64,000 nt of DNA from Citrifermentans bremense (GTDB lineage Bacteria > Desulfobacterota > Desulfuromonadia > Geobacterales > Geobacteraceae). Location: assembly GCF_014218275.1 (NCBI RefSeq), contig NZ_AP023213.1:2520001-2584000 (forward strand). The letters are read 5' to 3'. This document shows, piece by piece, positions 1 through 64,000 of this stretch. The notes under the pieces are model-generated. The model was given only the letters and a program-made list of their open reading frames with translations, was not told the DNA's origin and did not search any database. Position 1 is the stretch's first letter. Each line of letters starts with the position of its first letter. The position numbers were made by a program, and so were the translations under genes.

Positions 1-416
1 AGGCGGCCCTCAAGGGGGCGCTTGTCCCCATAATGTGCATCGGCGAGACCCTGGAGGCGCGCGAAGCCGGGGACACGTTCAAGGTGCTGGAACGCCAGTT
101 GAGAGGGGGGCTTGAAGGGCTGACCGCAACGCAGTTCGCACCGGTGATCATTGCCTACGAGCCGGTCTGGGCGATCGGCACCGGCAAGGTGGCCTCGGAC
201 GATCAGGCGCAGGAGGCTCACGCCTTCATTCGCAGCGTCATCGCGGAGATGTTCGGCAAACCGGCCGCGGAAAAGGTGCGCATACTCTATGGCGGCTCCG
301 TGAAGCCTGAAAACGCCAAGGGGCTCATGTCCCGTCCAGACATAGACGGCGCTCTCGTGGGAGGCGCAAGTCTCAAAGGCTCATCTTTTGCCTCAATCGT
401 ACGTTACGGTGAATAA
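1..416 (+). CDS. tpiA: triosephosphate isomerase, C-terminal part
   Basis: Glycolytic/gluconeogenic enzyme interconverting dihydroxyacetone phosphate and glyceraldehyde 3-phosphate in the cytoplasm. The gene enters from the left edge; the frame is open from base 3 and about 137 C-terminal residues are present. The catalytic loop reads [11 protein letters not shown], with the catalytic Glu in YEPVW, and the phosphate-binding segments YGGSVKPEN and [10 protein letters not shown] follow, ending at TAA. An internal ATG at 33 is not the start, because family sequence ([12 protein letters not shown]) continues upstream of it. secG follows 67 bases downstream on the same strand, a common bacterial pairing, so the two are probably cotranscribed. 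Confidence 0.97.
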
Positions 417-483
417 ATTCTTGGTTATTTAGAGCAAATATGCTAGAAAGACTCTTTGAACACACTTGGAGGTAAGTCTTTAA

Positions 484-882
484 ATGACATTTCTACTGGT
501 AACCCTGCATATTCTGGTATGTTTTGCCCTGATCGTCGTGGTCCTTCTGCAGTCCGGCAAGGGAGCCGAGATGGGTGCATCCTTTGGCGCCAGCGGCAGC
601 CAGTCGGTTTTCGGCGCAGGCGGCGGCAGCACGTTCATGAGCAAACTGACCACCAGTGCAGCGATCATTTTCATGCTTACCTCACTGGCACTGGCTTTTG
701 CCTCGGGCAAAGGCGGCGGGTCCTCCATCATGTCCAAAGCCCCCAAGGCGAAGCCGGCACCGATGGGCGGCATGCCGCTTCAGCAGCCGGTCGCGCCGGC
801 GGCTCCTGGTAATGCAGCTGCCCCTGCCGCTCCGGCAGCTCCCGCCGCTCCTGCAGCCCCTGCAGCACCCGCACAGAAGTAG
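484..882 (+). CDS. secG: preprotein translocase subunit SecG
   Basis: Small membrane subunit of the SecYEG translocon that assists SecA-driven protein export. The 132-residue product has a first membrane helix at about residues 3-22, the hallmark LLQSGKGAEMGASFG stretch, a Gly-rich loop, and a second helix at about 57-77. The tail after residue 90 is low-complexity Pro/Ala with repeated APAAP units, which is longer than in many SecG proteins and has no recognisable function. AGGTAAG lies just upstream of the ATG at 484. It sits behind tpiA and ahead of tRNA-Leu. No terminator is seen between secG and the tRNA, but the tRNA has its own promoter. Confidence 0.95.
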   Translation: MTFLLVTLHILVCFALIVVVLLQSGKGAEMGASFGASGSQSVFGAGGGSTFMSKLTTSAAIIFMLTSLALAFASGKGGGSSIMSKAPKAKPAPMGGMPLQQPVAPAAPGNAAAPAAPAAPAAPAAPAAPAQK

Positions 883-902
883 CAGCGTACGGTTTTTTGC
901 TG

Positions 903-931
903 TTGACATCTCTGTCAGCAGATGATAGAAA
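903..931 (+). promoter_or_regulatory. sigma-70 type promoter of first tRNA-Leu(GAG)
   Basis: A TTGACA -35 box (903-908) is followed after 17 bases by TAGAAA (926-931). The predicted start lies just ahead of the tRNA at 945. The spacing is ideal; the -10 match is 4 of 6. Confidence 0.6.
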
Positions 932-944
932 GTTGGTTCTTCTT

Positions 945-1031
945 GCCGAAGTGGTGGAATTGGTAGACACACCATCTTGAGGGGGTGGCGGGCGACAGCC
1001 TGTACGAGTTCGAGTCTCGTCTTCGGCACCA
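945..1031 (+). tRNA. tRNA-Leu (anticodon GAG), copy 1
   Basis: Class II tRNA of 87 nt with encoded CCA. The acceptor stem pairs GCCGAAG with CTTCGGC. The D-arm contains GGTGGAATTGGTAGACAC, the anticodon stem CCATC/GGTGG encloses the loop TTGAGGG (anticodon GAG), a long variable arm follows, and the T-arm carries GTTCGAGTC. It reads CUC and CUU leucine codons. An identical copy lies 231 bases downstream. Confidence 0.96.
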
Positions 1032-1044
1032 TCTAAAACACAGA

Positions 1045-1077
1045 CGCCTTGGCTTACATAGAGCCAGGGCGTTTTTT
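1045..1077 (+). terminator. intrinsic terminator after tRNA-Leu copy 1
   Basis: A hairpin with arms CGCCTTGGCT and AGCCAGGGCG (one mismatch-like pair) is followed by six T. It ends the first tRNA unit before the second promoter. Confidence 0.85.
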
Positions 1078-1133
1078 CAATCAGTAAGCTCTCGGCCTGC
1101 GGCAACAAAATCAGTATCATTAAAGATTCTGTC

Positions 1134-1162
1134 TTGACTTGCTTCAGCACAAATGTTAATAA
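1134..1162 (+). promoter_or_regulatory. sigma-70 type promoter of second tRNA-Leu(GAG)
   Basis: TTGACT (1134-1139), a 17-base spacer and TAATAA (1157-1162) lie just upstream of the second tRNA at 1176. This unit therefore has its own promoter and terminator. Confidence 0.65.
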
Positions 1163-1175
1163 TGTGGTTCTTCTT

Positions 1176-1262
1176 GCCGAAGTGGTGGAATTGGTAGACA
1201 CACCATCTTGAGGGGGTGGCGGGCGACAGCCTGTACGAGTTCGAGTCTCGTCTTCGGCACCA
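1176..1262 (+). tRNA. tRNA-Leu (anticodon GAG), copy 2
   Basis: Identical in all 87 nt to the copy at 945-1031, including the CCA end and anticodon GAG. The shared sequence also covers about 11 bases of leader (TGGTTCTTCTT). The promoter region and downstream terminator sequence differ, so this is an older duplication of the tRNA rather than a recent copy of the whole unit. Confidence 0.96.
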
Positions 1263-1273
1263 TCTAAAAACTC

Positions 1274-1309
1274 AGCGCCTTGGTTCACTATGAGCCAAGG
1301 CGCTTTTTT
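1274..1309 (+). terminator. intrinsic terminator after tRNA-Leu copy 2
   Basis: Arms AGCGCCTTGG(T)T and AGCCAAGGCGCT form a stem followed by six T. The stem core resembles the first terminator but the loop differs. Confidence 0.85.
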
Positions 1310-1525
1310 GTTACACGGGGACTGCTACTTTTCCGAAACATAAAGTAGCTTGCCCCCTTTTTCTACGCTACCCGCCCTTTTTGATGCACCCGGCCAAAGT
1401 CACAGACACCCCACCCTAGCCACAGCCCATGCTCCACCAAGCTTAAACTGCACAAGAACTGTATTAATCTCCGCTCAGCAATCAGCAATACTACAATTTT
1501 TCACACACTTACCTGCACCACAAAA

Positions 1526-1568
1526 GTCAACCACCCTGCGTTGACAAGTCAACGACACCCCATATAAT
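1526..1568 (+). promoter_or_regulatory. strong promoter with operator-like GTCAAC/GTTGAC repeats ahead of ferritin-like gene
   Basis: A perfect TTGACA (1541-1546) and perfect TATAAT (1563-1568) are 16 bases apart. The -35 box lies inside an inverted repeat, CGTTGAC-AA-GTCAACG (1539-1554). A further GTCAAC half-site sits at 1526-1531, facing the GTTGAC at 1540. A repressor binding here would cover the -35 box. Promoter call is firm; the operator is inferred from symmetry only. Nothing else is visible in the AT-richer stretch 1311-1525. Confidence 0.7.
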
Positions 1569-1610
1569 GTTTACACCGCAGATTTAATGAAATATTAGAT
1601 GGGAGGAGAT

Positions 1611-2099
1611 ATGAAAGACACACAAGATGCAATCAGGCAGGCAATTCAGACAGAGAAGAATGCGATGAACTTCTACGAGATCGGTGCTCAACAGATGAAG
1701 GACACGGAAGCAAAGAGGCTCTTCGAACAATTGGCCAAAGAGGAGAAGGAGCACGCCTTGCAGTTCTTTCGGGCCTACAACGGTAGCGACCTCGGTAGCT
1801 TCGACGAATTCATAGCCACCCCTCCGCAGAACGAGGCGTTGTGGATCAACTCCATCCAGAAGGTGATCGGTCCCGACTTCACCGAACAGAAAGCCCTTGA
1901 GTACGCCATGGAGAAGGAGACCCACCTGGAGAAGGCTCTCAGGGAAACGGCCGCCAGGATCACCGACCCTGCCATCAAGGAGATCTTCATTCTTAACGCG
2001 AACGAGACCCACAACCACTACCTGACCATCGAATCGGAGTACGCCCGCATCATGGCCATGGTGGACGAGTCCGACATGGACACCTTTGTAAGGGAATAG
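1611..2099 (+). CDS. ferritin-like / rubrerythrin-type diiron protein
   Basis: A 162-residue, largely helical protein of the ferritin-like superfamily. Metal ligand motifs are visible: TEKNAMNFYEIGAQQ in the first helix, LAKEEKEHALQF (E..EH) in the second, and later MEKETHLEKAL and LNANETHNHY (ExxH) in the third and fourth. This is the pattern of a carboxylate-bridged diiron site, and such proteins act in oxidative stress or iron handling. There is no C-terminal rubredoxin domain (no Cys pairs). The ATG at 1611 is preferred over the in-frame ATG at 1599, because the GGAGGAG at 1602-1608 is the ribosome binding site and lies between them. A near-consensus promoter precedes it. The exact substrate is unknown. 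Confidence 0.85.
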   Translation: MKDTQDAIRQAIQTEKNAMNFYEIGAQQMKDTEAKRLFEQLAKEEKEHALQFFRAYNGSDLGSFDEFIATPPQNEALWINSIQKVIGPDFTEQKALEYAMEKETHLEKALRETAARITDPAIKEIFILNANETHNHYLTIESEYARIMAMVDESDMDTFVRE

Positions 2100-2245
2100 C
2101 CAGCTCCGTGGGCACAGCCACTCACCGCATTGAGAAGCAACCGCAGCGTCCAGTCATATCCTGCGGCGGTTTGGGCATTTACGCGTAGAAGGCCGTCAAT
2201 AGCGGAAGCAGGAGAAAAAAAATACTATCTCTGTCGATTTTTTTC

Positions 2246-2274
2246 TTGCACGGAGACCCCTCCGATGCTATAAG
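2246..2274 (+). promoter_or_regulatory. promoter of tRNA-Leu(CAG)
   Basis: TTGCAC (2246-2251), 17 bases and TATAAG (2269-2274) precede the tRNA at 2289 by about 14 bases. Confidence 0.65.
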
Positions 2275-2288
2275 TAGGTCTCTCGCAA

Positions 2289-2375
2289 GCCGGAGTGGCG
2301 GAATTGGTAGACGCGCTAGATTCAGGTTCTAGTACTCGCAAGGGTGTGCTGGTTCGATTCCAGTCTTCGGCACCA
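2289..2375 (+). tRNA. tRNA-Leu (anticodon CAG)
   Basis: Class II tRNA of 87 nt with encoded CCA. Acceptor strands GCCGGAG and CTTCGGC pair with one G-U. The anticodon stem CTAGA/TCTAG encloses TTCAGGT (anticodon CAG), a long variable arm follows, and the T-arm reads GGTTCGATTCC. It reads CUG, the dominant leucine codon in this GC-rich sequence. Confidence 0.96.
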
Positions 2376-2382
2376 AAAAATC

Positions 2383-2417
2383 AAGGGATTAGGCTAACAG
2401 CCTAATCCCTTTTTTTG
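2383..2417 (+). terminator. intrinsic terminator after tRNA-Leu(CAG)
   Basis: Perfect 13-bp arms AAGGGATTAGGCT and AGCCTAATCCCTT around AAC, followed by a T run. Confidence 0.9.
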
Positions 2418-2461
2418 TCTTCTCCCTGACGACCTGACGACTTTTGTCAACCTTGGCACCC

Positions 2462-2857
2462 CTACCCTAAGCTCGCTTCCGCACCTCCAGAACTGACAGC
2501 CGCGTTTTCAGGTATGACCCTTTGCCTGGAGATCTGCAACCTGCTGCTTACTTCCTTGCCTTTACCATCGAAGAAAATCTGGGTGGGGATCATCCGAACT
2601 TTGAACCGGTCGGCGGCGGACTTGTTCTCGTGCACATCGATGAAGAGGACGCTAGCCTTGCCCCGATACTCAAGGGACAACCCCTCCAGGATGGGCGCCA
2701 TCTTCTTGCACGGGATGCAGGTACGTGCGCCGAGATCGATGATGACGGGCTTTCCTGAGGCCAGTGCCTGGCGCACTGCGGCGTCGGACGCCGACGGCAG
2801 TTCCGCTTGCGCGTTGACGGCTGTAAGGACCAATGCTGCGGCAAGGAGCGCTCTCAT
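2462..2857 (-). CDS. exported thioredoxin-like protein
   Basis: Periplasmic thiol-disulfide protein of 131 residues. Residues 1-18 form a signal peptide ending in NAQA. A thioredoxin fold follows with DLGARTCIPCKKMAP (CxxC active site, about residues 47-50), VLFIDVHEN, and the cis-Pro motif RMIPTQIFF. The C-terminus after GKEVSS is not typical of the family and may have drifted or been frameshifted. Last gene of the arsenic operon: its ATG overlaps the stop of the preceding gene by four bases (ATGA). It probably supplies reducing power or folds operon products. The specific partner is unknown. Confidence 0.85.
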   Translation of the reverse strand: MRALLAAALVLTAVNAQAELPSASDAAVRQALASGKPVIIDLGARTCIPCKKMAPILEGLSLEYRGKASVLFIDVHENKSAADRFKVRMIPTQIFFDGKGKEVSSRLQISRQRVIPENAAVSSGGAEASLG

Positions 2858-3084
2858 GACAGCATCCCCGCGATTTCAGCGGCGGACGCCACCTTGCCGG
2901 AGAACTTCACCTTCCCGTCGACTACCAAGGCTGGCGTGCTCATCACGCCGTATTTCATAATCGTCGGGATATCTTCTACCTTGACGACCTCCGCCGCCAC
3001 CCCCGCCTCTTCCACTGCCTTTTTGGCATTCTCAAAAAGAGTCTTGCACTTCGCACAGCCTGTTCCCAGAACCTCGATTTTCAT
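2854..3084 (-). CDS. small thioredoxin/glutaredoxin-like protein (MTH895/TM0996 type)
   Basis: A 76-residue cytosolic mini-thioredoxin. It begins MKIEVLGTGCAKC, so the CxxC pair sits near the N-terminus, and it has the cis-Pro segment GVMSTPALVVDGKV followed by FSGKVAS. Proteins of this type are often found in arsenic resistance clusters next to ArsP-type permeases. A likely job is thiol transfer for arsenic reduction or handling, inferred from context. GGAGAG lies upstream of the ATG. Confidence 0.88.
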   Translation of the reverse strand: MKIEVLGTGCAKCKTLFENAKKAVEEAGVAAEVVKVEDIPTIMKYGVMSTPALVVDGKVKFSGKVASAAEIAGMLS

Positions 3085-3127
3085 TGCCGCTCTCCTTCCT
3101 GGATTTATTTCAAACGTGCAGCGCCAA

Positions 3128-3763
3128 CTACGGCGTACAACTGCAGCCGCAGGAGCAAGTCATCCCTTTTGCTTTGGCGAAAGCCTCCCTACCCTCCCGG
3201 AAACTCAGGTAGGCGATGAACATCGCTCCAACGGCGTCGAGACTCCCCACCCCCGTAACTTCGTAGCCGATGCTGGAAACCAGCAGGGCCAGCGAGAAGT
3301 ACAGGCAGGCGCGAGAACAAGCGGCGTCGGCCAGAATTGCAGGCGAATTGAGGGCCTTGCCCACGGCCGTCTTCTGGCGTATCAGGTACCACATGAAAGA
3401 GACCGAGACCAGGGAAACGACGACGCCCCAAAAGGTGGTTTCGGGCTTATGGTGCTGGTAGATGTTGATGACCGCAGTCGCCACGAGCCCTGCGGTCAGC
3501 AGGTAAAAAGAGACGCCGGTGATCTTCAGGGCGCGCTGCTCGAACTCGTCGCGGGTCTCCCCAGCGTTCGCCCTAATCCGCTGCAGCATGTGCCAGACCC
3601 CCACCGCGGATATGACCTCTATGAATGAGTCCGCCCCGAAACCGAAAAGCGCCAGCGTCTCGTCGGACGCCCCCATCCAAACGGAAACGAGCCCTTCCAG
3701 GATGTTGTAAAGAATGGTGAAAAGAGCCAGATAGCTCGCGCGCTGGTAACCGGATGTTTTCAT
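3128..3763 (-). CDS. CDF-like cation transporter, membrane domain only
   Basis: A 211-residue membrane protein with about five or six helices resembling the cation diffusion facilitator membrane domain. Acidic residues occur in helix segments (GASDETLALFGFGADSFIE and TGVGSLDAVGAMF), where the family binds metal, but the usual C-terminal cytoplasmic domain is absent. The chain ends in the Cys-rich tail MTCSCGCSCTP, suited to metal or metalloid binding. It lies in the arsenic operon, 13 bases downstream of the permease. The substrate is not known. The Cys-rich end is notable because a similar Cys cluster lies behind the stop codon of the DUF2703 gene upstream. Confidence 0.8.
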   Translation of the reverse strand: MKTSGYQRASYLALFTILYNILEGLVSVWMGASDETLALFGFGADSFIEVISAVGVWHMLQRIRANAGETRDEFEQRALKITGVSFYLLTAGLVATAVINIYQHHKPETTFWGVVVSLVSVSFMWYLIRQKTAVGKALNSPAILADAACSRACLYFSLALLVSSIGYEVTGVGSLDAVGAMFIAYLSFREGREAFAKAKGMTCSCGCSCTP

Positions 3764-3775
3764 AGATACCGCCTT

Positions 3776-4723
3776 TTACAAGATCAGATTGAACAGATAG
3801 CCGACGACGACTATTGCGCAGGCAACCGTTCCGAAAAAGGTGAGAAGGAGCCTCGTTTTCAGGACGTTTTTCAGGATCACGGCTTCGGGGAACGACAGTG
3901 CCGTCACCGCCATCATGAACGCCAGCACGGTGCCGACAGCCATCCCTTTTTCCATCAAGGCCTGTACTATCGGGATGATGCCGGCCGCGTTGGAGTAAAG
4001 CGGCACGCCTATGAGCACAGCAAGCGGCACCGCAAGAGGGTTGCCCGGACCTGCGTACTGGAGCAGCAAATCGGCGGGAGCATAGCCATGGATGAAGGCG
4101 CCGGCCCCGATTCCGACGACCACGTAGGGCCAGATCATCTTCAGCAGGCTGATCGTGTAATCCCGTGCATAGGCGAGCTTCTGAGCGAAGCTCTGTTGCT
4201 CGATCTCAGCAGCGCCAACCTTGACCTCCCAGACGTAGTCCTGGACGTACTTTTCCATCTTAAGCCGGCCGATGACGACACCTGCAGCAATGGCCACCAC
4301 GAGCCCCGCCCCGATGTAGATCGCCGCTATCTTCCACCCGAAGAGGCCCCAGAGCATGATCAGGGCCACTTCGTTGACCATCGGCGAGGAAACCAGGAAG
4401 GAGAAGGTAACCCCCAGGGGAATACCGGACTCGACGAAGCCGATGAAAAGAGGGACGGCCGAGCAGGAGCAAAAGGGGGTGACGATGCCGAGCAGGGCCG
4501 CCAGAACGTTGCCGACGTACTCCCTGTTGTGGGAAAGGATGCGGCGGGTGCGTTCAGGCGAGAAGTACGACCTTATCACCGCGACTGCAAAGACGATGGT
4601 GGTCAAAAGCAAAAAGATCTTCAGGGTGTCATAGACGAAGAAGTCCAGGGCGTCGCCGAGCCTGCTTTGCGGCGAAAGCCCCATGACACCGAATACCACA
4701 TAGTCTGCAAAGCTCTTCAGCAT
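3776..4723 (-). CDS. ArsP-type permease (UPF0718/DUF318 family)
   Basis: A 315-residue inner-membrane permease with about eight helices in two halves. The hallmark motif TPFCSCSAVPLFIGFVESGIP is at about residues 82-102, and a second half carries GVPLYSNAAGIIPIVQAL. Members of this family export organoarsenicals, and others sit in arsenic clusters without a proven substrate. GGAG six bases ahead of the ATG serves as ribosome binding site. Three bases upstream of the ATG is a TAA that ends a Cys-rich frame extending the DUF2703 gene (see findings). Confidence 0.88.
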   Translation of the reverse strand: MLKSFADYVVFGVMGLSPQSRLGDALDFFVYDTLKIFLLLTTIVFAVAVIRSYFSPERTRRILSHNREYVGNVLAALLGIVTPFCSCSAVPLFIGFVESGIPLGVTFSFLVSSPMVNEVALIMLWGLFGWKIAAIYIGAGLVVAIAAGVVIGRLKMEKYVQDYVWEVKVGAAEIEQQSFAQKLAYARDYTISLLKMIWPYVVVGIGAGAFIHGYAPADLLLQYAGPGNPLAVPLAVLIGVPLYSNAAGIIPIVQALMEKGMAVGTVLAFMMAVTALSFPEAVILKNVLKTRLLLTFFGTVACAIVVVGYLFNLIL

Positions 4724-4825
4724 CTGTTACTCCGGTACAACGACAAAAGACATATCACAACTGCAGCTGCTGCAGCAGCCCCCTGCCGCCCTCAGTGCGC
4801 GCGTTTCTGGTGGCTCTTCAGGTCG

Positions 4826-5218
4826 CTAAGAGCCGACCATTTCGGCGGCGGCCAGAAGCCCTGCCTTCAGTATCAGTTTTTTCGGGATAACCTCGTAACC
4901 TTGACCGCCAACGGAGAGGGTCCTGCACTGGCTTTCACCGCAGGGACCGCAGCAATCGCTCTTGCCTACCTCAGCGTGCAGCCAGCATTCAAGAGGCTTA
5001 CCCCCAATCCAGACCCGGTTAGACTCCAGCGGGTCCTGGAGGAAGTCGTTGGTCCTCAATTCCGTCATTTCCGCTGCGACAGTGATACCCAGATGGGCAA
5101 GTGCGTCGGACAGCATTCCGACGGCGGTTGCGACTTCATCGCCGGTCCCGGAGCAGCGACTGCAGGTCTGCCCGGTGTCGTCTACAAGGCGTTGCCACTT
5201 GATCCTGAGTTCCGGCAT
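4826..5218 (-). CDS. DUF2703 family protein of the arsenic operon
   Basis: A 130-residue cytosolic protein with several Cys: QTCSRCSGTGDEV near residue 18, then GGKPLECWL and KSDCCGPCGESQCRTL. The Cys pattern and the position between arsC and the permease suggest thiol or metalloid chemistry; the function is not known. The start ATG is preceded by GGGAGG. The frame stops at TAG (4826-4828), but after it the same frame stays open for 32 more codons containing CCSSCSCD and ends at TAA three bases before the permease ATG. Either the tail has been cut off by a nonsense change, or the UAG is read through. Confidence 0.85.
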   Translation of the reverse strand: MPELRIKWQRLVDDTGQTCSRCSGTGDEVATAVGMLSDALAHLGITVAAEMTELRTNDFLQDPLESNRVWIGGKPLECWLHAEVGKSDCCGPCGESQCRTLSVGGQGYEVIPKKLILKAGLLAAAEMVGS

Positions 5219-5238
5219 GGTGCCTCCCGCGCTCCCTT

Positions 5239-5673
5239 CTATGCGGCCAGGGAGATGATCCAGCTTTCCACCTTCTTTTTGATGTCGTCTCTGATTGCGC
5301 GGATGGACTGCAGCTTTTCTTCATCGGTCCCCTGCAGCGCCGAGGGATCGGGGAAACCCCAGTGAAGCCTCTGCGCCTTCCCCGGAAAAAGCGGGCACCT
5401 CTCGGCACTGGTTTCATCGCAGACGGTGATGACGTAATCAAATGGGGCGCCTTTCTCGATAAACTGCGAAACCTCTTTGGTTACATTGCCGGAGATGTCT
5501 ATGCCGACCTCCTTCATGGCCTGGACCACGAGAGGGTTCAGCCTCCCCGGCTCGATCCCGGCGCTTTGCACCTCGAACCGTTCCCCGCCCGCTTGCTTCA
5601 AGAACGCCTCCCCCATCTGGCTTCTGGCGCTGTTATGTATGCAGACAAACAAGACCCTTATTTTTCCTTGCAT
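5239..5673 (-). CDS. arsC: arsenate reductase, low-molecular-weight phosphatase type
   Basis: Reduces arsenate to arsenite in the cytoplasm using thiols. The 144-residue product starts [28 protein letters not shown] is the P-loop with the nucleophilic Cys, and the general acid region reads [18 protein letters not shown] supplies the second and third Cys of the thioredoxin-coupled mechanism. The ATG at 5673 has AGGAGA seven bases upstream and is preferred over the GTG one codon earlier. It follows acr3 by about 13 bases. The mini-thioredoxins at the operon end could recycle it. Confidence 0.95.
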
Positions 5674-5686
5674 CACTTGTCTCCTG

Positions 5687-6742
5687 TCAAAGGCCGGTAC
5701 CTGAAAAGTAGCGGCGCTGGAACCAGAAAGCCACGTTCACCAGGGCTATCATCACCGGAACTTCCACCAGGGGGCCGATTACGGCGGCAAAGGCTGCGCC
5801 GGAATTGAGCCCGAAGACGGCAACGGCGACGGCGATGGCGAGCTCGAAGTTGTTGCTCGCGGCGGTGAAGGCAAGGGTCGTGGTCTTGCTGTAGTCGGCG
5901 CCGAGCCTCTTCCCCATCCAGAAGGAGACGAAGAACATGGCGACGAAATAGATGAGCAGCGGGAGCGCGATCCGGGCGACGTCGAGAGGGAGCGAAACGA
6001 TGAGGTTCCCCTTCAGGCTGAACATGACGACGATGGTGAAGAGAAGCGCAATCAGCGTGACCGGGCCGATCCTGGGGACGAATTCCCGGTGGTAGCGCTC
6101 CTTCCCCATCAGTTTGACGCCGACCAGACGGGTGACCGCACCGGCGATGAACGGCACCCCCAGGTAGATGAAGACGCTCTTCGCGATCTGCCCTATGCCG
6201 ACTTCCACCATGCTGCCGGACAGACCGACCAGAGGAGGGAGGACGGTGATGAAGAACCAGGCGTAGACGCTGTAGAAAAGTACCTGGAAAACGCTGTTGA
6301 ACGCGACCAACCCTGCGGCGTACTCGGTGCTCCCCTTAGCCAGATCGTTCCAGACGATGACCATGGCTATGCATCGGGCAAGCCCTATCATGATGAGTCC
6401 CACCATGTACTCAGGCTTGTCGGGGAGAAATACGACTGCCAGGATGAACATCAGGACCGGCCCTATCAGCCAGTTTTGGACCAGGGAGAGCCCGAGAACG
6501 CGCTTGTTGTGGAAGACCTCCGGCATATCCTCGTACTTCACCTTGGCAAAGGGTGGGTACATCATGAGGATGAGACCTGCCGCGATGGGGATGTTTGTGG
6601 TCCCGACCTGGAAGCTGTTGATGAACCCTTCAATCCCGGGGAAGAAATATCCCGTTCCCACCCCGGCAAACATGGCGAGGAAGATCCAAAGGGTAAGATA
6701 GCGGTCGAGAAAGGAAAGTTTCTGGGAGACCCCGGTAGACAT
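5687..6742 (-). CDS. acr3: arsenite efflux transporter Acr3
   Basis: Inner-membrane arsenite exporter of the Acr3/BASS fold, 351 residues, about ten helices. The conserved [17 protein letters not shown] carries the Cys needed for arsenite transport, and the second half has [17 protein letters not shown], a typical crossing region. It lies 24 bases downstream of arsR with GGAGGAG before the ATG, so regulator and exporter are cotranscribed. Confidence 0.96.
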
Positions 6743-6766
6743 GACTCCTCCTTATCACAAAAAAAA

Positions 6767-7105
6767 TCAGGCGCAGTTGGCCCCCTTGGCAAAAGAAGAG
6801 ATCTTCTTCAGGTCGGCGACGACCTGCGGCAATTCGGTGAGCAGTTCCTTCAGCACACCCGCCAATTGAGCCTTCATGGGGTTGTCGGCCGAAATTGCGT
6901 AGATGATCCAGACCCCTTCCCTGCGGTCAGTGACCCATCCGGCGTTTTTCAGGTAGGCAAGGTGCCTGGAAACGGTAGATTGCGGCAGCTTAAGCGTCGC
7001 GGTGATGTCGCAAACGCAAAGTTCCCCGGAAAAAAGGAGCAGCGCCACGATACGGAGGCGGGTTTCATCGGCAAGGGCTTTGAAGCACTGTACGGTCGTT
7101 TTCAT
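6767..7105 (-). CDS. arsR: arsenic-responsive ArsR/SmtB repressor
   Basis: A 112-residue winged-helix repressor. The inducer site ELCVCDIT (Cys-Val-Cys) sits at the start of the DNA-binding helix-turn-helix, followed by LKLPQSTVSRHLAYLKNAGWV, and further Cys lie at the C-terminus (ANCA). Arsenite binding to such Cys residues releases DNA. It is the first gene of the operon and probably autoregulated. No Shine-Dalgarno is visible and the -10 box ends only seven bases before the ATG, so the message looks leaderless. Confidence 0.95.
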   Translation of the reverse strand: MKTTVQCFKALADETRLRIVALLLFSGELCVCDITATLKLPQSTVSRHLAYLKNAGWVTDRREGVWIIYAISADNPMKAQLAGVLKELLTELPQVVADLKKISSFAKGANCA

Positions 7106-7112
7106 GGCGGCG

Positions 7113-7140
7113 ATTATATCCGGATAAGCGGATACGTCAA
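7113..7140 (-). promoter_or_regulatory. arsR operon promoter and operator
   Basis: On the minus strand TTGACG (7140-7135), 16 bases and TATAAT (7118-7113) form the promoter. The spacer contains the palindrome TATCCGGATA and a second CGGATA-like half, a likely ArsR operator between the boxes. The predicted transcript start falls at or next to the ATG. Confidence 0.75.
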
Positions 7141-7210
7141 GAACTTCCCAACGGAGTTGTCATGGTACCAGGCAGGGGACTTCCTCCAGTTGTGTTGTCA
7201 CGCAGAGACG

Positions 7211-7245
7211 AAAAAGGGCCGAGACGTTAAGCCTCGGCCCTTTTT
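7211..7245 (-). terminator. bidirectional intrinsic terminator
   Basis: Arms AAAAAGGGCCGAG and CTCGGCCCTTTTT form a 13-bp stem with A and T runs on both sides. It ends the minus-strand gene at 7258 and could also stop transcription from the left. Confidence 0.85.
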
Positions 7246-7257
7246 GCTACCCTGCTC

Positions 7258-7563
7258 TCACTCGGATAGCGGCGGCGCCCACTGGATCTTGGGCTGTCGG
7301 TTTTGCTTTGCAGGGGACTGCTCCTTTCTCGCCCCCTGCTCCTCGTTCCCGGGCTTCCCGGTCAGCAGTTCCTTAACCTTCTCGGATACCGCCCCTCCAT
7401 TCCGATCAAGCCTGATGTCCTTCACTTGCTCAATCTGATCATCCAAAATTACTGTTTGAGTCTTGCCGGAACTGTAGCTGATGACAATCTGGTCAGCAAA
7501 GGCAGACCCAGAGACCAAAGAAAGAGCTGCAACGAGATGTGCTGCCAAAGTTTTTACACTCAC
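7258..7563 (-). CDS. small secreted protein of unknown function
   Basis: I do not recognise a family. The 101-residue product from the GTG at 7563 has a clear signal peptide (VKTLAAHLVAALSLVSGSAFA), then a short domain QIVISYSSGKTQTVILDDQIEQVKDIRLD that looks like a small beta-hairpin module. A charged, Gln/Pro-rich tail ends in QWAPPLSE. GAGGTGG lies just before this GTG; an earlier GTG at 7575 is in frame but would put a charged segment before the signal. It stands alone between the ars and cys clusters with its own terminator. Confidence 0.65.
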   Translation of the reverse strand: MSVKTLAAHLVAALSLVSGSAFADQIVISYSSGKTQTVILDDQIEQVKDIRLDRNGGAVSEKVKELLTGKPGNEEQGARKEQSPAKQNRQPKIQWAPPLSE

Positions 7564-7703
7564 TTGCCACCTCACAAATCTACTGGTTCAGTTAAATATG
7601 CTCACAGCCCCTACAACATTCCTCTGTGGGGTAAGCAGCAGCCGGGGAAATAATCGCACAGCCAGTATTTATGTCAAGCCTTAGCCAATTCCGGTGCTCA
7701 AAG

Positions 7704-7740
7704 AAAAAGGCCAAGGAGCGATCCGACGCACTCCTTGGCC
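7704..7740 (-). terminator. intrinsic terminator of the cys operon
   Basis: Perfect 10-bp arms GGCCAAGGAG and CTCCTTGGCC are followed on the minus strand by five T. It lies 28 bases after the cysN stop. Confidence 0.88.
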
Positions 7741-7767
7741 ATGGGTTTTTACTGCGGGGTGGCTAGC

Positions 7768-9423
7768 TTAGATCCCGACCCCGTCGTCTCCGATATCCTT
7801 GTGGGGGTGACTGCTGCGCTTGTAAAGGAGCACGCTGATACCCTCAGGCGTCCGGTCGAACTCGAAGGCGAGGCAGTTCTCGTAGGCGACGAACGCGACA
7901 GGCTCCAGCTGCCCCAGGTCGCGCAGCCTGAAAAGCAGACGGTTCCCCTTAGCGAGGTGCTCCAGGAGACCCTGCGGCACGTCGAGCACGAAGGCCCCCT
8001 TCTCTTCCCTCAGGTCGACCAGGTTCAGGTTGGTCGCTGCCACCTCGCCGAGGCTGATGCGTCGAACCCAGGAGCTTCCGGTTCCAGCCCCTCCCTCGGT
8101 CAACTCTGCGACGTCCTTGGGGAGAGCCTCGACCACCATGCCGGCCGCCACCGTGGCGTTGGTGAAGCGGTCGATGAGGATGAAGCTGCCGGTATCCCTG
8201 TTCTCGCGGTACGGGTCGAAGGAGACCGGGCGGTCCAGCTCCAGCCTCGCCAGGCCGATCTCGTTCAGCCCAAGCGTTGCCACCTGCTTCTGCTCCAGGG
8301 TGTTCACGTCGGTCGCATAGTGGACCGCGGTCACCCTGCCGGGGGTGACACCTGTGGCAGTCTTCACCAGGTACAGCTGCCCCGGCTGCAGCGGTTCGTC
8401 GTGAAGCCAGACGAGCTGCGCCTCGGGATGCCGCGTGTAAAGCGGCGGCGCGTCGCTGCGTGTCAGCATGTCGCCGCGGCTGATGTCGATTTCGTCTTCG
8501 AGCGTCAACGTCACGGCCTGGCCGGCGACAGCCTCATCGAGATCGCCGTTCATGGTGACTATCCTTGAGACCTTGCTTACCTGCCCGGACGAGGCGACAC
8601 GGATTTCGTCGCCGGGACGGATGGCCCCGGAGGCGACGGTGCCGCAGAAACCGCGGAAATCGAGGTTGGGACGGTTCACCCACTGCACCGGCAGCCGGAA
8701 AGCCTGGTCGACACGGTCATCCTCGACCTGCACGGTCTCGAGGAAGTGCAAAAGCGGCGGCCCCTGGTACCAGGGGGTGTTGGCGCTCTTCTCGATGATG
8801 TTATCGCCGTTTAAAGCCGAGATCGGGAGCGCCGTGATGGAGCTGAAGCCAAGCGGAGCGGCGAATTCCCGGTACTCCCTCTCGATGGCGGCAAACTTCT
8901 CCGCGTCGAAATCGATCAGGTCCATCTTGTTGATGGCCAGGACGATATGGCGGATCCCCACCAGCGACACCAGGTAGCTGTGCCGGCGGGTCTGGGTCAA
9001 AAGCCCCTTGCGTGCGTCCACCAGGATGACCGCCACCTTCGCGGTGGAGGCGCCGGTCACCATGTTGCGGGTGTACTGCTCGTGGCCGGGGGTGTCGGCG
9101 ACGATGAACTTGCGGCGGTCGGTGGAGAAGAAGCGATAGGCGACGTCGATGGTGATACCCTGTTCCCGCTCGGCCTGCAGCCCGTCCAAAAGCAGCGCGT
9201 AGTCGATGGCTCCCCCCTGGGTACCCACCTTCTTGCTGTCCGCCTCAAGCGCCGCCAGCTGGTCCTCGAACACCATCTTCGAGTCCCACAGAAGGCGGCC
9301 GATCAGGGTGCTTTTGCCGTCGTCCACGCTGCCGCAGGTGATGAAACGGAGCAGCGACTTCTCCTCCTGGCTCTTCAGGTAGGCGAGGATATCCTTCTCG
9401 ATCAGATCGGATTGATGTGCCAT
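7768..9423 (-). CDS. cysN: sulfate adenylyltransferase subunit 1 (GTPase)
   Basis: GTPase subunit of ATP sulfurylase that drives adenylylation of sulfate to APS. The 551-residue product begins [12 protein letters not shown] and shows the translation-factor G1 motif [13 protein letters not shown]3 DTPGHEQY and G4 NKMD, followed by EF-Tu-like beta-barrel domains. The ATG at 9423 overlaps the cysD stop by one base (TAATG), which is translational coupling. A longer frame upstream is only read-through into cysD. No APS kinase (CysC) domain is fused at the C-terminus, in keeping with direct APS reduction by the adjacent CysH. Confidence 0.96.
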
Positions 9424-10340
9424 TAGAAGTACCCCTCCTGTTTCTTCTTCTCCATCGAACCGGCCTGGTCGTGGTCGATCAGGCGCCCCTGGCGTTCGGA
9501 GGTGCGGGTGAGGAGCATTTCCTGGATGATCTCGGGCAAGGTATCGGCCTCGGATTCGACAGCGCCGGTGAGCGGGTAGCATCCCAGGGTGCGGAAGCGG
9601 ACCGATTTGTACTCGATCTTCTCGCCGGGCTTGAGTTCGAGCCGGTCGTCGTCCACCATGATCAGCATGCCGTCGCGCTCGACCACCGGCCTTACGGCGG
9701 CGTAGTAAAGAGGGACGATCGGTATCTGCTCCAGATGGATGTACTGCCAGATGTCGAGTTCGGTCCAGTTGGAGAGGGGGAAGACCCGGATGCTCTCGCC
9801 CGGCTTGATCCGGGTGTTGTAGAGGCTCCAGAGCTCTGGGCGCTGGTTCTTCGGGTCCCAGCGGTGGTTCGCGCTGCGGAAGGAGAAGATGCGCTCCTTG
9901 GCGCGGGATTTCTCCTCGTCGCGTCGAGCCCCACCGAAGGCTGCGTCGAACTTGTAGTGGTCGAGCGCCTGCTTCAACCCTTCGGTCTTCATCACGTCGG
10001 TGTAAAGCGCCGAGCCGTGGGTGAAGGGACTCACCCCCCTTTTCACGCCGTCCTCGTTCACGTGCACCAGAAGTTCCATACCAGATTCCTTGGCCATCCG
10101 CCCGCGGAACTCGATCATGTCGCGGAACTTCCAGGTGGTGTCGACGTGCAGCAAGGGAAAGGGTGGCGGAGCCGGGTAGAAGGCCTTACGGGCGAGATGA
10201 AGCATGACCGCCGAGTCCTTGCCGATGGAGTAAAGCATCACCGGATTGTCGAATTCGGCTACCACTTCACGGATGATGTGGATGCTTTCCGCTTCGAGTT
10301 GCTGCAGATGGGTAAATTGTCTGGTCATATGAGTTCCCAT
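9423..10340 (-). CDS. cysD: sulfate adenylyltransferase subunit 2
   Basis: Catalytic subunit of ATP sulfurylase, a PP-loop ATP pyrophosphatase-type enzyme forming APS and pyrophosphate. The 305-residue product contains the PP-loop as [13 protein letters not shown] and the family-typical [23 protein letters not shown] and [14 protein letters not shown]. An in-frame ATG at 10328 (MTRQFTHL) is an equally possible start. It follows cysH by 58 bases and overlaps cysN. Confidence 0.96.
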
Positions 10341-10398
10341 TTCAAAGCTGTGTGCCGGTTGCCCGATGCTGCCACCGGGTAATCCCCTCGTTGGCTTC

Positions 10399-11091
10399 CT
10401 ATCTTCTGTGTAGCCCGCACTCTTTGTGCTCCGGATTCTCCCACCACCAGCGGCCGGCCCTGGCGTCCTCTCCCGGCTGTACCGCGCGGGTGCAGGGGGC
10501 GCAGCCGATGGATCGGTATCCCTCTTTCAACAGGCGGTTTTGAGGAAGCCGATGCACCTGCACGTAGGCCTGGAGCTCCTCTTCGTTCCAGTTAAGCAGC
10601 GGGTTCAGCTTCAAGATGCCGCCGTTTAAGTTGTCGAGTTCTATTGGCTTGAGATCTACGCGGGTCACGTTGTGTTCCCGGCGCATCCCGGTGATCCACC
10701 CGGAGAGCCCCTGAAGGGCCCGGCCCAGCGGCTCCACCTTCCGGATGTGGCAGCACTCGTGGCGGTTATCGAGCGACTCCCTGAAGGAGAAGAGCCCTTT
10801 CTCCCTTTCCAGCTTTTCGACCGCTTCATGCAGCGGGAAGTACCAGTCGATGGAGATGCCGTAGCGCTGGGAGATGGCATCGGCGACCTCGTAGGTCTCC
10901 TCGTTGAGCCTCCCGGTGTCCAGCGCGAAGACGCCGATCTCCAGACCGGCGGCCTTGGCCAGATCGATGATGGCGACGTCCTCCAGCGAAAAGGAGCAGG
11001 CAAGTTTGACCGGGCCCTGCGCGGCTTCGAGCCCGAGGCGGAGTATATCCTGCGGGGACGCGTTCGGGGAAAGTTCAGGAACAGATTTCAT
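10399..11091 (-). CDS. cysH: adenylylsulfate (APS) reductase, assimilatory, Fe-S type
   Basis: Reduces activated sulfate to sulfite in the cytoplasm. The 230-residue product has the PP-loop-like [14 protein letters not shown] and [13 protein letters not shown]. Two Cys pairs, [12 protein letters not shown] and GCAPCTRAV, mark the 4Fe-4S binding APS-reducing class rather than the PAPS-only enzymes. The C-terminal ECGLH carries the catalytic Cys. It is the first gene of cysH-cysD-cysN, so the pathway runs sulfate to APS to sulfite with no PAPS step. GGAAG precedes the ATG. Confidence 0.95.
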
Positions 11092-11101
11092 AGCGGCTTC
11101 C

Positions 11102-11186
11102 TTTGCCAGGGTGTTACAGGAGCGGCACTCCCCTCACCCTTTAATTTCGTTGTTCACCTTGTACAATATGTAACCAAAGTAGTCAA
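11102..11186 (-). promoter_or_regulatory. cysH promoter and structured leader
   Basis: On the minus strand TTGACT (11186-11181), 17 bases and TACAAG (11163-11158) form a possible promoter. The leader then holds GGGTG (11139-11135) able to pair with CACCC (11113-11109), enclosing a small GGAG/CTCC hairpin. The loop TGCC of that hairpin could pair with the downstream GGCA, a possible pseudoknot. It does not match a riboswitch class I know. The remainder of 11187-11366 shows no gene. Confidence 0.35.
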
Positions 11187-11366
11187 GAAAAATTTATTCA
11201 ATTGTCACACGTCAAAGTAGTGTTTACAGACAGAACAGGATAAGAGATGCAGCAAAGGCCAAGGTCAACCACGTTAAATTACTATCGCGACAGGGTTTTT
11301 AAACAGGCAACCATCCGTTATCTTCTTGGAGATCATCTTGAGGAATTATCGAAGATCGGGAATATT

Positions 11367-11398
11367 CCACAGCTGCGGGTAGGGTAAATCAGCTGTGG
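11367..11398. repeat. inverted repeat in intergenic region
   Basis: Perfect 9-bp arms CCACAGCTG (11367-11375) and CAGCTGTGG (11390-11398) around 14 bases. It lies between the divergent cysH leader and the 3' end of the MATE gene. No T run follows closely, so its role is open. The left arm overlaps a 14-mer also present near 33410. Confidence 0.6.
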
Positions 11399-11409
11399 GA
11401 GGTGGGCTA

Positions 11410-11431
11410 CAGGGGCAACATGTTACCCCTG
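11410..11431 (-). terminator. hairpin downstream of the MATE gene
   Basis: CAGGGG and CCCCTG with the inner palindrome AACATGTT form a 22-bp near-perfect inverted repeat with one mismatched pair. It may end or stabilise the minus-strand MATE transcript, although there is no T tract. Confidence 0.4.
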
Positions 11432-11477
11432 CATACAGGTAAACAATCTAAAATAATGAATAGGAAGCTTTCAGAGA

Positions 11478-12827
11478 TCAAGCCGACAGTTCCGGTTCAT
11501 GGAGGACCCGGGTCCGCCTCCAGGCGCCGAAACGAAAGCGCAGGGACCAGATCAGCGCGGTGACGAAAACGAAGAAGGTGGCCAGGGTCCATTCTGCAAC
11601 CAGCCCCGGCATGGTGTGGTCGATGAGCCACAACAGCACCAGGAAGCCGGCTGAAGAGTAGAGGAAGGTGCGGGCAATCCAGCGGGTGTCCCCCGCCGAG
11701 GCGAGCACGCAGCCGATCATGACGTTGGCTGCATCGAAGAGGCAATAAAAGGCTACGAACTTCATGATCAGGGCCCCAGCGGCCACTATGGCGGCAGCGT
11801 CACTTCCCTCTCCGGCAAATAGCGTCATGAGGGGCGCCGACGCCGTGGCGAAGAGGACCGCCATGACCAGCATCCACACCTCGCAGATCAAAAGCGACTG
11901 CCAGGCGATGGCCGGGACCTGGTCGTCCTCCCCTGCCCCGCGGGCATGGCCGACCAGGATCCCTGCGGCCTGACCCAGCCCCAGCGCCGGGAAAAAGGCG
12001 AGTCCGTTGATACGGAAGGCGATGCTTGAGGCGGCAAGCTCCACAGTCCCCAGGCGCCCGATCGCCACCAGGAAAAGGGTCCACGCGGTAAGTTCGCCGC
12101 TGATCCTGAGCCCCATGGGGGTGGCAAGGGCGAGGAACCGGCGCCATTCCAACCAGTCAAGGCGCCGGGCGATCCGGTCCGAGAAGCCTCCGCCGAGGGC
12201 GAAGATGCCCAGGTAGAGCACGGCGGCAACGGCCTGGGCGCTTACGGTAGCAGCCGCCGCCCCGGCAATACCCATCCGCGGAAAGCCCCAGGCGCCGAGG
12301 ACGAGCCCCCAGGCGAGCAGCGCGTTGACGATCAAGGAGATGAAGGTCACCACCGTGACCACGGCAGGGCGCCCTATTCCCGAGAGCCACCCCGCGAGCG
12401 CCGAGCCGAGCACGGGGAACAAGGATCCGGCCATGCAGAGCAGGAAATAAACCTGCTCGTCGCCTGAAACCTGCGGCTCATGCCCCGCCAAAAGGAAAAG
12501 CTGCGCCAGGGGCCAGGCGCAGGCAAGTGCCAGGATTCCGGATGCGATTGAGGTGTGGATGCCGAGCCAGGCAGACCTGCGGACCCCGCCAGCGTCGCCC
12601 CGCCCGTGATTGTGGGCAACAAAGGTCCCGGCGTAACCGGCGGTCCCGAAAAGGAACCCCTGGAACAGGATGACCGCGAGCCCGGAAGGACCGATCGCCG
12701 CCACCGCCGCGCTGGAGTGCCGTGCCAGTATCAGCGCGTCGATGATCTGCATCAAGGTTATGGTGGAAGTGGAGAGGATCATGGGGCCTGCAAGTTTCAG
12801 CAGGCGCGGGATATGGTTCTGTTTCAT
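11478..12827 (-). CDS. MATE family multidrug/solute exporter
   Basis: Inner-membrane antiporter of about 449 residues with twelve predicted helices in two related halves, beginning MKQNHIPRLLKLAGPMILS. Family features include PMILSTSTITLMQIIDALILAR, the loop with GTAGYAGTFVAHNHG, a second-half segment GLRISGELTAWTLF, and small-residue-rich helices. The ATG at 12827 is chosen because the extra upstream residues from a GTG at 12857 do not look family-like and no clear ribosome binding site supports either. Substrate cannot be predicted. It is a single-gene unit. Confidence 0.9.
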   Translation of the reverse strand: MKQNHIPRLLKLAGPMILSTSTITLMQIIDALILARHSSAAVAAIGPSGLAVILFQGFLFGTAGYAGTFVAHNHGRGDAGGVRRSAWLGIHTSIASGILALACAWPLAQLFLLAGHEPQVSGDEQVYFLLCMAGSLFPVLGSALAGWLSGIGRPAVVTVVTFISLIVNALLAWGLVLGAWGFPRMGIAGAAAATVSAQAVAAVLYLGIFALGGGFSDRIARRLDWLEWRRFLALATPMGLRISGELTAWTLFLVAIGRLGTVELAASSIAFRINGLAFFPALGLGQAAGILVGHARGAGEDDQVPAIAWQSLLICEVWMLVMAVLFATASAPLMTLFAGEGSDAAAIVAAGALIMKFVAFYCLFDAANVMIGCVLASAGDTRWIARTFLYSSAGFLVLLWLIDHTMPGLVAEWTLATFFVFVTALIWSLRFRFGAWRRTRVLHEPELSA

Positions 12828-13025
12828 ACCGGCAATGTACCTCATCAGGTTCGGCACTGTCGAGCACTAAGGCCCTCTTTCCAAAAACAAGGTCGGCTTC
12901 CACCGGCATGCAATGCAACAGGTGAGATTTTGCGTTGCCTTCTCAGCACGATTCGGATAAATTCACACAATTAGCTAAAGAATCCTGAGCAAGTGAGTCG
13001 CACAATAAAGGAGGAAATAAAAGCT

Positions 13026-14405
13026 ATGGACCGTAGGGTAATGAGGAAGTCGTTAGCCGCTTTGTCACTGACGGCGCTGGCTATGACACAGACACTGTGG
13101 GCAGCAGAACAGGCGTCGTCTGCGAAACAGAAGGACGTTAAGTCCTGTTCGGTCTGCCACAAGCCCGTGGACGGGCAGATGCGGGCCTTCTTCGACCAGG
13201 TTGCGCTCAAGTCGGACAGCATCCAGCTAAAGCTCGACAACTCCTTCGAGGTGGTGAAGTTCGACGCGGAAGAGCTCAAGGTCATCAATGGCTCCGACCC
13301 GAAGAACGTGAAGAAGTCTCTGAAAGACATCAAGAAGGGCCACGAGGTCAGGGTGGCTTACGTCGTCGGGGCGGACGGCATGAAGCAGATCTCGGAGATC
13401 TCCATCAAGCCCGCCATGAAGGTGCCTGCGGAAAAGCAGGTGAAGGTCGAAGAGGTGGAAAAACTGTTGTCGGGAAAGGTGAAATACACCCTGGTAGACG
13501 CCCGTCCCCCGGTAAAGTTCCAGGAGGGATCGATCCCGACCGCGATCAACATCCCGCTCCCTGCTTTCCAGAAGAACCTGGACAAGCTCCCCAAGGACAA
13601 GGGGGAGTTGCTGGTCTACTTCTGTGCCGGAGTCACGTGAGCGCTCAGTCCCTCTTCCGCCCGTGAGGCGGAAAAAGCCGGCTACACCAACGTGAAGATC
13701 TTCCACGACGGAATGCCCGAGTGGAACAAGAGAAATTTCACCGTCCTGAGCGCGCAATCCCTCAGGGAGGGGTGGCTGGACAAAGAGGTCTCGTCCGTGC
13801 TGGTCGACCTGCGTCCCGAGAAAGAGGCCAAGGCCGGCCACATCAAGGGGGCGGTAAACCTGAATCCCGAAGCCGTTATCGCTGCGCTCAAACCGTTCAA
13901 GGAGCAAAAGCCCCCTATCGTGATCTATGACTCCAAGGGGGAAGGAAGCGCGGAGAAGGTCGCCACGGCGCTCGTGAAGGCAGGGTTCCCGGGACCGCGG
14001 GTCCTTTCCGGCGGTTTTGCCGCCTGGCAGGGAGCGAAGCTGGCCGTCGAGGCTGAAGCCCCGGCAACGAAGATCGCCTATGTTCCCAAACCCAAGGCCG
14101 GCTCCATATCCGTTGCCGAGTTCCAGGCGCTGGCCAAGGCGCTCCCGGAAAACGTTTTGATCGTCGACGTGCGCGGTGGCGACGAGGTCGAGAAAGGGAT
14201 GATCAAGGGGGCGAGGAACATCCCAGCCGACGAAGTCGCCTCGCGGCTGGCCGAGATCCCCAAGGAGAAGGAGCTCGTGCTGCACTGCACGACCGGCGCC
14301 CGGGCGGAGATGGCGTACAACATCCTGAAAGACAAGGGGTACAAGGCGCGCTTCCTCGACGCCAGCATCACCGTCGCCAGCGACGGCGGGTTCCAGATCA
14401 AGTAG
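13026..14405 (+). CDS. selenocysteine-containing exported rhodanese with three rhodanese domains
   Basis: The frame runs from ATG 13026 to TAG 14405 with a single in-frame TGA at 13638-13640. Translated as selenocysteine it reads FCAGVTUALSPSSA, which places Sec inside the active-site loop of the first rhodanese domain. An N-terminal signal peptide (RKSLAALSLTALAMTQTLWA) precedes CSVCHKP and a beta domain at about residues 40-130. Rhodanese domains follow at about 135-235, 240-340 and 350-455. The second lacks an active-site Cys (VIYDSKGEGS) and the third has HCTTGAR. A hairpin fitting a bacterial SECIS follows the TGA. AAGGAGG precedes the start by 11 bases. Without Sec insertion the protein would stop after 204 residues. 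A likely role is periplasmic sulfur transfer or redox; the substrate is unknown. Confidence 0.88.
13638..13680 (+). promoter_or_regulatory. SECIS element for UGA recoding
   Basis: After the TGA at 13638 come 14 bases, then the 7-bp stem TTCCGCC/GGCGGAA (13655-13661 and 13667-13673) with the loop CGTGA. The apical loop lies 21 bases from the TGA and contains the GU expected for SelB binding, within the usual distance for bacterial SECIS elements. Coding sense is kept through the hairpin (ARE AEKAG). Confidence 0.82.
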
Positions 14406-14423
14406 GCCCTCTTGCGGTCAACT

Positions 14424-14461
14424 GAAAAACGCCTCGACGGCTGCCCGTCGGGGCGTTTTTG
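14424..14461 (+). terminator. intrinsic terminator after the selenoprotein gene
   Basis: Stem AAAACGCCTCGACGG with CGTCGGGGCGTTTTT and a T run. It can act in both directions and also closes the convergent minus-strand gene at 14471. Confidence 0.88.
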
Positions 14462-14470
14462 TTCCAGGCG

Positions 14471-14779
14471 TCACCCTGTCTGGTTCGCCGGTTTCCACTC
14501 CCGCGGGTTTTGCTGAATCGCCAAGAGGAGGATGGGATCGAGCTTGAAATTCTTGTAGATGTAGTGGCTGGTGACTTCCTGAGCCTCCTCCTTGCGTTGT
14601 CCGAACCGGTCCGGTGGGGAGCAGCGGTACTCGATGAAGGAAAGCGTCGCAGGATTGAATAAAAGAGTGGCGGACCATCCTCTGCGCAGGGAACTTCGAC
14701 CTACAGCGATATCGATCGCAGAGTCCAGTTTCAGCACTTTGGCTTCGCCGTTCATTGCAGTGTAACTGCATGTCCTCAT
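14471..14779 (-). CDS. protein of unknown function under riboswitch control
   Basis: I do not recognise a family. The 102-residue product starts MRTCSYTAMNGEAKVLKLD at an ATG preceded by GGAGGT seven bases away. It has no signal peptide or membrane segment and is moderately basic, with a central FNPATLSFIEYR and a C-terminal stretch YIYKNFKLDPILLLAIQQN. The longer frame upstream (to 14857) overlaps the riboswitch terminator and is not expected to be translated. Its leader carries a GEMM-type aptamer and terminator, so it should respond to a cyclic dinucleotide. That suggests a role in surface, motility or extracellular electron transfer traits, which is inference. Confidence 0.7.
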   Translation of the reverse strand: MRTCSYTAMNGEAKVLKLDSAIDIAVGRSSLRRGWSATLLFNPATLSFIEYRCSPPDRFGQRKEEAQEVTSHYIYKNFKLDPILLLAIQQNPREWKPANQTG

Positions 14780-14840
14780 AGGCCCGACCTCCTGGATTAT
14801 TGTCGCCAACATCCTGAACCTGGTCATGAGCAGCCCGAAA

Positions 14841-14874
14841 CAATAAAAGCCCACCAAAAATGAAATGGCAGGCT
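14841..14874 (-). terminator. riboswitch expression platform (intrinsic terminator)
   Basis: On the minus strand AGCCTGCCA pairs with TGGTGGGCT over nine positions (two G-U), followed by TTTTATTGTTT. It starts right after the aptamer and lies 62 bases before the start codon of the downstream gene. Confidence 0.72.
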
Positions 14875-14875
14875 C

Positions 14876-14961
14876 TGACTGGCCACTTCGACAACCCCTC
14901 TTTCCAGAATGCTGGACAGGTGGCTTTGCGTCCCCAGGTTACCCTGGGTTTGCCTTTTCGT
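14876..14961 (-). ncRNA. GEMM-type (cyclic di-GMP-I family) riboswitch aptamer
   Basis: Minus strand. The core motif GGCAAACC is followed by a hairpin CCCAGG-GTAA-CCTGGG with a GNRA tetraloop, then GGACGCAAAGCC. This is the order and spacing of the GEMM core. The third helix is GCCAC (14924-14920) with GTGGC (14886-14882), enclosing a TCCAG/CTGGA hairpin. The base before GCAAACC corresponds to the purine that helps choose between c-di-GMP and cGAMP. Here it appears to be G, favouring c-di-GMP, but that needs a proper alignment. An intrinsic terminator follows directly. Confidence 0.85.
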
Positions 14962-14985
14962 GTGTATGAGTTTTCCGTCTGGATA

Positions 14986-15014
14986 TGGATACGATAATTA
15001 GCAGCAATTGTCAA
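14986..15014 (-). promoter_or_regulatory. promoter of the riboswitch-controlled transcript
   Basis: TTGACA (15014-15009), 17 bases and TATCCA (14991-14986) on the minus strand place the transcript start about 15 bases ahead of the aptamer. Confidence 0.55.
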
Positions 15015-15112
15015 TCAGGATGTGACTGGGCGTCTATGACATTCCCGCCTCGTTTTGTGACTTTCCCCTCCGCCCCTTCGCCACGGCAAAGCAAAAAATA
15101 GGTAGCAAAATA

Positions 15113-15132
15113 ATAGATAGCATGCTACCTAT
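15113..15132 (+). promoter_or_regulatory. MarR-type operator palindrome
   Basis: ATAGATAGCATGCTACCTAT is a 20-bp palindrome with one mismatched pair, ending five bases before the marR start codon. A half-site AGGTAGC occurs about 15 bases upstream. It is well placed for autoregulation of the marR-FUSC pair. Confidence 0.65.
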
Positions 15133-15137
15133 TATGC

Positions 15138-15602
15138 ATGACCCAATCACCAACAAAGAAGATCACCAAGAACAACCTCCTCTTCCACCTGGGGTTACTC
15201 ACCAGGAACTGGCGCAAAGTCCTGAACGCGGATTTCCAGAACTGCGGCCTCACCGAAGCCACCTGGCGTCCGCTTCTGCATCTCAGCCACCTGGGCGACG
15301 GCATCCGCCAGAAGGACTTAGCCGCCTCGGTCGGCATCGAAGGGCCGTCCATGGTGCGCCTCGTCGAGACCTTGATCGCGAAGGGGCTGGTACACCGGGC
15401 GGAGGACAGGACCGATCGCCGCGCGAAACTGCTTTCGTTGACCGACATGGGGCACTCGATGGTCGCGCGCATAAGGGAGACCGTCGTCTTCCGGGAGGAG
15501 CAACTGCTGAACAATTTCAGCGGGAGTGAACTGGAACAACTGACCTGTTTGGTGGAAAGGCTGGAGACGGCTGTAGCGGACGCGAGGCAGAAAGGCAAAT
15601 GA
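15138..15602 (+). CDS. MarR family transcriptional regulator
   Basis: A 154-residue winged-helix regulator. The DNA-binding region runs from LTEATWRPLLHLSHLGDGIRQ through KDLAASVGIEGPSMVRLVETL, followed by the wing AEDRTDRRAKLLSLTDMG, and helices at both ends form the dimer. It overlaps the exporter gene by four bases (ATGA), so the two are coupled, and the regulator probably represses the exporter until a phenolic or similar ligand binds. No Shine-Dalgarno is visible ahead of the ATG. A palindrome overlaps the start region. Confidence 0.92.
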   Translation: MTQSPTKKITKNNLLFHLGLLTRNWRKVLNADFQNCGLTEATWRPLLHLSHLGDGIRQKDLAASVGIEGPSMVRLVETLIAKGLVHRAEDRTDRRAKLLSLTDMGHSMVARIRETVVFREEQLLNNFSGSELEQLTCLVERLETAVADARQKGK

Positions 15603-17509
15603 TGCAGTTGCCTGAACTGATTCCTGCCGTTAGAGCCGCGGTCGCCGCACTGGCAGCTCTGGCTGTCGCCCACCTGCTCCGCCTCGAGAATCCCTACTGG
15701 GCCGCCATGACCGCGCTGATAGTGGTGCAACCCACGAGGGCTCTGCTGTTCGAGAAGAGCTATTACCGCCTGATCGGCACAGCCATCGGCTCCGCGGCCG
15801 CCTGGCTCCTGCTGCTCCAGACCGCTTCCCCGCTGGTTCTGACCGCTGCGCTTTCCATCTGGATCGCCGCATGTGTCGGCGTCGGGAACCTGCTCCACGG
15901 ATTGCGCTCTTATGCCGCATTGATGGCCGCATGCACCTGCGCTGTGATCGCCATGAGCGGCTACCAGAACCCAGGTCACGCAGATGACCTCGCTTTCGGC
16001 CGGGTCGCCTGCATCATCATCGGCATACTGGTCACCACCTGCGTCACCGCCCTTTTCACTCCTCGCCACAGCATGGACGACTTGGACCGGCGCCTCACGC
16101 ACGTTACGGCAGATGCGGTGCGCTGGCTGGGCCTGCTGGGGTGTGCCCGGAGCCAGGCCGCAGCGGAACTGGAACAGGAAATCCTCCGCGAGGCGGCGGA
16201 TATCGAGGCGCTGCTGGATGCCGGCGGGATGAGCGCCTCGTTCAAAAACCACAGGCGGAACGCCAGAAGCCTGCTGGGCGCCCTACTTTCGTTGCTGGCG
16301 CTGGGAAGGCTCGACGCCGAGCCGCCGGTCCGACAGGAACAAGGGAGCGCGGCGACGAAGTGGAGAGAAGCGTGGGGCCGGCAGCTTCAGGAGCTGGCGG
16401 CAGGACTGGAACGCGCCCCGATATCTGAATGGTGCCGGAAGGTAAAAGCCGTGGCTGCCGAGACGGGGCTCCACCTTCCCCAGGTGGGACGGGCCCTCTA
16501 CGATCTTGCCGGGGCCAACGAGGTCGTCCTCGACCATGGCATGTACGATGGAGCGAAGGAGCCCGCTTACCACCTGATCCGCCATCGGGACCGGCAGGAG
16601 GCCGGCCGCGCCGCCGTTCGCGGGGGGCTCGTCATCGCCGTCGTCGGTCTCGTCTGGTCGCTGACCGGCTGGAGCAAAGGGCCGCTCATGCTCATGGCGC
16701 TCTCCATCATGATCAGCATCTTCTCCAACAAGGAGCACCCGGCGATGTTTGTCGGCAACATCTTCATCGGTGCGGCGACCGGGTCTGCGCTAGCCGTATT
16801 CTGCCGCGTGGTGCTGCTCGACGGAGTGAGCGGTTTTACCGAAACCGTCGCAGTCATCGCCCCTTTCATACTGCTCGGCGCCTACGCCATGCAGCATCGC
16901 CGTACCGTGATACCAGCCACGGATGCCACCCTCTTTTTCATCTTCGTGATCCAGCCTGGGGTGCCGGTGACCATCGCCGCAGCCGACCTTGCTATCGGGG
17001 CCGTCGCCATGGTGTCCGGAGTAGCCGCCGCCTATATCGGCTACACCTTACTGGTCCCGGTCAACCCGGCCATACGCAGGCGCTCCCTTTTGGCTGCCAT
17101 AGCAAAAGACGTGGCACGGATGTCAGCCAATGAACAAGGCGTTGCGCCGGCACGCATCCGGGCCAAGCTGCAGCACCGTGTGCTGAGACTCCTAGCCCTG
17201 GCGAAAAGCTGCGATACAAACCGCGTAGCCGTGGTCTCCGGGGCCATCGCGCTTCTAGCGCTTACCGCCTCCATCGAGCGGCTGCGCCAGAAACTGCAAC
17301 ATGACGAGTTCCACCCGGAGGACGCCCGGCAGACACGGGAGAAGCTTGCCAGGATATCCGGCGCCGCACGCAAGCCTCCTGTGCAAAGCTGCCTGCTGCA
17401 CCCCTGGGCGGATGCACTTTCCGCCATCATCGCCCCTTTGCCGCCAAATCAAGCTGAAGCAGAGCAAGAGCCGGCTGCCATGGGATCAGAGATCGTGCTG
17501 GCCATCTGA
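15599..17509 (+). CDS. FUSC/AaeB family aromatic compound exporter
   Basis: A 636-residue inner-membrane protein with two blocks of about five to six helices (residues about 10-150 and 340-490) separated by a soluble region. This is the duplicated FUSC architecture of the p-hydroxybenzoate efflux pump AaeB. Typical segments are ENPYWAAMTALIVVQPTRALLFEKSYYRLIGTAIG near the N-terminus and the repeated block GWSKGPLMLMALSIMISIFSNKEHPAMF. The upstream MarR regulator, overlapping by four bases, fits induction by an aromatic acid. No separate periplasmic adaptor is adjacent. Confidence 0.88.
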   Translation: MMQLPELIPAVRAAVAALAALAVAHLLRLENPYWAAMTALIVVQPTRALLFEKSYYRLIGTAIGSAAAWLLLLQTASPLVLTAALSIWIAACVGVGNLLHGLRSYAALMAACTCAVIAMSGYQNPGHADDLAFGRVACIIIGILVTTCVTALFTPRHSMDDLDRRLTHVTADAVRWLGLLGCARSQAAAELEQEILREAADIEALLDAGGMSASFKNHRRNARSLLGALLSLLALGRLDAEPPVRQEQGSAATKWREAWGRQLQELAAGLERAPISEWCRKVKAVAAETGLHLPQVGRALYDLAGANEVVLDHGMYDGAKEPAYHLIRHRDRQEAGRAAVRGGLVIAVVGLVWSLTGWSKGPLMLMALSIMISIFSNKEHPAMFVGNIFIGAATGSALAVFCRVVLLDGVSGFTETVAVIAPFILLGAYAMQHRRTVIPATDATLFFIFVIQPGVPVTIAAADLAIGAVAMVSGVAAAYIGYTLLVPVNPAIRRRSLLAAIAKDVARMSANEQGVAPARIRAKLQHRVLRLLALAKSCDTNRVAVVSGAIALLALTASIERLRQKLQHDEFHPEDARQTREKLARISGAARKPPVQSCLLHPWADALSAIIAPLPPNQAEAEQEPAAMGSEIVLAI

Positions 17510-17562
17510 CGAGGGTTCATCCGGCCAGCCCCGCACGAGATAGACAACAAAAAGGAGTCAAA

Positions 17563-18294
17563 ATGGAAATCGCAGGAAAAACAGTCTTGGTGACCGGCGC
17601 CAACGGCGGGATCGGCCGTTCCCTGGTCGAGGGTTTGCTTAAAAAAGGGGCCGCCAGGGTTTACGCGGCGGCAAGGAGCATCGAAGCAGTAGCGGAGCTC
17701 TCAAGGATCGACGCCCGGGTGGCGGCCGTGAGGCTTGAGGTCACCCACGCCACCAGCGTAACTGCAGCAGCGGATCACTGCCCGGACGTGGACCTTGTCA
17801 TCAACAACGCAGGTATCAACCGATGTGCCGGGTTTCTGGCGGAAAACGCCATCGAGAACGCGCGCCAGGAGATGAAGGTGAACTACCTGGGGACGCTCGC
17901 CATGTGCCGCGCCTTCGCCCCAGCCCTCATCGAGCGCAAGGGGTGCATCGTCAACGTCTGTTCCGTGATCGGGCTGGTCAACCTCCCGGTCAACGGTACC
18001 TACAGCGCCTCGAAGGCGGCGGTGCACTCGCTGCTGCAGGGGATCCGGGCCGAGCTGGCGCCGCGCGGGGTCAAGGTGCTCGGGGTCTATCCCGGCCCTG
18101 TCGGCACCAGGATGACCTCCGGTCAGGAGATGCCTAAGGCGACTACCGAGGAAGTGGCGCAGGCGATACTGGAGGGAATAGAAAAGGAGCAGGAGGAGAT
18201 ATATCCCGACGCGATGTCGCAAGAGGTTTCTGCGGCCCTTTTGCAGGCACCCAAGGAGGTCGAGCGGCAGTTCGCCGCCATGATTCCCGGCTAG
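17563..18294 (+). CDS. short-chain dehydrogenase/reductase
   Basis: NAD(P)-dependent oxidoreductase of 243 residues, Rossmann fold. The cofactor motif TGANGGIG is at residues 11-18, NNAG follows at about residue 85, catalytic Ser lies in VNVCSVIG, and the YSASK motif supplies Tyr and Lys. GPVGTRMT follows. It lies 53 bases behind the exporter with AAGGAG before the ATG, so it may be the third gene of the marR operon. The substrate is not predictable. Confidence 0.9.
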   Translation: MEIAGKTVLVTGANGGIGRSLVEGLLKKGAARVYAAARSIEAVAELSRIDARVAAVRLEVTHATSVTAAADHCPDVDLVINNAGINRCAGFLAENAIENARQEMKVNYLGTLAMCRAFAPALIERKGCIVNVCSVIGLVNLPVNGTYSASKAAVHSLLQGIRAELAPRGVKVLGVYPGPVGTRMTSGQEMPKATTEEVAQAILEGIEKEQEEIYPDAMSQEVSAALLQAPKEVERQFAAMIPG

Positions 18295-18316
18295 AGTAAC
18301 CGTTCAGGGGGGGCGG

Positions 18317-19267
18317 CTAAAGCGTTAGGGCGACCAGCGCGACCACCCGCCGCCTCCCCTGCGAATCCCCCATCACCTGGAGCGGGAGCTCTTTGGCGCC
18401 CGCCGCGGCCTCCTTGCGCTTTATACCCATCCGGTCCACGACCAACGCCTCGCTGCCGGCCCAAAGATGCAGCTCGGCACTCCCCAGCACGTCGGCCACC
18501 AGGGCCAGGTAGAGGTCGAGCACCTTGTCTTCCTTCCCTATCTCCAGCAGCTGGGCCTCGATCTGGGCCAACTTATCTTCGACTTCCGCAGCGTCGATTT
18601 TCTCGTCGCCGCTCTCATCGAACCCCCATCCGCCGCGGTGCAAAAGCGCAAGCTTCGACTCCAAGAGGGTTCGGTGCTTCTCGAGCTTGCCGCGCCTCAT
18701 CTTGGTCTCGGTGATCATCCCCAGAGCGATCTCCAGCAGGTGATCGTAGGCGCGACGCTTGAGCTGGTACCGTGTCTGCTCCTCGCTTAAAGACACGTCC
18801 AACAGCCGGTGCGATTCGAAGCTGACACTGACCTGCGGCACGTCGCGGAGCACCACTTCCCCGGACACCTCCGCGCCCAGGGTCGCCCTCTCGCGCTTTT
18901 CCATCAGCAAAAGGGCGAAGGCGTGCCCCCCCTCCCCATTGTTTTTCCTCAATTCAGCAAGGCATGGATCTCTCTCCAGGAACCGCTCGAGATCGGCAGC
19001 GGAAATGAAAAAGCTACGCAGCAGTGGATCGCTGTCGTAGCTTTTCCGGTCCAGGTTCACCGGCGGGCCGGCCTGGTCCACCAAAGAGATGACGTGGTCG
19101 ATGGCGTGCAGGACTGCGGGGCGCAACTTCTTCTTGTAGCCGGAAACGGCCCGTATCCAGGGGTCGGTGCCGTCTACGGCGCGCTCGATGGCGGCCTTCA
19201 CCAGGGATTCCGGAACCCTGCCATGTTGCGGATTTCTGCGAAAGATCGATTTGAAGAACCTCAGCAA
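18317..19267 (-). CDS. protein of unknown function, helical
   Basis: I do not recognise a family. The 316-residue product is soluble, starts MLRFFKSIFRRNPQHG, and is rich in charged helices. A central segment of about residues 175-260 (EKHRTLLESKLALLH, then AAEVEDKLAQIEAQLLEIGKED) looks like a coiled coil. No signal peptide or catalytic motif is seen. Its stop converges on the SDR gene with 22 bases between. It lies downstream of mlaA on the same strand and may be cotranscribed. Confidence 0.75.
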   Translation of the reverse strand: MLRFFKSIFRRNPQHGRVPESLVKAAIERAVDGTDPWIRAVSGYKKKLRPAVLHAIDHVISLVDQAGPPVNLDRKSYDSDPLLRSFFISAADLERFLERDPCLAELRKNNGEGGHAFALLLMEKRERATLGAEVSGEVVLRDVPQVSVSFESHRLLDVSLSEEQTRYQLKRRAYDHLLEIALGMITETKMRRGKLEKHRTLLESKLALLHRGGWGFDESGDEKIDAAEVEDKLAQIEAQLLEIGKEDKVLDLYLALVADVLGSAELHLWAGSEALVVDRMGIKRKEAAAGAKELPLQVMGDSQGRRRVVALVALTL

Positions 19268-19296
19268 CTGCTACCTCCGGCCTGACGATGCTAAGC

Positions 19297-20082
19297 TCAC
19301 TCTTTCCCCTCTTCCTTGCCTTGCTGTACGTCGTACTCCCTTTTCATGGTGTACAGGGTCCGCAACAACTCGTATTCGAACGGGGAGCCGGTCTGGCGAT
19401 ACCGGAAAGGGATCCGATGCCGCCGGTCGACTGCGTTGACGCCGGTGTAGGTCGTGGTGAAGGTGCTGTTGTTGATCCAGGCTATAGGCCCGGCGTAGAC
19501 AAAGGTGGCGGTATCGGCAGCAAACCCGCCGGTATCCCTGACGTTGGAGGCGCCCAGGACCGGCAGCATCAGGTATGACCCGTCGCGCGTGCCGTAATGC
19601 CCGAGGGTGAGGCCGAAATCCTGGCTCTTTCGTTCCAGCCCCCACTTTGTCGCCGGGTCCCACAAACCGGCGACACCTACCGTGGAGTTGACCAGGAAAC
19701 GCCCCAGCGTGACGCCGGCGGCCTTGAACTTGAACTGGAACAGGTTGTTTGTCAAGTTCGTAATTTCGTTGAGGTTGTCGATCGCGTTGGAAACACGGTC
19801 CTCCAGGTAGTTGGGCATGATGATCTCGTAGCCGCGCACCACGGGACGGTAGAGATATTCGTCGAAGTAGTAGTTGAAGAGGTAACTGCCACGGTTGAAA
19901 CCCTCGACGGAGTCCTTCACGTCGAGCATGTTGTGCGTCCCGGGCTTGACCAGTTCCTCGTACCTGCGCAGCGGCGGCTCGACAGGCCCCGGCCCCGCCT
20001 CGGGAAGCGTGCTGCAGCCGGATTCAAGCATCAGCAGCATCAAGCCGGCGATCACCATAGCGGCTTCGCGTCGCGTTTTCAT
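19297..20082 (-). CDS. mlaA: MlaA/VacJ family outer-membrane lipoprotein
   Basis: Outer-membrane lipoprotein that removes misplaced phospholipids from the outer leaflet in the Mla system. The 261-residue product has a lipoprotein signal ending LESGCS (lipobox Cys at about residue 23). Family motifs are DSVEGFNRGSYLFNYYFDEYLYRPV, NAIDNLNEITNLTNNLFQFK, LGRFLVNSTVGVAGLWDPA and FGLTLGHYGTRDGSYLMLPVLG. Its ATG overlaps the stop of the upstream hydrolase gene (ATGA). The MlaBCDEF partners are not in this window. Confidence 0.95.
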   Translation of the reverse strand: MKTRREAAMVIAGLMLLMLESGCSTLPEAGPGPVEPPLRRYEELVKPGTHNMLDVKDSVEGFNRGSYLFNYYFDEYLYRPVVRGYEIIMPNYLEDRVSNAIDNLNEITNLTNNLFQFKFKAAGVTLGRFLVNSTVGVAGLWDPATKWGLERKSQDFGLTLGHYGTRDGSYLMLPVLGASNVRDTGGFAADTATFVYAGPIAWINNSTFTTTYTGVNAVDRRHRIPFRYRQTGSPFEYELLRTLYTMKREYDVQQGKEEGKE

Positions 20083-21371
20083 TGCGCCACCTCCTTGCCG
20101 TTCAGGAACTCGACCATTGAAGCAACCACGCTTGGGTGGAACATGTTCCCCATGTGGCCGCCGCTTGGGTAGATCCGCGCCCGGTCCCCGAAGAGCTGCT
20201 GCAGGTAGGCGATGTTCCCGGGGACCAGGATCACGTCGTCCTCGTTGTGAATCAGGGCGATCTTTTTCGAGCTTTTCAGGTACTGGTCCAGGTAGTGCAG
20301 GTCCTGTCGCGCCAAGAGCGCCTGGCGCGTCAACCCCGGCGCCTTCTTCTGATAATGCGGGAAGAGCCACTCATCGAAGTAGTCGACGAACCTGGTCTTG
20401 TAGGCGACGATGGCGTAGCGGGTGAGCGAGGTGGTGGAGGTGAGCCGGACGTTTTTGGGGACGATGTACCCTCCCCCGTTCATCACGTCGGCGGTGAAGA
20501 TCATGTCGGCCGCGTTCATCCTGGAGGTAAGCCCGATCAGGGCGGCAAGGTTCGCTTCGCTTGGCTGCAGCCGCTTGTAGGTGCGGTACATCGATTCGCC
20601 GCTCAGCCCCCCCGGCTCCCAGGCCTCGTTGATGTGCATGGTCTCGGTGAAGATGTCGTGGAACCAGGCGTCGAAGTTGTCCATCCCGCCGGGGACGTTG
20701 TCGACCAGCAGCTGATCCAGCACCTGGACCGAATCGTAGAGGCTGACCGGCGGGTTGATCAGGAGCACCCTCTTGAAGTTGAAATGCTTTTGCTCTTCGT
20801 CGAGTTTCGACACGAACGCGGCATTGAAGGCGCCCAGGCTGTAGCCTGCAAGGCGGAAGTCGGAAACGGCGATGTCGCCGCGCACCTCCTGCCAAGCGAG
20901 CTCCATCACCCGGTACAGGTCCTTCGCGTCGTCCTCGGCTATCCCGGGAAGAGCCGAGGAGGCGTTCACCACGAAATCCATGTGGGTCGGAGAGGTGATG
21001 GAGAGGACGTGGAACCCTGCCTGATACAGCGCCTTTTGCAGCTTCTGCATCCGCGGAACGTCGTAGCGGGAACCGGAGCCGGCGATCAGGAAAACCAGCG
21101 GCGCCTGGTGCTCCTGGTAGGCGAGGCTGCATCCGAGCCCTTTTTCGTACCAGAACACCCCCGGTATATCCCTTTTTGGGAACGGCCGCACCACGAACTC
21201 GCGCAGCGGCACCTTCATCGGGAGCGATACCTCGAACTCCTTCGGAAGTTCCATCACCGTCGCCTCGTACGGGTTCACGAACGGGTAGAAGTACGGTGGC
21301 GGGGCCGCCGCGGCGCGGGACGCGAGACAAAGGGACCAGAAAAGTAGCACTGCCGCCGTGAAGCGCATCAT
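20079..21371 (-). CDS. exported alpha/beta hydrolase
   Basis: A 430-residue secreted protein. A signal peptide (RFTAAVLLFWSLCLASRAAAA) is followed by a beta-rich segment and an alpha/beta hydrolase core with PLVFLIAGSGSRYDVPRM (oxyanion region) and the nucleophile elbow LAGYSLGAFNAAF. The acid region is IALIHNEDDVILVPGN and the catalytic His sits in YPSGGHMGNMF. Coupling to mlaA by an ATGA overlap suggests action on envelope lipids, for example as a phospholipase or esterase, which is inference. Upstream lies a TAXI binding protein 23 bases away. Confidence 0.85.
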   Translation of the reverse strand: MMRFTAAVLLFWSLCLASRAAAAPPPYFYPFVNPYEATVMELPKEFEVSLPMKVPLREFVVRPFPKRDIPGVFWYEKGLGCSLAYQEHQAPLVFLIAGSGSRYDVPRMQKLQKALYQAGFHVLSITSPTHMDFVVNASSALPGIAEDDAKDLYRVMELAWQEVRGDIAVSDFRLAGYSLGAFNAAFVSKLDEEQKHFNFKRVLLINPPVSLYDSVQVLDQLLVDNVPGGMDNFDAWFHDIFTETMHINEAWEPGGLSGESMYRTYKRLQPSEANLAALIGLTSRMNAADMIFTADVMNGGGYIVPKNVRLTSTTSLTRYAIVAYKTRFVDYFDEWLFPHYQKKAPGLTRQALLARQDLHYLDQYLKSSKKIALIHNEDDVILVPGNIAYLQQLFGDRARIYPSGGHMGNMFHPSVVASMVEFLNGKEVAQ

Positions 21372-21394
21372 GATCTACCTCCTGAGAGCGTGCA

Positions 21395-22390
21395 TCAGGG
21401 AACGAGCCCTGCCTCCTTGAAGTAACGGACAGCGCCTGGGTGAAGCGGAATGACGCCCACCCTCGCCGCGTCACGCGGGGAGAGGTCGTGGAGGATGGGG
21501 TGCTGGCGGCGGAACAGGTCGAGGTGCGTCAGCACCTCCCGCACCACCGCATACACGTTTTCCTCGGGCTGATCGGCCGAGGTGAAGAGAACGGCGCGCA
21601 GGCCGATGGTAGGAACCTTGCCGTCTACCTCGACCTTGGGATAGAAATTGGTGGGGATGGCTACGGCCATAAGCAGCGGGTTGTGGCTCACCACCTGCTG
21701 GATCAGGGCGTTGTCCAGGGATATCAGGGTCACCTTGCGCTTGCCTGTGCTCGCCTCAAGCACCGTCAGGTTTGGATGGCCGACGATGCAGAGATAGGCG
21801 TCGATTTCCCCTTTTTGCAGCAGTTCAGGAGCGATGGCGGTGGAGTGCTCCGAGGTGACGACCTCGCCCGGGTTCAGGCCGGACATCTGCAGCAAGGTGC
21901 CGGCATAGGTGTTGTCGATGGAGCCCGGGGCTCCGATGCTAAGCCGCTTTCCCTTCAAGTCGCTGACCTGCCTGATGCCGCTGTCGACGGCCGCGACGAT
22001 GGTGACGCTCTCTACGTAGAGCCCCATCACCGCGCGCAAACCGGTGCGCGCCTTCCCTTCCCAGGGGCGCACCCCCTGCGTGGCCCGCCTCAAGAGTTCG
22101 GTCTCGGCGATGCCGAAGGCGGCCTTGCCGTCGGCGACCTGGTCGATGTTGGCCACAGACCCTGGCGAGGCGACGGTGGCGAGCCTCACCCCGTTTCGGG
22201 CGCTGCTGTTGTTGAAGACCTTTGCTATGGCGCTCGCGGCGGCATAGTAGGAACCGGTGGTGGTCCCGGAGGAGATGGTGAGGGAGGGATACTGGAAGGC
22301 GGTGAGAGAAGTAGGGACGGACAGCGCGGTTGCTGTCACGATGAGCAGCGCCAGTAAGCGCGGGTACCGCCGGTGCCGGATCATAGGCAA
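21395..22390 (-). CDS. TAXI family TRAP-type solute-binding protein
   Basis: Periplasmic binding protein of 331 residues. A signal peptide ends at about residue 31 (SVPTSLTAF), followed by the family signature LTISSGTTTGSYYAAASAIAKVFN. Later come VASPGSVANIDQVADGKAAFGIAE, LKGKRLSIGAPGSIDNTYA and HSTAIAPELLQKGEIDAYL. TAXI proteins deliver solutes such as glutamate-like acids to TRAP permeases; no TRAP membrane component is adjacent. It may use one elsewhere or have a sensory role next to mlaA and the hydrolase. Confidence 0.92.
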   Translation of the reverse strand: MPMIRHRRYPRLLALLIVTATALSVPTSLTAFQYPSLTISSGTTTGSYYAAASAIAKVFNNSSARNGVRLATVASPGSVANIDQVADGKAAFGIAETELLRRATQGVRPWEGKARTGLRAVMGLYVESVTIVAAVDSGIRQVSDLKGKRLSIGAPGSIDNTYAGTLLQMSGLNPGEVVTSEHSTAIAPELLQKGEIDAYLCIVGHPNLTVLEASTGKRKVTLISLDNALIQQVVSHNPLLMAVAIPTNFYPKVEVDGKVPTIGLRAVLFTSADQPEENVYAVVREVLTHLDLFRRQHPILHDLSPRDAARVGVIPLHPGAVRYFKEAGLVP

Positions 22391-22455
22391 CGCCCTCCTG
22401 CCGTTCTATCGTTAGTTGAATGACCCTAAGTGTTATAGCATCTTTTTCCTTCAAG

Positions 22456-22587
22456 TCAGTGCCGCATGAGAAAGTGCACCAGGTTAACCGGCCACTCCGG
22501 TTGCGGCTCGTCCACAAGGTTGTAGTAAGCGATCACCAGGGCTATGAAGGCGATGAAAAGGTAGAGCGCGATTCTTCTTCTTGACAC
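22456..22587 (-). CDS. single-helix small membrane protein (43 aa)
   Basis: A GTG start at 22587 lies five bases after AGGAGGG. The product is basic at the N-terminus (VSRRRIA), then has one hydrophobic helix (LYLFIAFIALVIAYY) and a short polar tail with DEPQPEWPVNLVHF. It follows the RND efflux terminator and precedes the TAXI gene. Function unknown. The strong ribosome binding site and the signal-anchor pattern support translation. Confidence 0.6.
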   Translation of the reverse strand: MSRRRIALYLFIAFIALVIAYYNLVDEPQPEWPVNLVHFLMRH

Positions 22588-22641
22588 GGCTTCCCTCCTG
22601 AAGCGGCCCTGAAAAAAAGGACCGGGACTTTGATGTCGAAG

Positions 22642-22681
22642 CCAAAACGCCGGGGAGCCTCCTGACTGGAAGTTCCCCGGC
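22642..22681 (-). terminator. intrinsic terminator of the RND efflux operon
   Basis: Perfect 8-bp arms GCCGGGGA and TCCCCGGC with a 17-base loop, followed on the minus strand by GTTTTGG. It lies 59 bases after the end of the outer-membrane factor gene. Confidence 0.7.
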
Positions 22682-22739
22682 ATGTTCAGCGACTTGGGTA
22701 GTAATGAGTGAGGTACCGCTCAGGCCGGAGCAAAGAAGA

Positions 22740-24164
22740 CTACTTGCTCCCACCTCCAAGGACCCGGTAGAGCGTAACCTGGTTGCTCAGCCGCACCAGG
22801 CGCGCCGTGATCAGGTTCTGTTGGGCGGTGTAGAGCGAGCGCTGAGCGTCGAGCACGCTCAGGTAGCTGTCGATCCCGGTCTGGTAGCGGGCCTGCGACA
22901 GGCGGTAGGTCTCGGCGGTGGCGCCGGTCAAAGACTGCTGCGCCGCAACCTGCTCGTCGATGGTCCCCTGCTGCGCCAGTGCATCTGCGACTTCGCGGAA
23001 CGCGGTCTGGATCGCCTTTTCATACTGGGCCAGCGCTATGTCGCGGTCCGCCTGTGCCACCTGCAGGTTCGCCTTGTTGCGCCCCCCCTCGAAGATCGGG
23101 ACGGTGATCCTCGGCGCGAAGCTCCAGGCGAAGTTGCCCGGCTTGAAGAGGCCGGTTAACTGGTCGCTGCCGAAGCCGACGCTGGAGGTCAGGGTGATGC
23201 GCGGGAAGAACGCGGCGCGGGCGGCGCCGATGTTGGCGTTGGCCCCGCGCAGAAGGTACTCGGCCTGCAGGATGTCCGGGCGTGCGAGAAGGACGTCCGA
23301 AGGGAGCCCCGGGGCGAGGTCTTTTATCGGAGTCAGGTTCTCCGAGAGCGAGCTGGGGAGCAGGTCGCTCCCGACGCCGGAGCCGACCACAAGGTTCAGC
23401 GCGTTCATATCCTGCGCCACGAAGGTGGTGAAGCGGGCGATGTCCACCCGGGCGGCATCGACGCTCGTCTGCGCCTGCTGAAGGTCGAGGGCCGAGGCCA
23501 CCCCGGCTTCGAAGCGGCTGCGGCTCAGGCGGTAAGACTCCTGCTGGTTGGCCAGGGTGTCCTTGGCGAGCTTGAGCCGGTCGAGATCGGAGGCGAGGGC
23601 CAGGTAGGCGGTCGCCACCTGCGATACCAGGCTGATCTGGACGCTGCGGCGCGCCTGCTCGGTGGAGAGGTACTCCTCGAGGGCCTGGTCCTTCAAGCTC
23701 CTCACCCGCCCGAAGAGGTCGAGCTCGTAGGAGCTGATCCCCACCCCCACGTCGTACTGGTGCACCGTCCGCCCATTCCCGTTTTGAGAGAGGTCGTCCG
23801 GGGTCCGCTGGACGCTTAAGCCGGCGTTGCCGTCGACCTGCGGCAGGAGGTCGGCCCGCTGGATCTGGTAGAGGGCGCGGAAGCGCTCCATGTTGAGCAC
23901 CGCCACCCGCAGGTCGCGGTTGTTGTCCAGGGCAAGCCCGATCACCTTGCGCAGTTGCGGGTCGAGGAAGAAATCCTGCCACGGGACCTCAGCCAGAGGC
24001 TTTTGCTCGGCCTTGGGCTGCTGCCCCTCCTTGTAGGACGGGCCGGTGGGCCAGGCGCTAGGAACCGGGGGCGCCGGTTTTTCGTATTTGGGAGCCATGG
24101 AGGCGCACCCCGCAAGGAAGAGGAGCGCGCCCAGGGTCAGTGATCTGGTGGTCGAACGTTTCAT
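22740..24164 (-). CDS. RND efflux outer-membrane factor (NodT/OprM type)
   Basis: Lipoprotein outer-membrane channel of the tripartite pump, 474 residues. The signal ends in LLFLAGCAS (lipobox). The chain has the OEP repeat structure: EVPWQDFFLDPQLRKVIGLALDNNRDLRVA in the first half, and RPDILQAEYLLRGANANIGAARAAFFPRITL plus YQTGIDSYLSVLDAQRSLY in the second. The start at 24164 lies two bases after the RND gene stop with GGAGG upstream. Last gene of the efflux operon, which ends at the terminator near 22650. Confidence 0.95.
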   Translation of the reverse strand: MKRSTTRSLTLGALLFLAGCASMAPKYEKPAPPVPSAWPTGPSYKEGQQPKAEQKPLAEVPWQDFFLDPQLRKVIGLALDNNRDLRVAVLNMERFRALYQIQRADLLPQVDGNAGLSVQRTPDDLSQNGNGRTVHQYDVGVGISSYELDLFGRVRSLKDQALEEYLSTEQARRSVQISLVSQVATAYLALASDLDRLKLAKDTLANQQESYRLSRSRFEAGVASALDLQQAQTSVDAARVDIARFTTFVAQDMNALNLVVGSGVGSDLLPSSLSENLTPIKDLAPGLPSDVLLARPDILQAEYLLRGANANIGAARAAFFPRITLTSSVGFGSDQLTGLFKPGNFAWSFAPRITVPIFEGGRNKANLQVAQADRDIALAQYEKAIQTAFREVADALAQQGTIDEQVAAQQSLTGATAETYRLSQARYQTGIDSYLSVLDAQRSLYTAQQNLITARLVRLSNQVTLYRVLGGGSK

Positions 24165-24166
24165 CT

Positions 24167-27100
24167 CTAATGTACCTCCGAGACGGGGGGTGCTGCAGGT
24201 TCTGTTGCCGGCTTCTTCTTCATGAAGAACTTGGTCACCATGACGAAGAAGAACGGTATGAAGATCAGGTCGATGAAGGTCGCCGAGAGGAGGCCGCCGG
24301 TGACCGCGGTGCCGATGGCGTTCTGGGCGCCGGCGCCGGCCCCCTTGGTGAGTGCCAGGGGGAGCGTGCCGAAGAAGAACGCCAGCGAAGTCATGATGAC
24401 CGGCCGCAGCCTGATCTTCACCGCGGTGAGCGTCGCCTCGACCAGTTCGTGCCCTTGGTGCATCTGGTCCTTGATGAACTGGATGATCAGGATGGCGTTC
24501 TTCGTCGAGAGACCGACCGTGGTCAGCAGGCCGATCTGCAGGTAGATGTCGTTGGGAAGCACCCTCAAGGTAACGGCCGTGATGGCGCCGACCAGGCCCA
24601 GCGGAAGCATCAGCAGGTTCACGAACGGGATGGTCCAGCTCTCGTAGAGGGCGGCGACCGCCAGGAAGACGACCAGCAGCGAGATCGCGTACAGCGCCGG
24701 GGCCTGCGCCCCTGCCGCCTTCTCCTCGTAGGAGAGGCCGGTCCACTCGTAGCTGATCCCCGGCGGGAGCTTGGCGGCAATGGCCTCCATCTCGGCCATC
24801 GCCTCGCCGGTGCTTACCCCAGGTGCCGCGCTCCCCATGATCTCCATAGAGGGGATGCCGTTGTAGCGCTCAAGGCGCGGCGAAGCGTAATCCCAGTGAG
24901 CTGTGGCGAAGGAGGAGAAGGGAACCATCTCCCCCGTGTTGTTCCTCACGTACCACCTGTTGATGTCTTCGGGGACCATGCGGTACTTGGGGTCCGCCTG
25001 CACGTAGACCTTCTTGACCCTGCCGTTTTGCAGGAAGTCGTTCACGTAGGAGGAGCCCCAGGCTGTGGCGAGGACGCTGTTGACGTCGGCAAGGGAGACC
25101 CCGAGGGCCCCGGCGCGCACGTCGTCGATGTTCAGCTTGAATTCCGGTGTGTCGTCCTGGCCGTTGGGGCGCACCGCCATCAGCTTGGGGTTCTTCATCG
25201 CCATGCCGAGGAGCTGGTTGCGGGCATCCATCAGCGCCTGGTGACCGAGCCCCCCGCGGTCCTGCAGCTGGAAGTCGAAGCCGTTGGCCTGCCCCAGCTC
25301 GACTACCGCCGGCGGCGAGAAGGCGAAGGCCATGCCGTCCTTGATCTTGGAGAAGGCACCCATGGCGCGTCCCGCCAGGGCTGGAGCCTTCAGGTCCGGG
25401 GTGGGCCTAAGCTTCCAGTCTTTAAGTTTCACGAAGGCGAGACCCATGTTCTGACCGCGGCCGGCGAAGCTGAAGCCGGCGACGGTGATAAGCGAGTCGA
25501 CCGTCTTGCTCTCCTTGACCATGAAGTACTGCTCCACCTGCTCCAGTACCTTGAGGGTCCTCTCTTGCGTCGCGCCGGCAGGAAGCTGGACCTGGCAGAC
25601 GATGAATCCCTGGTCCTCGTCCGGCAGGAAGGCCGTGGGGAGACGCAGGAAGAGGAAGGCCATGATGCCGACCAGGCAGCCGTAGATGACCAGGTAGCGC
25701 AGCGGTTTGCCGAAAGAGTTGCCGACTATGGATTCGTACTTGTGCCGTGCCCCCTCGAAGACCTTGTTGAACCAGACGAAGAAACCGCTGAACAAGCTTC
25801 CCTCGCCGGGGAGGTGCCCCTTCTTCACCGGCTTGAGGAGCGTAGCGCAAAGCGCAGGGGTGAGGATCTGGGCGGTCAAAACTGAAAGGATCATCGCCGA
25901 GACGATGGTGATGGAGAACTGGCGGTAAATGACACCGGTGGAGCCGCTGAAAAACGCCATCGGGATGAAGACGGCGCAAAGAACGGTCGCGATGCCCCAC
26001 AGAGCGGAGGTGATCTGCCCCATGGACTTCACCGTCGCGTCGTGCGGCGAGAGCCCCTCGTCGGTCATGATCCTTTCCACGTTCTCGACGACGACGATGG
26101 CGTCGTCGACCAGAAGGCCGATGACGATGACCAGGGCGAACATGGTCAGGGTGTTGATGGAGAAACCTGCCGCGAAGAGAACCCCGAGGGTGCCCAGGAG
26201 GACGACTGGCACGGCGATGGTCGGGATCAAGGTGGCGCGGATGTTCTGCAGGAACAGGAACATGATGATGAAGACCAGGAACACCGCCTCCATCAGGGTT
26301 TTCAGCACCTCCTCGATGGAGATCTTGACGAAGGGGGTGGTGTCGTAGGGGTAGACCACCTTGGCCCCTGCCGGTACGAATTTCTCCAGCTCGGCCATCT
26401 TGGCCTTGACCCGGTCGGCGGTGTCGAGCGCGTTGGCGCCGGCAGCAAGACGCAGCGCCATGGCCGCAACCGGTTTCCCCTTGTAGCGGGCGAGGATGTC
26501 GTAGTTTTCGGTGCCGACGTCGGTCTTGGCGACGTCCCTGAGCTTAACCGTCGAGCCGTCGGGGTTGGTGCGCAGGATGATTTCGTCGAACTGCTCCGGG
26601 GTCTGCAGCAGGGTGCGGGCGGTGACGGTGGCGTTCAGCTGCTGCCCCTGGACGGCCGGCTGCCCGCCGAACTGACCCGCAGAGACCTGGGCGTTCTGCG
26701 CCTGCAGAGCGTTGACCACGTCGGTTGGTGTCAGCTTGTAGTTGTTCATCTTCTCGGCGTCCATCCAGACGCGCATGGCGTTCTGGGAGCCGAAGACGGT
26801 GACCTCCCCTACCCCCTGGACCCGGCTCACGATGTCCTGGATGTTGGAGACCATGTAGTCGGTCAACTGGTGCCGGTTGAGCGACCCGTCCTCGGAGACG
26901 AGCCCCACGATCAGGAGGAAGTTGCGGGTGGACTTGACCACCTGTACCCCCTGCCTCTGCACCACCTGCGGCAGAAGCGGCGTGGCAAGCTGCAGCTTGT
27001 TCTGCACCTGCACCTGGGCTACGTTGGGGTCGGTCCCCGCCCTGAAGGTAATGTTGATGCTCACGGCACCTGCGGAGTCGCTGGTGGAGGACATATAGAG

Positions 27101-27325
27101 CAGGTTGTCGATGCCGTTCATCTTCTGCTCGATTACCTGGGTCACGGTGTCCTGGACCGTCTGCGCCGAGGCGCCGGGATAGACGGCGTTGATCGAGATC
27201 TGCGGCGGAGCGATCGGCGGGTACTGGGAGACCGGCAGCGCCTTGATGGCGAGCAGACCGGCCAGCATGACGACTATGGCAATGACCCAGGCGAAGATGG
27301 GCCTGTTTATGAAAAACCTGGACAT
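24167..27325 (-). CDS. RND family multidrug efflux transporter (HAE1, AcrB/MexF type)
   Basis: Proton-driven inner-membrane pump of 1052 residues with twelve helices and two large periplasmic loops. It begins [21 protein letters not shown]. The proton relay is in helix 4 ([18 protein letters not shown], two Asp), with Lys in helix 10 ([13 protein letters not shown]). The porter domain segment [13 protein letters not shown] and the Phe-rich [17 protein letters not shown] are typical of HAE1 drug transporters. It sits between adaptor and outer-membrane factor genes. Confidence 0.97.
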
Positions 27326-27425
27326 GGAATAAGCTCCTTGACTGGCGACCGTCGGTTAACGTTCTTCGTTTACATACTGCGCGACATGCAGCGCTGGCGG
27401 TCTCTTTGGGCCGCCCGTGCTGCCG

Positions 27426-28718
27426 CTACTTCTTCTGGGGCTGACCCGCTGGCTGTGCCGCTGCAGGGGCAGCCGGTGCCGCTGCCTTGGCGCCTGGGGC
27501 TGCCGCACCTGGAGCGCCCGCCTGGGGTGCCCCTTGGGCCGCGCCGGAAGCTCCCTGGGGAGCACCCTGCGGCTGGGCCTGGAACGGGACTGCCTTCACC
27601 GGGGTGCCGGGGCGGGCCTTCTGGAGCCCCTCAAGGATCACCTTGTCACCGGGGTTCAGGCCGCCGCTCACCAGCCAGTTGTCACCGACCGTGCGGGCCA
27701 CCTGGATCGGGCGGGGTTGCGCCGTGCCGTCGGCACCTACCACCATCACCGTCGGCTGTCCGGCGGCGTTGCGGGTCACGCCGCGCTGCGGCACCAGGAT
27801 GGCCGCCTCGTTGATCCCCTCTTCCAGCACCGCGCGCACGAACATCCCGGGGAGAAGCGTCTGCTTCGGGTTGGGGAACACGGCGCGAAGCGTGATGGAG
27901 CCGGTGCTCTGGTCCACGGTGACGTCAGAGAACTTGAGCGTCCCGGTGAGCGGGTACGGGGTGCCGTCCTCGAGGAGGAGCTTCACCCGGGCCTGGCCGG
28001 CGGCGTCCCTTTTCAAAAGGCCGCTGGCGAGGCTGCGGTTCATCTTCAGCATGTCGGAGCTCGACTGGGTGACGTCCACGTAGACGCTGTTAAGCTGCTG
28101 TATGGTCGCCAGTGCCGCTGGCTGATTCGCCGTGACCAGCGCGCCGTCGGTCACCGTGGAGCGGCCGATGCGCCCGGAGATGGGGGCGGTCACGCGGGTG
28201 TAGGCGAGGTTGATTCTGGCGGACTCGACGGCGGCCTTGGCGGCGGCGACGTCCGCCTCGGCCTGCTTGAGGGCCGCGTAGGCGTTGTCGTAGTCCTGCT
28301 TGGCCACGGCGTTGATCTTCACCAGGTCCCGGAAGCGTTCCTCCTTGAGCCGCGCCGGAACGAGGTTGGCCTCGGCCCTCGCCTCGGAGGCCTTGGCGCT
28401 GGCGTAGGCAGCCTGGTAGGTGGCGGGGTCGATCTGGTAGAGCACCTGCCCCGCCTTCACGTCGCTTCCCTCAACGAAGACCCGCTTCTGGATGATGCCG
28501 CTTACCTGCGGCCGCACCTCCGCTATGAGGTAGGGGGAGGTGCGCCCCGGGAGCTCGGTCGTCAATGCGACACGCTCGGTTTTCACCTCAATGACGCCTA
28601 CTTCGGGCGGGCCCATCTGAGGCCCCTTGGGCTGCTCTTTCTTGCCGCAGCCAGCCAGACCCAGGATGCCGCTCAAAAAAACGACGGTTAACAAATGCGC
28701 CCTGTACTTACTCTGCAT
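27426..28718 (-). CDS. RND efflux periplasmic adaptor lipoprotein
   Basis: Membrane fusion protein of 430 residues linking pump and outer-membrane channel. The lipoprotein signal ends GLAGCGKK. A biotinyl-lipoyl half-motif VRPQVSGIIQKRVFVEGSDVKAGQ is followed by an alpha-hairpin (residues about 100-165), the second half LAYTRVTAPISGRIGRS, and beta-barrel domains. From about residue 385 the tail is a low-complexity Ala/Pro/Gln/Gly stretch, longer than needed for the fold. GAGGTG precedes the ATG. The tetR gene lies upstream. Confidence 0.95.
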   Translation of the reverse strand: MQSKYRAHLLTVVFLSGILGLAGCGKKEQPKGPQMGPPEVGVIEVKTERVALTTELPGRTSPYLIAEVRPQVSGIIQKRVFVEGSDVKAGQVLYQIDPATYQAAYASAKASEARAEANLVPARLKEERFRDLVKINAVAKQDYDNAYAALKQAEADVAAAKAAVESARINLAYTRVTAPISGRIGRSTVTDGALVTANQPAALATIQQLNSVYVDVTQSSSDMLKMNRSLASGLLKRDAAGQARVKLLLEDGTPYPLTGTLKFSDVTVDQSTGSITLRAVFPNPKQTLLPGMFVRAVLEEGINEAAILVPQRGVTRNAAGQPTVMVVGADGTAQPRPIQVARTVGDNWLVSGGLNPGDKVILEGLQKARPGTPVKAVPFQAQPQGAPQGASGAAQGAPQAGAPGAAAPGAKAAAPAAPAAAQPAGQPQKK

Positions 28719-28782
28719 GAAACACCTCGTAGTTTTTGATACTTCAGTCGATAAGTTTCAGATACTGCCTCAATATCGTCCA

Positions 28783-28800
28783 CGGCTGCGCGAGCAGCCG
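28783..28800. repeat. GNRA-capped hairpin between small ORF and adaptor gene
   Basis: CGGCTGC-GCGA-GCAGCCG forms a 7-bp stem. It lies between the 26-residue membrane peptide gene and the adaptor gene on the minus strand and may process or stabilise the message. Confidence 0.4.
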
Positions 28801-28808
28801 GAGTCAAT

Positions 28809-28889
28809 TCATTTGCGCCTGAGCAAGGCAATCACGATGATGCCGCCCCAGACTACGGCAACCAGGAACAGGAAGATCTTCATCAGCAT
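28809..28889 (-). CDS. single-helix micropeptide (26 aa) at the head of the efflux operon
   Basis: Minus-strand frame MLMKIFLFLVAVVWGGIIVI followed by ALLRRK, a typical positive-inside membrane helix with a basic end. AGGAGC lies 12 bases before the first ATG and nearer the second. It lies between tetR and the adaptor gene. Small membrane peptides are known to modulate RND pumps in other bacteria (AcrZ with AcrB). No sequence likeness to AcrZ is claimed here. Confidence 0.5.
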   Translation of the reverse strand: MLMKIFLFLVAVVWGGIIVIALLRRK

Positions 28890-28913
28890 GTTTTGGTTCA
28901 GCTCCTAAAAAAT

Positions 28914-28925
28914 GAATGTTCATTC
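28914..28925. promoter_or_regulatory. TetR-like half-sites upstream of the efflux genes
   Basis: GAATG-TT-CATTC lies just past the tetR stop and ahead of the micropeptide and adaptor. The half-sites equal those of the 18-bp palindrome in front of tetR, with narrower spacing. Confidence 0.5.
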
Positions 28926-28926
28926 G

Positions 28927-29502
28927 TCATCTGCGCACGGCGTCCCAGCAGGCGCCGACAATCTGCTCGATCAGCTCATCGTCGAGGCTGATGAAACCAA
29001 GGATCTGGTCGCGGCAGACGTCGATCAATGGCGAGAAGAACAGGGCGAAGAGGATAGAGAGCGGGAGAGGCTTGAAGATCTGCTGCTCAAGCGCTTCGTG
29101 GAACAGCTCGCTGATGATGTCCTTCTCCCCCTTGCCGAAGATCTTCTCCCGGCGGTGGTCCACGCCGAAGGGGGAGTTGTGGAACTGCTCGACGAAGCGC
29201 AGCTCAAGCGGAGCCGAGACCAGGTAGTTGACCAAGACCCTGCCGATGTGCATGAAGCGCTCGCGCACCGGCCCCTTTTCGGGGTAGTCCTTCATGATCG
29301 CCGCTACTACACGCGCTTCGACCATGCTGTAGATGTCTCGGATCAGGGCGTCCTTGTTTTCGAAGTAGCGGTATATGGTCCCTGCCCCGACCCCCGCCTT
29401 GTCGGCGATCATCGCCATCGGCGCGCCATGGAAACCCTGCTCCGCAACCAGTTCCAGGGCCGCCTGGACTATCAGGTCCCGCTTGTCCAACTTTTCCATC
29501 AT
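28927..29502 (-). CDS. TetR/AcrR family repressor of the efflux operon
   Basis: A 191-residue regulator. The N-terminal helix-turn-helix spans about residues 10-55 (LIVQAALELVAEQGFHG, then MIADKAGVGAGTIYRYFENKDALI). The rest forms the all-helical ligand domain. It lies directly upstream of the micropeptide, adaptor, pump and outer-membrane factor on the same strand. A perfect palindrome overlaps its own promoter, so it should be autoregulated and induced by a pump substrate. Confidence 0.94.
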   Translation of the reverse strand: MMEKLDKRDLIVQAALELVAEQGFHGAPMAMIADKAGVGAGTIYRYFENKDALIRDIYSMVEARVVAAIMKDYPEKGPVRERFMHIGRVLVNYLVSAPLELRFVEQFHNSPFGVDHRREKIFGKGEKDIISELFHEALEQQIFKPLPLSILFALFFSPLIDVCRDQILGFISLDDELIEQIVGACWDAVRR

Positions 29503-29516
29503 GACTCCCTCTATGC

Positions 29517-29563
29517 GGAATGAATCTTCATTCCTTATAAGTCCGCGGCAGTTTCGTTGTCAA
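29517..29563 (-). promoter_or_regulatory. tetR promoter with palindromic operator
   Basis: On the minus strand TTGACA (29563-29558) and TATAAG (29539-29534) are 18 bases apart (17 to TTATAA). The perfect 18-bp palindrome GGAATGAATCTTCATTCC (29517-29534) starts at the -10 box and covers the expected transcript start. From 29564 to 29745 I see no gene. Confidence 0.8.
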
Positions 29564-29745
29564 GAATGTTCCTTTGCAGCGGCAATTAAAATGGTCAAAG
29601 ATTCAGTAACGGCCATCGGTGGGACAGTTTCGGCAAGGGGGAAGGAGCAGCAGCGGGCGATTGAAGGTGGCGTGCAACTGGCACAAAGAGTGGGGACTCA
29701 GGAGCAGAATATGAGGGTAGCCTTCATACAGGCGGCTTTCCGCTG

Positions 29746-30621
29746 CTATGAGCCGGGAGTTTCGGCAACTGCCGCAGGCACAAAGAGAACCGGGAGCGTC
29801 GCATGTCGGGCTACTTCATTGGCGGTGCTGCCAAGGATCAGCTCCGTCAGAACCCCCTTCCCCTTTCCTCCCATGACTATGGAGGTGAAGGCCCCCTTGC
29901 TCATGCGGGAAAGGATCTCCTCCGCAGCACGGCCGTGAACCAGGTCGATGCTCACCTCGGCAGCGCCAAGCCTTTCCAGCCGCCGCTTCTTGGCCTCCAA
30001 GAGGTACCAGCACTCCTCTTCGCGACGGCGCTCGTTTTCCTGGTCTTCTCCCTGCGATTCCATGACGTGCATCAGCGTTACCGAGCAGCCCGTTTCCAGT
30101 GCTATCTTGCCCAGAAAATCGAGTGCCTTCTCGGCGGTCTCCGAGTAGTCGGTCGGGAAGAGGACGCGTGAGAAGATCCTTCGGCAGGAAGCCTCCCCCT
30201 CTTTGCCGAGGTCCAGGCGGTCCAGAAGGAGCGGATGGCTCGTGGTTCTCAAAAGCTCCCTGGAAACGCTCCCAAGCGCTGCGGAGCGGATCAGCCCCTT
30301 GCCGTGGGATCCAGCCAGGATGACGTTCACCCCGTGATCCCTCGCGGCCTGTTCCAGCATCAGGGCCGGCGTTCCCAAAAGGGTCTGGACCACGACCTTC
30401 AACCCAAGCCGCTCCAGAGTATCCTTCTGCCTCCTAAGCACCAAGTCAACATCAACCGGTTGCACCGGGAGAACCTCGACCGCGCCGGTGGCATCGACCA
30501 GTTCCGTCACGTGGGCGAGGACGACCTCTTCAGTACCGAGCTCTCTGAAGGACTCGACGCACTCAATGAGCTCGTCGGAGGCGGGAGTCAGATCCGTAGC
30601 TACAAGAATTTTCCAGAACAT
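29746..30621 (-). CDS. tandem universal stress protein (two UspA domains)
   Basis: A 291-residue cytosolic protein with two Usp domains. Domain 1 (residues about 1-140) begins WKILVATDLTPASDELIECV and ends LAGSHGKGLIRSAALGSVSRELLRT. Domain 2 (about 150-285) begins SRVLFPTDYSETAEKALDFL and ends VMGGKGKGVLTELILGSTANEVAR. Both keep the ATP-binding pattern G-x2-G-x9-G-S/T. Such tandem proteins respond to stress and energy limitation. Monocistronic, divergent from the nitroreductase gene. Confidence 0.93.
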   Translation of the reverse strand: MFWKILVATDLTPASDELIECVESFRELGTEEVVLAHVTELVDATGAVEVLPVQPVDVDLVLRRQKDTLERLGLKVVVQTLLGTPALMLEQAARDHGVNVILAGSHGKGLIRSAALGSVSRELLRTTSHPLLLDRLDLGKEGEASCRRIFSRVLFPTDYSETAEKALDFLGKIALETGCSVTLMHVMESQGEDQENERRREEECWYLLEAKKRRLERLGAAEVSIDLVHGRAAEEILSRMSKGAFTSIVMGGKGKGVLTELILGSTANEVARHATLPVLFVPAAVAETPGS

Positions 30622-30762
30622 GTTGCCCTCCTGTGACAGTTCCCGTACCGCTTAATTCTCCCCCGTGTCGGGCAAAATTCAAGCTGAGATCGACGGGAAG
30701 GGAGGAAACGTTGAGTTCGTAGTATATCTGCTCGGCGATCTGCCTCGATTGGCCCTGACTGT

Positions 30763-30791
30763 TTGACTGCAGGGAGTTTTTGCTGTAGATT
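30763..30791 (+). promoter_or_regulatory. promoter of the nitroreductase gene
   Basis: TTGACT (30763-30768), 17 bases and TAGATT (30786-30791), 38 bases before the start codon. Confidence 0.55.
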
Positions 30792-30829
30792 CACGCGCCA
30801 CACGCAGTTCAAAACATGGGGGAGGAAGC

Positions 30830-31348
30830 ATGATCGGTCTGCTACGCAAGCGGCGGAGCATCCGCAAGTTCACGCAGGAGCAGGTGTCGCCAGAGGCTTT
30901 GGATGCGCTCACGGAGACCGCGCTCCGCGCGCCGTCATCCAGGGGGCTCAACCCGTGGGAGTTCATCTTCGTTGACGACCCGGCGCTTTTGAAGCAGGTG
31001 GCCCGCGCGAAGCAGCACGGTTCCGAGTTCGTGGCGGGCGCCCCGCTGGCCGTCGTGGTCTGCGCGGACAGCACCAAGTCCGACGTCTGGGTGGAGGACT
31101 GCTCGATCGCCGCGATCCTGCTCCAGTTCACCGCGCTCTCCCTGGGGCTTGGGAGTTGCTGGGCCCAGATCAGGAACCGCCGCCACGACGCGGTCAGGAG
31201 CGCAGAGGAGTACCTCCAGGAACTGCTGGGCCTGCCGGAGCAGATCAAGGTTGAATGCATACTGGGGATCGGCCATCCAGCCGAGCTGAGGCGCCCACTG
31301 CCGGCGGAGAAGCTGCAAAGCGAGAAGATCAGGAAAAACCGCTGGTGA
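30830..31348 (+). CDS. nitroreductase family FMN enzyme
   Basis: A 172-residue flavoprotein of the nitroreductase fold. RKRRSIRKFTQEQVSPEAL at the N-terminus binds FMN phosphate, APSSRGLNPWEFIFV is the substrate and flavin loop, and LSLGLGSCWAQIRNRR and ECILGIGHPAEL complete the cofactor site. It probably reduces nitro compounds or quinones with NAD(P)H; the physiological substrate is not known. GGGGGAGG lies before the ATG. Confidence 0.93.
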   Translation: MIGLLRKRRSIRKFTQEQVSPEALDALTETALRAPSSRGLNPWEFIFVDDPALLKQVARAKQHGSEFVAGAPLAVVVCADSTKSDVWVEDCSIAAILLQFTALSLGLGSCWAQIRNRRHDAVRSAEEYLQELLGLPEQIKVECILGIGHPAELRRPLPAEKLQSEKIRKNRW

Positions 31349-31468
31349 AGGTGCACCGCGGTGGCGGCGGCAATCGTTGACAACGCCACTGGAAGGTACT
31401 AAATTCGCGTCGCTGAGAATCAACTTCCTCTTTCTGCTGGGCAGAAGGGCGTCCGGTCCTGGAACGGC

Positions 31469-31831
31469 GTGTCGCTGGTAACAATGGAGATAAAGGTGCG
31501 GGAGAAACTCAGGGAGATGGGATACGTCATTTCCCACAACATCCACCGGGACAGGTTCCTGAAGAACCTCGACGTCTGCGTCAGGTTCAGGGGGGCAGTT
31601 GTAGCGGAAGCCTGCTTTACCGACGACGGCGACTCGGCCTACTGCCATCATGTGAAGGTCGAGCCCGAGTACAGGCGCAGGGGGATCGCTTCCGCCATGT
31701 ACCAGTACGCCGAATCCATTTTCCTGAAGAAACTGGAGAACCACTGGCACGACGATCCGGAGACCCAGAGCCCAGAAGCGAGGGCATTCTGGGCGCAGCC
31801 TCACCGCCCATTCGGATTCCTCTCGAAGTGA
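31469..31831 (+). CDS. GNAT family N-acetyltransferase
   Basis: A 120-residue acyl-CoA binding protein. The core motif reads HHVKVEPEYRRRGIASAMYQYAE, the acetyl-CoA pyrophosphate loop (RRRGIA). An N-terminal beta segment has VCVRFRGAVVAEACF, and the C-terminus contains PETQSPEARAFWAQPH. The start could be the GTG at 31469 or the ATG at 31484 (MEIKVREK); neither has a strong ribosome binding site. The acceptor is unknown. Confidence 0.8.
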   Translation: MSLVTMEIKVREKLREMGYVISHNIHRDRFLKNLDVCVRFRGAVVAEACFTDDGDSAYCHHVKVEPEYRRRGIASAMYQYAESIFLKKLENHWHDDPETQSPEARAFWAQPHRPFGFLSK

Positions 31832-31877
31832 CCGAAGCCGCTTGGCTTCAGTTGAGCCTTACCGGGCGCACAAACAG

Positions 31878-31910
31878 AAGGCCCGCTCTATGAGCGGGCC
31901 TTTCGTCTTT
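31878..31910. terminator. bidirectional intrinsic terminator
   Basis: AAGGCCCGCTC-TAT-GAGCGGGCCTT with T-rich sequence on the plus side. It separates the convergent GNAT gene and the small secreted protein gene. Confidence 0.82.
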
Positions 31911-31939
31911 TACACCTCAGCCTGAGCCGGCTTCAGGCG

Positions 31940-32233
31940 TCAGTGCTTGTTGAGCACACGGAGCGTTTCGTTTGCCTCCTGGAGCTTGCGGTTGAGGAGC
32001 TTCAGTTCTTCTTTGGTGTAGGTGGTCGCTCCCTTTTCGTTGATCATCACCTGCAGTTTCTTGATCCTGTCCTGGATGCTGTCAACCTCCTGCCCGCAGT
32101 CCTTCAGAAGCAGTTCGCATTCCTTGGCGCATTGGTCGTTGTGGCTTTGCGCGCGATGTCCATCAGCGGCCAGGGCCGGAGCTGCCACCGCAAACATCGA
32201 TACCGCCAAGAGCATTGCCAATTTCTTTTTCAT
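31940..32233 (-). CDS. small periplasmic coiled-coil protein
   Basis: A 97-residue exported protein. The signal peptide (KKKLAMLLAVSMFAVAAPALA) ends near residue 22. The mature part starts with His/Cys residues (GHRAQSHNDQCAKECELLLKDCGQ) and continues as a helix likely to form a coiled coil (IQDRIKKLQVMINE, then EELKLLNRKLQEANETL). The three Cys might hold metal or a disulfide. I do not know a function. AGGAGG precedes the ATG. Monocistronic. Confidence 0.8.
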   Translation of the reverse strand: MKKKLAMLLAVSMFAVAAPALAADGHRAQSHNDQCAKECELLLKDCGQEVDSIQDRIKKLQVMINEKGATTYTKEELKLLNRKLQEANETLRVLNKH

Positions 32234-32622
32234 CGTTACATCCTCCTTTGGATTTTTATGATGTCGTCTTGCAACAACCTCTTCTTAGCATTGCGCGTGC
32301 CAAACCGTAACTTGCTGAAATCACAATCGCACTTACAGTCACGGCGAGGAGAATAAAGAATATTCAACAACATCGCGTGGCATATTCTCTAACCTCCCCT
32401 CCCCTTTGGCTGCGGCACTCTCCCCTTTGATCCCCCTCCCCTTACTTGAGTGGGATGAGGGGATCGAGGGGACCTATCGCGGTGGCTTTTCCCGGAGTCG
32501 GGACGCGGAGCGCAGACGACCTCGTTTCCTGACGATGCCTGGCTGCTTTTAAAAAGAGGGATGCTGCAGAAGGAATTACTTGCAAGAGGGATTTTCACTA
32601 CGGAGTAGGGTCCGACCGGAAA
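32234..32622. other. intergenic region without a recognisable gene
   Basis: It begins with the leader of the small periplasmic gene. At about 32395-32485 lies a C-rich and G-rich stretch with an imperfect inverted repeat (GATCCCCCTCCCC against GAGGGGATCGAGGGG). The rest shows no open frame with a ribosome binding site or family likeness. Confidence 0.5.
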
Positions 32623-32658
32623 AAAGACGGCACACCCTGGAGGAGGATCAGGATGTGC
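32623..32658 (-). terminator. intrinsic terminator of the M23 peptidase gene
   Basis: On the minus strand GGCACATCCTG pairs with CAGGGTGTGCC (one mismatch), followed by GTC and six T. It lies just after the stop at 32670. Confidence 0.8.
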
Positions 32659-32669
32659 CGGATAACATG

Positions 32670-33230
32670 TCAGCCGCCTGTAAGGTCCGACCTGATGGTC
32701 GTGAGAAGGGAGTCGAGGGATTGGTCCATCCTTTGTTCAAGCAACCGTCGCTGGTTGCCGGTTGCTGCCGGTTTGTCTTCGGCAAGATCCACGGCTGCGA
32801 CTTCATCGACTGCCGGACGGCCGCCAGCCAGCAGTTCGTAGTGCACGTGAGGCCCGGTGGACCTCCCGCTATTTCCAGAGTAGGAGAGCACGGCGCCTGC
32901 TTCCACCTGCTCGCCGGCGCTCACCTTGACGCTGGCGTTGTGGCCATAGAGGGTCCTGTCACCGTTAGCATGCTCGACGATGACGGTAGCGCCGTAGCCT
33001 CGACGCTCCCCGGCGAACAGCACCCTCCCTTTACGGGTGGCGCGGACCGGGGTACCAACGGGGACAGCGATGTCGATGCCGCGGTGAAAGGCGACCTTGC
33101 CGCTGCCAAAAGGATCCGTCCGCCACCCCACCCCGGAGGTGACTACTCCGTCCACCGGGAGGGCCGGATCGGCCATAGCCGACGCAGGGAAAGTTAAAAG
33201 AACGACTGCAGCTATTTGCAAGACCTTCAT
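32670..33230 (-). CDS. exported M23 (LytM) family metallopeptidase
   Basis: Peptidoglycan endopeptidase-type protein of 186 residues. From the ATG at 33230 (MKVLQIAAVVLLTFPASAMA) it has a signal peptide, then an LytM domain with the zinc ligands in KVAFHRGIDIAVPVG (HxxxD) and GRSTGPHVHYELL (HxH). Complete ligands suggest an active enzyme. A longer frame from 33287 lacks a signal-like start, and GGAGCC precedes the chosen ATG. The C-terminal 45 residues are helical and may serve regulation or binding. Confidence 0.92.
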   Translation of the reverse strand: MKVLQIAAVVLLTFPASAMADPALPVDGVVTSGVGWRTDPFGSGKVAFHRGIDIAVPVGTPVRATRKGRVLFAGERRGYGATVIVEHANGDRTLYGHNASVKVSAGEQVEAGAVLSYSGNSGRSTGPHVHYELLAGGRPAVDEVAAVDLAEDKPAATGNQRRLLEQRMDQSLDSLLTTIRSDLTGG

Positions 33231-33651
33231 GCCGGCTCCAAATAAAAAGTCTCCGGCTCCGAAGAAACCGATCCCTGTCCTTATCAATTAACGTGCCCAA
33301 AGCCCTGCGCGGCGCTAACGTGCCGTAGCCATGGAAGATCATCTACTCAAAGAGCCCCGCAGCGGGTCCGGCCTGCAGGACGGCTGCAGAATATCCCCAC
33401 CCCTACAGAGGAATATTCCACAGAATTTGCCCCGACAGACGCCGAGATACCCAAGCTGCAACATCGGGAACGAGCCCTTTTGACGGATGCGGATTGGTAT
33501 TGAGCTATTCGATTTCAGTGATATCGGCTGCGGGGGGAACGTGAAGGTGCGTGACAGCGGCACGCCTGACTAGGAGATGTGGAGCACAAATGGAGCGGCC
33601 TGGGACGGCACCCTGCTCTTCATCGGAAAACTCTGAACTTCCCGAACCGCT
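33231..33651. other. intergenic region with sequence motifs shared with other gaps
   Basis: No gene is visible. It contains GGAATATTCCACAG (33410-33423), also found at 11359-11372, and GGGAACGAGCCC (33466-33477), also found at 55998-56009 with similar flanks (GCAAC and CTTT). These may belong to a dispersed intergenic repeat. Confidence 0.5.
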
Positions 33652-34743
33652 TCACCGCCCTTCTCCGGCCAGCACCTGCCAGATCCGTTCGGCGGCCCTG
33701 CCGTCCCACAACTGCGGCACCCTGGCCCGCCCCCGCTTCTCCAGGCTCTGCCGGTACCCGGCAAGGATCCTCTCCGGTGCGGTGCCGGCGAGGACGTTGG
33801 TCCCTATCTCGACCGTTATGGGGCGCTCGGTGTTCTCCCTGATGGTGACGCAGGGAACGCCGAGCGCCGTGGTTTCCTCCTGGAGCCCGCCGCTGTCGGT
33901 GAGCACCACTTCCGCGTCCTTCCAGAGAAAGAGCGCGTCCCGGTAGCCAAGAGGCGGCAGCAGTATCACCCTGTCGCTCAACTCGGTGCCATGCACGCTC
34001 ATCATGTTCCTGGTGCGCGGATGCACCGGGAAGAATACGGTCCTTTGTGCTGCCAGCTCGTTGATGGCCCGGGCGATGCCTCCGAAGACCTCCTTCGAGT
34101 CGACGTTGGAGGGGCGGTGCAGGGTGAGAAAGAGGTACGGGCCCGCAGCCTCCTTGAGCCGGTATGTCTCGAAACACGAAGGCTCAATCCCCTCCATACG
34201 CTTGACCTGGTGCAGCAGGTTGTCCACCATCACGTGCCCTACCGCATGAATGCGATCCTTTTGTTTCCCTTCCCGGAGCAGGTTCGCGACGCCGCTTTCT
34301 TCGGTGACGAAGAAGCTGTCCGATATGGCGTCGGTGACCATCCTGTTTATCTCTTCCGGCATGGAGAGGTCGAAGCTGCGCAATCCCGCCTCTACATGCG
34401 CCACAGAGATGCCGCACTTTTTCGCGACGATGCTGCAGGCAAGGGTCGAGTTGACGTCCCCCACCACCAGCACGAGGTCCGGCGCTTCCCGCCGGCAGAC
34501 CTCCTCAAAGGCGACCATGATGCCCGCTGTCTGCGTCGCGTGACTTCCAGATCCCACGTTCAGCGCGTAGCGTGGCTGCGGTATCTCCAGTTCCTCGAAG
34601 AAGGTGCCTGACATCTCCTTGTCGTAATGCTGCCCAGTATGGACGATGCTGCAGACGACGTTTTTGTAGGAAAGCGAAGCGCGGTAAATGGGTGCGATTT
34701 TCATGAAGTTCGGCCGGGCCCCGGCGATCAGCAGGACGTTCAT
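33652..34743 (-). CDS. wecB: UDP-N-acetylglucosamine 2-epimerase (non-hydrolysing)
   Basis: Interconverts UDP-GlcNAc and UDP-ManNAc for surface polysaccharide synthesis. The 363-residue product has a two-domain GT-B fold: MNVLLIAGARPNFMKIAPIYR at the N-terminus, then VHTGQHYDKEMSGTFFEEL, LVVGDVNSTLA and VAHVEAGLRSFD. In the second half LFLTLHRPSNVD, VFFPVHPRTRN and LTDSGGLQEETTALGVPCVTIRENTERP form the UDP-sugar site. The ATG at 34743 follows GGGGGG; the longer frame upstream is not family-like. Stands alone, away from a polysaccharide cluster. Confidence 0.95.
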   Translation of the reverse strand: MNVLLIAGARPNFMKIAPIYRASLSYKNVVCSIVHTGQHYDKEMSGTFFEELEIPQPRYALNVGSGSHATQTAGIMVAFEEVCRREAPDLVLVVGDVNSTLACSIVAKKCGISVAHVEAGLRSFDLSMPEEINRMVTDAISDSFFVTEESGVANLLREGKQKDRIHAVGHVMVDNLLHQVKRMEGIEPSCFETYRLKEAAGPYLFLTLHRPSNVDSKEVFGGIARAINELAAQRTVFFPVHPRTRNMMSVHGTELSDRVILLPPLGYRDALFLWKDAEVVLTDSGGLQEETTALGVPCVTIRENTERPITVEIGTNVLAGTAPERILAGYRQSLEKRGRARVPQLWDGRAAERIWQVLAGEGR

Positions 34744-35036
34744 TGGTTTCCCCCCGGTTTCCGCGGCAAGCGCGGGGATAAAGTTCAGGCGGGTGTAAGG
34801 CGTGATTAACTGGTGCGAAGGACGCGGCACCAGCCGGACCCTTCGAAAACATTATTGTGTTTTAACATTCAAGAAGACAAATGCAAATCGAACAGCGACC
34901 GTGACAAGATCACTCCACAGTGTGCGCGGGAAAATAATCATGGCGACAGTTGCGTTTTCATTTGAGATATATAATAATCCTCTCAAAGGTCTTTCATCAT
35001 GAGGAAGTGCAGAACCCGCGCACACAGGAGGCAGGC

Positions 35037-35210
35037 ATGACACAGGAACAGAAGAGCAGGGACCGGGAAGATCTGCGTTGCCGAACCCAGCACATCAACG
35101 ACAACTTCTCCAGTTGCCTCACCGAGGAAAAACGCTGCCGGTGCAACCACGCTTTTTTGTTCGGCGACGATTACCTCTGCACCCATCCAAAGCACCGCGA
35201 GTTCGAATAG
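35037..35210 (+). CDS. small Cys-rich protein of unknown function (57 aa)
   Basis: Starts MTQEQKSRDREDLRCR at an ATG with AGGAGG five bases upstream. Five Cys occur: LRCR, SSCL, KRCRCNH and YLCTHPKH. The spacing C-x-C-N-H with a later C-x-H could hold one zinc or iron ion, which is inference. It is acidic/basic mixed, soluble and without signal. A TATAAT at 34970-34975 lies upstream, though no clear -35 box is seen. Monocistronic, between wecB and the chemosensory operon. Confidence 0.7.
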   Translation: MTQEQKSRDREDLRCRTQHINDNFSSCLTEEKRCRCNHAFLFGDDYLCTHPKHREFE

Positions 35211-35368
35211 CCCCGGGTACCAGGGTTTCTCTTTGGCGCAGGGGGTAAAGCATCCTCCCTCACCTCGCGCGCACGAAAGGCTATCTCCGCAGCCCAAACG
35301 CTGACGCAGTACCATTTGAAGCCTTTCATTGACCTGCAAACAGCATTCTATCTCCCGCAATTTTTTTG

Positions 35369-35397
35369 TTGACCCACGACTGGCAAACAAATAGTAT
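35369..35397 (+). promoter_or_regulatory. possible promoter of the chemosensory operon
   Basis: TTGACC (35369-35374), 17 bases and TAGTAT (35392-35397) about 100 bases before cheR. A second TTGACA occurs near 35434 without a well-spaced -10. The stretch 35211-35368 shows no gene. Confidence 0.45.
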
Positions 35398-35500
35398 CCG
35401 TAATGTCGGCCACTTGGTGTCAAAGCTGTCGTTTTAGGCTTGACATTTCGGCGCCCGGCCGCCCCCCTAGCGCCTATAATCCCGCAAGAGGAACAGCCAT

Positions 35501-37333
35501 TTGCCATTGCAGATCCTCGTCATAAGCGACAGCGCTTCCTTTGCAGCGTACCTGGAGCGGCTCCTTGCCGAGGCGGGACATGCCGTGACGACGCTCCTTG
35601 ACCCGGGCCAGGCGTTTCGCGCGGTGAGACGGCAGAAGCCGGAACTGATCATCCTGGCCGTAGGGCCTGAGAAGGTGGCGCCTTTGGCTGTCGAGCACCG
35701 CGTCCACACCCCTGAGCCGAGAGCAATTCCGGTGATAGTGATCTCGGAATGCCTGAGGCTGGAAGCGGAGCTTTTGCACATCTTCGATTTCATCCCCAAG
35801 CCGCTGCAGCTAAACCGGCTTTTCGACGACCTCGCCTTACTTGAACGGCGCGACGCGCCGCGAGGCGCTGCTGACGAGATCAGCGACGAGCTCTGCAGCG
35901 AGTTTTCAAGACACATCCTCCGCTGCACCGGGCTGCACTTCGAGCAGAGGAACCGCGCAGCGCTTTTGCGCGGGCTCGCCAAGCGGATGTGCGCCCTGCG
36001 CATCGGGAGCTACAGCGAATACCTGGCCTACCTGAAGCTGCACGGCGAAGACCGCCACGAACTGCAGAAACTGCTGCAGTTCCTCACGGTGGGGGAAACC
36101 TATTTTTTCCGCTACCCCGCCCATTTCGCGGCCCTGAAGGAGCGCTTCACCCTCCCACCACCCGTCGACCAGCCGCTACGGATCTGGTCCGCGGGATGCT
36201 CCACCGGGGAGGAGCCCTACTCGATTGCGATGACGCTGATGGAAGCACTGCCGGACTGGAGGGAGCGCGACATCAGGATCATCGCCACCGACATCAACAA
36301 CCGCTCCCTGAAACTGGCCCGCGACGGCGTCTACTCCCCTTGGTCCCTGCGGATAACGCAAAAGCAGCAGGTCGAGCGCTACTTCGAACGGGTCGGGCAG
36401 AGCTTTCTTATCAAAGACGAGGTGAAGCGGCTGGTCCATTTCCGTCACCTGAACCTGCTGGGCCCGGTACACGACGAGCTGTGGCAGGAGCTTTCAGCGT
36501 TAGACGCGATTTTCTGCCGCAACGTCCTCATATACTTTACGCCGCAGACCGCCGACGCGATGCTGCGCCGCCTGGCCGACGCCCTCAAGGTTTCGGGCCA
36601 GCTCTTTTTGGGGCACGCCGAGACGCTTTTGCAGCACGACAGCACGCTGGAGCTCAGGCACCAGGGGAAAGGCTTCTTCTACCTGAAGAGCGAGCCCCGC
36701 AAACGCCAGGCAGCACCCCCTTCGGCCAGCGCCCCGCCGGCGCGGCGCCCACTGCCGGCAGCGCCGCCCCCGGCGACCGCTCCTCGAAAGGTTTTCTCTC
36801 CCCCGCGGAGCGCCGCCCCGCCACCTCCCTTGACGCCTGCCCCTCCCCTGGAGGCAGCTCGCGAACTTTTCGACCAGGAGGATTTCGACCGGGCGCAGGA
36901 GCTTTTGGACCGGATTCTCAGGGAAGAACCGGCGAATGCGTCTGCGCTGGTGCTGGTGGCATTCATTCAGGCTGGGAAAGGTGCTTTGCAGCAGGCACTG
37001 GAGACCTGCAACCGGGTCCTGGAGCTGAACGACCTTTTGCCGGAAGCGTACTTCCTCAAAGGAGTGATCCTCGACGCCGACGACCGTCTGGCCGAGGCCG
37101 CCGACGAATACCGGAAGGCGCTCCTTTTGGAGCACGACTTCGTCATGCCGCGCTACCACATGGGGAGGCTGCATTTGAGACTGGGCCGCCAGGCCGAGGC
37201 GGCGCGGGAGATCAGGAACAGCATCAGGATCCTGGCCCGGCACGACGGCAACGACACCGTCCCCTTCTCTGGCGGCCTGACCCGGGCCGTCTGCATGATG
37301 CAGCTGCAAAACGCCCTGGCGCAGGTCGCCTGA
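35501..37333 (+). CDS. cheR: chemotaxis methyltransferase CheR with N-terminal receiver-like and C-terminal TPR domains
   Basis: SAM-dependent methyltransferase that methylates receptor Glu residues. The 610-residue chain has a degenerate receiver-like domain (about 1-115; ILVISDSASFAAYL, IPVIVISE, FDFIPKPLQ, where the usual phospho-Asp position reads LAVGPEK). CheR follows at about 125-400 with VGETYFFRYPAHFAAL, the SAM site IWSAGCSTGEEPYSIAM, and DAIFCRNVLIYF. A Pro/Ala linker (about 405-450) leads to TPR repeats to the end. The start is TTG at 35501 with GAGG upstream. First gene of the operon. Confidence 0.92.
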   Translation: MPLQILVISDSASFAAYLERLLAEAGHAVTTLLDPGQAFRAVRRQKPELIILAVGPEKVAPLAVEHRVHTPEPRAIPVIVISECLRLEAELLHIFDFIPKPLQLNRLFDDLALLERRDAPRGAADEISDELCSEFSRHILRCTGLHFEQRNRAALLRGLAKRMCALRIGSYSEYLAYLKLHGEDRHELQKLLQFLTVGETYFFRYPAHFAALKERFTLPPPVDQPLRIWSAGCSTGEEPYSIAMTLMEALPDWRERDIRIIATDINNRSLKLARDGVYSPWSLRITQKQQVERYFERVGQSFLIKDEVKRLVHFRHLNLLGPVHDELWQELSALDAIFCRNVLIYFTPQTADAMLRRLADALKVSGQLFLGHAETLLQHDSTLELRHQGKGFFYLKSEPRKRQAAPPSASAPPARRPLPAAPPPATAPRKVFSPPRSAAPPPPLTPAPPLEAARELFDQEDFDRAQELLDRILREEPANASALVLVAFIQAGKGALQQALETCNRVLELNDLLPEAYFLKGVILDADDRLAEAADEYRKALLLEHDFVMPRYHMGRLHLRLGRQAEAAREIRNSIRILARHDGNDTVPFSGGLTRAVCMMQLQNALAQVA

Positions 37334-37369
37334 GGCAAAAGCCGCAACCAGCGGCAAAAGAGGTAACCG

Positions 37370-37906
37370 ATGACCACGGCAAAAGAGGAAGCCTACGACA
37401 TCCGCAGCATCCTCGGGCAGATGCGGGAAGAGTACTGGCAGGCGCTTTCCGAAGAGGAGGCGCAGGCAAGGGAAGTGCTGGAGTGCCTCGTCTTCACCCT
37501 GGGGGGGGAGCGGTTCGCCTTCGAGACCCAGCACGCGAGCGAGGTGATCCGGGTGCCGAAGCTGATCCGGGTCCCCGCGGTGCAGGCGCTCATCGCCGGG
37601 GTCTTCAACCTGCGCGGAGAGATCACCGCGGCCATGGACATCCGCCCCATGCTGGGGCTCCCCCAGCCCGAGATCGGCGCCGCAGGAAGGATCGTGGTTG
37701 TGAAAAGCGACCAGTTCGCCACCGGCATCCTGATCGAGGCTGCGCACGGGGTGCAGGGGCTTTGCTGCGACGGGTTCGAGCCAGCCCCGGCCGCAAGGGG
37801 TAAGCGCTTCGTCAGGGGGCACTTCAACGAGGAAGAGGGCTCCATCATCCTGCTGGACATGGAGGCGCTACTGGCCGCGCCGGAGATCGTGGTCGGCGAG
37901 GGATAG
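37370..37906 (+). CDS. cheW: CheW-like coupling protein
   Basis: A 178-residue adaptor linking receptors to CheA. The CheW domain begins CLVFTLGGERFAFETQHASEVIRVP and contains VQALIAGVFNLRGEITAAMDIRPMLGL, the conserved NLRG turn. An N-terminal extension of about 40 residues (acidic helix) precedes it. GAGGTAACCG lies before the ATG; 36 bases separate it from cheR. Confidence 0.93.
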   Translation: MTTAKEEAYDIRSILGQMREEYWQALSEEEAQAREVLECLVFTLGGERFAFETQHASEVIRVPKLIRVPAVQALIAGVFNLRGEITAAMDIRPMLGLPQPEIGAAGRIVVVKSDQFATGILIEAAHGVQGLCCDGFEPAPAARGKRFVRGHFNEEEGSIILLDMEALLAAPEIVVGEG

Positions 37907-37956
37907 AAAAAATTAGACCGTTCTCGCTTTAATTTCACAAAGGCACGGGGATCAAC

Positions 37957-39693
37957 ATGTCCAACAAGCTATCGTTAAAGATCGTCAGCGTCCTGATCAT
38001 GGTCATGATCGTCATCATGACCGCCTTCTCGGTGTACTTCGTCCGCTCGCGCAGGCAGAACATGGAGGACGAGCTCCTTTCCAAGGGGCGGATCCTGGCG
38101 CAGACGGGGGCGAAGTCCATGGAGCGCATCCTGGCTGAGGCGATAGAGAACCGCAAGCTCACCATGGAGCAGCTTTTCGACGAGCGCTACGTCCCGATCC
38201 CCAACACCGAACCGCAGAAGTACCACACCCAGTACGACCGGTTCCTGGACCAGGCGATCCAGGCCCTGGAGGACGAATTCCTCAAGGACGACCAGATCGT
38301 CTTCGCGGTGCTCGTGGATCGAAACGGCTACCTTCCCACCCACAACAGCAAGTTCTCCGCCCCGCTTACCGGAGACCGGGAGCGGGACAAAAATGCCAAC
38401 CGCACCAAGCGCCTGTTCCAGGACGAGGTCGGCCTCGCCGCGGCCCGCAGCCTCACCCCGTTCATCAAGCAGGTATACCAGCGCGACACCGGGGAGAAGA
38501 TGTGGGACCTCTCGGTTCCGGTCTACGTCCAGGGGAAACACTGGGGCGCCTTCAGGATCGGCTTTTCCATGCAGAAGACCGAACAAAAGGGGGCCGAGCT
38601 TAGAAACGAGATCGTGCTCAGCATGCTGGTCATGCTGATCGCCTGCTCGGTGACCATCCTGCTCGTGGTGAGCCGCGCGATAAGGCCTCTGGCCAAACTG
38701 ACCGCTGCAGCCCACCGCATCACCGGCGGCGAGCTCGACGAGACCATCCCAGTAGAGAGCAACGACGAGATAGGGACGCTGGCAGAGGCCTTCAACACCA
38801 TGACCACCGTGATCGTGCGAGACCTCAAGGAGGAGATAGGCCGCAGCGGGCGCCTGATCGCATCGGTCAAGGAGGCAGTGATCCAGCTCTCCAGCGCGGC
38901 CAACGAGATGATGGCGATCTCGGCACAGCAGGCGTCTGGTTCCACCCAGCAGGCGAGCGCGGTCCAGGAGGTGACCACCACCTCGGAGGAGATCGCCATC
39001 ACCGCGAAGATGATCACCGCTAACGCCCGCAGCGTCGAGACCGTCGCCGAGGACACCACCAGCAACTGCAACAACGGGCGCGAAGACGTGACCAACGCCA
39101 TCGAAGGGATGGGGCGGGTCCGCAGCCAGGTGGAGAGCATAGCCCGCAGCATGCTGGAGCTGGGCGACAACAGCCAAAAGATAGGCGGCATCGTGGAGAT
39201 CATCGACGAGATCAGCGACCAGACGAACCTTCTCGCCTTGAACGCCGCCATCGAGGCCGCCGGAGCAGGAGAAGCGGGGAAACGCTTCGCAATCGTGGCG
39301 CACGAGGTGAAAAGGCTCGCCGACCGCACGGTCGAGGCGACCCGCCAGATCAAGGGGCTGATCAGCGAAATCCAGAGCGCCACCAACAACACCATCATGG
39401 TCACCGAGGAGGGAACCAAGGCGGTCGACTACGCCTCAAGCCTCGTGGACAAGGTACAGCTCTCCTTCGCGTCGATCGTTGGGACGGCACAGGAGACGGC
39501 GCGGACGGCCAAGGAGATCTCGCTCTCCACCCAGCAGCAGACCTCGGCCTGCGAGCAGATGGCCGAAACCATGAGCGAGGTGCGCGACGTGGCGCAACAG
39601 GTGGCGATGTCGGCGACCGAGACCGAGCGGGCCATAGCGGAAATCCTCGAACTTGCCGAAAGGCTCAAGGAGATCACGGAGGAAGAGGCGTAG
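37957..39693 (+). CDS. methyl-accepting chemotaxis protein
   Basis: Transmembrane receptor of 578 residues. Helix 1 spans about 8-28, a periplasmic sensor domain about 30-215 (with [30 protein letters not shown], cache-like), and helix 2 about 222-243, followed by HAMP ([22 protein letters not shown]). The cytoplasmic signalling tip reads [22 protein letters not shown], the CheA/CheW contact. The C-terminus ends LKEITEEEA without a CheR-tethering pentapeptide. Its TAG directly abuts the ATG of cheA. Ligand unknown. Confidence 0.95.
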
Positions 39694-41733
39694 ATGGGAA
39701 GCCGCTACCTCGAGATCTTCTGCCGGGAGGCAGAAGAGCACCTGGCTTCGCTGCAAAGCGGGCTCCTGGTCCTGGAGAGGCACCCGGAGCGGACCTCGCT
39801 TTTGCACGAGCTCTTGAGGAACGCGCACACGCTTAAGGGCTCGGCCCGCATGGTGGGGCTCTCCGACATAAGCGCCATCACCCACACCATGGAGGAGCAG
39901 CTTAAGGGGATGGAGCGCGGGGAGCGCGAGGTGAACGCGCAGGCAGTGGACCTCCTTTTGAAAGGGGCCGACGCCGTGGCTCTGATCACCTCGGCGCTTT
40001 TGCGCGGGGAGGTCCCGGACCTCGACGTGGAGCGCTTCGTGGCCGAGTACGACCGGGGTGAGCTCTCCCATCCGGCGCCGGCCGAAGGCCACGAGGCGGC
40101 ACCAGAGCAGCAAAGCGAGACGGTACGGGCGAACGTCAAGACGCTCGACCAGCTGGTGAACCTGATCGGCGAGATGATCATCAACAAGAAACGGCTGGAG
40201 GCGAAGCTCTCCACCCTGAAGGGGATCGCCGAAGCGCTTCCGGGCGAAGAGGCTCAGGCCCTCTCCCTTTTCCGCCGCGACCTGGAGGAGGACGTCCTCT
40301 ACCTGGACTACCTGATCCAGGAGCTGCACGAGAAGGCGATGGCGCTCAGGATGCTCCCCTTGAGAAGCATCTGCGACGGCTTCGAAAGGCTGGTGCGCGA
40401 CCTGGCCCAGCAGCTTGGCAAGGAGGTCAGGCTCCAGATCGCCGGCCACGGCATCGAAATGGACCGCGTGCTTCTGGAGGGGCTCAAGCCGATGCTCATC
40501 CACCTCTTAACCAACGCCGTCTGCCACGGCATCGAATCACCGGAGAAGCGCGCCGCGGCCGGCAAGCCGCGCGAGGGGGTGGTGTCGCTGTCGGCACGCC
40601 ACGAGGGGCGCTCGGTCCTGGTCGAGGTGGCGGACGACGGCCAGGGGATGGACCCGGCGCGGATCAAGGCGGCCGCCCTGGCCAAGGGGGTGATCGACCC
40701 GCGCGAGGCGGAGGCGATGAGCGACGAGGAGGCCCTGTACCTCACCTTCAGGACCGGCTTCTCCACTGCAGAAATGGTGACAGACGTCTCCGGGCGCGGT
40801 GTCGGCATGGACGTGGTGAAGCGCAACGTCGAACGGGTCAAAGGAAACATCACCCTGACCAGCGAGAAAGGGAGCGGCTCCCGCATCTCCATGCAGCTGC
40901 CGCTCACCCTCTCGGTGATCGAGGCGCTCCTCGTCGAGTGCGGCGGCGAGTGCTTCGCACTGCCGCTCAACTACGTGCAGGAGATCCTCAAGGTGCGCCC
41001 CGAGGAGATCTCTTTGCTGGGAGCAGGCGAGGTGATCAAGGTGCGCGGCGTCACCACTTCCCTCTACAGCCTGGCCGCCATGCTGGAGCTGCCGCGGCAG
41101 GCGAAGGGCGCACAGGCACTGGCGGTCATCGTGCTGAAGCTGGCCGACCAACGCCTGGCCTTCGCCGTGGACGCGCACCTGGGGAGCTCCGAGGTGGTGG
41201 TGAAGGGGCTCGGCAAGCAGTTTCGCAGCGTCAGGTTCCTTTTCGGCGCCACCATCATGGGGGACGGCAACCCCGCCCTGATTTTGAACGTCCCCGACCT
41301 ATTCGCGGCAGCGGCCAACGGCGGACGCGCGGCGGTGCGAGACGAAGCCGGGGGGGCCGAGGCGCGGCGCTTCAGGGTGCTGGTTGTAGACGACTCCATC
41401 ACCACCCGGACCATGGAGCAGAGCATCCTGCTCACCCACGGGTACCAGGTCGTTACGGCCGTATCGGGGGAGGACGCCCTGGATAAGTGCGACGCGGAGG
41501 ATTTCGACCTGATCATCTCAGACGTGGAGATGCCCGGCGTCAACGGCTTCGAGCTGACCCGCAGACTCAGGGAGTCCGAGCGCTACCGGGAGGTCCCCGT
41601 CATCATCGTGTCGTCGCTTTCACGCGACGAGGACAAGAGGCAGGCGCTGCAGGCGGGCGCGCAGGCGTACATCGTGAAGGGGGCCTTCGACCAGGGGATG
41701 CTCCTGGAGACGGTGCAGATGCTGATCGGCTGA
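39694..41733 (+). CDS. cheA: hybrid chemotaxis kinase CheA with C-terminal receiver
   Basis: Histidine kinase of 679 residues. The Hpt domain carries the phospho-His in LRNAHTLKGSARMVGL (about residue 46). A dimerisation helix pair, the ATPase (HLLTNAVCHGIESPEK, VADDGQGMDP, GRGVGMDVVKRNV) and a CheW-like domain follow. The receiver is at about 560-679 (VLVVDDSITTRTMEQ, phospho-Asp in LIISDVEMPGVNGFEL, Lys in YIVKGAF). No CheY-binding P2 domain is evident. The abutting start implies coupling with the receptor. The hybrid form is common in chemosensory systems that control functions other than flagellar rotation. Confidence 0.95.
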   Translation: MGSRYLEIFCREAEEHLASLQSGLLVLERHPERTSLLHELLRNAHTLKGSARMVGLSDISAITHTMEEQLKGMERGEREVNAQAVDLLLKGADAVALITSALLRGEVPDLDVERFVAEYDRGELSHPAPAEGHEAAPEQQSETVRANVKTLDQLVNLIGEMIINKKRLEAKLSTLKGIAEALPGEEAQALSLFRRDLEEDVLYLDYLIQELHEKAMALRMLPLRSICDGFERLVRDLAQQLGKEVRLQIAGHGIEMDRVLLEGLKPMLIHLLTNAVCHGIESPEKRAAAGKPREGVVSLSARHEGRSVLVEVADDGQGMDPARIKAAALAKGVIDPREAEAMSDEEALYLTFRTGFSTAEMVTDVSGRGVGMDVVKRNVERVKGNITLTSEKGSGSRISMQLPLTLSVIEALLVECGGECFALPLNYVQEILKVRPEEISLLGAGEVIKVRGVTTSLYSLAAMLELPRQAKGAQALAVIVLKLADQRLAFAVDAHLGSSEVVVKGLGKQFRSVRFLFGATIMGDGNPALILNVPDLFAAAANGGRAAVRDEAGGAEARRFRVLVVDDSITTRTMEQSILLTHGYQVVTAVSGEDALDKCDAEDFDLIISDVEMPGVNGFELTRRLRESERYREVPVIIVSSLSRDEDKRQALQAGAQAYIVKGAFDQGMLLETVQMLIG

Positions 41734-41764
41734 CGGCGACGGTTCGCCGGCGGGGGCGGTTTCC

Positions 41765-42868
41765 ATGACCATACGGATTCTAGTGGCTGACGACTCGGCT
41801 TTGGTGCGCCAGATCCTGAGGGATATATTGCAGGAGGAGGAAGATATAGAGCTTGCGGGTGAGGCCTGTGACGGCAGACAGGCGTGCGAGCTCACCTTCC
41901 GGCTCAGGCCCGACCTGGTGATCATGGACATCCGCATGCCGGTCATGGATGGGCATGAGGCGATCGAGGAGATCATGGCCCAGGCCCCGACCCCGGTGCT
42001 GGTCCTCTCCGCCGCGGTGGAAGCGAGCGAGGTCGACCGCGCCTTCACCGCCATAAAGCGCGGCGCGCTCGACGTGATGGAAAAGCCTGAGCTTGCAAGC
42101 TCAGGCGCGCTGGAGGAATTCGGACGCCAGCTGCTGCAGAAGGTGCGCCTTTTGGCACGCATCAGGGTCATCAGGCACCCGCGCCGCAAGCTCAGGCCCC
42201 CTCCCCCCCTGGAGCTTCCCGTATCGGGACCCGGTCCCGACATCCTGGCCATCGGGGCCTCGACCGGAGGTCCCAAGGCGGTGATGACCCTCTTGAAGAG
42301 CCTCCCTGCAGATTTTCCCGCCACCGTATTCGTGGTACAGCACATCGCCGCCGGCTTCGCGCCAGGCTTCGCCTCCTGGCTCAACCGGGAGTGCCTGCTC
42401 CCGGTCAGACTGGCCGTCGACGGCGGGAAGTACCTCCCGGGCGAGGCGGTCATCGCCCCCGACGGCAGGCACATGACGCTTTGCGAGGGAACCACCAGGC
42501 TCGTTACCGACCCGCCGGTCAACTGCTGCCGCCCTTCCATCGATGTCTTCTTCAATTCACTGGCACGTACGCGCTGCGACCGCGTAGTCAGCGTCCTTTT
42601 GACCGGCATGGGGCGCGACGGCGCCCAGGGGATGCTCCGGATCAGGGACGCCGGGGGGACAACCATCGTGCAGGACGAACCGAGCTGCGCGGTATTCGGG
42701 ATGCCGAAGGCCGCCATTTCTCTCAAAGCCGTGGACCAGGTGCTCCCTCTGGATCTGATCCCCGGGGCCATCGCGAAGCTCTTCGCGGCGCAGCCCCCCA
42801 GCGGGCCATCACGGCCGACTACCCCGACAAAGGAGACCAATTGTGGCAAAAACGATACTGATCATTGA
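41765..42868 (+). CDS. cheB: chemotaxis response regulator protein-glutamate methylesterase CheB
   Basis: Removes methyl groups from receptors when phosphorylated. The 367-residue chain has a receiver (ILVADDSALVRQILRDIL, phospho-Asp in LVIMDIRMPVMDGHEA) and a C-terminal esterase. Catalytic Ser lies in AIGASTGGPKAV, His in VFVVQHIAAGFAPGF, and Asp in LLTGMGRDGAQGM. Its 3' end overlaps the next gene by 26 bases. Confidence 0.96.
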   Translation: MTIRILVADDSALVRQILRDILQEEEDIELAGEACDGRQACELTFRLRPDLVIMDIRMPVMDGHEAIEEIMAQAPTPVLVLSAAVEASEVDRAFTAIKRGALDVMEKPELASSGALEEFGRQLLQKVRLLARIRVIRHPRRKLRPPPPLELPVSGPGPDILAIGASTGGPKAVMTLLKSLPADFPATVFVVQHIAAGFAPGFASWLNRECLLPVRLAVDGGKYLPGEAVIAPDGRHMTLCEGTTRLVTDPPVNCCRPSIDVFFNSLARTRCDRVVSVLLTGMGRDGAQGMLRIRDAGGTTIVQDEPSCAVFGMPKAAISLKAVDQVLPLDLIPGAIAKLFAAQPPSGPSRPTTPTKETNCGKNDTDH

Positions 42869-43214
42869 CGACAGCGAGGTGGTCCTGGCCATGGCCAAGG
42901 ATGCGCTGGTACAGGCCGGATACCAGGTACTCACCGCCACCAACGGCATCGAGGCCAACCGCTTCATCTTCTCGAAGCAAAGGCCGGACCTGATCATCAT
43001 GGACATCATGATGCCGATGCTCGATGGCAACAAAAAGGCGAAGCTCCTCAAGGAAAACGAGGTGAGCAAGGACATCCCCATCCTGCTTCTTTCTTCCAAG
43101 AGTGAAAACGAGATGCGCGAGCTGGCGGCCGAGGCTGGGGCGAACGGCTACATCCTCAAGCCGTTCAACGCGGACGAACTTACCGAGAAGGTGAGGTCGG
43201 CCCTTAGGGGATGA
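42843..43214 (+). CDS. cheY: CheY-like single-domain response regulator
   Basis: A 123-residue receiver. The acidic pair is in ILIIDDSEVVLAMAK, phospho-Asp in DLIIMDIMMPMLDGNKK, Ser/Thr in ILLLSSKSENEM and Lys in GYILKPFNADEL. It starts with GTG at 42843, with AAGGAG eight bases upstream, inside the cheB gene. Last gene of the chemosensory operon; a hairpin follows. Confidence 0.94.
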   Translation: MAKTILIIDDSEVVLAMAKDALVQAGYQVLTATNGIEANRFIFSKQRPDLIIMDIMMPMLDGNKKAKLLKENEVSKDIPILLLSSKSENEMRELAAEAGANGYILKPFNADELTEKVRSALRG

Positions 43215-43240
43215 CCTCGCGCTTGTCCCTTGGGCGGCAA

Positions 43241-43273
43241 CTGTAAAAAAACGAACAGTGAATTTTTTTACAG
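43241..43273 (+). terminator. A/T-rich inverted repeat after the chemosensory operon
   Basis: CTGTAAAAAAA (43241-43251) and TTTTTTTACAG (43263-43273) are perfect 11-bp arms around 11 bases. It can act as a terminator, although the stem is mostly A-T. A third partial copy AACTGTAAAAAATTT lies at 43325-43339, which would also fit a protein binding site. Confidence 0.5.
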
Positions 43274-43400
43274 CAAAGCGGCAACGTGCTGTTTCTGCGT
43301 GGCTTTTCTGCCAGGCCGGACGCAAACTGTAAAAAATTTCACACCCCGCCCGGTACGCGCGGCCGCAGCACCTCAGCCGTAACCTATTGAAATAAAGGCA

Positions 43401-43477
43401 GTCCTCCCGGCGCCAGTTTTGGCACGCTTATTGGAATAAACGTTAAGTTGTACCAATAACCGCAGCGCCGGGAGGAC
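43401..43477 (+). repeat. 13-bp inverted repeat enclosing a promoter and covering a ribosome binding site
   Basis: GTCCTCCCGGCGC (43401-43413) and GCGCCGGGAGGAC (43465-43477) are perfect arms 51 bases apart. The right arm contains the GGGAGGA ribosome binding site of the gene at 43481. A sigma-54-like promoter lies between the arms. Confidence 0.8.
43419..43435 (+). promoter_or_regulatory. sigma-54-like promoter
   Basis: TTGGCACG (-24) and TTGGA (-12) are spaced as in sigma-54 promoters. The -24 element is perfect; the -12 has GG in place of GC. The expected start near 43446 would exclude the left arm of the surrounding inverted repeat. Confidence 0.55.
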
Positions 43478-43480
43478 ACG

Positions 43481-43777
43481 ATGGATCACCAGTACAGCAT
43501 AATCAACCAATGCCTGCAGTTGCTGAAGCAGAGCGACATGCCGACCATAAAGAAGCTGCGCGTCGAGATACAGCTCATCCAGATGAAGCGGCTGCTTCTG
43601 AACGACAGCCTCACCAGCGACTTGGCGCGCAACGGATGCGGGGACGATGTCTTCGAGGGGCTCCTGAGCCAGATGCGCAGGATCTGCGGCGGGAGGCACG
43701 AGGGAGAAGCGCTAACCGACCTGATGGAGCGTATCGGCGGGATGTTGAACGTCCTCGGAGGGGACCACGCGCACTGA
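43481..43777 (+). CDS. small protein of unknown function (98 aa)
   Basis: I do not recognise a family. The 98-residue soluble helical protein starts MDHQYSIINQCLQLLKQSD and contains KLRVEIQLIQMKRLLLNDSL and two Cys in its second half (NGCGDDV and RICGGRH). It has a good ribosome binding site that lies within a 13-bp inverted repeat arm. Its 3' end overlaps the convergent kinase gene by 66 bases, so the two transcripts are antisense there. A link to the neighbouring signalling genes is possible but unproven. Confidence 0.75.
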   Translation: MDHQYSIINQCLQLLKQSDMPTIKKLRVEIQLIQMKRLLLNDSLTSDLARNGCGDDVFEGLLSQMRRICGGRHEGEALTDLMERIGGMLNVLGGDHAH

Positions 43778-45361
43778 GGCAGGCGAAGGGGCCGGGAGCA
43801 CCACGCGGGCCAGGGTCCCGCACCCCGGGGTCGAGTCGAGCAGCAAATGGCCGCCATGTTCGGCGACGATGTACTGCGAGATGTAGAGTCCGAGGCCGCT
43901 CCCTCCCCGGTCCAGCTTCGTGGAATAGAAGGGTTCGAAGAGCCGCCCCATGGTTTCCGGCGCAATGCCGACGCCGTTGTCCCTGACCTCCACCACCACC
44001 TCACCGCTATGGACGTCGTAGCGGGTAGTCAGATGCACCTCCCCCCGGCCGTCTTCCAGCGCCTGCATGGCGTTCAGCACCAGGTTGATCAGCACCTGCT
44101 CTATCTGCTGCTGGCTTCCCGGAATCACCGGAATCCCGGTGCCAAGGGTGGTCTTCAACTGCCCCCCCTTCTGGGTCTGGCAGGCGAGCACGGAAAGGGC
44201 GGCCGATACCGCGGCGTTCAGTTCCAGTTTCTGGTGCCGGTGCGCCTCTCCCCCCACCCCGTAGTCCCTGAGCCCCTGAACTACCCGCGCGATCCGCTCC
44301 GAGTTCTCGATGATCTTGCCGGCGTTCTCAGTCAAGGCAAGACGCGCCTTTTCGAATGGGACGCCGCCCAGGTAAAAGTCACCCTCCTCCTCGCGGACCC
44401 GGTCGAGCAGCGGAACGGCATCGCTCCACATCTTGCCGATCATGTGGCCGGAAAAGCGGATCGAGGCGTTGGGGTTGTTGATCTCGTGGGCCATGCTGGA
44501 GAGAAGCAGCCCCAGCGAGGTCATCTTATTGGTCTGGATCAGCCGCGCCATGACCCTTTTCTTCTCCTCCTGCACCTCCAGCCTCATCGCCTTCAGAAGC
44601 TCTTCCTGCAGTGCGACGTTCTCGAGTTCGCGCAGCTCAAGGGAAGCGGCCATGGCGTTGATGGCGTTCGCGGCGCGCCCCAGCTCGTCGTCCGCATCCA
44701 GCTCCACCCGCGCCGAGAGCTTGCCGGAACCTATCTCCTCGATCCCCCCCATAAGCTTGTTGAAGGAATAGGTGACCCGCTTGATCACCTGGTAGCTGAG
44801 CAGGGATACCGCCACCCAGAAGAGGGTCCCGATGCCAAGCGAAGCGGCGACCAGGTTGACCAGCCGCTCCCGTACCGCCGACATGTCGAGCATCAGGAGC
44901 ACATGGCCGATGACCCGCTGCTCTTCGGTCGTTTCGTGACCAAGGAGCACAGACTCGGGAGAAAGCACCGACCCGGGAGAGGTAATCGGTACGGCCATCT
45001 TGACGGTCTCCCCCTTGGGCACCTTCACCTTGCAGGCCTCGGCCACCACGATCTTTTGATGGTCGCTGATGGTCACCGAAACTACCGAAGACTGGCGCGA
45101 GGTCGCTTCGGCCAGCACGGACAGGGCCTCCTTGTTTTCCGCGAAAAGGGGGAGGCGCGCGTTTTGAGCGAGGATGGTGGCAAGAAGCCTCCCCTCGCGC
45201 TCCAGGGCGCCGCGGTAGGAGTTGATCTCGGTCAGCACGTAGAAAGTGGCGAAGGCCGCTGTCAAAAGCGCGATGATCCCGGTGAAGATCAGGTAGAGGC
45301 GGAAACGGAAGCTCTTGTTGAAGAGGGAGAGCCGGAACCTTCTTTTCAGTCTCAGCTTCAT
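43712..45361 (-). CDS. membrane sensor histidine kinase
   Basis: A 549-residue kinase starting MKLRLKRRFRLSLFNKSFRF. Helix 1 spans about 18-40, a periplasmic sensor about 45-165, helix 2 about 170-195 and HAMP about 195-250. A short coiled coil leads to the H-box MAHEINNPNASIRFSGHM, the N-box QVLINLVLNAMQALED, G1 DNGVGIAPE and G2 GSGLGLYIS. The start ATG overlaps the stop of the upstream binding protein (ATGA), so it is the last gene of a TonB receptor, binding protein, kinase unit. The NtrC-type regulator at 49690 is the likely partner. Confidence 0.93.
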   Translation of the reverse strand: MKLRLKRRFRLSLFNKSFRFRLYLIFTGIIALLTAAFATFYVLTEINSYRGALEREGRLLATILAQNARLPLFAENKEALSVLAEATSRQSSVVSVTISDHQKIVVAEACKVKVPKGETVKMAVPITSPGSVLSPESVLLGHETTEEQRVIGHVLLMLDMSAVRERLVNLVAASLGIGTLFWVAVSLLSYQVIKRVTYSFNKLMGGIEEIGSGKLSARVELDADDELGRAANAINAMAASLELRELENVALQEELLKAMRLEVQEEKKRVMARLIQTNKMTSLGLLLSSMAHEINNPNASIRFSGHMIGKMWSDAVPLLDRVREEEGDFYLGGVPFEKARLALTENAGKIIENSERIARVVQGLRDYGVGGEAHRHQKLELNAAVSAALSVLACQTQKGGQLKTTLGTGIPVIPGSQQQIEQVLINLVLNAMQALEDGRGEVHLTTRYDVHSGEVVVEVRDNGVGIAPETMGRLFEPFYSTKLDRGGSGLGLYISQYIVAEHGGHLLLDSTPGCGTLARVVLPAPSPASVRVVPSEDVQHPADTLHQVG

Positions 45362-46210
45362 CGGCCGGCCACGCTGGAAAGCTTCAGTTGGCGCACCACC
45401 CCGTCGTTGGACTTGGTTATCGCGCGGCGCGGCGGCACGGGGGGGATTTCGTCGACCGGTTTGCCGTCCAGGACGCTCAGCGCCATCTCCCCCAGTTGGC
45501 GGCCCGATGTCGAAACGGTCGATGGTGAGCGCCACGGCTCCGCCCATGGTGAGGTAGATGTCTGCGAAAGTGACCACCGGCACCCGTTCCCCTTGGGAGA
45601 AGAGGAAGTAAGCCTCGGTCGAGGCGGGCGTAACCGCCGTCGGGTCAGGGATCATCCAGAGGGCGTTGACTTTTCCCCGCAACGACTGCAGCATCCCCGG
45701 GGTCTCTTTGGCCGCGTGCACCTCGCGCAGCACGAGGTCGACGGGACTGCGGGAAGCCAGCGACAGGGCGCGCTTCAGGTACGCCCCGCTGCGGGAGGGA
45801 TCGTACACCACTCCCACCTTCGGGGTCCCCAGCGCCTCGAAAACGGAGAAGTAGCGGGACGGGTCGAGCAGCATGCTGACGCCGGTCGCAAACCGGCGGG
45901 GCTTTGGGTTCAAGGCCATCATGTAAAGCACCGGCGTGCTGTTTTGCTTCAGGGCGAGGTTCAGGGCGCGGTCCCCGACGGCGACGATCAGCTTCGGGTG
46001 CTCCTCGCGGGTGATGCGGGTCACGTCGGCCTCGGCGTATTCCGACAGGACCACCCTTCTCATGCTGACCCGGCACTCGCGCTTGAAGCCGTTCACCGCC
46101 TCTTCGTAACCCTTTTCGTGCAGCGACTGCAGCACCAGGACTTCGTAACAGAAGGCTGGAAGCGGTATGGACAACAGCGAGGCAATCAGGAGGAATCTCA
46201 GAAGTTGCAT
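45358..46210 (-). pseudogene. ABC-type substrate-binding protein (PF04392-like) with a single-base frameshift
   Basis: The start (MQLLRFLLIASLLSIPLPAFC) is a signal peptide, followed by a periplasmic binding fold: VLVLQSLHEKGYEEAVNGFKRE, LIVAVGDRALNLALKQNSTPVLYMM, PKVGVVYDPSRSG, VPVVTFADIYLTMGGAVALTIDRFDIG. At 45503-45505 one extra C shifts the frame. With one base fewer it continues GRQLGEMALSVLDGKPVDEI, the expected family end, and stops in an ATGA overlap with the kinase gene. As given, the frame instead runs into the kinase and would make an 832-residue fusion with a nonsense linker. A sequencing error or a real mutation are both possible. It overlaps the TonB gene end by 13 bases. Confidence 0.75.
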
Positions 46211-48039
46211 CTAACCCCCAGCTCCACCCAACGGCCCGGATTGCGGTAGACAGCGTCGAGGTACTGGTCGCCGTTGAAGAGGTTCCGTACTGAGGCGAAG
46301 ATCTCGAGGGAGGTCTCGGATAATTCCACCGTCTTTCTCAGGTGCAGGTCCCAGATGATAGCCCCGTACTTCCCGGTCCCAGGGTTATCCCAATCTATGA
46401 AACGGCCGTTCAGGTGAGCCTGGAAAGCTGAGTAGTCCTGATACCTGAGGCCAACCTGCACTGTATGCTTCGGGACGCCGTCGAGATGGGGGCCGCTGTC
46501 ACCATGGGTTCCCCGGATGTAGGTGTAGCCGGTGGTGAGAGAGGTCCGGAAAATAGGAATCGTCTTCGCCTCGATCTCGGCCCCTTGCTTCACGTGCCTC
46601 TCATAGGTGATGGCGCGCGTGCTGCCGGAGATGATGTCCCAGGTATCATTTCGGAACAGGGTCCCTTTAAGCCACAGCCCAGGGATGTCGCCTGTCTCGA
46701 ATCCAAGCTGTGAAGTCCACACCTTCTCCGTCGAGGCGGAGCGGTTCAGCGAGGTGAGACTGTACCCTCTAGACGTGTAGCCGCGCAAGACGCTGTTCTC
46801 GGTGAGCGCATAGGTGACGCCGAAACTGGGGCTGAAGTGGTCGCCTGCCGAACCGGTGCTGTCGAAGCGGGCACTGGGCGTGAGCGCAAAGCGCCCAAGG
46901 GTGAGGGTGTCGCTTAGGTAAAGACCGACCCGGTCCGCCCTTCGGTTAAGCAGATCGGCTAGAGCGATACCATTCACCATGTGAGCGCTGACGTGCTCGT
47001 AATCGATGCCGGCGGTGATCCTTTGCAGGTCATCCAGCCAGGAGAGCTGAAGGTTGCCTCCGAGGCGGGACTCCTCCGTCTCGAAAGCCATGGTGCCGAC
47101 TGTGCCAGGGGCAACCAACCCCTGTCTCAAAAGCTTGGCGCTCGACTCAGTCGTCACCAGTGCCCCCTCGACAAGCAGATGGTCCATGAGCTGGTACTGA
47201 CTGGCAAGCGTGGAAACGATCAGGGTACTGTCCGTGTTCGCCCGGTTCACCCCGGCGCCGAACATGCCGCTTTCGCCGTCCATGACGGCAGTGGTCAGAC
47301 TGAGCGAACCACGGGCCGGCAGGGCGTACTGGAGCTTTCCGTAGAAATTGTTCTTGTCGGCCATGTTGTTCGGCAAAAGGCCGTCGGAGCGAAGCTTTCC
47401 CCCGGTCAGGTAATAGCCGAAGCGATTATTGGTTCCGGTTAGCTCCGCCCGCGCATCGAGCGTTTCACGTTGTCCGTAGGAAGCCGAAACCACCCCTCCC
47501 ACCGGTCGCTCGGGGTCAGGAGACTTAGTGATTACGTTGATGACCCCCCCGAGCGCGTTTCCCCAGGAGGAGGAAGCCGCACCCTTCACGACCTCTACTC
47601 GCTCGATCAGCTGCACCGGAATGGAGCTGACATCCGGGAAGTTGTCGGCCAGGTTGTTGATGGGGACCCCGTCGAGAAGCACAAGGACATGGTTGTAGTT
47701 CGACCCTTGGACCTCGAAATTCACCGGGGTCCCGGGGGTGCGCGTCATCTCCAGTTGCACGCCGGTGACGTAACTTAGGACATCCGCCAGGGTGTGGGCG
47801 TTGATGGTGTCTATGTCCTGGGCGGTGACCACTGTTATATTCTCGGCGGTCTGCGATGCCGGACGCGGCGATCGGGTCCCTGAGACAACCTCGGTCCCCT
47901 CTCCGTTGTACAGCTCAAGGGAACGCAGGTCGTCGTCACAGTTTGCCGGAGGAGCGCACAGCATCATGGAAAGGGTGCAACCAAGCAGCACCAGCCTGGC
48001 TCTGACAGAGCAGAGGAGTGAATAGACACACGGTTGCAT
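46198..48039 (-). CDS. TonB-dependent outer-membrane receptor
   Basis: Outer-membrane active transporter of 613 residues. A signal peptide (LLGCTLSMMLCAPPANC) is followed by the plug domain (about 45-165) with ENITVVTAQDIDTINAHTLADVLSYVTGVQ, VLLDGVPINNL, and RVEVVKGAASSSWGNALGGVINVITK. The beta-barrel ends in GRWVELGVRCNF (C-terminal Phe). The TonB box is probably near GTEVVSG. The ATG at 48039 is preferred to the TTG one codon before. First gene of the unit with the binding protein and kinase, divergent from the geopeptide gene. The ligand is unknown; a sequence fit to vitamin B12- or siderophore-type receptors cannot be settled here. Confidence 0.94.
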   Translation of the reverse strand: MQPCVYSLLCSVRARLVLLGCTLSMMLCAPPANCDDDLRSLELYNGEGTEVVSGTRSPRPASQTAENITVVTAQDIDTINAHTLADVLSYVTGVQLEMTRTPGTPVNFEVQGSNYNHVLVLLDGVPINNLADNFPDVSSIPVQLIERVEVVKGAASSSWGNALGGVINVITKSPDPERPVGGVVSASYGQRETLDARAELTGTNNRFGYYLTGGKLRSDGLLPNNMADKNNFYGKLQYALPARGSLSLTTAVMDGESGMFGAGVNRANTDSTLIVSTLASQYQLMDHLLVEGALVTTESSAKLLRQGLVAPGTVGTMAFETEESRLGGNLQLSWLDDLQRITAGIDYEHVSAHMVNGIALADLLNRRADRVGLYLSDTLTLGRFALTPSARFDSTGSAGDHFSPSFGVTYALTENSVLRGYTSRGYSLTSLNRSASTEKVWTSQLGFETGDIPGLWLKGTLFRNDTWDIISGSTRAITYERHVKQGAEIEAKTIPIFRTSLTTGYTYIRGTHGDSGPHLDGVPKHTVQVGLRYQDYSAFQAHLNGRFIDWDNPGTGKYGAIIWDLHLRKTVELSETSLEIFASVRNLFNGDQYLDAVYRNPGRWVELGVRCNF

Positions 48040-48164
48040 CAAAGCCCATCCTTCTTAAAAAATTTAAATTTTATTATTGCAATGAAAATAATGTCATGCT
48101 AGTGTGACTTGTCCGTAAAGTCAAGCTCAAACAAATCCGACACGAAAAAAAGGGGGGCAAGACA

Positions 48165-48281
48165 ATGGCAAACGAGAAACTGGCACTGGAAGTATTGGAA
48201 GAGGGAAGAGACGCAGAGGTAACTACCGAAGGGTTGGGCTGCTGCTGGTCTTTGTTCATGTTCTACTATACCGACCAGTAG
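48165..48281 (+). CDS. geopeptide-type RiPP precursor peptide (38 aa)
   Basis: A short frame preceded by AGGGGGG seven bases before the ATG. The leader begins MANEKLALEVLEEGRDAEVT and is acidic, as is usual for leader peptides. The core after the Gly motif (TTEGLG) is CCWSLFMFYYTDQ, rich in Cys and aromatic residues. The radical SAM/SPASM maturase follows 95 bases downstream, with a strong hairpin between. I judge it the substrate of that enzyme. The modification chemistry (for instance thioether crosslinks from the two Cys) is not shown by sequence. Confidence 0.82.
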   Translation: MANEKLALEVLEEGRDAEVTTEGLGCCWSLFMFYYTDQ

Positions 48282-48293
48282 GACGCTGCTTGT

Positions 48294-48328
48294 GGCGGCA
48301 TACTCCTGTTGAGTGAGAGTATGCCGCC
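48294..48328 (+). terminator. 12-bp hairpin between precursor and maturase genes
   Basis: GGCGGCATACTC (48294-48305) and GAGTATGCCGCC (48317-48328) form a perfect stem with an 11-base loop. There is no T run, so partial termination or 3' end protection is likely, giving more precursor than maturase. Confidence 0.7.
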
Positions 48329-48376
48329 GCTGCAAAGTCTCATGAATGCAATTACACCCGACACAGGACTCCTGCC

Positions 48377-49675
48377 ATGCACCTGTCACGCTACCTGAAA
48401 GTTTTCCCGTCCCTCGACAAGCCCGACCACTTCCTGCTCTACTCCACATTGCGCGGTTCCATGGTCGCAGTCCCGGCGGCAACCCTGCAGGCACTGCAGC
48501 AGGGAGAGGGCTTCACAGCGGAGGCGGAGACACTTTCCAGGCTCGGCATGCTGGTTCCGGACCCGGACACGGAAAAGGAGCAGATGCGCGGCCTGCTGGA
48601 GCGGGCCAACGGTCGCAGCCGCAACTTCAAGGCGATGGTGGTGCTGAACCTCGACTGCAACCTCGACTGCGGCTACTGCTACGAGGGGCAGTTCAGGGGC
48701 GGGCACTACATGTCCGGGGCGACAGCTGACCTTTTGGTGCAGACCTTTTCACGAGATAGGATCTGCCAGGGGTGGGACCTCACCCTCTCCTTCTACGGCG
48801 GAGAGCCTCTCCTGTCGCTCGACCTGATCGAGAGGATCTCCAGGCCGCTGCAGCGCATGGCCCGCGAAAAGGGGGTCAAATTCGGCTTCAACCTAGTGAC
48901 CAATGGGACCCTGCTAACAAGGGAAGTGGCTGAGAAACTGGTGCCGCTTGGTCTGACCGGCGCAAAGTTCACCCTGGACGGCCCCCCCGAGATCCACAAC
49001 GGGGAGCGACCTTTCGCCTCTGGTGCCGGCAGCTTCGACGCGATCGTCGACAACATGGCCTCGATTTGGGATCTGGTTCCTATCAACCTGGGAGGAAATT
49101 TCAGGGAATGCAACTACCTCGAGTTTCCGCGCCTGCTCGATCTTTTGGTTTCACGCGGTATCACCCCAGAGAAACTGCGCCACGTCCAGTTCACCCCGGT
49201 CACACCACAGGCAGGCTGTGCGGACCAAAGCTCCGGGTGCGCCTCCTCCGACGCTCCTTGGCTGGTAGACGCGCTCATGTACCTGCGCGGAGAGATCCTC
49301 TCCAGGGGGTTCAAGACCTCCAGGCCCGGGGTGTCGGCTTGTGTGGTGGAGTTGGAAGACAACATCGTGGTGAACTGCGAGGGGAAGCTCTACAAGTGCC
49401 CTGCGTTCATGGGGTGGGAGGGTTTGAGCGTGGGGAGCTTGGCCGAAGGGATGAAGCAGTATCACGCTTCCCACTGCATCGGCAACTGGCAGACGGAGGA
49501 GTGCCTCGAGTGCTGCTACCTCCCGTTATGCTTCGGCGGCTGTCGCTTCCTCACCCTCAGCCAGGGAAAGCTGATTTCCGATGTGGACTGCAAGCGCCAG
49601 TTCCTGGACGCCACCTTGGAGCGCATACTGCAGCAAAACCTCACCTGCCCCGCTGCCGGAACAACTCCGGCCTAG
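48377..49675 (+). CDS. radical SAM/SPASM peptide maturase (geopeptide type)
   Basis: Peptide-modifying enzyme of 432 residues. An N-terminal domain of about 90 residues resembles a peptide-binding region. The radical SAM core starts with LNLDCNLDCGYCYEG (CxxxCxxC), then FYGGEPLLS, LVTNGTLLT and FTLDGPPEIHNGERPF. The C-terminal SPASM domain binds further Fe-S clusters through VVNCEGKLYKCPAFMG and ECLECCYLPLCFGGCRF, with a final DCKRQ. It matches the geopeptide maturase description that I know from Geobacter-like genomes. Its end faces the NtrC-type gene with 14 bases between stops. Confidence 0.92.
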   Translation: MHLSRYLKVFPSLDKPDHFLLYSTLRGSMVAVPAATLQALQQGEGFTAEAETLSRLGMLVPDPDTEKEQMRGLLERANGRSRNFKAMVVLNLDCNLDCGYCYEGQFRGGHYMSGATADLLVQTFSRDRICQGWDLTLSFYGGEPLLSLDLIERISRPLQRMAREKGVKFGFNLVTNGTLLTREVAEKLVPLGLTGAKFTLDGPPEIHNGERPFASGAGSFDAIVDNMASIWDLVPINLGGNFRECNYLEFPRLLDLLVSRGITPEKLRHVQFTPVTPQAGCADQSSGCASSDAPWLVDALMYLRGEILSRGFKTSRPGVSACVVELEDNIVVNCEGKLYKCPAFMGWEGLSVGSLAEGMKQYHASHCIGNWQTEECLECCYLPLCFGGCRFLTLSQGKLISDVDCKRQFLDATLERILQQNLTCPAAGTTPA

Positions 49676-49689
49676 CTCAGCTCCCGCCC

Positions 49690-51087
49690 CTACTGGCGCT
49701 CCTGCTTCAACCTCTTGTTCAAGGTGGGGCGCGCAAGCCCAAGAAGTTCCGCTGCCTGCGTCTGGTTGCCGCCGGTAAGTTTCATCGCCTCGGCGATCAG
49801 GTACTCCTCTACCTGCAGCACGGTTGGAAACTTCCCGAACAAGGCGAACAGCGGATTGCCGGCGTCAACCTGTTCCGGAACCAGGGCAGGAGCGGCCGCT
49901 ACCCCTGGGAAGTCGGAGAGCGTGAGCGGCTGCCCCTCGTTGCAGGTCACCGCGTGGTGCACCATGTTGTACAGTTCCCGGACGTTGCCCGGGAAGCGGT
50001 ACTGCTCCAGCGCAGCGATCACGTTGTGCGGAACTGCGGGGACCGCTTTCCCCTGCTGCAGCGCTATGTTGTGCGCGAAGTAGTCGACCAGGGGACCCAC
50101 GTCCTCCAGGCGCTCCCTCAGGGGGGGTACCCGGAATTCGTGGGCGCAGAGGCGGAAGTAGAGGTCGTTGCGGAAACTTCCGGCTGACCTGAGCGCGGCG
50201 AAGTCCATGTTGGAGGCGGCGACGATGCGCGCGTCGCTTTTCAGGAGCAGGTCCGAACCGATCCGGTAGTACTCCCGCTCCTGCAAAAGCCGCAGCAGTT
50301 TGATCTGCGAGGCGAGGTTCAGGTCCCCTATTTCGTCCAGAAAGAGGGTCCCGCCTGCTGCCGCGGCGATGAGGCCGTCACGCTTGCTGTCGGCGCCGGT
50401 GAAGGCCCCTTTCTTGTGACCGAAGAGGGTGTCGGAGAACATGAAGTCGTCAAGCCCGGCGGCGTTGAGGGAGATGAAAGGGCCGGGGACGCCGGAGACA
50501 TCGTGGACTGCGCGCGCCAGAAGCTCCTTCCCAACACCCGTCTCCCCTGTGATCAGCACCGGCAGGCGCGAGGAAGCGATCGCCTCTATGTACTGGAAGA
50601 TGCCACGCATCTTTTTCGAGGTGGCGATGATCCCGGCGAAAGCGTCCGGGTTTCGCAGCGTGTCCGCCAGCAGGTAGTCCTTGAGCATCAGGTTCTGCCG
50701 CCCAAGCTCGCTTACCTGGAGCGCCTTTTTCACGCTGGCCACCAGCCGGTTCGGATCGACCGGCTTGGTAAGGAAATCGAAGGCACCCTGCTGCATGCAG
50801 GCGACCGCGGTCTCGACGTCTCCCATGGCGGTCATCACGATCACCGGAATCTCCGGGTGCTCGGAGGTCAGGGCGTGCAGTATCTCGGCTCCGGAAACAT
50901 GCGGCATGACCCAGTCCAGGATCACCGAGCTAACCTTGTGTTCCTTCACATAGCCAACCACCTCCCTGCTGTCCGACAGCGTCGCCACCTGCTGCACATC
51001 GCTTGAGGCGAGAAGCAGCGACACCTCGGTAAGGATCCCGGGCTCGTCATCCACTAAAAGCATATGTTGTTGTGTCGACGACTTCAC
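49690..51087 (-). CDS. NtrC-family sigma-54-dependent response regulator
   Basis: A 465-residue activator. The receiver (1-120) has LLVDDEPGILTE, phospho-Asp in VILDWVMPHVSGAEIL and Lys in FLTKPVDPN. The AAA+ domain (about 150-385) has Walker A GETGVGKELLAR, the sigma-54 contact loop GAFTGAD and Walker B GGTLFLDEIGDL. The C-terminal helix-turn-helix is QTQAAELLGLARPTLNKRLKQ. It probably receives phosphate from the kinase at 43712 and drives sigma-54 promoters nearby, for example the one at 43419. No convincing sigma-54 site is seen before the geopeptide gene. Confidence 0.94.
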   Translation of the reverse strand: MKSSTQQHMLLVDDEPGILTEVSLLLASSDVQQVATLSDSREVVGYVKEHKVSSVILDWVMPHVSGAEILHALTSEHPEIPVIVMTAMGDVETAVACMQQGAFDFLTKPVDPNRLVASVKKALQVSELGRQNLMLKDYLLADTLRNPDAFAGIIATSKKMRGIFQYIEAIASSRLPVLITGETGVGKELLARAVHDVSGVPGPFISLNAAGLDDFMFSDTLFGHKKGAFTGADSKRDGLIAAAAGGTLFLDEIGDLNLASQIKLLRLLQEREYYRIGSDLLLKSDARIVAASNMDFAALRSAGSFRNDLYFRLCAHEFRVPPLRERLEDVGPLVDYFAHNIALQQGKAVPAVPHNVIAALEQYRFPGNVRELYNMVHHAVTCNEGQPLTLSDFPGVAAAPALVPEQVDAGNPLFALFGKFPTVLQVEEYLIAEAMKLTGGNQTQAAELLGLARPTLNKRLKQERQ

Positions 51088-51289
51088 TCTGATCTCTCCG
51101 CAAGAAAAAGTACGGGCTATTTAAAGGATTCACATCATATATGGCCACGGCACGTTATTCAACATTTTTATTGCCAGCCTCAGGGAGCAAAACCGCGCCA
51201 CTCTTCTTGTCCCAGCGACAACTGTTGCAATGACAGGGCGAATCGGCATAATCTAGAGCCTGATCGATACAACCTTGACGGAGGAAGAT

Positions 51290-51847
51290 TTGGACCCTAG
51301 AGCGTTGCTGGAGAAATACTTTGAAAACAACCAAGTCGCCCTCGACATCGTCTACAGACACAGTCGAAATGTCGCGGACAAGGCGATTGAGATAGCGACA
51401 AAGGCCGGACTGCCGCAGGAAGAGTTGGATTTCATCGAGGAGGCCGCGTTGCTCCACGACATCGGCGTCTGCCGCATCTACGCCCCGAAGCTCAACTGCT
51501 TCGGCAAGGCGCCCTACGTCTGGCATGGGGTCATCGGCCGGGAGATCCTCGATGCCGAAGGGCTGCCGCGCCATGCCATGGTCTGCGAGAGGCACATCGG
51601 CGTAGGTCTCACAGCGGGTGACATCGTGGCGCAAAGGCTGCGCCTGCCGGTCAGGGAGATGTCCCCGGTCACCACCAGCGAGCGCATCGTCGCCTTGGCC
51701 GACCTCTTCTTCTCCAAAAAAGGGGGGGAACTGGACCTTGAGAAGAGCACGCAGCAGGTCCGCTGCGACCTGCTGCGGTTCGGGGAGGAAAAGGTGCAGA
51801 TCTTCGAGAGCTGGCTCAGCGCCTTCGGTGTGGGTGACCCCCTCTAG
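51290..51847 (+). CDS. HD-domain protein (predicted phosphohydrolase)
   Basis: A 185-residue protein with an HD metal site: YRHSRNVADKAIEIA (first His), AALLHDIGVCRIYAP (HD), WHGVIGREIL and CERHIGVGL. The start is TTG at 51290 with GGAGG five bases upstream; an earlier TTG at 51275 lies ahead of that site. HD proteins of this size hydrolyse nucleotides or phosphate esters. A GYP motif for c-di-GMP phosphodiesterase is absent. Substrate unknown. Confidence 0.86.
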   Translation: MDPRALLEKYFENNQVALDIVYRHSRNVADKAIEIATKAGLPQEELDFIEEAALLHDIGVCRIYAPKLNCFGKAPYVWHGVIGREILDAEGLPRHAMVCERHIGVGLTAGDIVAQRLRLPVREMSPVTTSERIVALADLFFSKKGGELDLEKSTQQVRCDLLRFGEEKVQIFESWLSAFGVGDPL

Positions 51848-51991
51848 AGCCCCAGTCGCGGGGCGGCGCCTACAATTTATGATATACTCGATGCCGCCTC
51901 ACTCATTGGGACCGATCTGGATGCTTCCAATCCTCCTTTCCGGCAAGGCAGTCGCTGCTGCCGGCTTTCCGATCCGGTACTAGGTGCTCTT

Positions 51992-53920
51992 ATGGGAAAA
52001 CCGCTTCGCGTGCTGATAGTCGAAGACTCGGAAGACGACGCGCTGCTGCTCGTTTTCGAGCTGCGTCGCGGCAACTACGCTCCCGTTACCAAGCGGGTGG
52101 AGAACGCAGAGTCTATGCGTAAGGCGCTGCAGGAGGAGAGCTGGGACATGGTGATCTCCGACTACGTCCTCCCCGGCTTCTCCGGGCTTGACGCGCTGAA
52201 GCTTGTGCGGGGCTCGGGGCTGGACCTTCCCTTCATCATCGTTTCCGGAAAGATCGGCGAGGAAGACGCGGTTAAGGCGATGAAGGAGGGGGCGAACGAC
52301 TACCTGATCAAGGGGAGCACCTCGCGCCTGATCCCCGCCATCGAAAGGGAGATGCAGGAGGCCGAGGTAAGGCGCAAAAGGCGCGAGGCGGAGTCGGCGC
52401 TGGTGAGAAGCGAGAGGCGCTACAAGCGGCTGGTCTCGGCGGTCACCGACTACATCTACACCGTGATCATCCATAAGGGGAGCGTGGTGAAGACCTCGCA
52501 TGGGCCGGGATGCCTGTCGGTGACCGGCTACAGCCACGAGGAGTACGTGGACAACCCCTTTTTGTGGTACCAGATGATCTACGAGGAGGACCGTGACGCG
52601 GTGATGAGCCTCACCGAGGACCTCCGGGCGGGCAAGGACATCCCCTCGCTGGAGCACCGGATCCGGCACAAGGACGGCTCGCTGCGCTGGGTCATCAACA
52701 CCATCGTCCCCCGCTACAGCGAGCAGGGGGAGCTGATCGCCTACGACGGCCTCATCTCGGACATATCGGAGCGAAAGCGAGCGGAGGAATCGCTACAGCT
52801 GCAAAGCGCCGCTTTGGAAGCTGCGGCCAACGCCATCGTCATCACCGACAGCAACGGAATCATCATCTCGGTGAACCAGGCATTCACCAGGATGACCGGC
52901 TACAGCCGAGAGGAGGCGCTGGGGCGCGACTTGAGCTTCCTCAAGTCCGAGCGGCACGGCCCGGAGTTCTACCGCAGCCTAAGGGAGACCATCAACGCCG
53001 GCGAGGTCTGGCACGGAGAGATGATCAACCGGCGCAAGGACGGAACGCTCTACCCCGAGGAGCAGACCATCACGCCGGTGCTCGACGATGACGGTCGCAT
53101 CAACCACTTCATCTGCATCAAGCAGGACATAACCGAACGCAAGCAGGCCGAAGAGGCGCTGATGCAAAACACCAGCATGCGCAAGGAGATGGAGATCGCC
53201 AAGCAGATCCAGATGTCCCTGCTCCCGATCACCCCGCACTGTCTCCCCGGCATTGACTGCGCCGCAAGCTGCGTCCCCGCCACCCACATCGGCGGTGACT
53301 ACTACGACATCCTCCCCCATGGCGAAGGGCTCGACCTCGTCATCGCCGACGTCTCCGGCCACAGCGTCGGCGCCGCGCTGATCATGGTCGAAACCCGCAG
53401 CGTGCTGCGGGCCCAGCTTGCTGCCTTGCAGGGGCCTGCCGAGATCCTGTCTGCCCTGAACCGACTGCTGCACGACGACCTGAGCCGGGCCGAGCTCTTC
53501 ATCACCATGTCGTACCTGAGCTACCACATCCCCACCGCAACGCTGCGCTACACCAACGCCGGACACCCCCCTCCCCTGATCTACCGCCACGAGAACGACC
53601 AGTTCTTCGAATTGGACGCCGAGGGTCTCATCCTGGGGGTTCACCGGCAGGTCGACTTCCAGGAGCCCTCGCTCCAGGTCCAGGACGGGGACCTGCTGCT
53701 CCTCTTCACCGACGGCATCACCGAGGCCGAGAGCCCCGAGGGGGCGTTCTTCGGCCTGGAACGGCTGCGTCAGGTAGTGGCGCGCGAGCACCACAAATCC
53801 GCAGCGGGGGTGATCGCCGCCGTGATGGAATCAGTCAGGACCTTCACCGGCAGCGACGCCTTCAACGACGACATCTCTATGCTCCTTCTCAAGTTCGGCC
53901 CCCTCTCCTCCCATCCTTAA
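51992..53920 (+). CDS. response regulator with two PAS domains and a SpoIIE/RsbU phosphatase
   Basis: A 642-residue signalling protein. The receiver (1-125) has VLIVEDSEDDALLLV, phospho-Asp in MVISDYVLPGFSGLDAL and Lys in DYLIKGSTS. PAS domains lie at about 145-265 and 270-390 (each with a PAC end: ISDISERKRAEESL and KQDITERKQAEEAL). A PP2C-type phosphatase (about 420-640) has HIGGDYYDILPHGEGLDLVIADVSGHSVGAALI and AFNDDISMLLLKF. It probably dephosphorylates an anti-sigma-factor antagonist in a partner-switching path; partners are not adjacent. The receiver resembles the gene cut by the right edge. Confidence 0.93.
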   Translation: MGKPLRVLIVEDSEDDALLLVFELRRGNYAPVTKRVENAESMRKALQEESWDMVISDYVLPGFSGLDALKLVRGSGLDLPFIIVSGKIGEEDAVKAMKEGANDYLIKGSTSRLIPAIEREMQEAEVRRKRREAESALVRSERRYKRLVSAVTDYIYTVIIHKGSVVKTSHGPGCLSVTGYSHEEYVDNPFLWYQMIYEEDRDAVMSLTEDLRAGKDIPSLEHRIRHKDGSLRWVINTIVPRYSEQGELIAYDGLISDISERKRAEESLQLQSAALEAAANAIVITDSNGIIISVNQAFTRMTGYSREEALGRDLSFLKSERHGPEFYRSLRETINAGEVWHGEMINRRKDGTLYPEEQTITPVLDDDGRINHFICIKQDITERKQAEEALMQNTSMRKEMEIAKQIQMSLLPITPHCLPGIDCAASCVPATHIGGDYYDILPHGEGLDLVIADVSGHSVGAALIMVETRSVLRAQLAALQGPAEILSALNRLLHDDLSRAELFITMSYLSYHIPTATLRYTNAGHPPPLIYRHENDQFFELDAEGLILGVHRQVDFQEPSLQVQDGDLLLLFTDGITEAESPEGAFFGLERLRQVVAREHHKSAAGVIAAVMESVRTFTGSDAFNDDISMLLLKFGPLSSHP

Positions 53921-53931
53921 CATCACTTTAC

Positions 53932-53960
53932 TTGACGTCCCCCGGTGCGTTGTGTAAACA
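53932..53960 (+). promoter_or_regulatory. promoter of the DRTGG ATPase gene
   Basis: TTGACG (53932-53937), 17 bases and TAAACA (53955-53960), leaving a leader of about 100 bases before the ATG at 54071. Confidence 0.55.
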
Positions 53961-54070
53961 TACGCCACCGGCACAGGATCCGCCCTTTCGCAGTTCCTGT
54001 TCCGGCCCTTAACCCCGCACGGCAAGGGGTGCAGTACGTTTTCGAGAGGCATTCAGACGAGGGGTATGGC

Positions 54071-55162
54071 ATGGCGAAAAAGATCTTCGTGGCGGCGACC
54101 GGACAAAACTGTGGCAAGACGACCATCAGCATCTCGCTCATGCACCAGGCCAGGAAGAAGTACCGTAGGGTCGGCTTCGTCAAGCCTTTCGGTCCCAAGG
54201 TGCTCCTCTATGACGACTTCATGGTGGACATGGACGCTCTGCTGATGGCGAAGGCCTTCGGCATGGAAGACGACATCGCCCTCATGTCACCGGTGGCGTT
54301 GCACCGCGATTTCACCAAGGATTACCTGAACGGCAAACTCGACGACCTGTCGCTGGCCGACTGTGTGGTGGGGGCGGTCCGGGAGTTGGAGCAGAAATAC
54401 GACTTCCTCATCATCGAGGGGGCGGGACACGGCGGAGTCGGCTCCGTCATCGGGCTCAGCAACGCCAAGGTCGCCAAGCTGATCGACGCCCCGGTCATGA
54501 TCGTGACCGAAAGCGGCATCGGCAAGGTAATCGATGCAGTGCATCTGAACCTGGCGCTGTACCAGCGTGAAGGGGCCGACGTGCGCGGCATCATCGTCAA
54601 CAAGATGCTCCCCGGCAAGAAGGAGCTCACCAACAAGTACCTGAAACAGGCTTTCGAGCCCCTCAACGTCAAGGTGACCGACGGCTTCAACTACTCCCCC
54701 ATCCTGGCCAACCCGACCTTGAGCCACATCTCCAAGCTGTTTGACCTGCCGCTTCACGGCGACGTGAATGAAAAAAGCCGCATCATCCACAACATACAGT
54801 TGGGCGCGGCTTCCTCTCAGCGCGTGATCGACGGTCTGCTCGACTCGACCCTGATGATCGTGACCAGCTCCAGGGACGAGCTGATCGTTACCCTCTCCTC
54901 CCTCTACCATATCCCTGCCTACAAGGAGAAGATCGCGGGGCTCGTTGTTTCCGGGCACTGCGCTGTCTCCGACATCAGCCAGCAGATCCTGAACGACTCC
55001 GGCATCCCCTACATCCGGGTGGAAGAGACCACCGCCGAGGTGTTCACCGCACTCTCCGACGACGTGGCCAAAATCACCTTCGAGGACCAGGAGAAGCTGA
55101 ACTGGATCATGGCGAACGCCGAGAAGGGGATGGACTTCGAGGCCATAGACGCGCTGCTCTAG
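54071..55162 (+). CDS. P-loop ATPase with C-terminal DRTGG domain (BioD/Pta N-terminal-like)
   Basis: A 363-residue cytosolic protein. The P-loop region reads IFVAATGQNCGKTTISISLM, followed by FLIIEGAGHGGVGSVIGLSNAKVAKL, the dethiobiotin synthetase-like fold also found at the N-terminus of long phosphotransacetylases. The DRTGG-type domain begins at about residue 215. There is no acetyltransferase domain. The ATG at 54071 is chosen over 53945, because the extra residues are not family-like and GAGGGG lies upstream. The role is unknown; the family is thought to sense or regulate. Confidence 0.85.
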   Translation: MAKKIFVAATGQNCGKTTISISLMHQARKKYRRVGFVKPFGPKVLLYDDFMVDMDALLMAKAFGMEDDIALMSPVALHRDFTKDYLNGKLDDLSLADCVVGAVRELEQKYDFLIIEGAGHGGVGSVIGLSNAKVAKLIDAPVMIVTESGIGKVIDAVHLNLALYQREGADVRGIIVNKMLPGKKELTNKYLKQAFEPLNVKVTDGFNYSPILANPTLSHISKLFDLPLHGDVNEKSRIIHNIQLGAASSQRVIDGLLDSTLMIVTSSRDELIVTLSSLYHIPAYKEKIAGLVVSGHCAVSDISQQILNDSGIPYIRVEETTAEVFTALSDDVAKITFEDQEKLNWIMANAEKGMDFEAIDALL

Positions 55163-55166
55163 GGCT

Positions 55167-55215
55167 GTTCAAAGTTCAAAGTTCAAGGTTAAAAGTTCAA
55201 GGTTCGGGGTTCGAG
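55167..55215. repeat. short tandem repeat of GTTCAAR units
   Basis: About six imperfect 7-8 base units (GTTCAAA, GTTCAAA, GTTCAAG, GTTAAAA, GTTCAAG, GTTCGGG, GTTCGAG) lie directly behind the DRTGG ATPase stop, between convergent genes. Confidence 0.8.
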
Positions 55216-55261
55216 GCGCACTGCTCTCCTCCACCCCTAGCCCAGCCCCTAGTTCCTGCCT

Positions 55262-55654
55262 TCAAAGCGTAGTCCCCGGCGGCTTGCCCGGCCCTTCCTT
55301 CTCTTTCTGACAGGGGACGCAGTAGGCGGCGAAAGGCATCAAGTGCAGCCTTTGGATGTCAATCACCTCCCCGCAGTTCTCGCACCTGCCGTAAGTCCCC
55401 TGCTCCAGGCGCCTTTGCGCCTCCTCCAACGCGGTGAGCTGGTTGCGCCGTATGTCGGCTATCGCGAGTCCCGCATCGGAAAGCATGTCGAGGATGCTCT
55501 TCTCCCCGAGGTCCTGTGGTATGTCGTACTGCGTGGCGAGATCGCTCCCCGTCTGGGAGAAGATCTCATCCCTCAACTCGGCCCACAGCCTGCGTTTTTG
55601 CTCCGCCAAGAGGTTCCTGAATTCCAGTTCGTCCCCTTCAAGTTTATCCGGCAT
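55262..55654 (-). CDS. DksA/TraR family zinc-finger regulator
   Basis: A 130-residue protein beginning MPDKLEGDELEFRNLLAEQ. A long helical hairpin is followed by the C4 zinc finger YGRCENCGEVIDIQRLHLM, AYCVPCQKEKEG. Family members bind RNA polymerase in its secondary channel; the Asp pair at the hairpin tip typical of DksA is not clearly seen, so it could be a TraR-like variant. AGGAGG lies 7 bases before the ATG. It is cotranscribed with the zinc-ribbon gene upstream by 19 bases. Confidence 0.9.
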   Translation of the reverse strand: MPDKLEGDELEFRNLLAEQKRRLWAELRDEIFSQTGSDLATQYDIPQDLGEKSILDMLSDAGLAIADIRRNQLTALEEAQRRLEQGTYGRCENCGEVIDIQRLHLMPFAAYCVPCQKEKEGPGKPPGTTL

Positions 55655-55673
55655 CTCACACCTCCTCGTTAGG

Positions 55674-55829
55674 TCAGGGCGCTTCTTCGGTGTCGCAAAC
55701 TGGGCAGCGCAGCTCACCGCTTTCCTCGTCCTGTTCCAGCGGAGATCCGCACAGGGCGCAAACTTCCTTTTTGTCTTTGATCACAGGCTGATCCTTGAGG
55801 ATCTGCTCCTCGATGCTCTCTCTTCTCAT
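55674..55829 (-). CDS. small zinc-ribbon protein (51 aa)
   Basis: Starts MRRESIEEQILKDQPVIKDK with GGAGGAG just upstream. It carries a rubredoxin-like ribbon, VCALCGSPLEQ and LRCPVCDTEE (two CxxC pairs), with an acidic linker. The longer frame from 55859 is less likely because the ribosome binding site lies inside it. Function unknown. It probably forms a two-gene unit with the DksA-like gene. Confidence 0.8.
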   Translation of the reverse strand: MRRESIEEQILKDQPVIKDKKEVCALCGSPLEQDEESGELRCPVCDTEEAP

Positions 55830-56178
55830 GGCTCCTCCTTTTGCAGCGCCGGCCATCAAAACAGCCCATAGTATACCCTAAAATCGGGATGCAAGCCCGG
55901 CTGCAAAAAAACCTCATCCCTTGCCGCATATATCCGGCCGTAAAGCGCAATTCCATCGAACAAACTGCACCTTCATCGCCATAGACAGTTGCAACTTGGG
56001 AACGAGCCCGCTTTAAGAGCACGCTGCAGCATGAGGAAGGCCTGTAAAAGTAGGATCAAACAGGGTGGCGACACTAAGGCAAACGCTTCTTCGGCGTTGA
56101 GAGGGGGAAGTGGTAATATCCCTGTGCATGAAGGGGTTGTTGCAAAGGTGAGAGGAAAGCGGAAGGCGGCAGTGACAG
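55830..56178. other. intergenic region with a shared motif
   Basis: No gene with a convincing ribosome binding site is seen. GGGAACGAGCCC at 55998-56009, within GCAACTTGGGAACGAGCCC, recurs at 33466-33477. The left part holds the promoter region of the zinc-ribbon and DksA-like pair. Confidence 0.5.
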
Positions 56179-57213
56179 TTAATCCTGCTCTGGGTACTCT
56201 ATTTCTTCGCCGAGGTAGTTTGTGAAGAGCCTGGTGCGGCCGTCCCTGCCGAGACGCCCGGACAGGACGTCGACCTTTCCCTTGCCGCCGGGGAGATCGA
56301 TGACGTAGTGGGGAACGGCAAGCCCGGAGGTGTGGCCGCGCAAGGCCTGCATCACGGCGATCCCCTGCGCCACGCGGGTCCTGAAGTGGGCGGTCCCCTG
56401 GACCAGGTCCATCTGGTGGATGTAGTATGGGCGCACCCGGATGGTGAGCAGGCGCCGCATGAGGGAAAGCATCGTCTGCGGGTCGTCGTTCACCCCTTTG
56501 AGGAGCACGGTCTGGTTTCCCAGCTGCACTCCGGCATCGGCGAGCCTCGCGCAGGCCTTGGCCGACTGCGGCGTTATCTCCCGGGGATGGTTGAAGTGGG
56601 TGTTGACGTAGACGGGGTGGTGGCGCTTCAAAAGGCGCGCTAGCGCCGGCGTGACCCTCTCGGGAAGGGTCACCGGCACCCGCGTTCCGATCCTCACCAT
56701 CTCGACGTGCGGGATGCGGGAAAGGGCGGTGAGGATTTCGGCTAGACGGTCGTCCGGCAAAAGGAGCGGGTCACCGCCTGAGAGGACCACGTCCCTGATC
56801 CGGGGCTCGCCGGCGATGTAGGCGATGGCGTCGTCGACACGGGCCGGAGCCATGCCGGCGCACCCCACCCCCCTCTTCCTCATGCAGAAGCGGCAGTAGA
56901 CGGCGCAGGCGGAGGAAACGATCCAGACCACGCGGTCCGGGTAGCGGTGGATCAACCCAGGGACCGGCGAGAGGCGCTCCTCGTCCAAGGGGTCGGGGGA
57001 CTGGGTCAGGTCGTCGAGCTCGGAGGGGTCCGGTACGCACTGGCGCCAGATGGGATCTCCCGCTTCCTCGATCAGCCCGAGGTAGTACGGGGTGATGCGC
57101 ATGGGGTAGCGCGTGACCGTGGCGGAAAGCACCGCGCCCTCAAGACTAAAAAGCCCGGAAAGCTCCTCCGGGCTGGTGATGCAGTTTTTTAGGCTTTTCT
57201 CCCAGGCTTCCAT
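56179..57213 (-). CDS. KamA/EpmB family radical SAM aminomutase
   Basis: A 344-residue radical SAM, PLP-dependent enzyme. The cluster motif is SSACAVYCRFCMRKRGVG (CxxxCxxC), SGGDPLLLPDDRL follows, and the PLP-lysine region at the C-terminus reads HYVIDLPGGKGKVDV. Its length is near that of EpmB, which isomerises lysine for elongation factor P modification, while lysine 2,3-aminomutases are longer. Sequence alone does not settle which. It overlaps the pyrD stop by one base (TGATG), so it is translated with the pyrimidine genes. Confidence 0.88.
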   Translation of the reverse strand: MEAWEKSLKNCITSPEELSGLFSLEGAVLSATVTRYPMRITPYYLGLIEEAGDPIWRQCVPDPSELDDLTQSPDPLDEERLSPVPGLIHRYPDRVVWIVSSACAVYCRFCMRKRGVGCAGMAPARVDDAIAYIAGEPRIRDVVLSGGDPLLLPDDRLAEILTALSRIPHVEMVRIGTRVPVTLPERVTPALARLLKRHHPVYVNTHFNHPREITPQSAKACARLADAGVQLGNQTVLLKGVNDDPQTMLSLMRRLLTIRVRPYYIHQMDLVQGTAHFRTRVAQGIAVMQALRGHTSGLAVPHYVIDLPGGKGKVDVLSGRLGRDGRTRLFTNYLGEEIEYPEQD

Positions 57214-58142
57214 CAGACCTCGAGGGCTCCGATCAGGGAGGAGACCGAATCTATCTTGTGGTCCACCAGGTACTGCTCCATCTCCCCGGCGATCCTCTGC
57301 GCGGCGGAGGGGTCGAGGAAACTTGCGGTCCCTACCTGTACCGCGGTCGCCCCGGCCAGCATGAATTCCAGCGCATCGCGGCCGTTCATGATGCCGCCGA
57401 TGCCGATCAAGGGAAGCTTCACCGCCCTGGCCACCTGCCAGACCATCCTGAGCGCGACCGGCTTGATGGCGGGACCGGAGAGCCCGCCGGTGACGTTGGC
57501 CAGCACCGGGCGGCGACGCTCCAGATCGATCGCCATCCCGGTCAGGGTGTTGATCAAGGATAGCGCGTCGGCTCCGGCGTCGGCGCACGCCTTGGCCATG
57601 AGCACCACGTCGGTGACGTTGGGGGAGAGCTTCACTATCATCGGCTTGGAGGTGTTCTTCTTCACCAGCCGGACCACCTCCTGGGCTGCGCCAGGGTCGG
57701 TGCCGAAGACGATCCCCCCCTGCTTCACGTTGGGGCAGGAGATGTTCACCTCGATGCCGGCAACGCCGGAAAGGCCGTCCAGCCTGGCCGCGACCTCGCC
57801 GTACTCCTCGAGCGTGTTGCCGTAGAGGTTCACGATCACAGGGGTGTTGACGTTCTTGAGATACGGCAGTTTCTGCTCGATGAAGGCGTCGATGCCGACG
57901 TTCTGCAGGCCGATGGCGTTCAGCATGCCGCCGGGGGTCTCCACGATGCGGGGGGTCGGGTTCCCGGCCTTGGGCTTGAGCGACAGACCCTTGCTGATCA
58001 TCGCCCCGATGCTCTCGAGGTCCAGGTAGTCGGCGAACTCGGCGCCGTAGCCGAAGGTGCCGGATGCGGTCATCACGGGGTTGCGCATCTTGATCCCGGC
58101 GACAGCCACGGACATGTCAGGTCTTTGCATGTTTAACTCCAT
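57213..58142 (-). CDS. pyrD: dihydroorotate dehydrogenase B, catalytic subunit
   Basis: FMN-containing class 1B enzyme oxidising dihydroorotate to orotate in pyrimidine synthesis. The 309-residue product has [37 protein letters not shown], and [12 protein letters not shown] with the catalytic Cys in [32 protein letters not shown] binds FMN phosphate. It overlaps pyrK by ten bases and forms the PyrDK heterotetramer with it. Confidence 0.97.
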
Positions 58143-58942
58143 TGCAGGTCGAAGCTGTCGAAGACGGGACCGTCCTTGCAGACACAGCGGTAGTCGGGGG
58201 TGGCCTCGGTGTGGTTCGCCCCCTTCATGACGCAGCCGAGGCAGGCGCCGACGCCGCAGGCCATGTAGGCCTCCATGGAGACCTGGCAGGGGACCTCGTG
58301 CCGGGCGGACATCTTGGCGACGGCGTCGAGCATAGGCGTCGGACCGCAGGCGAAGATGCGCATCCCTTTATTCAGGTGCCGTTCCAGCACCTGGGTCACA
58401 AACCCGCTCTCGCCCAGGGTGCCGTCGTCGGTCGCCACGTAGGTCTCGACTCCCAGCCTCTCGAACTCGGTGATGCAGAGGATGTCGTCGCGGTTCCTGC
58501 CGCCGGCGAAAAGTCGCACCTTCTCGCCCCGCTCGACGAGCGCCTTGGCGAGGTAGTAAAGGGGGGCAAGGCCTACGCCGCCTCCGACGAGCACCTTTTC
58601 CTCCCCTGCGGGACCCAGGTCGAAACCTCTGCCCAGGGGCGCCAGGAGGTCCACCACGTCGCCGTGGTGCAGGGCGGCGAGGAGCTTCGTCCCCTTCCCC
58701 ACCACCTTGTACAGGATCTCGCAGTAAGTCTGAGCGCCGCACCCGGCGTACTCGGCGGTGAAGGTCCCGACGTCAAAAAGCCCGAAGGGGCGCCTGAGCA
58801 GCGGGTCTATGGCGTCGGTCACCTTGAGCATGAGAAACTGCCCGGGGGCCGAGGCGAGCAATTCCTGCGGGGCCGTCATCCTCATCCTGAAGTAGTTCGG
58901 CGACAGCTCCACGTTCGACACTACCATCGATTTAAACTGCAT
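58133..58942 (-). CDS. pyrK: dihydroorotate dehydrogenase B, electron transfer subunit
   Basis: FAD and 2Fe-2S subunit passing electrons from PyrD to NAD. The 269-residue product has the FAD motif RRPFGLFDV, the NAD-binding [16 protein letters not shown], and the cluster Cys set [18 protein letters not shown] with a fourth Cys in [11 protein letters not shown]. It overlaps rimI by 11 bases at its start. Confidence 0.97.
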
Positions 58943-59417
58943 GATCCTCCTCTGACTGCAGGCAGACTGGTATCTCCATCAAAATGGCGTCTTCGCCATT
59001 GTCGTAATAGTTCTTGCGGCGCCCCGACTCCCTGAAGCCAAAGGAGCGATATAGCCCGATGGCCTCGACGTTGCCGGCCCGCACCTCCAGAAAGAGAAGC
59101 GATGCCCCGCGCTCGCGGCTGAAATCGAGCGCCCACTGCACCAGGAGCCTGCCGACCCCCTTGCCGCGATGGGACGCCGCGACTGCAACGTCAAGTATCT
59201 CGGCCTCGTCCAGGACGATCTTGAGACAGAGGTAACCGGCGAGGGTTCCGTCATCGGCGAGCGCCACCATGGGATGGCCGAAAGGAGAATCGATTTCGTA
59301 CTGGAAGTGCTGCTCAGTCCATGGTCTCGAGAACGATGCGGACTCTATCTCGAGCACCGCTTTGAGCTCCTCGGAACGCATAGGAGCAAGCTTTATTTTC
59401 CCCGTGAGATCAGGCAC
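58932..59417 (-). CDS. rimI: ribosomal-protein-alanine N-acetyltransferase
   Basis: GNAT acetyltransferase predicted to acetylate the N-terminus of ribosomal protein S18. The 161-residue product has [17 protein letters not shown] at the N-terminus and [21 protein letters not shown] (acetyl-CoA loop), then [19 protein letters not shown] and [14 protein letters not shown], all typical of RimI. The GTG at 59417 lacks a clear ribosome binding site, and the ATG at 59381 is an alternative. First gene of rimI-pyrK-pyrD-kamA-like. Confidence 0.93.
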
Positions 59418-59467
59418 AGCAAGGCATCATAAGCAAACGCCAAGGCGAAGTAAACATTTTTTTCGCT

Positions 59468-59496
59468 TTGACTTTTACAGGGAGATGGTTTAAATT
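59468..59496 (+). promoter_or_regulatory. purM promoter
   Basis: TTGACT (59468-59473), 17 bases and TAAATT (59491-59496), 28 bases before the start codon. Confidence 0.65.
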
Positions 59497-59524
59497 TCTT
59501 CTTTACTTTATCGGAGGTTCTCCC

Positions 59525-60571
59525 TTGAAAGAGACTAAGATTACTTATAAAGACGCCGGTGTAGACATAGATGCCGGCAACACTTTTGTCCAGATGATCA
59601 AGCCTTTAGTCAAGGCGACTTCGCGTCCGGAGGTGCTGGCAGACATCGGCGGCTTCGGGGGGCTCTTCTCCCTCAACATGGGCAAGTACAAACACCCGGT
59701 GCTCGTCTCCGGCACCGACGGGGTCGGGACCAAGCTGAAGCTCGCCTTCCTCGCCGACCGCCATGACACCATCGGCATCGACCTCGTGGCGATGTGCGTC
59801 AACGACATCATCGTCCAGGGGGCGGAACCCCTCTTCTTCCTCGATTACCTTGCCACCGCCAAGCTCGACCCCGCCAAGGGCGCCTCCATCATCAAAGGGG
59901 TATCCGAGGGGTGCGTGCAGGCAGGCTGCGCCCTGATCGGCGGTGAAACCGCCGAGATGCCCGGTTTCTACAGCGGCGACGAGTACGACATGGCCGGCTT
60001 TGCAGTCGGCGTCGTCGAGCGCGAGAAGATCATCGACGGCTCTTCCATCACCGTCGGCAACCGCCTGATCGGCCTTGCCTCCTCCGGTCTGCATAGCAAC
60101 GGCTACTCCCTGGCAAGGAAAGTGATCCTCGAGCACATGGGGCTCGGCATCAACGATCAGCTCCCCGGCCTCGGGAAGACCGTCGCCGAGGAGCTCCTCA
60201 CCCCGACCCGCATCTACGTGCGCAGCGTGATGAACCTCTTGCGCGACTTCAACATCTCCGGCCTCGCCCACATCACCGGCGGCGGCCTTTTGGAGAACGT
60301 ACCCCGTGTGCTTCCCAACGGCTGCAAGGCCGTGATCAAGAAGGACAGCTGGGAGGTCCCCGAGATCTTCAAGATCATGCAGAAGGCCGGCAACATCGAG
60401 GAAAACGAGATGTACAGGACCTTCAACTGCGGCATCGGCATGGTGCTGGTCGTCCCCGAGAAAGAGGCCGAAGAGATCATGATCAGGCTCTCCGGGCTCA
60501 ACGAGACCGCGTTCATGATCGGCGAAGTGGCCAAGTGCGACGCCGGCAAGGAGTGCGTGGAGCTCGTCTAG
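59525..60571 (+). CDS. purM: phosphoribosylformylglycinamidine cyclo-ligase
   Basis: Makes aminoimidazole ribotide (AIR) in purine synthesis, using ATP. The 348-residue product has [79 protein letters not shown] and [14 protein letters not shown]. The start is TTG at 59525, with GGAGG seven bases before it. A longer upstream frame has no family likeness. Followed by purN after 15 bases. Confidence 0.97.
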
Positions 60572-60586
60572 GCGGGCTTCGAGACT

Positions 60587-61201
60587 ATGGAAAGAGTTCT
60601 CAACATAGGGGTACTTATCTCCGGCAGCGGCAGCAACCTGCAGTCGATCATGGACGCCTGCGCCGCAGGCAGGCTCAAGGCGCGGGTCGCCTGCGTGATC
60701 AGCAACAAGGCGGACGCCTTCGGCCTGGAGCGCGCGCGCAAAGCCGGCATCCCGGCGCTGCACCTGGACCACCGCGCCTATTCCGGCAGGGAGGCCTACG
60801 ACGAGGCACTGGTGGCCACCCTGCGCGAGTTCGACGTCGAGCTGGTGGCGCTCGCCGGCTTCATGCGCATCATCACCCCGGTGCTCCTCGAGGCCTTCCC
60901 GATGGCGGTGATGAACATTCACCCGGCCCTGCTCCCCGCCTTTCCCGGGCTGCACGCCCAGCAGCAGGCGCTCGATTACGGCGCCAAGGTTGCCGGCTGC
61001 ACCGTCCATTTCGTCGACCCGGGCACCGACACCGGCCCCATCATCCTGCAGGCCGCGGTGCCGGTAATTGAGGGTGACACCGAGCAGACGCTTTCGGCGC
61101 GGATCCAGAAGGAAGAGCACCGCCTCTATCCCGAGGCGATCCGGCTCTTCACCGAGGGGCTCCTTGAAGTCAACGGCCGCGTGGTCGCCGTCGGAACCTG
61201 A
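60587..61201 (+). CDS. purN: phosphoribosylglycinamide formyltransferase
   Basis: Transfers a formyl group from 10-formyltetrahydrofolate to GAR. The 204-residue product has IGVLISGSGSNLQSIMDAC at the N-terminus and AGFMRIITPVLLEAFPMAVMNIHPALLPAFPG, which carries the catalytic Asn and His. GCTVHFVDPGTDTGPIILQ supplies the catalytic Asp. It forms an operon with purM that ends in the terminator at about 61230. Confidence 0.97.
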   Translation: MERVLNIGVLISGSGSNLQSIMDACAAGRLKARVACVISNKADAFGLERARKAGIPALHLDHRAYSGREAYDEALVATLREFDVELVALAGFMRIITPVLLEAFPMAVMNIHPALLPAFPGLHAQQQALDYGAKVAGCTVHFVDPGTDTGPIILQAAVPVIEGDTEQTLSARIQKEEHRLYPEAIRLFTEGLLEVNGRVVAVGT

Positions 61202-61225
61202 TCCTGACAATCCGGCTTTAAAACA

Positions 61226-61259
61226 AAAATCCCCCTCACGGAACGAGGGGGATTTTTTT
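61226..61259 (+). terminator. intrinsic terminator of purMN
   Basis: AAAATCCCCCTC and GAGGGGGATTTT form a long stem with a seven-base loop (ACGGAAC) and a T run. Confidence 0.92.
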
Positions 61260-61332
61260 ATCTTTGCTCTTCCAAGATTTCCTCAGATGTTCTCCTTGCC
61301 AATGGTTTTCGAGTTCTGCTATAACCTGCGGC

Positions 61333-62178
61333 ATGCTCAAACGACACCTCTAATTTTTCCTCTCCCTCCCCTTCCTCATCGTCTCCCTCTCAGGGTGCGC
61401 CATCACCCAGGCCATCCGGGTAGAGGACCGCGAGCGGATCGAGGTGAAGTCCATGATCGAGGAGCTTTCAGGGACAAGGCTCGTCTTTCTGGGGGAGCGG
61501 CACGACGCCACAGCGCATCACGAGCTGCAGCTCGAAGTCCTGAAGGGGCTCAAGGCGCAGGGGAAACAGCTCGCCATCGCGATGGAGATGTTCGAGGAGA
61601 CGACGCAACCAGCCCTCGACGCCTGGAGCGCCGGGAAAGTGCCGGAGGACGCCTTCAGGAAGGTGTACGAGTGGAGCTGGCGCTTCATCCCGTGGGAGAT
61701 GTACCGCGACCTGCTGCTCTTTGCGCGCGACAACCACGTCCCCGTCGTTGCCATCAACGCGCCGAGGGACGTGGTGCAGGCTGTCGGCAAGAACGGGTTC
61801 ACATCGCTCACCGACGCAGAGCTCGCCAAGCTCCCCACCGGCATCGACGCGAAGGCAAGCGACGAGTACCTGCTCTCGATGCGGTCCAGCATCCCAAGCC
61901 ACGGTAAAAAGGGCGAAGCGCTCAGGAACCTGGCCGAGGCGCAGCTGTTAAGGAACAAGGTGATGGCCAGGAAAGTCGAGGATTATCTGCAGCTTCATCC
62001 CGGCACTACTGTGGTAGTCATCGCGGGAGGGGGGCACGCCAGGGGTACCGGGGGGATTGCCGCGGAACTCGGGAATGGGATCTCTTACAAGATCGTCCTC
62101 CCCCCCATTCCGCCGCTTGGGGAGAAAACCGTCACCGGCGCGGACGCCGATTACCTGCTGGTGGAGTCGCCTCTCTAG
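61333..62178 (+). pseudogene. ChaN-like lipoprotein gene with a stop codon in the signal peptide
   Basis: ChaN-type proteins are outer-membrane lipoproteins that bind heme. From the ATG at 61333 the frame reads MLKRHL, then TAA (61351-61353), then FFLSLPFLIVSLSGCAITQ, a hydrophobic signal with lipobox LSGC, and continues unbroken to 62178. The mature domain has LVFLGERHDATAHHELQLEVL, AIAMEMFEETTQPALDAW and VVVIAGGGHARGTGG. No ATG, GTG or TTG lies between the TAA and the lipobox. The first usable start, a GTG at 61444, would give a 244-residue protein without export signal. Likely a recent nonsense change or sequencing error. Confidence 0.78.
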
Positions 62179-62453
62179 CGCTCCGGCAGAGCCTGGTCCA
62201 GCGAGTAAAGCCAGGCGAGGAGCTCAGCCACCGCCTGGTACAACTCCGGGGGGATCTCGCTGTCCAGGTCGACCTGCATCAAAAGGTTCAAAAGCTCGGG
62301 CGACTGGTGCACGTAGACCCCGTGCTCCTGGGCCAGCGAGAGTATCGCTTCGGCGGTGACACCGGTTCCCTTGGCGACGACCCTTGGCGCGCCGTCTTCG
62401 CCGCTGTAGGCCATGGCCACCGCTCGCTTCATTTCGCTCGCGTCCTTACTCAT
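62175..62453 (-). CDS. FlhB-like C-terminal domain protein
   Basis: A 92-residue protein equal to the cytoplasmic tail domain of FlhB/YscU export proteins: KRAVAMAYSGEDGAPRVVAKGTGVTAEAILSLAQEHGVYVHQSPELLNLL, without membrane helices. The autocleavage motif NPTH is replaced by YSGEDGAP. Such free-standing FlhB-tail proteins often lie next to a FliK-like gene and may affect hook-length or export switching. Its start overlaps the FliK-like gene by eight bases. Confidence 0.88.
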   Translation of the reverse strand: MSKDASEMKRAVAMAYSGEDGAPRVVAKGTGVTAEAILSLAQEHGVYVHQSPELLNLLMQVDLDSEIPPELYQAVAELLAWLYSLDQALPER

Positions 62454-63450
62454 CTTTTGCCGCCAGCCTGGTCAGGTGCAGTCCGCACGACTCAAGCGCC
62501 GCACGCAGTTCCGCACCCTCGTTTCGCATCAGCTCCGAGGAGCCGGGCCTGTTGCAGACGCAATCGACGGAGAGGCCTTCGGCCGAGAAACGAAGCGTCG
62601 CCTTCACCCCGCCAAGCCGCGGCAGGTCGAGCGACAGGGTAGCCTCGATACCCTGCTCCCACCTCTCTTCGTCCCCCTCGCGGATGGCCAGTTCCATGTC
62701 CTGGCCGGGCCAGGCCTCGCCGCGCCAGGCAAGCACCCCCGAGTTCAAAAGCTGCAGTTGCTCTTTGATAAGCGGCAGCGTCCTGCTGTCGGCAAAGTCG
62801 GCCGCAGCGCTCTCTTTCCCGTCCCCCTCGCCTCCCTCCCCCTCTGCGGCACGGGAGAGTTTGCCCTGCGGCTCCTTCAGGAGTTCCTTGAGCTGCAGAG
62901 CTCCGCCGGCCCACTGGGCCAGGTGGGACTCGTAGAAAAGACCTGACTGGGTCAGTGCGCTCTTCAGTCTGTCGGCCAGGTGCGCCGATGCCTGTTCCGG
63001 GAATTCCAGCAGCGGTTCCTGGGGGGGGAGCGGCTGCGCGTTCTTGACCACGTCGGCGAGCCACTTTCCCATCGAGCTCAGCTTCACCGACTCACCCACC
63101 TCCGGGCGCAGCACCTGGAAGGTGACGCGCGGGTCGGCGGTGAGGAAGGTCATCTCCAGGGTCTCCCCTGGCGCCACGTTCATGGGGATCTCGAGGTGGT
63201 ACAGTTCGCCCGCCACCCGCGCGATGTAGAGGCTGTTAGGGAGGTTGGAGATGATCTCGGCCTTCACCTGCTGGCCCGGATTCAGCTGCAGCTGCTGGCT
63301 TGCCCGGTGCTGGGCCTCCACGACGGGGGTGACTGCGGCCTTGGCCAGGATAGGCAAAACCTGTTTTTGGCTTTCGTCGTTGATGAACATGTCCGGATCC
63401 TGTGGTGCTGGCGTCGCTATCTGGTCCGCGCGGGAAAAGGAGCCAACCAT
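62446..63450 (-). CDS. FliK-like flagellar hook-length control protein
   Basis: A 334-residue protein. The N-terminal half contains a small beta domain (about 55-115; LQLNPGQQVKAEIISNLPNSLYIARVAGE). The C-terminal 100 residues resemble the FliK Flg_hook domain: MELAIREGDEERWEQGIEATLSLDLPRLGGVKATLRFSAEGLSVDCV, then LMRNEGAELRAALESCGLHL. Coupling with the FlhB-tail gene supports a role in flagellar export control. No other flagellar genes are in the window. Confidence 0.82.
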   Translation of the reverse strand: MVGSFSRADQIATPAPQDPDMFINDESQKQVLPILAKAAVTPVVEAQHRASQQLQLNPGQQVKAEIISNLPNSLYIARVAGELYHLEIPMNVAPGETLEMTFLTADPRVTFQVLRPEVGESVKLSSMGKWLADVVKNAQPLPPQEPLLEFPEQASAHLADRLKSALTQSGLFYESHLAQWAGGALQLKELLKEPQGKLSRAAEGEGGEGDGKESAAADFADSRTLPLIKEQLQLLNSGVLAWRGEAWPGQDMELAIREGDEERWEQGIEATLSLDLPRLGGVKATLRFSAEGLSVDCVCNRPGSSELMRNEGAELRAALESCGLHLTRLAAKDE

Positions 63451-63654
63451 CTGAGACGGGCGTGAAAGTCATGGCGCAAGCGGCTTTCCCGATTCATAGC
63501 ACACTCTGCGGCCAATTAGTAGTGTAGAAATCCTATCTGCTGCGCCGCGGTTTCATCTCCTATTTTTTGCTGTAAGCTGCTAAACATATCTTGATCCGCA
63601 GCCGATAAGGAAGTAACGGTCAAATTTCACCTGTACTTCAGAGGCAGGTCACCG

Positions 63655-64000
63655 ATGAAACACGAACTGCGTATCCTGATAGTGGACGACTCCGCCGAAG
63701 ATGCCGCACTCATAGTGCGCCAGATACAGCGGGAATTCTCTGTAAGCTACGAGCGGGTTGAGACGCCTGAAGAGATGCAGGCAGCACTGGAGAACGGGGG
63801 ATGGCAAATCGTCATCTCTGACTACGTCATGCCGAAGTTCAGCGGGCTTGCGGCGCTGAAGCTCCTTCACGACCAGGGCATGGACCTCCCTTTCATCATG
63901 GTCTCCGGGCAGATGGGCGAGGACGCAGCCGTAGAGGCGATGCGCGCCGGCGCTCACGACTACCTGCTGAAGGACAGGCTCTCCAGGCTGACACCAGCCA
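63655..64000 (+). CDS. response regulator, N-terminal receiver (cut by the window edge)
   Basis: Starts MKHELRILIVDDSAEDAALI at an ATG with GAGGCAGG upstream, and is open to the right edge (115 residues). Phospho-Asp lies in VISDYVMPKFSGLAAL, the Ser position in FIMVSGQMGEDAAVEAM, and Lys in DYLLKDRLSRLTPA. The receiver closely resembles the one starting at 51992, so the full protein may also carry PAS and output domains. The 170 bases upstream hold no other gene. Confidence 0.9.
   Translation, partial: MKHELRILIVDDSAEDAALIVRQIQREFSVSYERVETPEEMQAALENGGWQIVISDYVMPKFSGLAALKLLHDQGMDLPFIMVSGQMGEDAAVEAMRAGAHDYLLKDRLSRLTPA

What the first reader, a model, noticed from the sequence alone, without database searches (positions are those of the whole stretch)
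48043..51087. Geopeptide RiPP locus wired to a TonB receptor and a two-component system
The sequence shows a 38-residue precursor with core CCWSLFMFYYTDQ, a radical SAM/SPASM maturase directly behind it, a divergent TonB receptor - binding protein - kinase unit, and an NtrC-type regulator convergent to the maturase. Radical SAM maturases next to short Cys-containing peptides are established RiPP architecture, and I know the geopeptide name for this type. That the receptor, binding protein and kinase sense or import the mature peptide, or a metal it binds, is inference. There is no protease or ABC exporter beside the precursor, so export is unexplained.
Basis: partly seen in the sequence, partly recalled or inferred. 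Interest (0 to 1): 0.85.

Follow-up and report, generated by a model that had tools for sequence, protein, structure and literature searches.

The report
Modified peptide with its matched receptor
A Geobacter-type bacterium carries a gene for a tiny chemically modified peptide together with the enzyme that modifies it and an outer-membrane receptor that travels and is swapped with it, which looks like a peptide messaging (or metal-fetching) system whose function nobody seems to have worked out yet.

Summary
Confirmed, with one refinement. The window holds a 38-residue precursor (core CCWSLFMFYYTDQ) and a geopeptide radical SAM/SPASM maturase (TIGR04280, 631 bits, cut-off 400), a divergent TonB receptor, binding protein and kinase, and a convergent NtrC-type regulator. 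The binding protein is frameshifted here and reads as one ORF with the kinase. Outside the genus, TonB receptor and binding protein each accompany 32 of 32 full-flank maturase loci, a similar kinase 27, the regulator 18. In a later phylum-wide set the receptor accompanies 18 of 18 new loci, the binding protein 17, the regulator only 2. New: in one pair of sister genomes kinase, binding protein, regulator and flanks are 96-100% identical, while receptor, precursor and maturase fall together to 63%, about 40% and 67%, with sharp edges; trees reject the sisterhood for receptor and maturase. That looks like a swapped specificity cassette. Best reading: the receptor takes up the mature peptide, and binding protein plus kinase report it. 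Signalling rather than metal scavenging is inference; export is unexplained.

The parts
48077..48103 (+). promoter-like stretch TTGCAA-N(15-17)-TGCTAGT before the precursor, sigma-70-like with extended -10
   Evidence: conserved by eye (TTGCA ... TGYTAAT) in the alignment of 17 genus loci (two loci with double precursors printed apart); no -24/-12 element in the window
48165..48281 (+). geopeptide-like precursor, 38 aa
   Evidence: TIGR04229 E 6.7e-4, 19.4 bits, under cut-off; 67 of 68 homologous loci carry such a peptide
48186..48206 (+). leader motif LEVLEEG (residues 8-14), related to consensus LEVLDEG
   Evidence: alignment A3 of 23 precursors
48240..48278 (+). core CCWSLFMFYYTDQ; CC is invariant, the rest varies
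   Evidence: boundary of leader and core is inference
48377..49675 (+). geopeptide radical SAM/SPASM maturase (TIGR04280), 432 aa
   Evidence: predicted fold closest to CteB (5why/5wgg), Z 26
48377..48616 (+). N-terminal RRE-like part of the maturase (three strands, then helices), presumed leader binder
   Evidence: predicted structure; CteB alignment begins at residue 4
46198..48042 (-). TonB-dependent outer-membrane receptor (start TTG 48042 or ATG 48039)
   Evidence: Plug and barrel domains
45358..46210 (-). PF04392-type periplasmic binding protein, frameshifted within 45483-45512
   Evidence: intact homologue is PF04392 over cut-off
43712..45361 (-). sensor histidine kinase, 549 aa (sCache-like sensor, HAMP, ATPase)
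   Evidence: separate gene in relatives
49690..51087 (-). NtrC-type response regulator
   Evidence: 19 of 19 genus loci, only 18 of 32 and 2 of 18 elsewhere

Best explanation
A ribosomally made peptide that the cell recognises through its own outer-membrane receptor. The leader (LEVLDEG-like) is bound by the RRE-like N-terminus of the maturase, which modifies the core at or next to the invariant Cys-Cys, most likely making a Cys thioether as CteB-type enzymes do. The leader is removed and the peptide leaves the cell by a route not encoded here. The TonB receptor takes up the mature peptide, the PF04392 binding protein holds it in the periplasm and presents it to the histidine kinase, and where an NtrC-type regulator is present that changes transcription. 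Receptor, precursor and maturase form the specificity unit; binding protein, kinase and regulator are the constant relay. Shown by sequence: the parts, their conserved association, the joint replacement of the three-gene block in one genome pair. Inferred: binding, uptake, relay, chemistry, export.
For: Association: 19 of 19 genus loci and 32 of 32 full-flank loci outside it have the TonB receptor; binding protein 32 of 32 outside (18 of 19 inside, the window's being merged with the kinase by the frameshift), kinase 27 of 32. Later set: all 22 over-cut-off places that were not in the first set; one is a duplicate (L142 = L113) and three have under 2 kb upstream; of the other 18, receptor 18, binding protein 17, precursor 17, kinase 14; receptor codirectional in 16 of 18. 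Seven maturases under the family cut-off have no such binding protein (0 of 7) and one strong and two weak TonB hits. Background: only 4 TonB plugs in the 4.46-Mb genome. Block swap: in L073/L075 kinase 98, binding protein 96, regulator 99, flanks 96-100% identical, but receptor 63, leader 36, core 42, maturase 67; edges at about -2300 and +1300; AU test rejects the pair for receptor (6e-5) and maturase (5e-7) while the kinase tree joins them at 100/99. In another pair (L046/L048) kinase to maturase stay 83-97% identical while what lies outside does not align. Receptor-only loci nested among linked ones in the binding-protein tree (5 label changes, shuffled mean 18). Core divergence tracks receptor divergence beyond maturase divergence outside the genus (partial r 0.375, p 0.002, n 42), the leader less (0.167, p 0.028). 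No other neighbour family in more than 7 of 49 outside loci.
Against: Only one pair shows a clean swap, and it was named after its profile was seen. The receptor is not unusually variable overall: against the receptor of the maturase-free locus it is less conserved in 54 of 91 genome pairs (means 63.8 and 66.9%). With the genus included the core-receptor correlation on core properties was not significant (partial r 0.08, p 0.085, n 60), and without a divergent clade the core-binding-protein one vanishes (0.082, p 0.156). The binding protein did not change when the peptide did, so it cannot read the variable core closely. NtrC-type regulator in only 2 of 18 phylum-wide loci; no sigma-54 site at the precursor in the window. 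No exporter or protease seen. The window's own binding protein is broken.
Confidence: 0.55

Rival explanations
1. Metal-fetching peptide (works like methanobactin or a siderophore): the Cys-Cys site, modified or not, binds a soft metal outside the cell and the TonB receptor brings the complex back; kinase and regulator sense supply.
For: TonB receptors classically carry metal complexes; CC is invariant in 67 of 67 precursors found; joint swapping of receptor and biosynthesis is also known for siderophores (recalled: pyoverdine/FpvA).
Against: No inner-membrane permease or ATPase was recognised among the shared neighbours (by eye); the binding protein sits with a kinase; its closest solved relatives are TrpX with L-Trp and CD0873, not metal binders.
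Confidence: 0.22
2. Receptor, binding protein and kinase sense some other outside compound and merely switch on the peptide, which acts as a toxin or redox factor.
For: Receptor-binding-protein pairs occur without maturase: 34 of 90 strong binding-protein hits lie over 9 kb from a maturase or on another contig, and all 20 of these that were fetched have a TonB receptor next to them.
Against: Receptor changed together with precursor and maturase in L073/L075 while kinase and binding protein did not; no immunity gene recurs.
Confidence: 0.13
3. Antimicrobial peptide whose neighbouring TonB receptor is a target, a resistance allele or a re-uptake port.
For: Small modified Cys peptide with fast-changing core; polymorphic receptor.
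Against: No exporter, protease or immunity gene seen in the recurring neighbours; kinase linkage.
Confidence: 0.07
4. The genes are neighbours by inheritance only, with no shared function.
For: Within the genus the surroundings are syntenic.
Against: Outside the genus flanking genes differ and the receptor is on the other strand in 16 of 18 phylum-wide loci, yet the set persists.
Confidence: 0.03

Closest known systems
Geopeptide / geopeptide radical SAM maturase (NCBIfam TIGR04229 / TIGR04280)
   Same: The maturase is a clear member; the precursor has the same build.
   Different: The precursor is under the model's cut-off; the NCBIfam names state no function, and the receptor/binding protein/kinase partners are not part of those models.
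CteB and related thioether-forming SPASM maturases (ranthipeptides, sactipeptides)
   Same: Best sequence match in the PDB (5wgg, E 2e-30) and best predicted-fold match (Z 26.1, rmsd 4.3 over 377 residues); RRE, radical SAM and SPASM layout.
   Different: Geopeptides have only the adjacent CC fixed and no fixed acceptor residue; the product is unknown.
agr and ComQXP peptide pheromone systems (recalled)
   Same: Short precursor, modifying enzyme, sensor kinase; processing enzyme, peptide and receptor vary together as specificity groups.
   Different: Gram-positive, no outer membrane; there the kinase itself is the variable receptor, here the outer-membrane receptor varies and the kinase does not.
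Methanobactin and pyoverdine systems (recalled)
   Same: Peptide product with a cognate TonB receptor; receptor and biosynthesis genes vary together in pyoverdine.
   Different: Other biosynthetic enzymes; no binding protein-kinase pair as constant partner.
Binding-protein/kinase sensors such as XylFII-LytS (5xsd) and LuxPQ (LuxPQ recalled)
   Same: A periplasmic binding protein next to a kinase, without its own permease; shared type I binding-protein fold (Z 16.1 for 5xsd).
   Different: Coupled here to an outer-membrane receptor and a modified peptide; the complex is not tested.

Membership tests
TIGR04280 geopeptide maturase | score over curated cut-off (400 bits) | tested here: met
   631 bits
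TIGR04280 geopeptide maturase | CX3CX2C radical SAM motif and full SPASM cysteine set | tested here: met
   invariant in 23 aligned relatives
TIGR04229 geopeptide | score over curated cut-off (30 bits) | tested here: not met
   19.4 bits; so I call it geopeptide-like. 18 of 23 related precursors hit the model at E <= 1 but it is over cut-off in only 9 of 77 genomes of the order
RiPP | short precursor gene beside a modifying enzyme, conserved as a pair | tested here: met
   67 of 68 loci, 17 of 18 phylum-wide
RiPP | modified, leader-free product | not testable with these tools
   needs mass spectrometry
Ranthipeptide/sactipeptide | Cys thioether made by the maturase | not testable with these tools
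   fold like CteB is a resemblance only
Peptide pheromone system (agr/ComQXP-like) | peptide, enzyme and receptor vary together while the relay stays constant | tested here: met
   one clear pair, L073/L075
Peptide pheromone system (agr/ComQXP-like) | secretion and dose-dependent self-response | not testable with these tools
   no exporter seen among recurring neighbours
Methanobactin | MbnB-type (PF05114) biosynthesis enzyme | tested here: inconclusive
   not among Pfam hits (E <= 0.01) of the eight window proteins scanned; the rest of the genome was not searched for it
PF04392 binding proteins | over Pfam cut-off | tested here: met
   6 of 6 intact homologues scanned; the window's frameshifted copy scored 24.7 against 25.9

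The most novel reading that the evidence does not exclude
A Gram-negative peptide pheromone with pherotypes: a radical-SAM-modified Cys-Cys peptide that re-enters through its own TonB receptor and is read by a binding protein and kinase; receptor, precursor and maturase are exchanged between species as one specificity cassette, and receptor-only copies of the module (as at 3.39 Mb in this genome) listen in on peptides that the cell itself does not make, like LuxR solos.
Probability: 0.4. Interest if true: 0.92.

Novelty: new variant of a known kind. Interest (0 to 1): 0.78.

Why it matters
If true, it is a modified-peptide signal that passes a Gram-negative outer membrane by active TonB-dependent uptake, with specificity set at the outer membrane and a constant relay behind it. 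It would give Geobacter-type metal reducers a peptide language with dialects and eavesdroppers, and it makes that directly testable by swapping three genes between two sister species. If the metal reading is right instead, it is a new class of ribosomal metal carrier in metal-reducing bacteria. Either way it gives a named but functionally empty maturase family a receptor.

Tried and rejected
Sigma-54 control of the precursor: a first scan had an indexing fault and could find nothing; the corrected scan found no site in the window and 21 sites over 68 upstream stretches, against about 13 in mononucleotide shuffles, so no clear support. The genus has a sigma-70-like motif instead.

Exporter or protease: the 25 largest neighbour clusters of 49 outside-genus loci, read by eye and not scanned with Pfam, showed none; the one PF03412 peptidase in the genome is far away at 1.93 Mb.

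A conserved hairpin before the precursor in outside-genus loci: weak (mean z -0.92 over 47; 14 of 47 under -1.5), no Rfam match in 8 loci, no consensus fold in my alignment. Left open.

Core-receptor co-variation: positive outside the genus, not significant with the genus included; permutation does not fully remove shared ancestry, so I use it only as support.

Defence: PADLOC hits were generic radical SAM (viperin-like) and AAA matches, rejected. Plasmids: no DNA match.

Literature: 'geopeptide' as a word, 0 papers; TIGR04280 and TIGR04229, 0 occurrences (its 19 listed papers match 'geopeptide' inside other words, and one search was a like search for 'geopep'). Other searches gave nothing on this system in their listings. 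Only the open-licence PMC library was searched.
Full report
What is there. The maturase is a TIGR04280 member with its full set of cluster cysteines. The precursor is geopeptide-like but under the TIGR04229 cut-off. The binding protein is interrupted by a one-base difference within 45483-45512, which merges it with the kinase ORF; in the nearest relative (L073) the two genes overlap by ATGA. Whether this is a real mutation or a sequencing error cannot be told here.

The precursor family. I examined 68 maturases in 66 loci (after dropping L055, L062 and L115 for missing 5' ends and L118-L120 for low identity; broken maturases in L063-L065 were counted once each). A peptide of 27-42 residues with an LEVLDEG-like leader and an invariant CC followed by a short variable tail lies upstream of 67; L067 ends 71 bases upstream. 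Two loci, L088 and L089, have two precursors. In alignment A3 of 23 precursors only the start Met, one Gly and the CC are invariant. Distant phylum members often end in P-hydrophobic-R (by eye).

Partners. With 5.5 kb upstream and 4.5 kb downstream available, 32 loci outside the genus all carry the TonB receptor and the binding protein; 27 carry a kinase similar to the window's, 18 an NtrC-type regulator, 17 all four. Binding-protein matches in five of these loci are weak (about 30-46 bits). In the genus 19 of 19 have receptor, kinase and regulator. Own-genome background is four TonB plugs, so a chance neighbour within 3 kb on either side would be about 0.5% (my arithmetic). As a later test I took all 22 over-cut-off places from 297 phylum genomes that were not in the first set. 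Of the other 18: receptor 18 (433-744 bits), binding protein 17 (L145 has 2.3 kb upstream; L143 is cut at the contig end), kinase of 100 bits or more 14, precursor 17 (L153 on the other strand, L156 1.8 kb upstream, L160 without the usual motif, L158 none), NtrC-type regulator of 200 bits or more only 2. In 16 of 18 the receptor is codirectional with the maturase, unlike the window. Seven maturases below the family cut-off lack the binding protein (0 of 7); one has a strong and two a weak TonB hit. So receptor and binding protein belong to the geopeptide system; kinases are common genes, so their link is less telling; the NtrC-type regulator is a lineage-specific partner.

The swapped block. 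Kinase, binding protein, regulator and flanking genes are 96-100% identical, but receptor is 63, leader 36, core 42 and maturase 67%. Nucleotide identity falls from 91-100% outside to 44-75% inside, between about -2300 and +1300 relative to the maturase start. For receptor and maturase the AU test rejects the pair as a clade (p 6e-5 and 5e-7), and L073 groups with the window instead; the pair was named after the profile was seen. The same two genomes keep 86% identity in the receptor of their maturase-free locus. I read this as replacement of a receptor-precursor-maturase block. Over 91 genome pairs, however, the geopeptide receptor is not generally more variable than the other one (less conserved in 54 of 91). 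Conversely, L046 and L048 keep kinase to maturase at 83-97% in surroundings that do not align.

Receptor-only copies. Of 90 strong binding-protein hits in 58 genomes, 34 are not within 9 kb of a maturase on the same contig (some are contig ends). I fetched 20 of the 34: all have a TonB receptor beside them, 16 a kinase of 100 bits or more, none a maturase. L138 has a precursor near its contig end and is probably just cut. In the binding-protein tree the label needs 5 changes against 18.0 in shuffles. The genus's second locus, at 3.39 Mb in this genome (L121), is nested beside a linked row (L034), which suggests loss of peptide and maturase; the direction is inference. In G008 against G015 the flanks match at about 78-95%, the receptor at about 50-65%, and precursor and maturase are absent from G008.

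Co-variation. Outside the genus (n 42) core sequence distance tracks receptor distance beyond maturase distance (partial r 0.375, p 0.002); the leader does so less (0.167, p 0.028). For the binding protein the values are 0.258 and 0.028, but without a divergent clade (n 36) the binding-protein signal goes (0.082) and the leader-receptor one rises (0.246). With all 60 loci, core properties gave no significant partial correlation. I treat this as weak support for the receptor and none for the binding protein.

Structures. Predicted maturase (mean pLDDT 87) matches CteB best (Z 26.1; sequence E 2e-30), with an RRE-like N-terminus. Passages of PMC8326336 describe CteB's RRE and its thioether product. 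The intact binding protein of L093 (mean pLDDT 89) matches CD0873, a Vibrio protein and TrpX with L-Trp (Z 24-26), and at fold level XylFII of the XylFII-LytS pair (Z 16.1). That CD0873 binds tyrosine is recalled.

Mechanism. Uptake of the mature peptide by the TonB receptor is the best-supported step (I would say about 0.75). Relay by binding protein and kinase is likely given no permease among the recurring neighbours (by eye). Signalling versus metal retrieval is open. The constant binding protein behind a swapped peptide suggests that it reads the shared modified Cys-Cys part, or something else, rather than the variable tail. Export is unexplained.

Literature seen: passages only of PMC3023750, PMC3543383 and PMC8326336; listings otherwise. 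No paper in the searched library uses the word geopeptide or the two model accessions. agr, ComQXP, LuxPQ, methanobactin, pyoverdine and LuxR solos are from recall.

Noticed in passing
window 45483-45512: One-base difference that frameshifts the binding protein and merges it with the kinase ORF; real mutation or sequencing error unknown.
   Followed up: partly
L121 5880-8654 (own genome 3.39 Mb): Second TonB receptor and binding protein with a divergent kinase and no maturase or precursor; similar loci in other members of the genus.
   Followed up: partly
L042, L044, L051, L053, L058, L061, L063, L069, L070 upstream of the precursor: Short hairpins of differing sequence, 20-35 bases before the precursor's start, in many outside-genus loci; no Rfam match in eight loci searched (L042, L044, L051, L053, L058, L063, L069, L070).
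   Followed up: partly
L088, L089, L165; G349 around 2273070-2276999: Two precursors in tandem, and four TIGR04229 peptides within 4 kb in G349.
   Followed up: no
L166, L167: More distant SPASM maturases beside a sigma-54 regulator (335-347 bits) and a weakly similar TonB receptor: a possible sister system.
   Followed up: no
L144-L155 precursors: Cores of distant phylum members end in a recurring P-hydrophobic-R (MPIR, APFR, IPIR, MPLR and so on).
   Followed up: no
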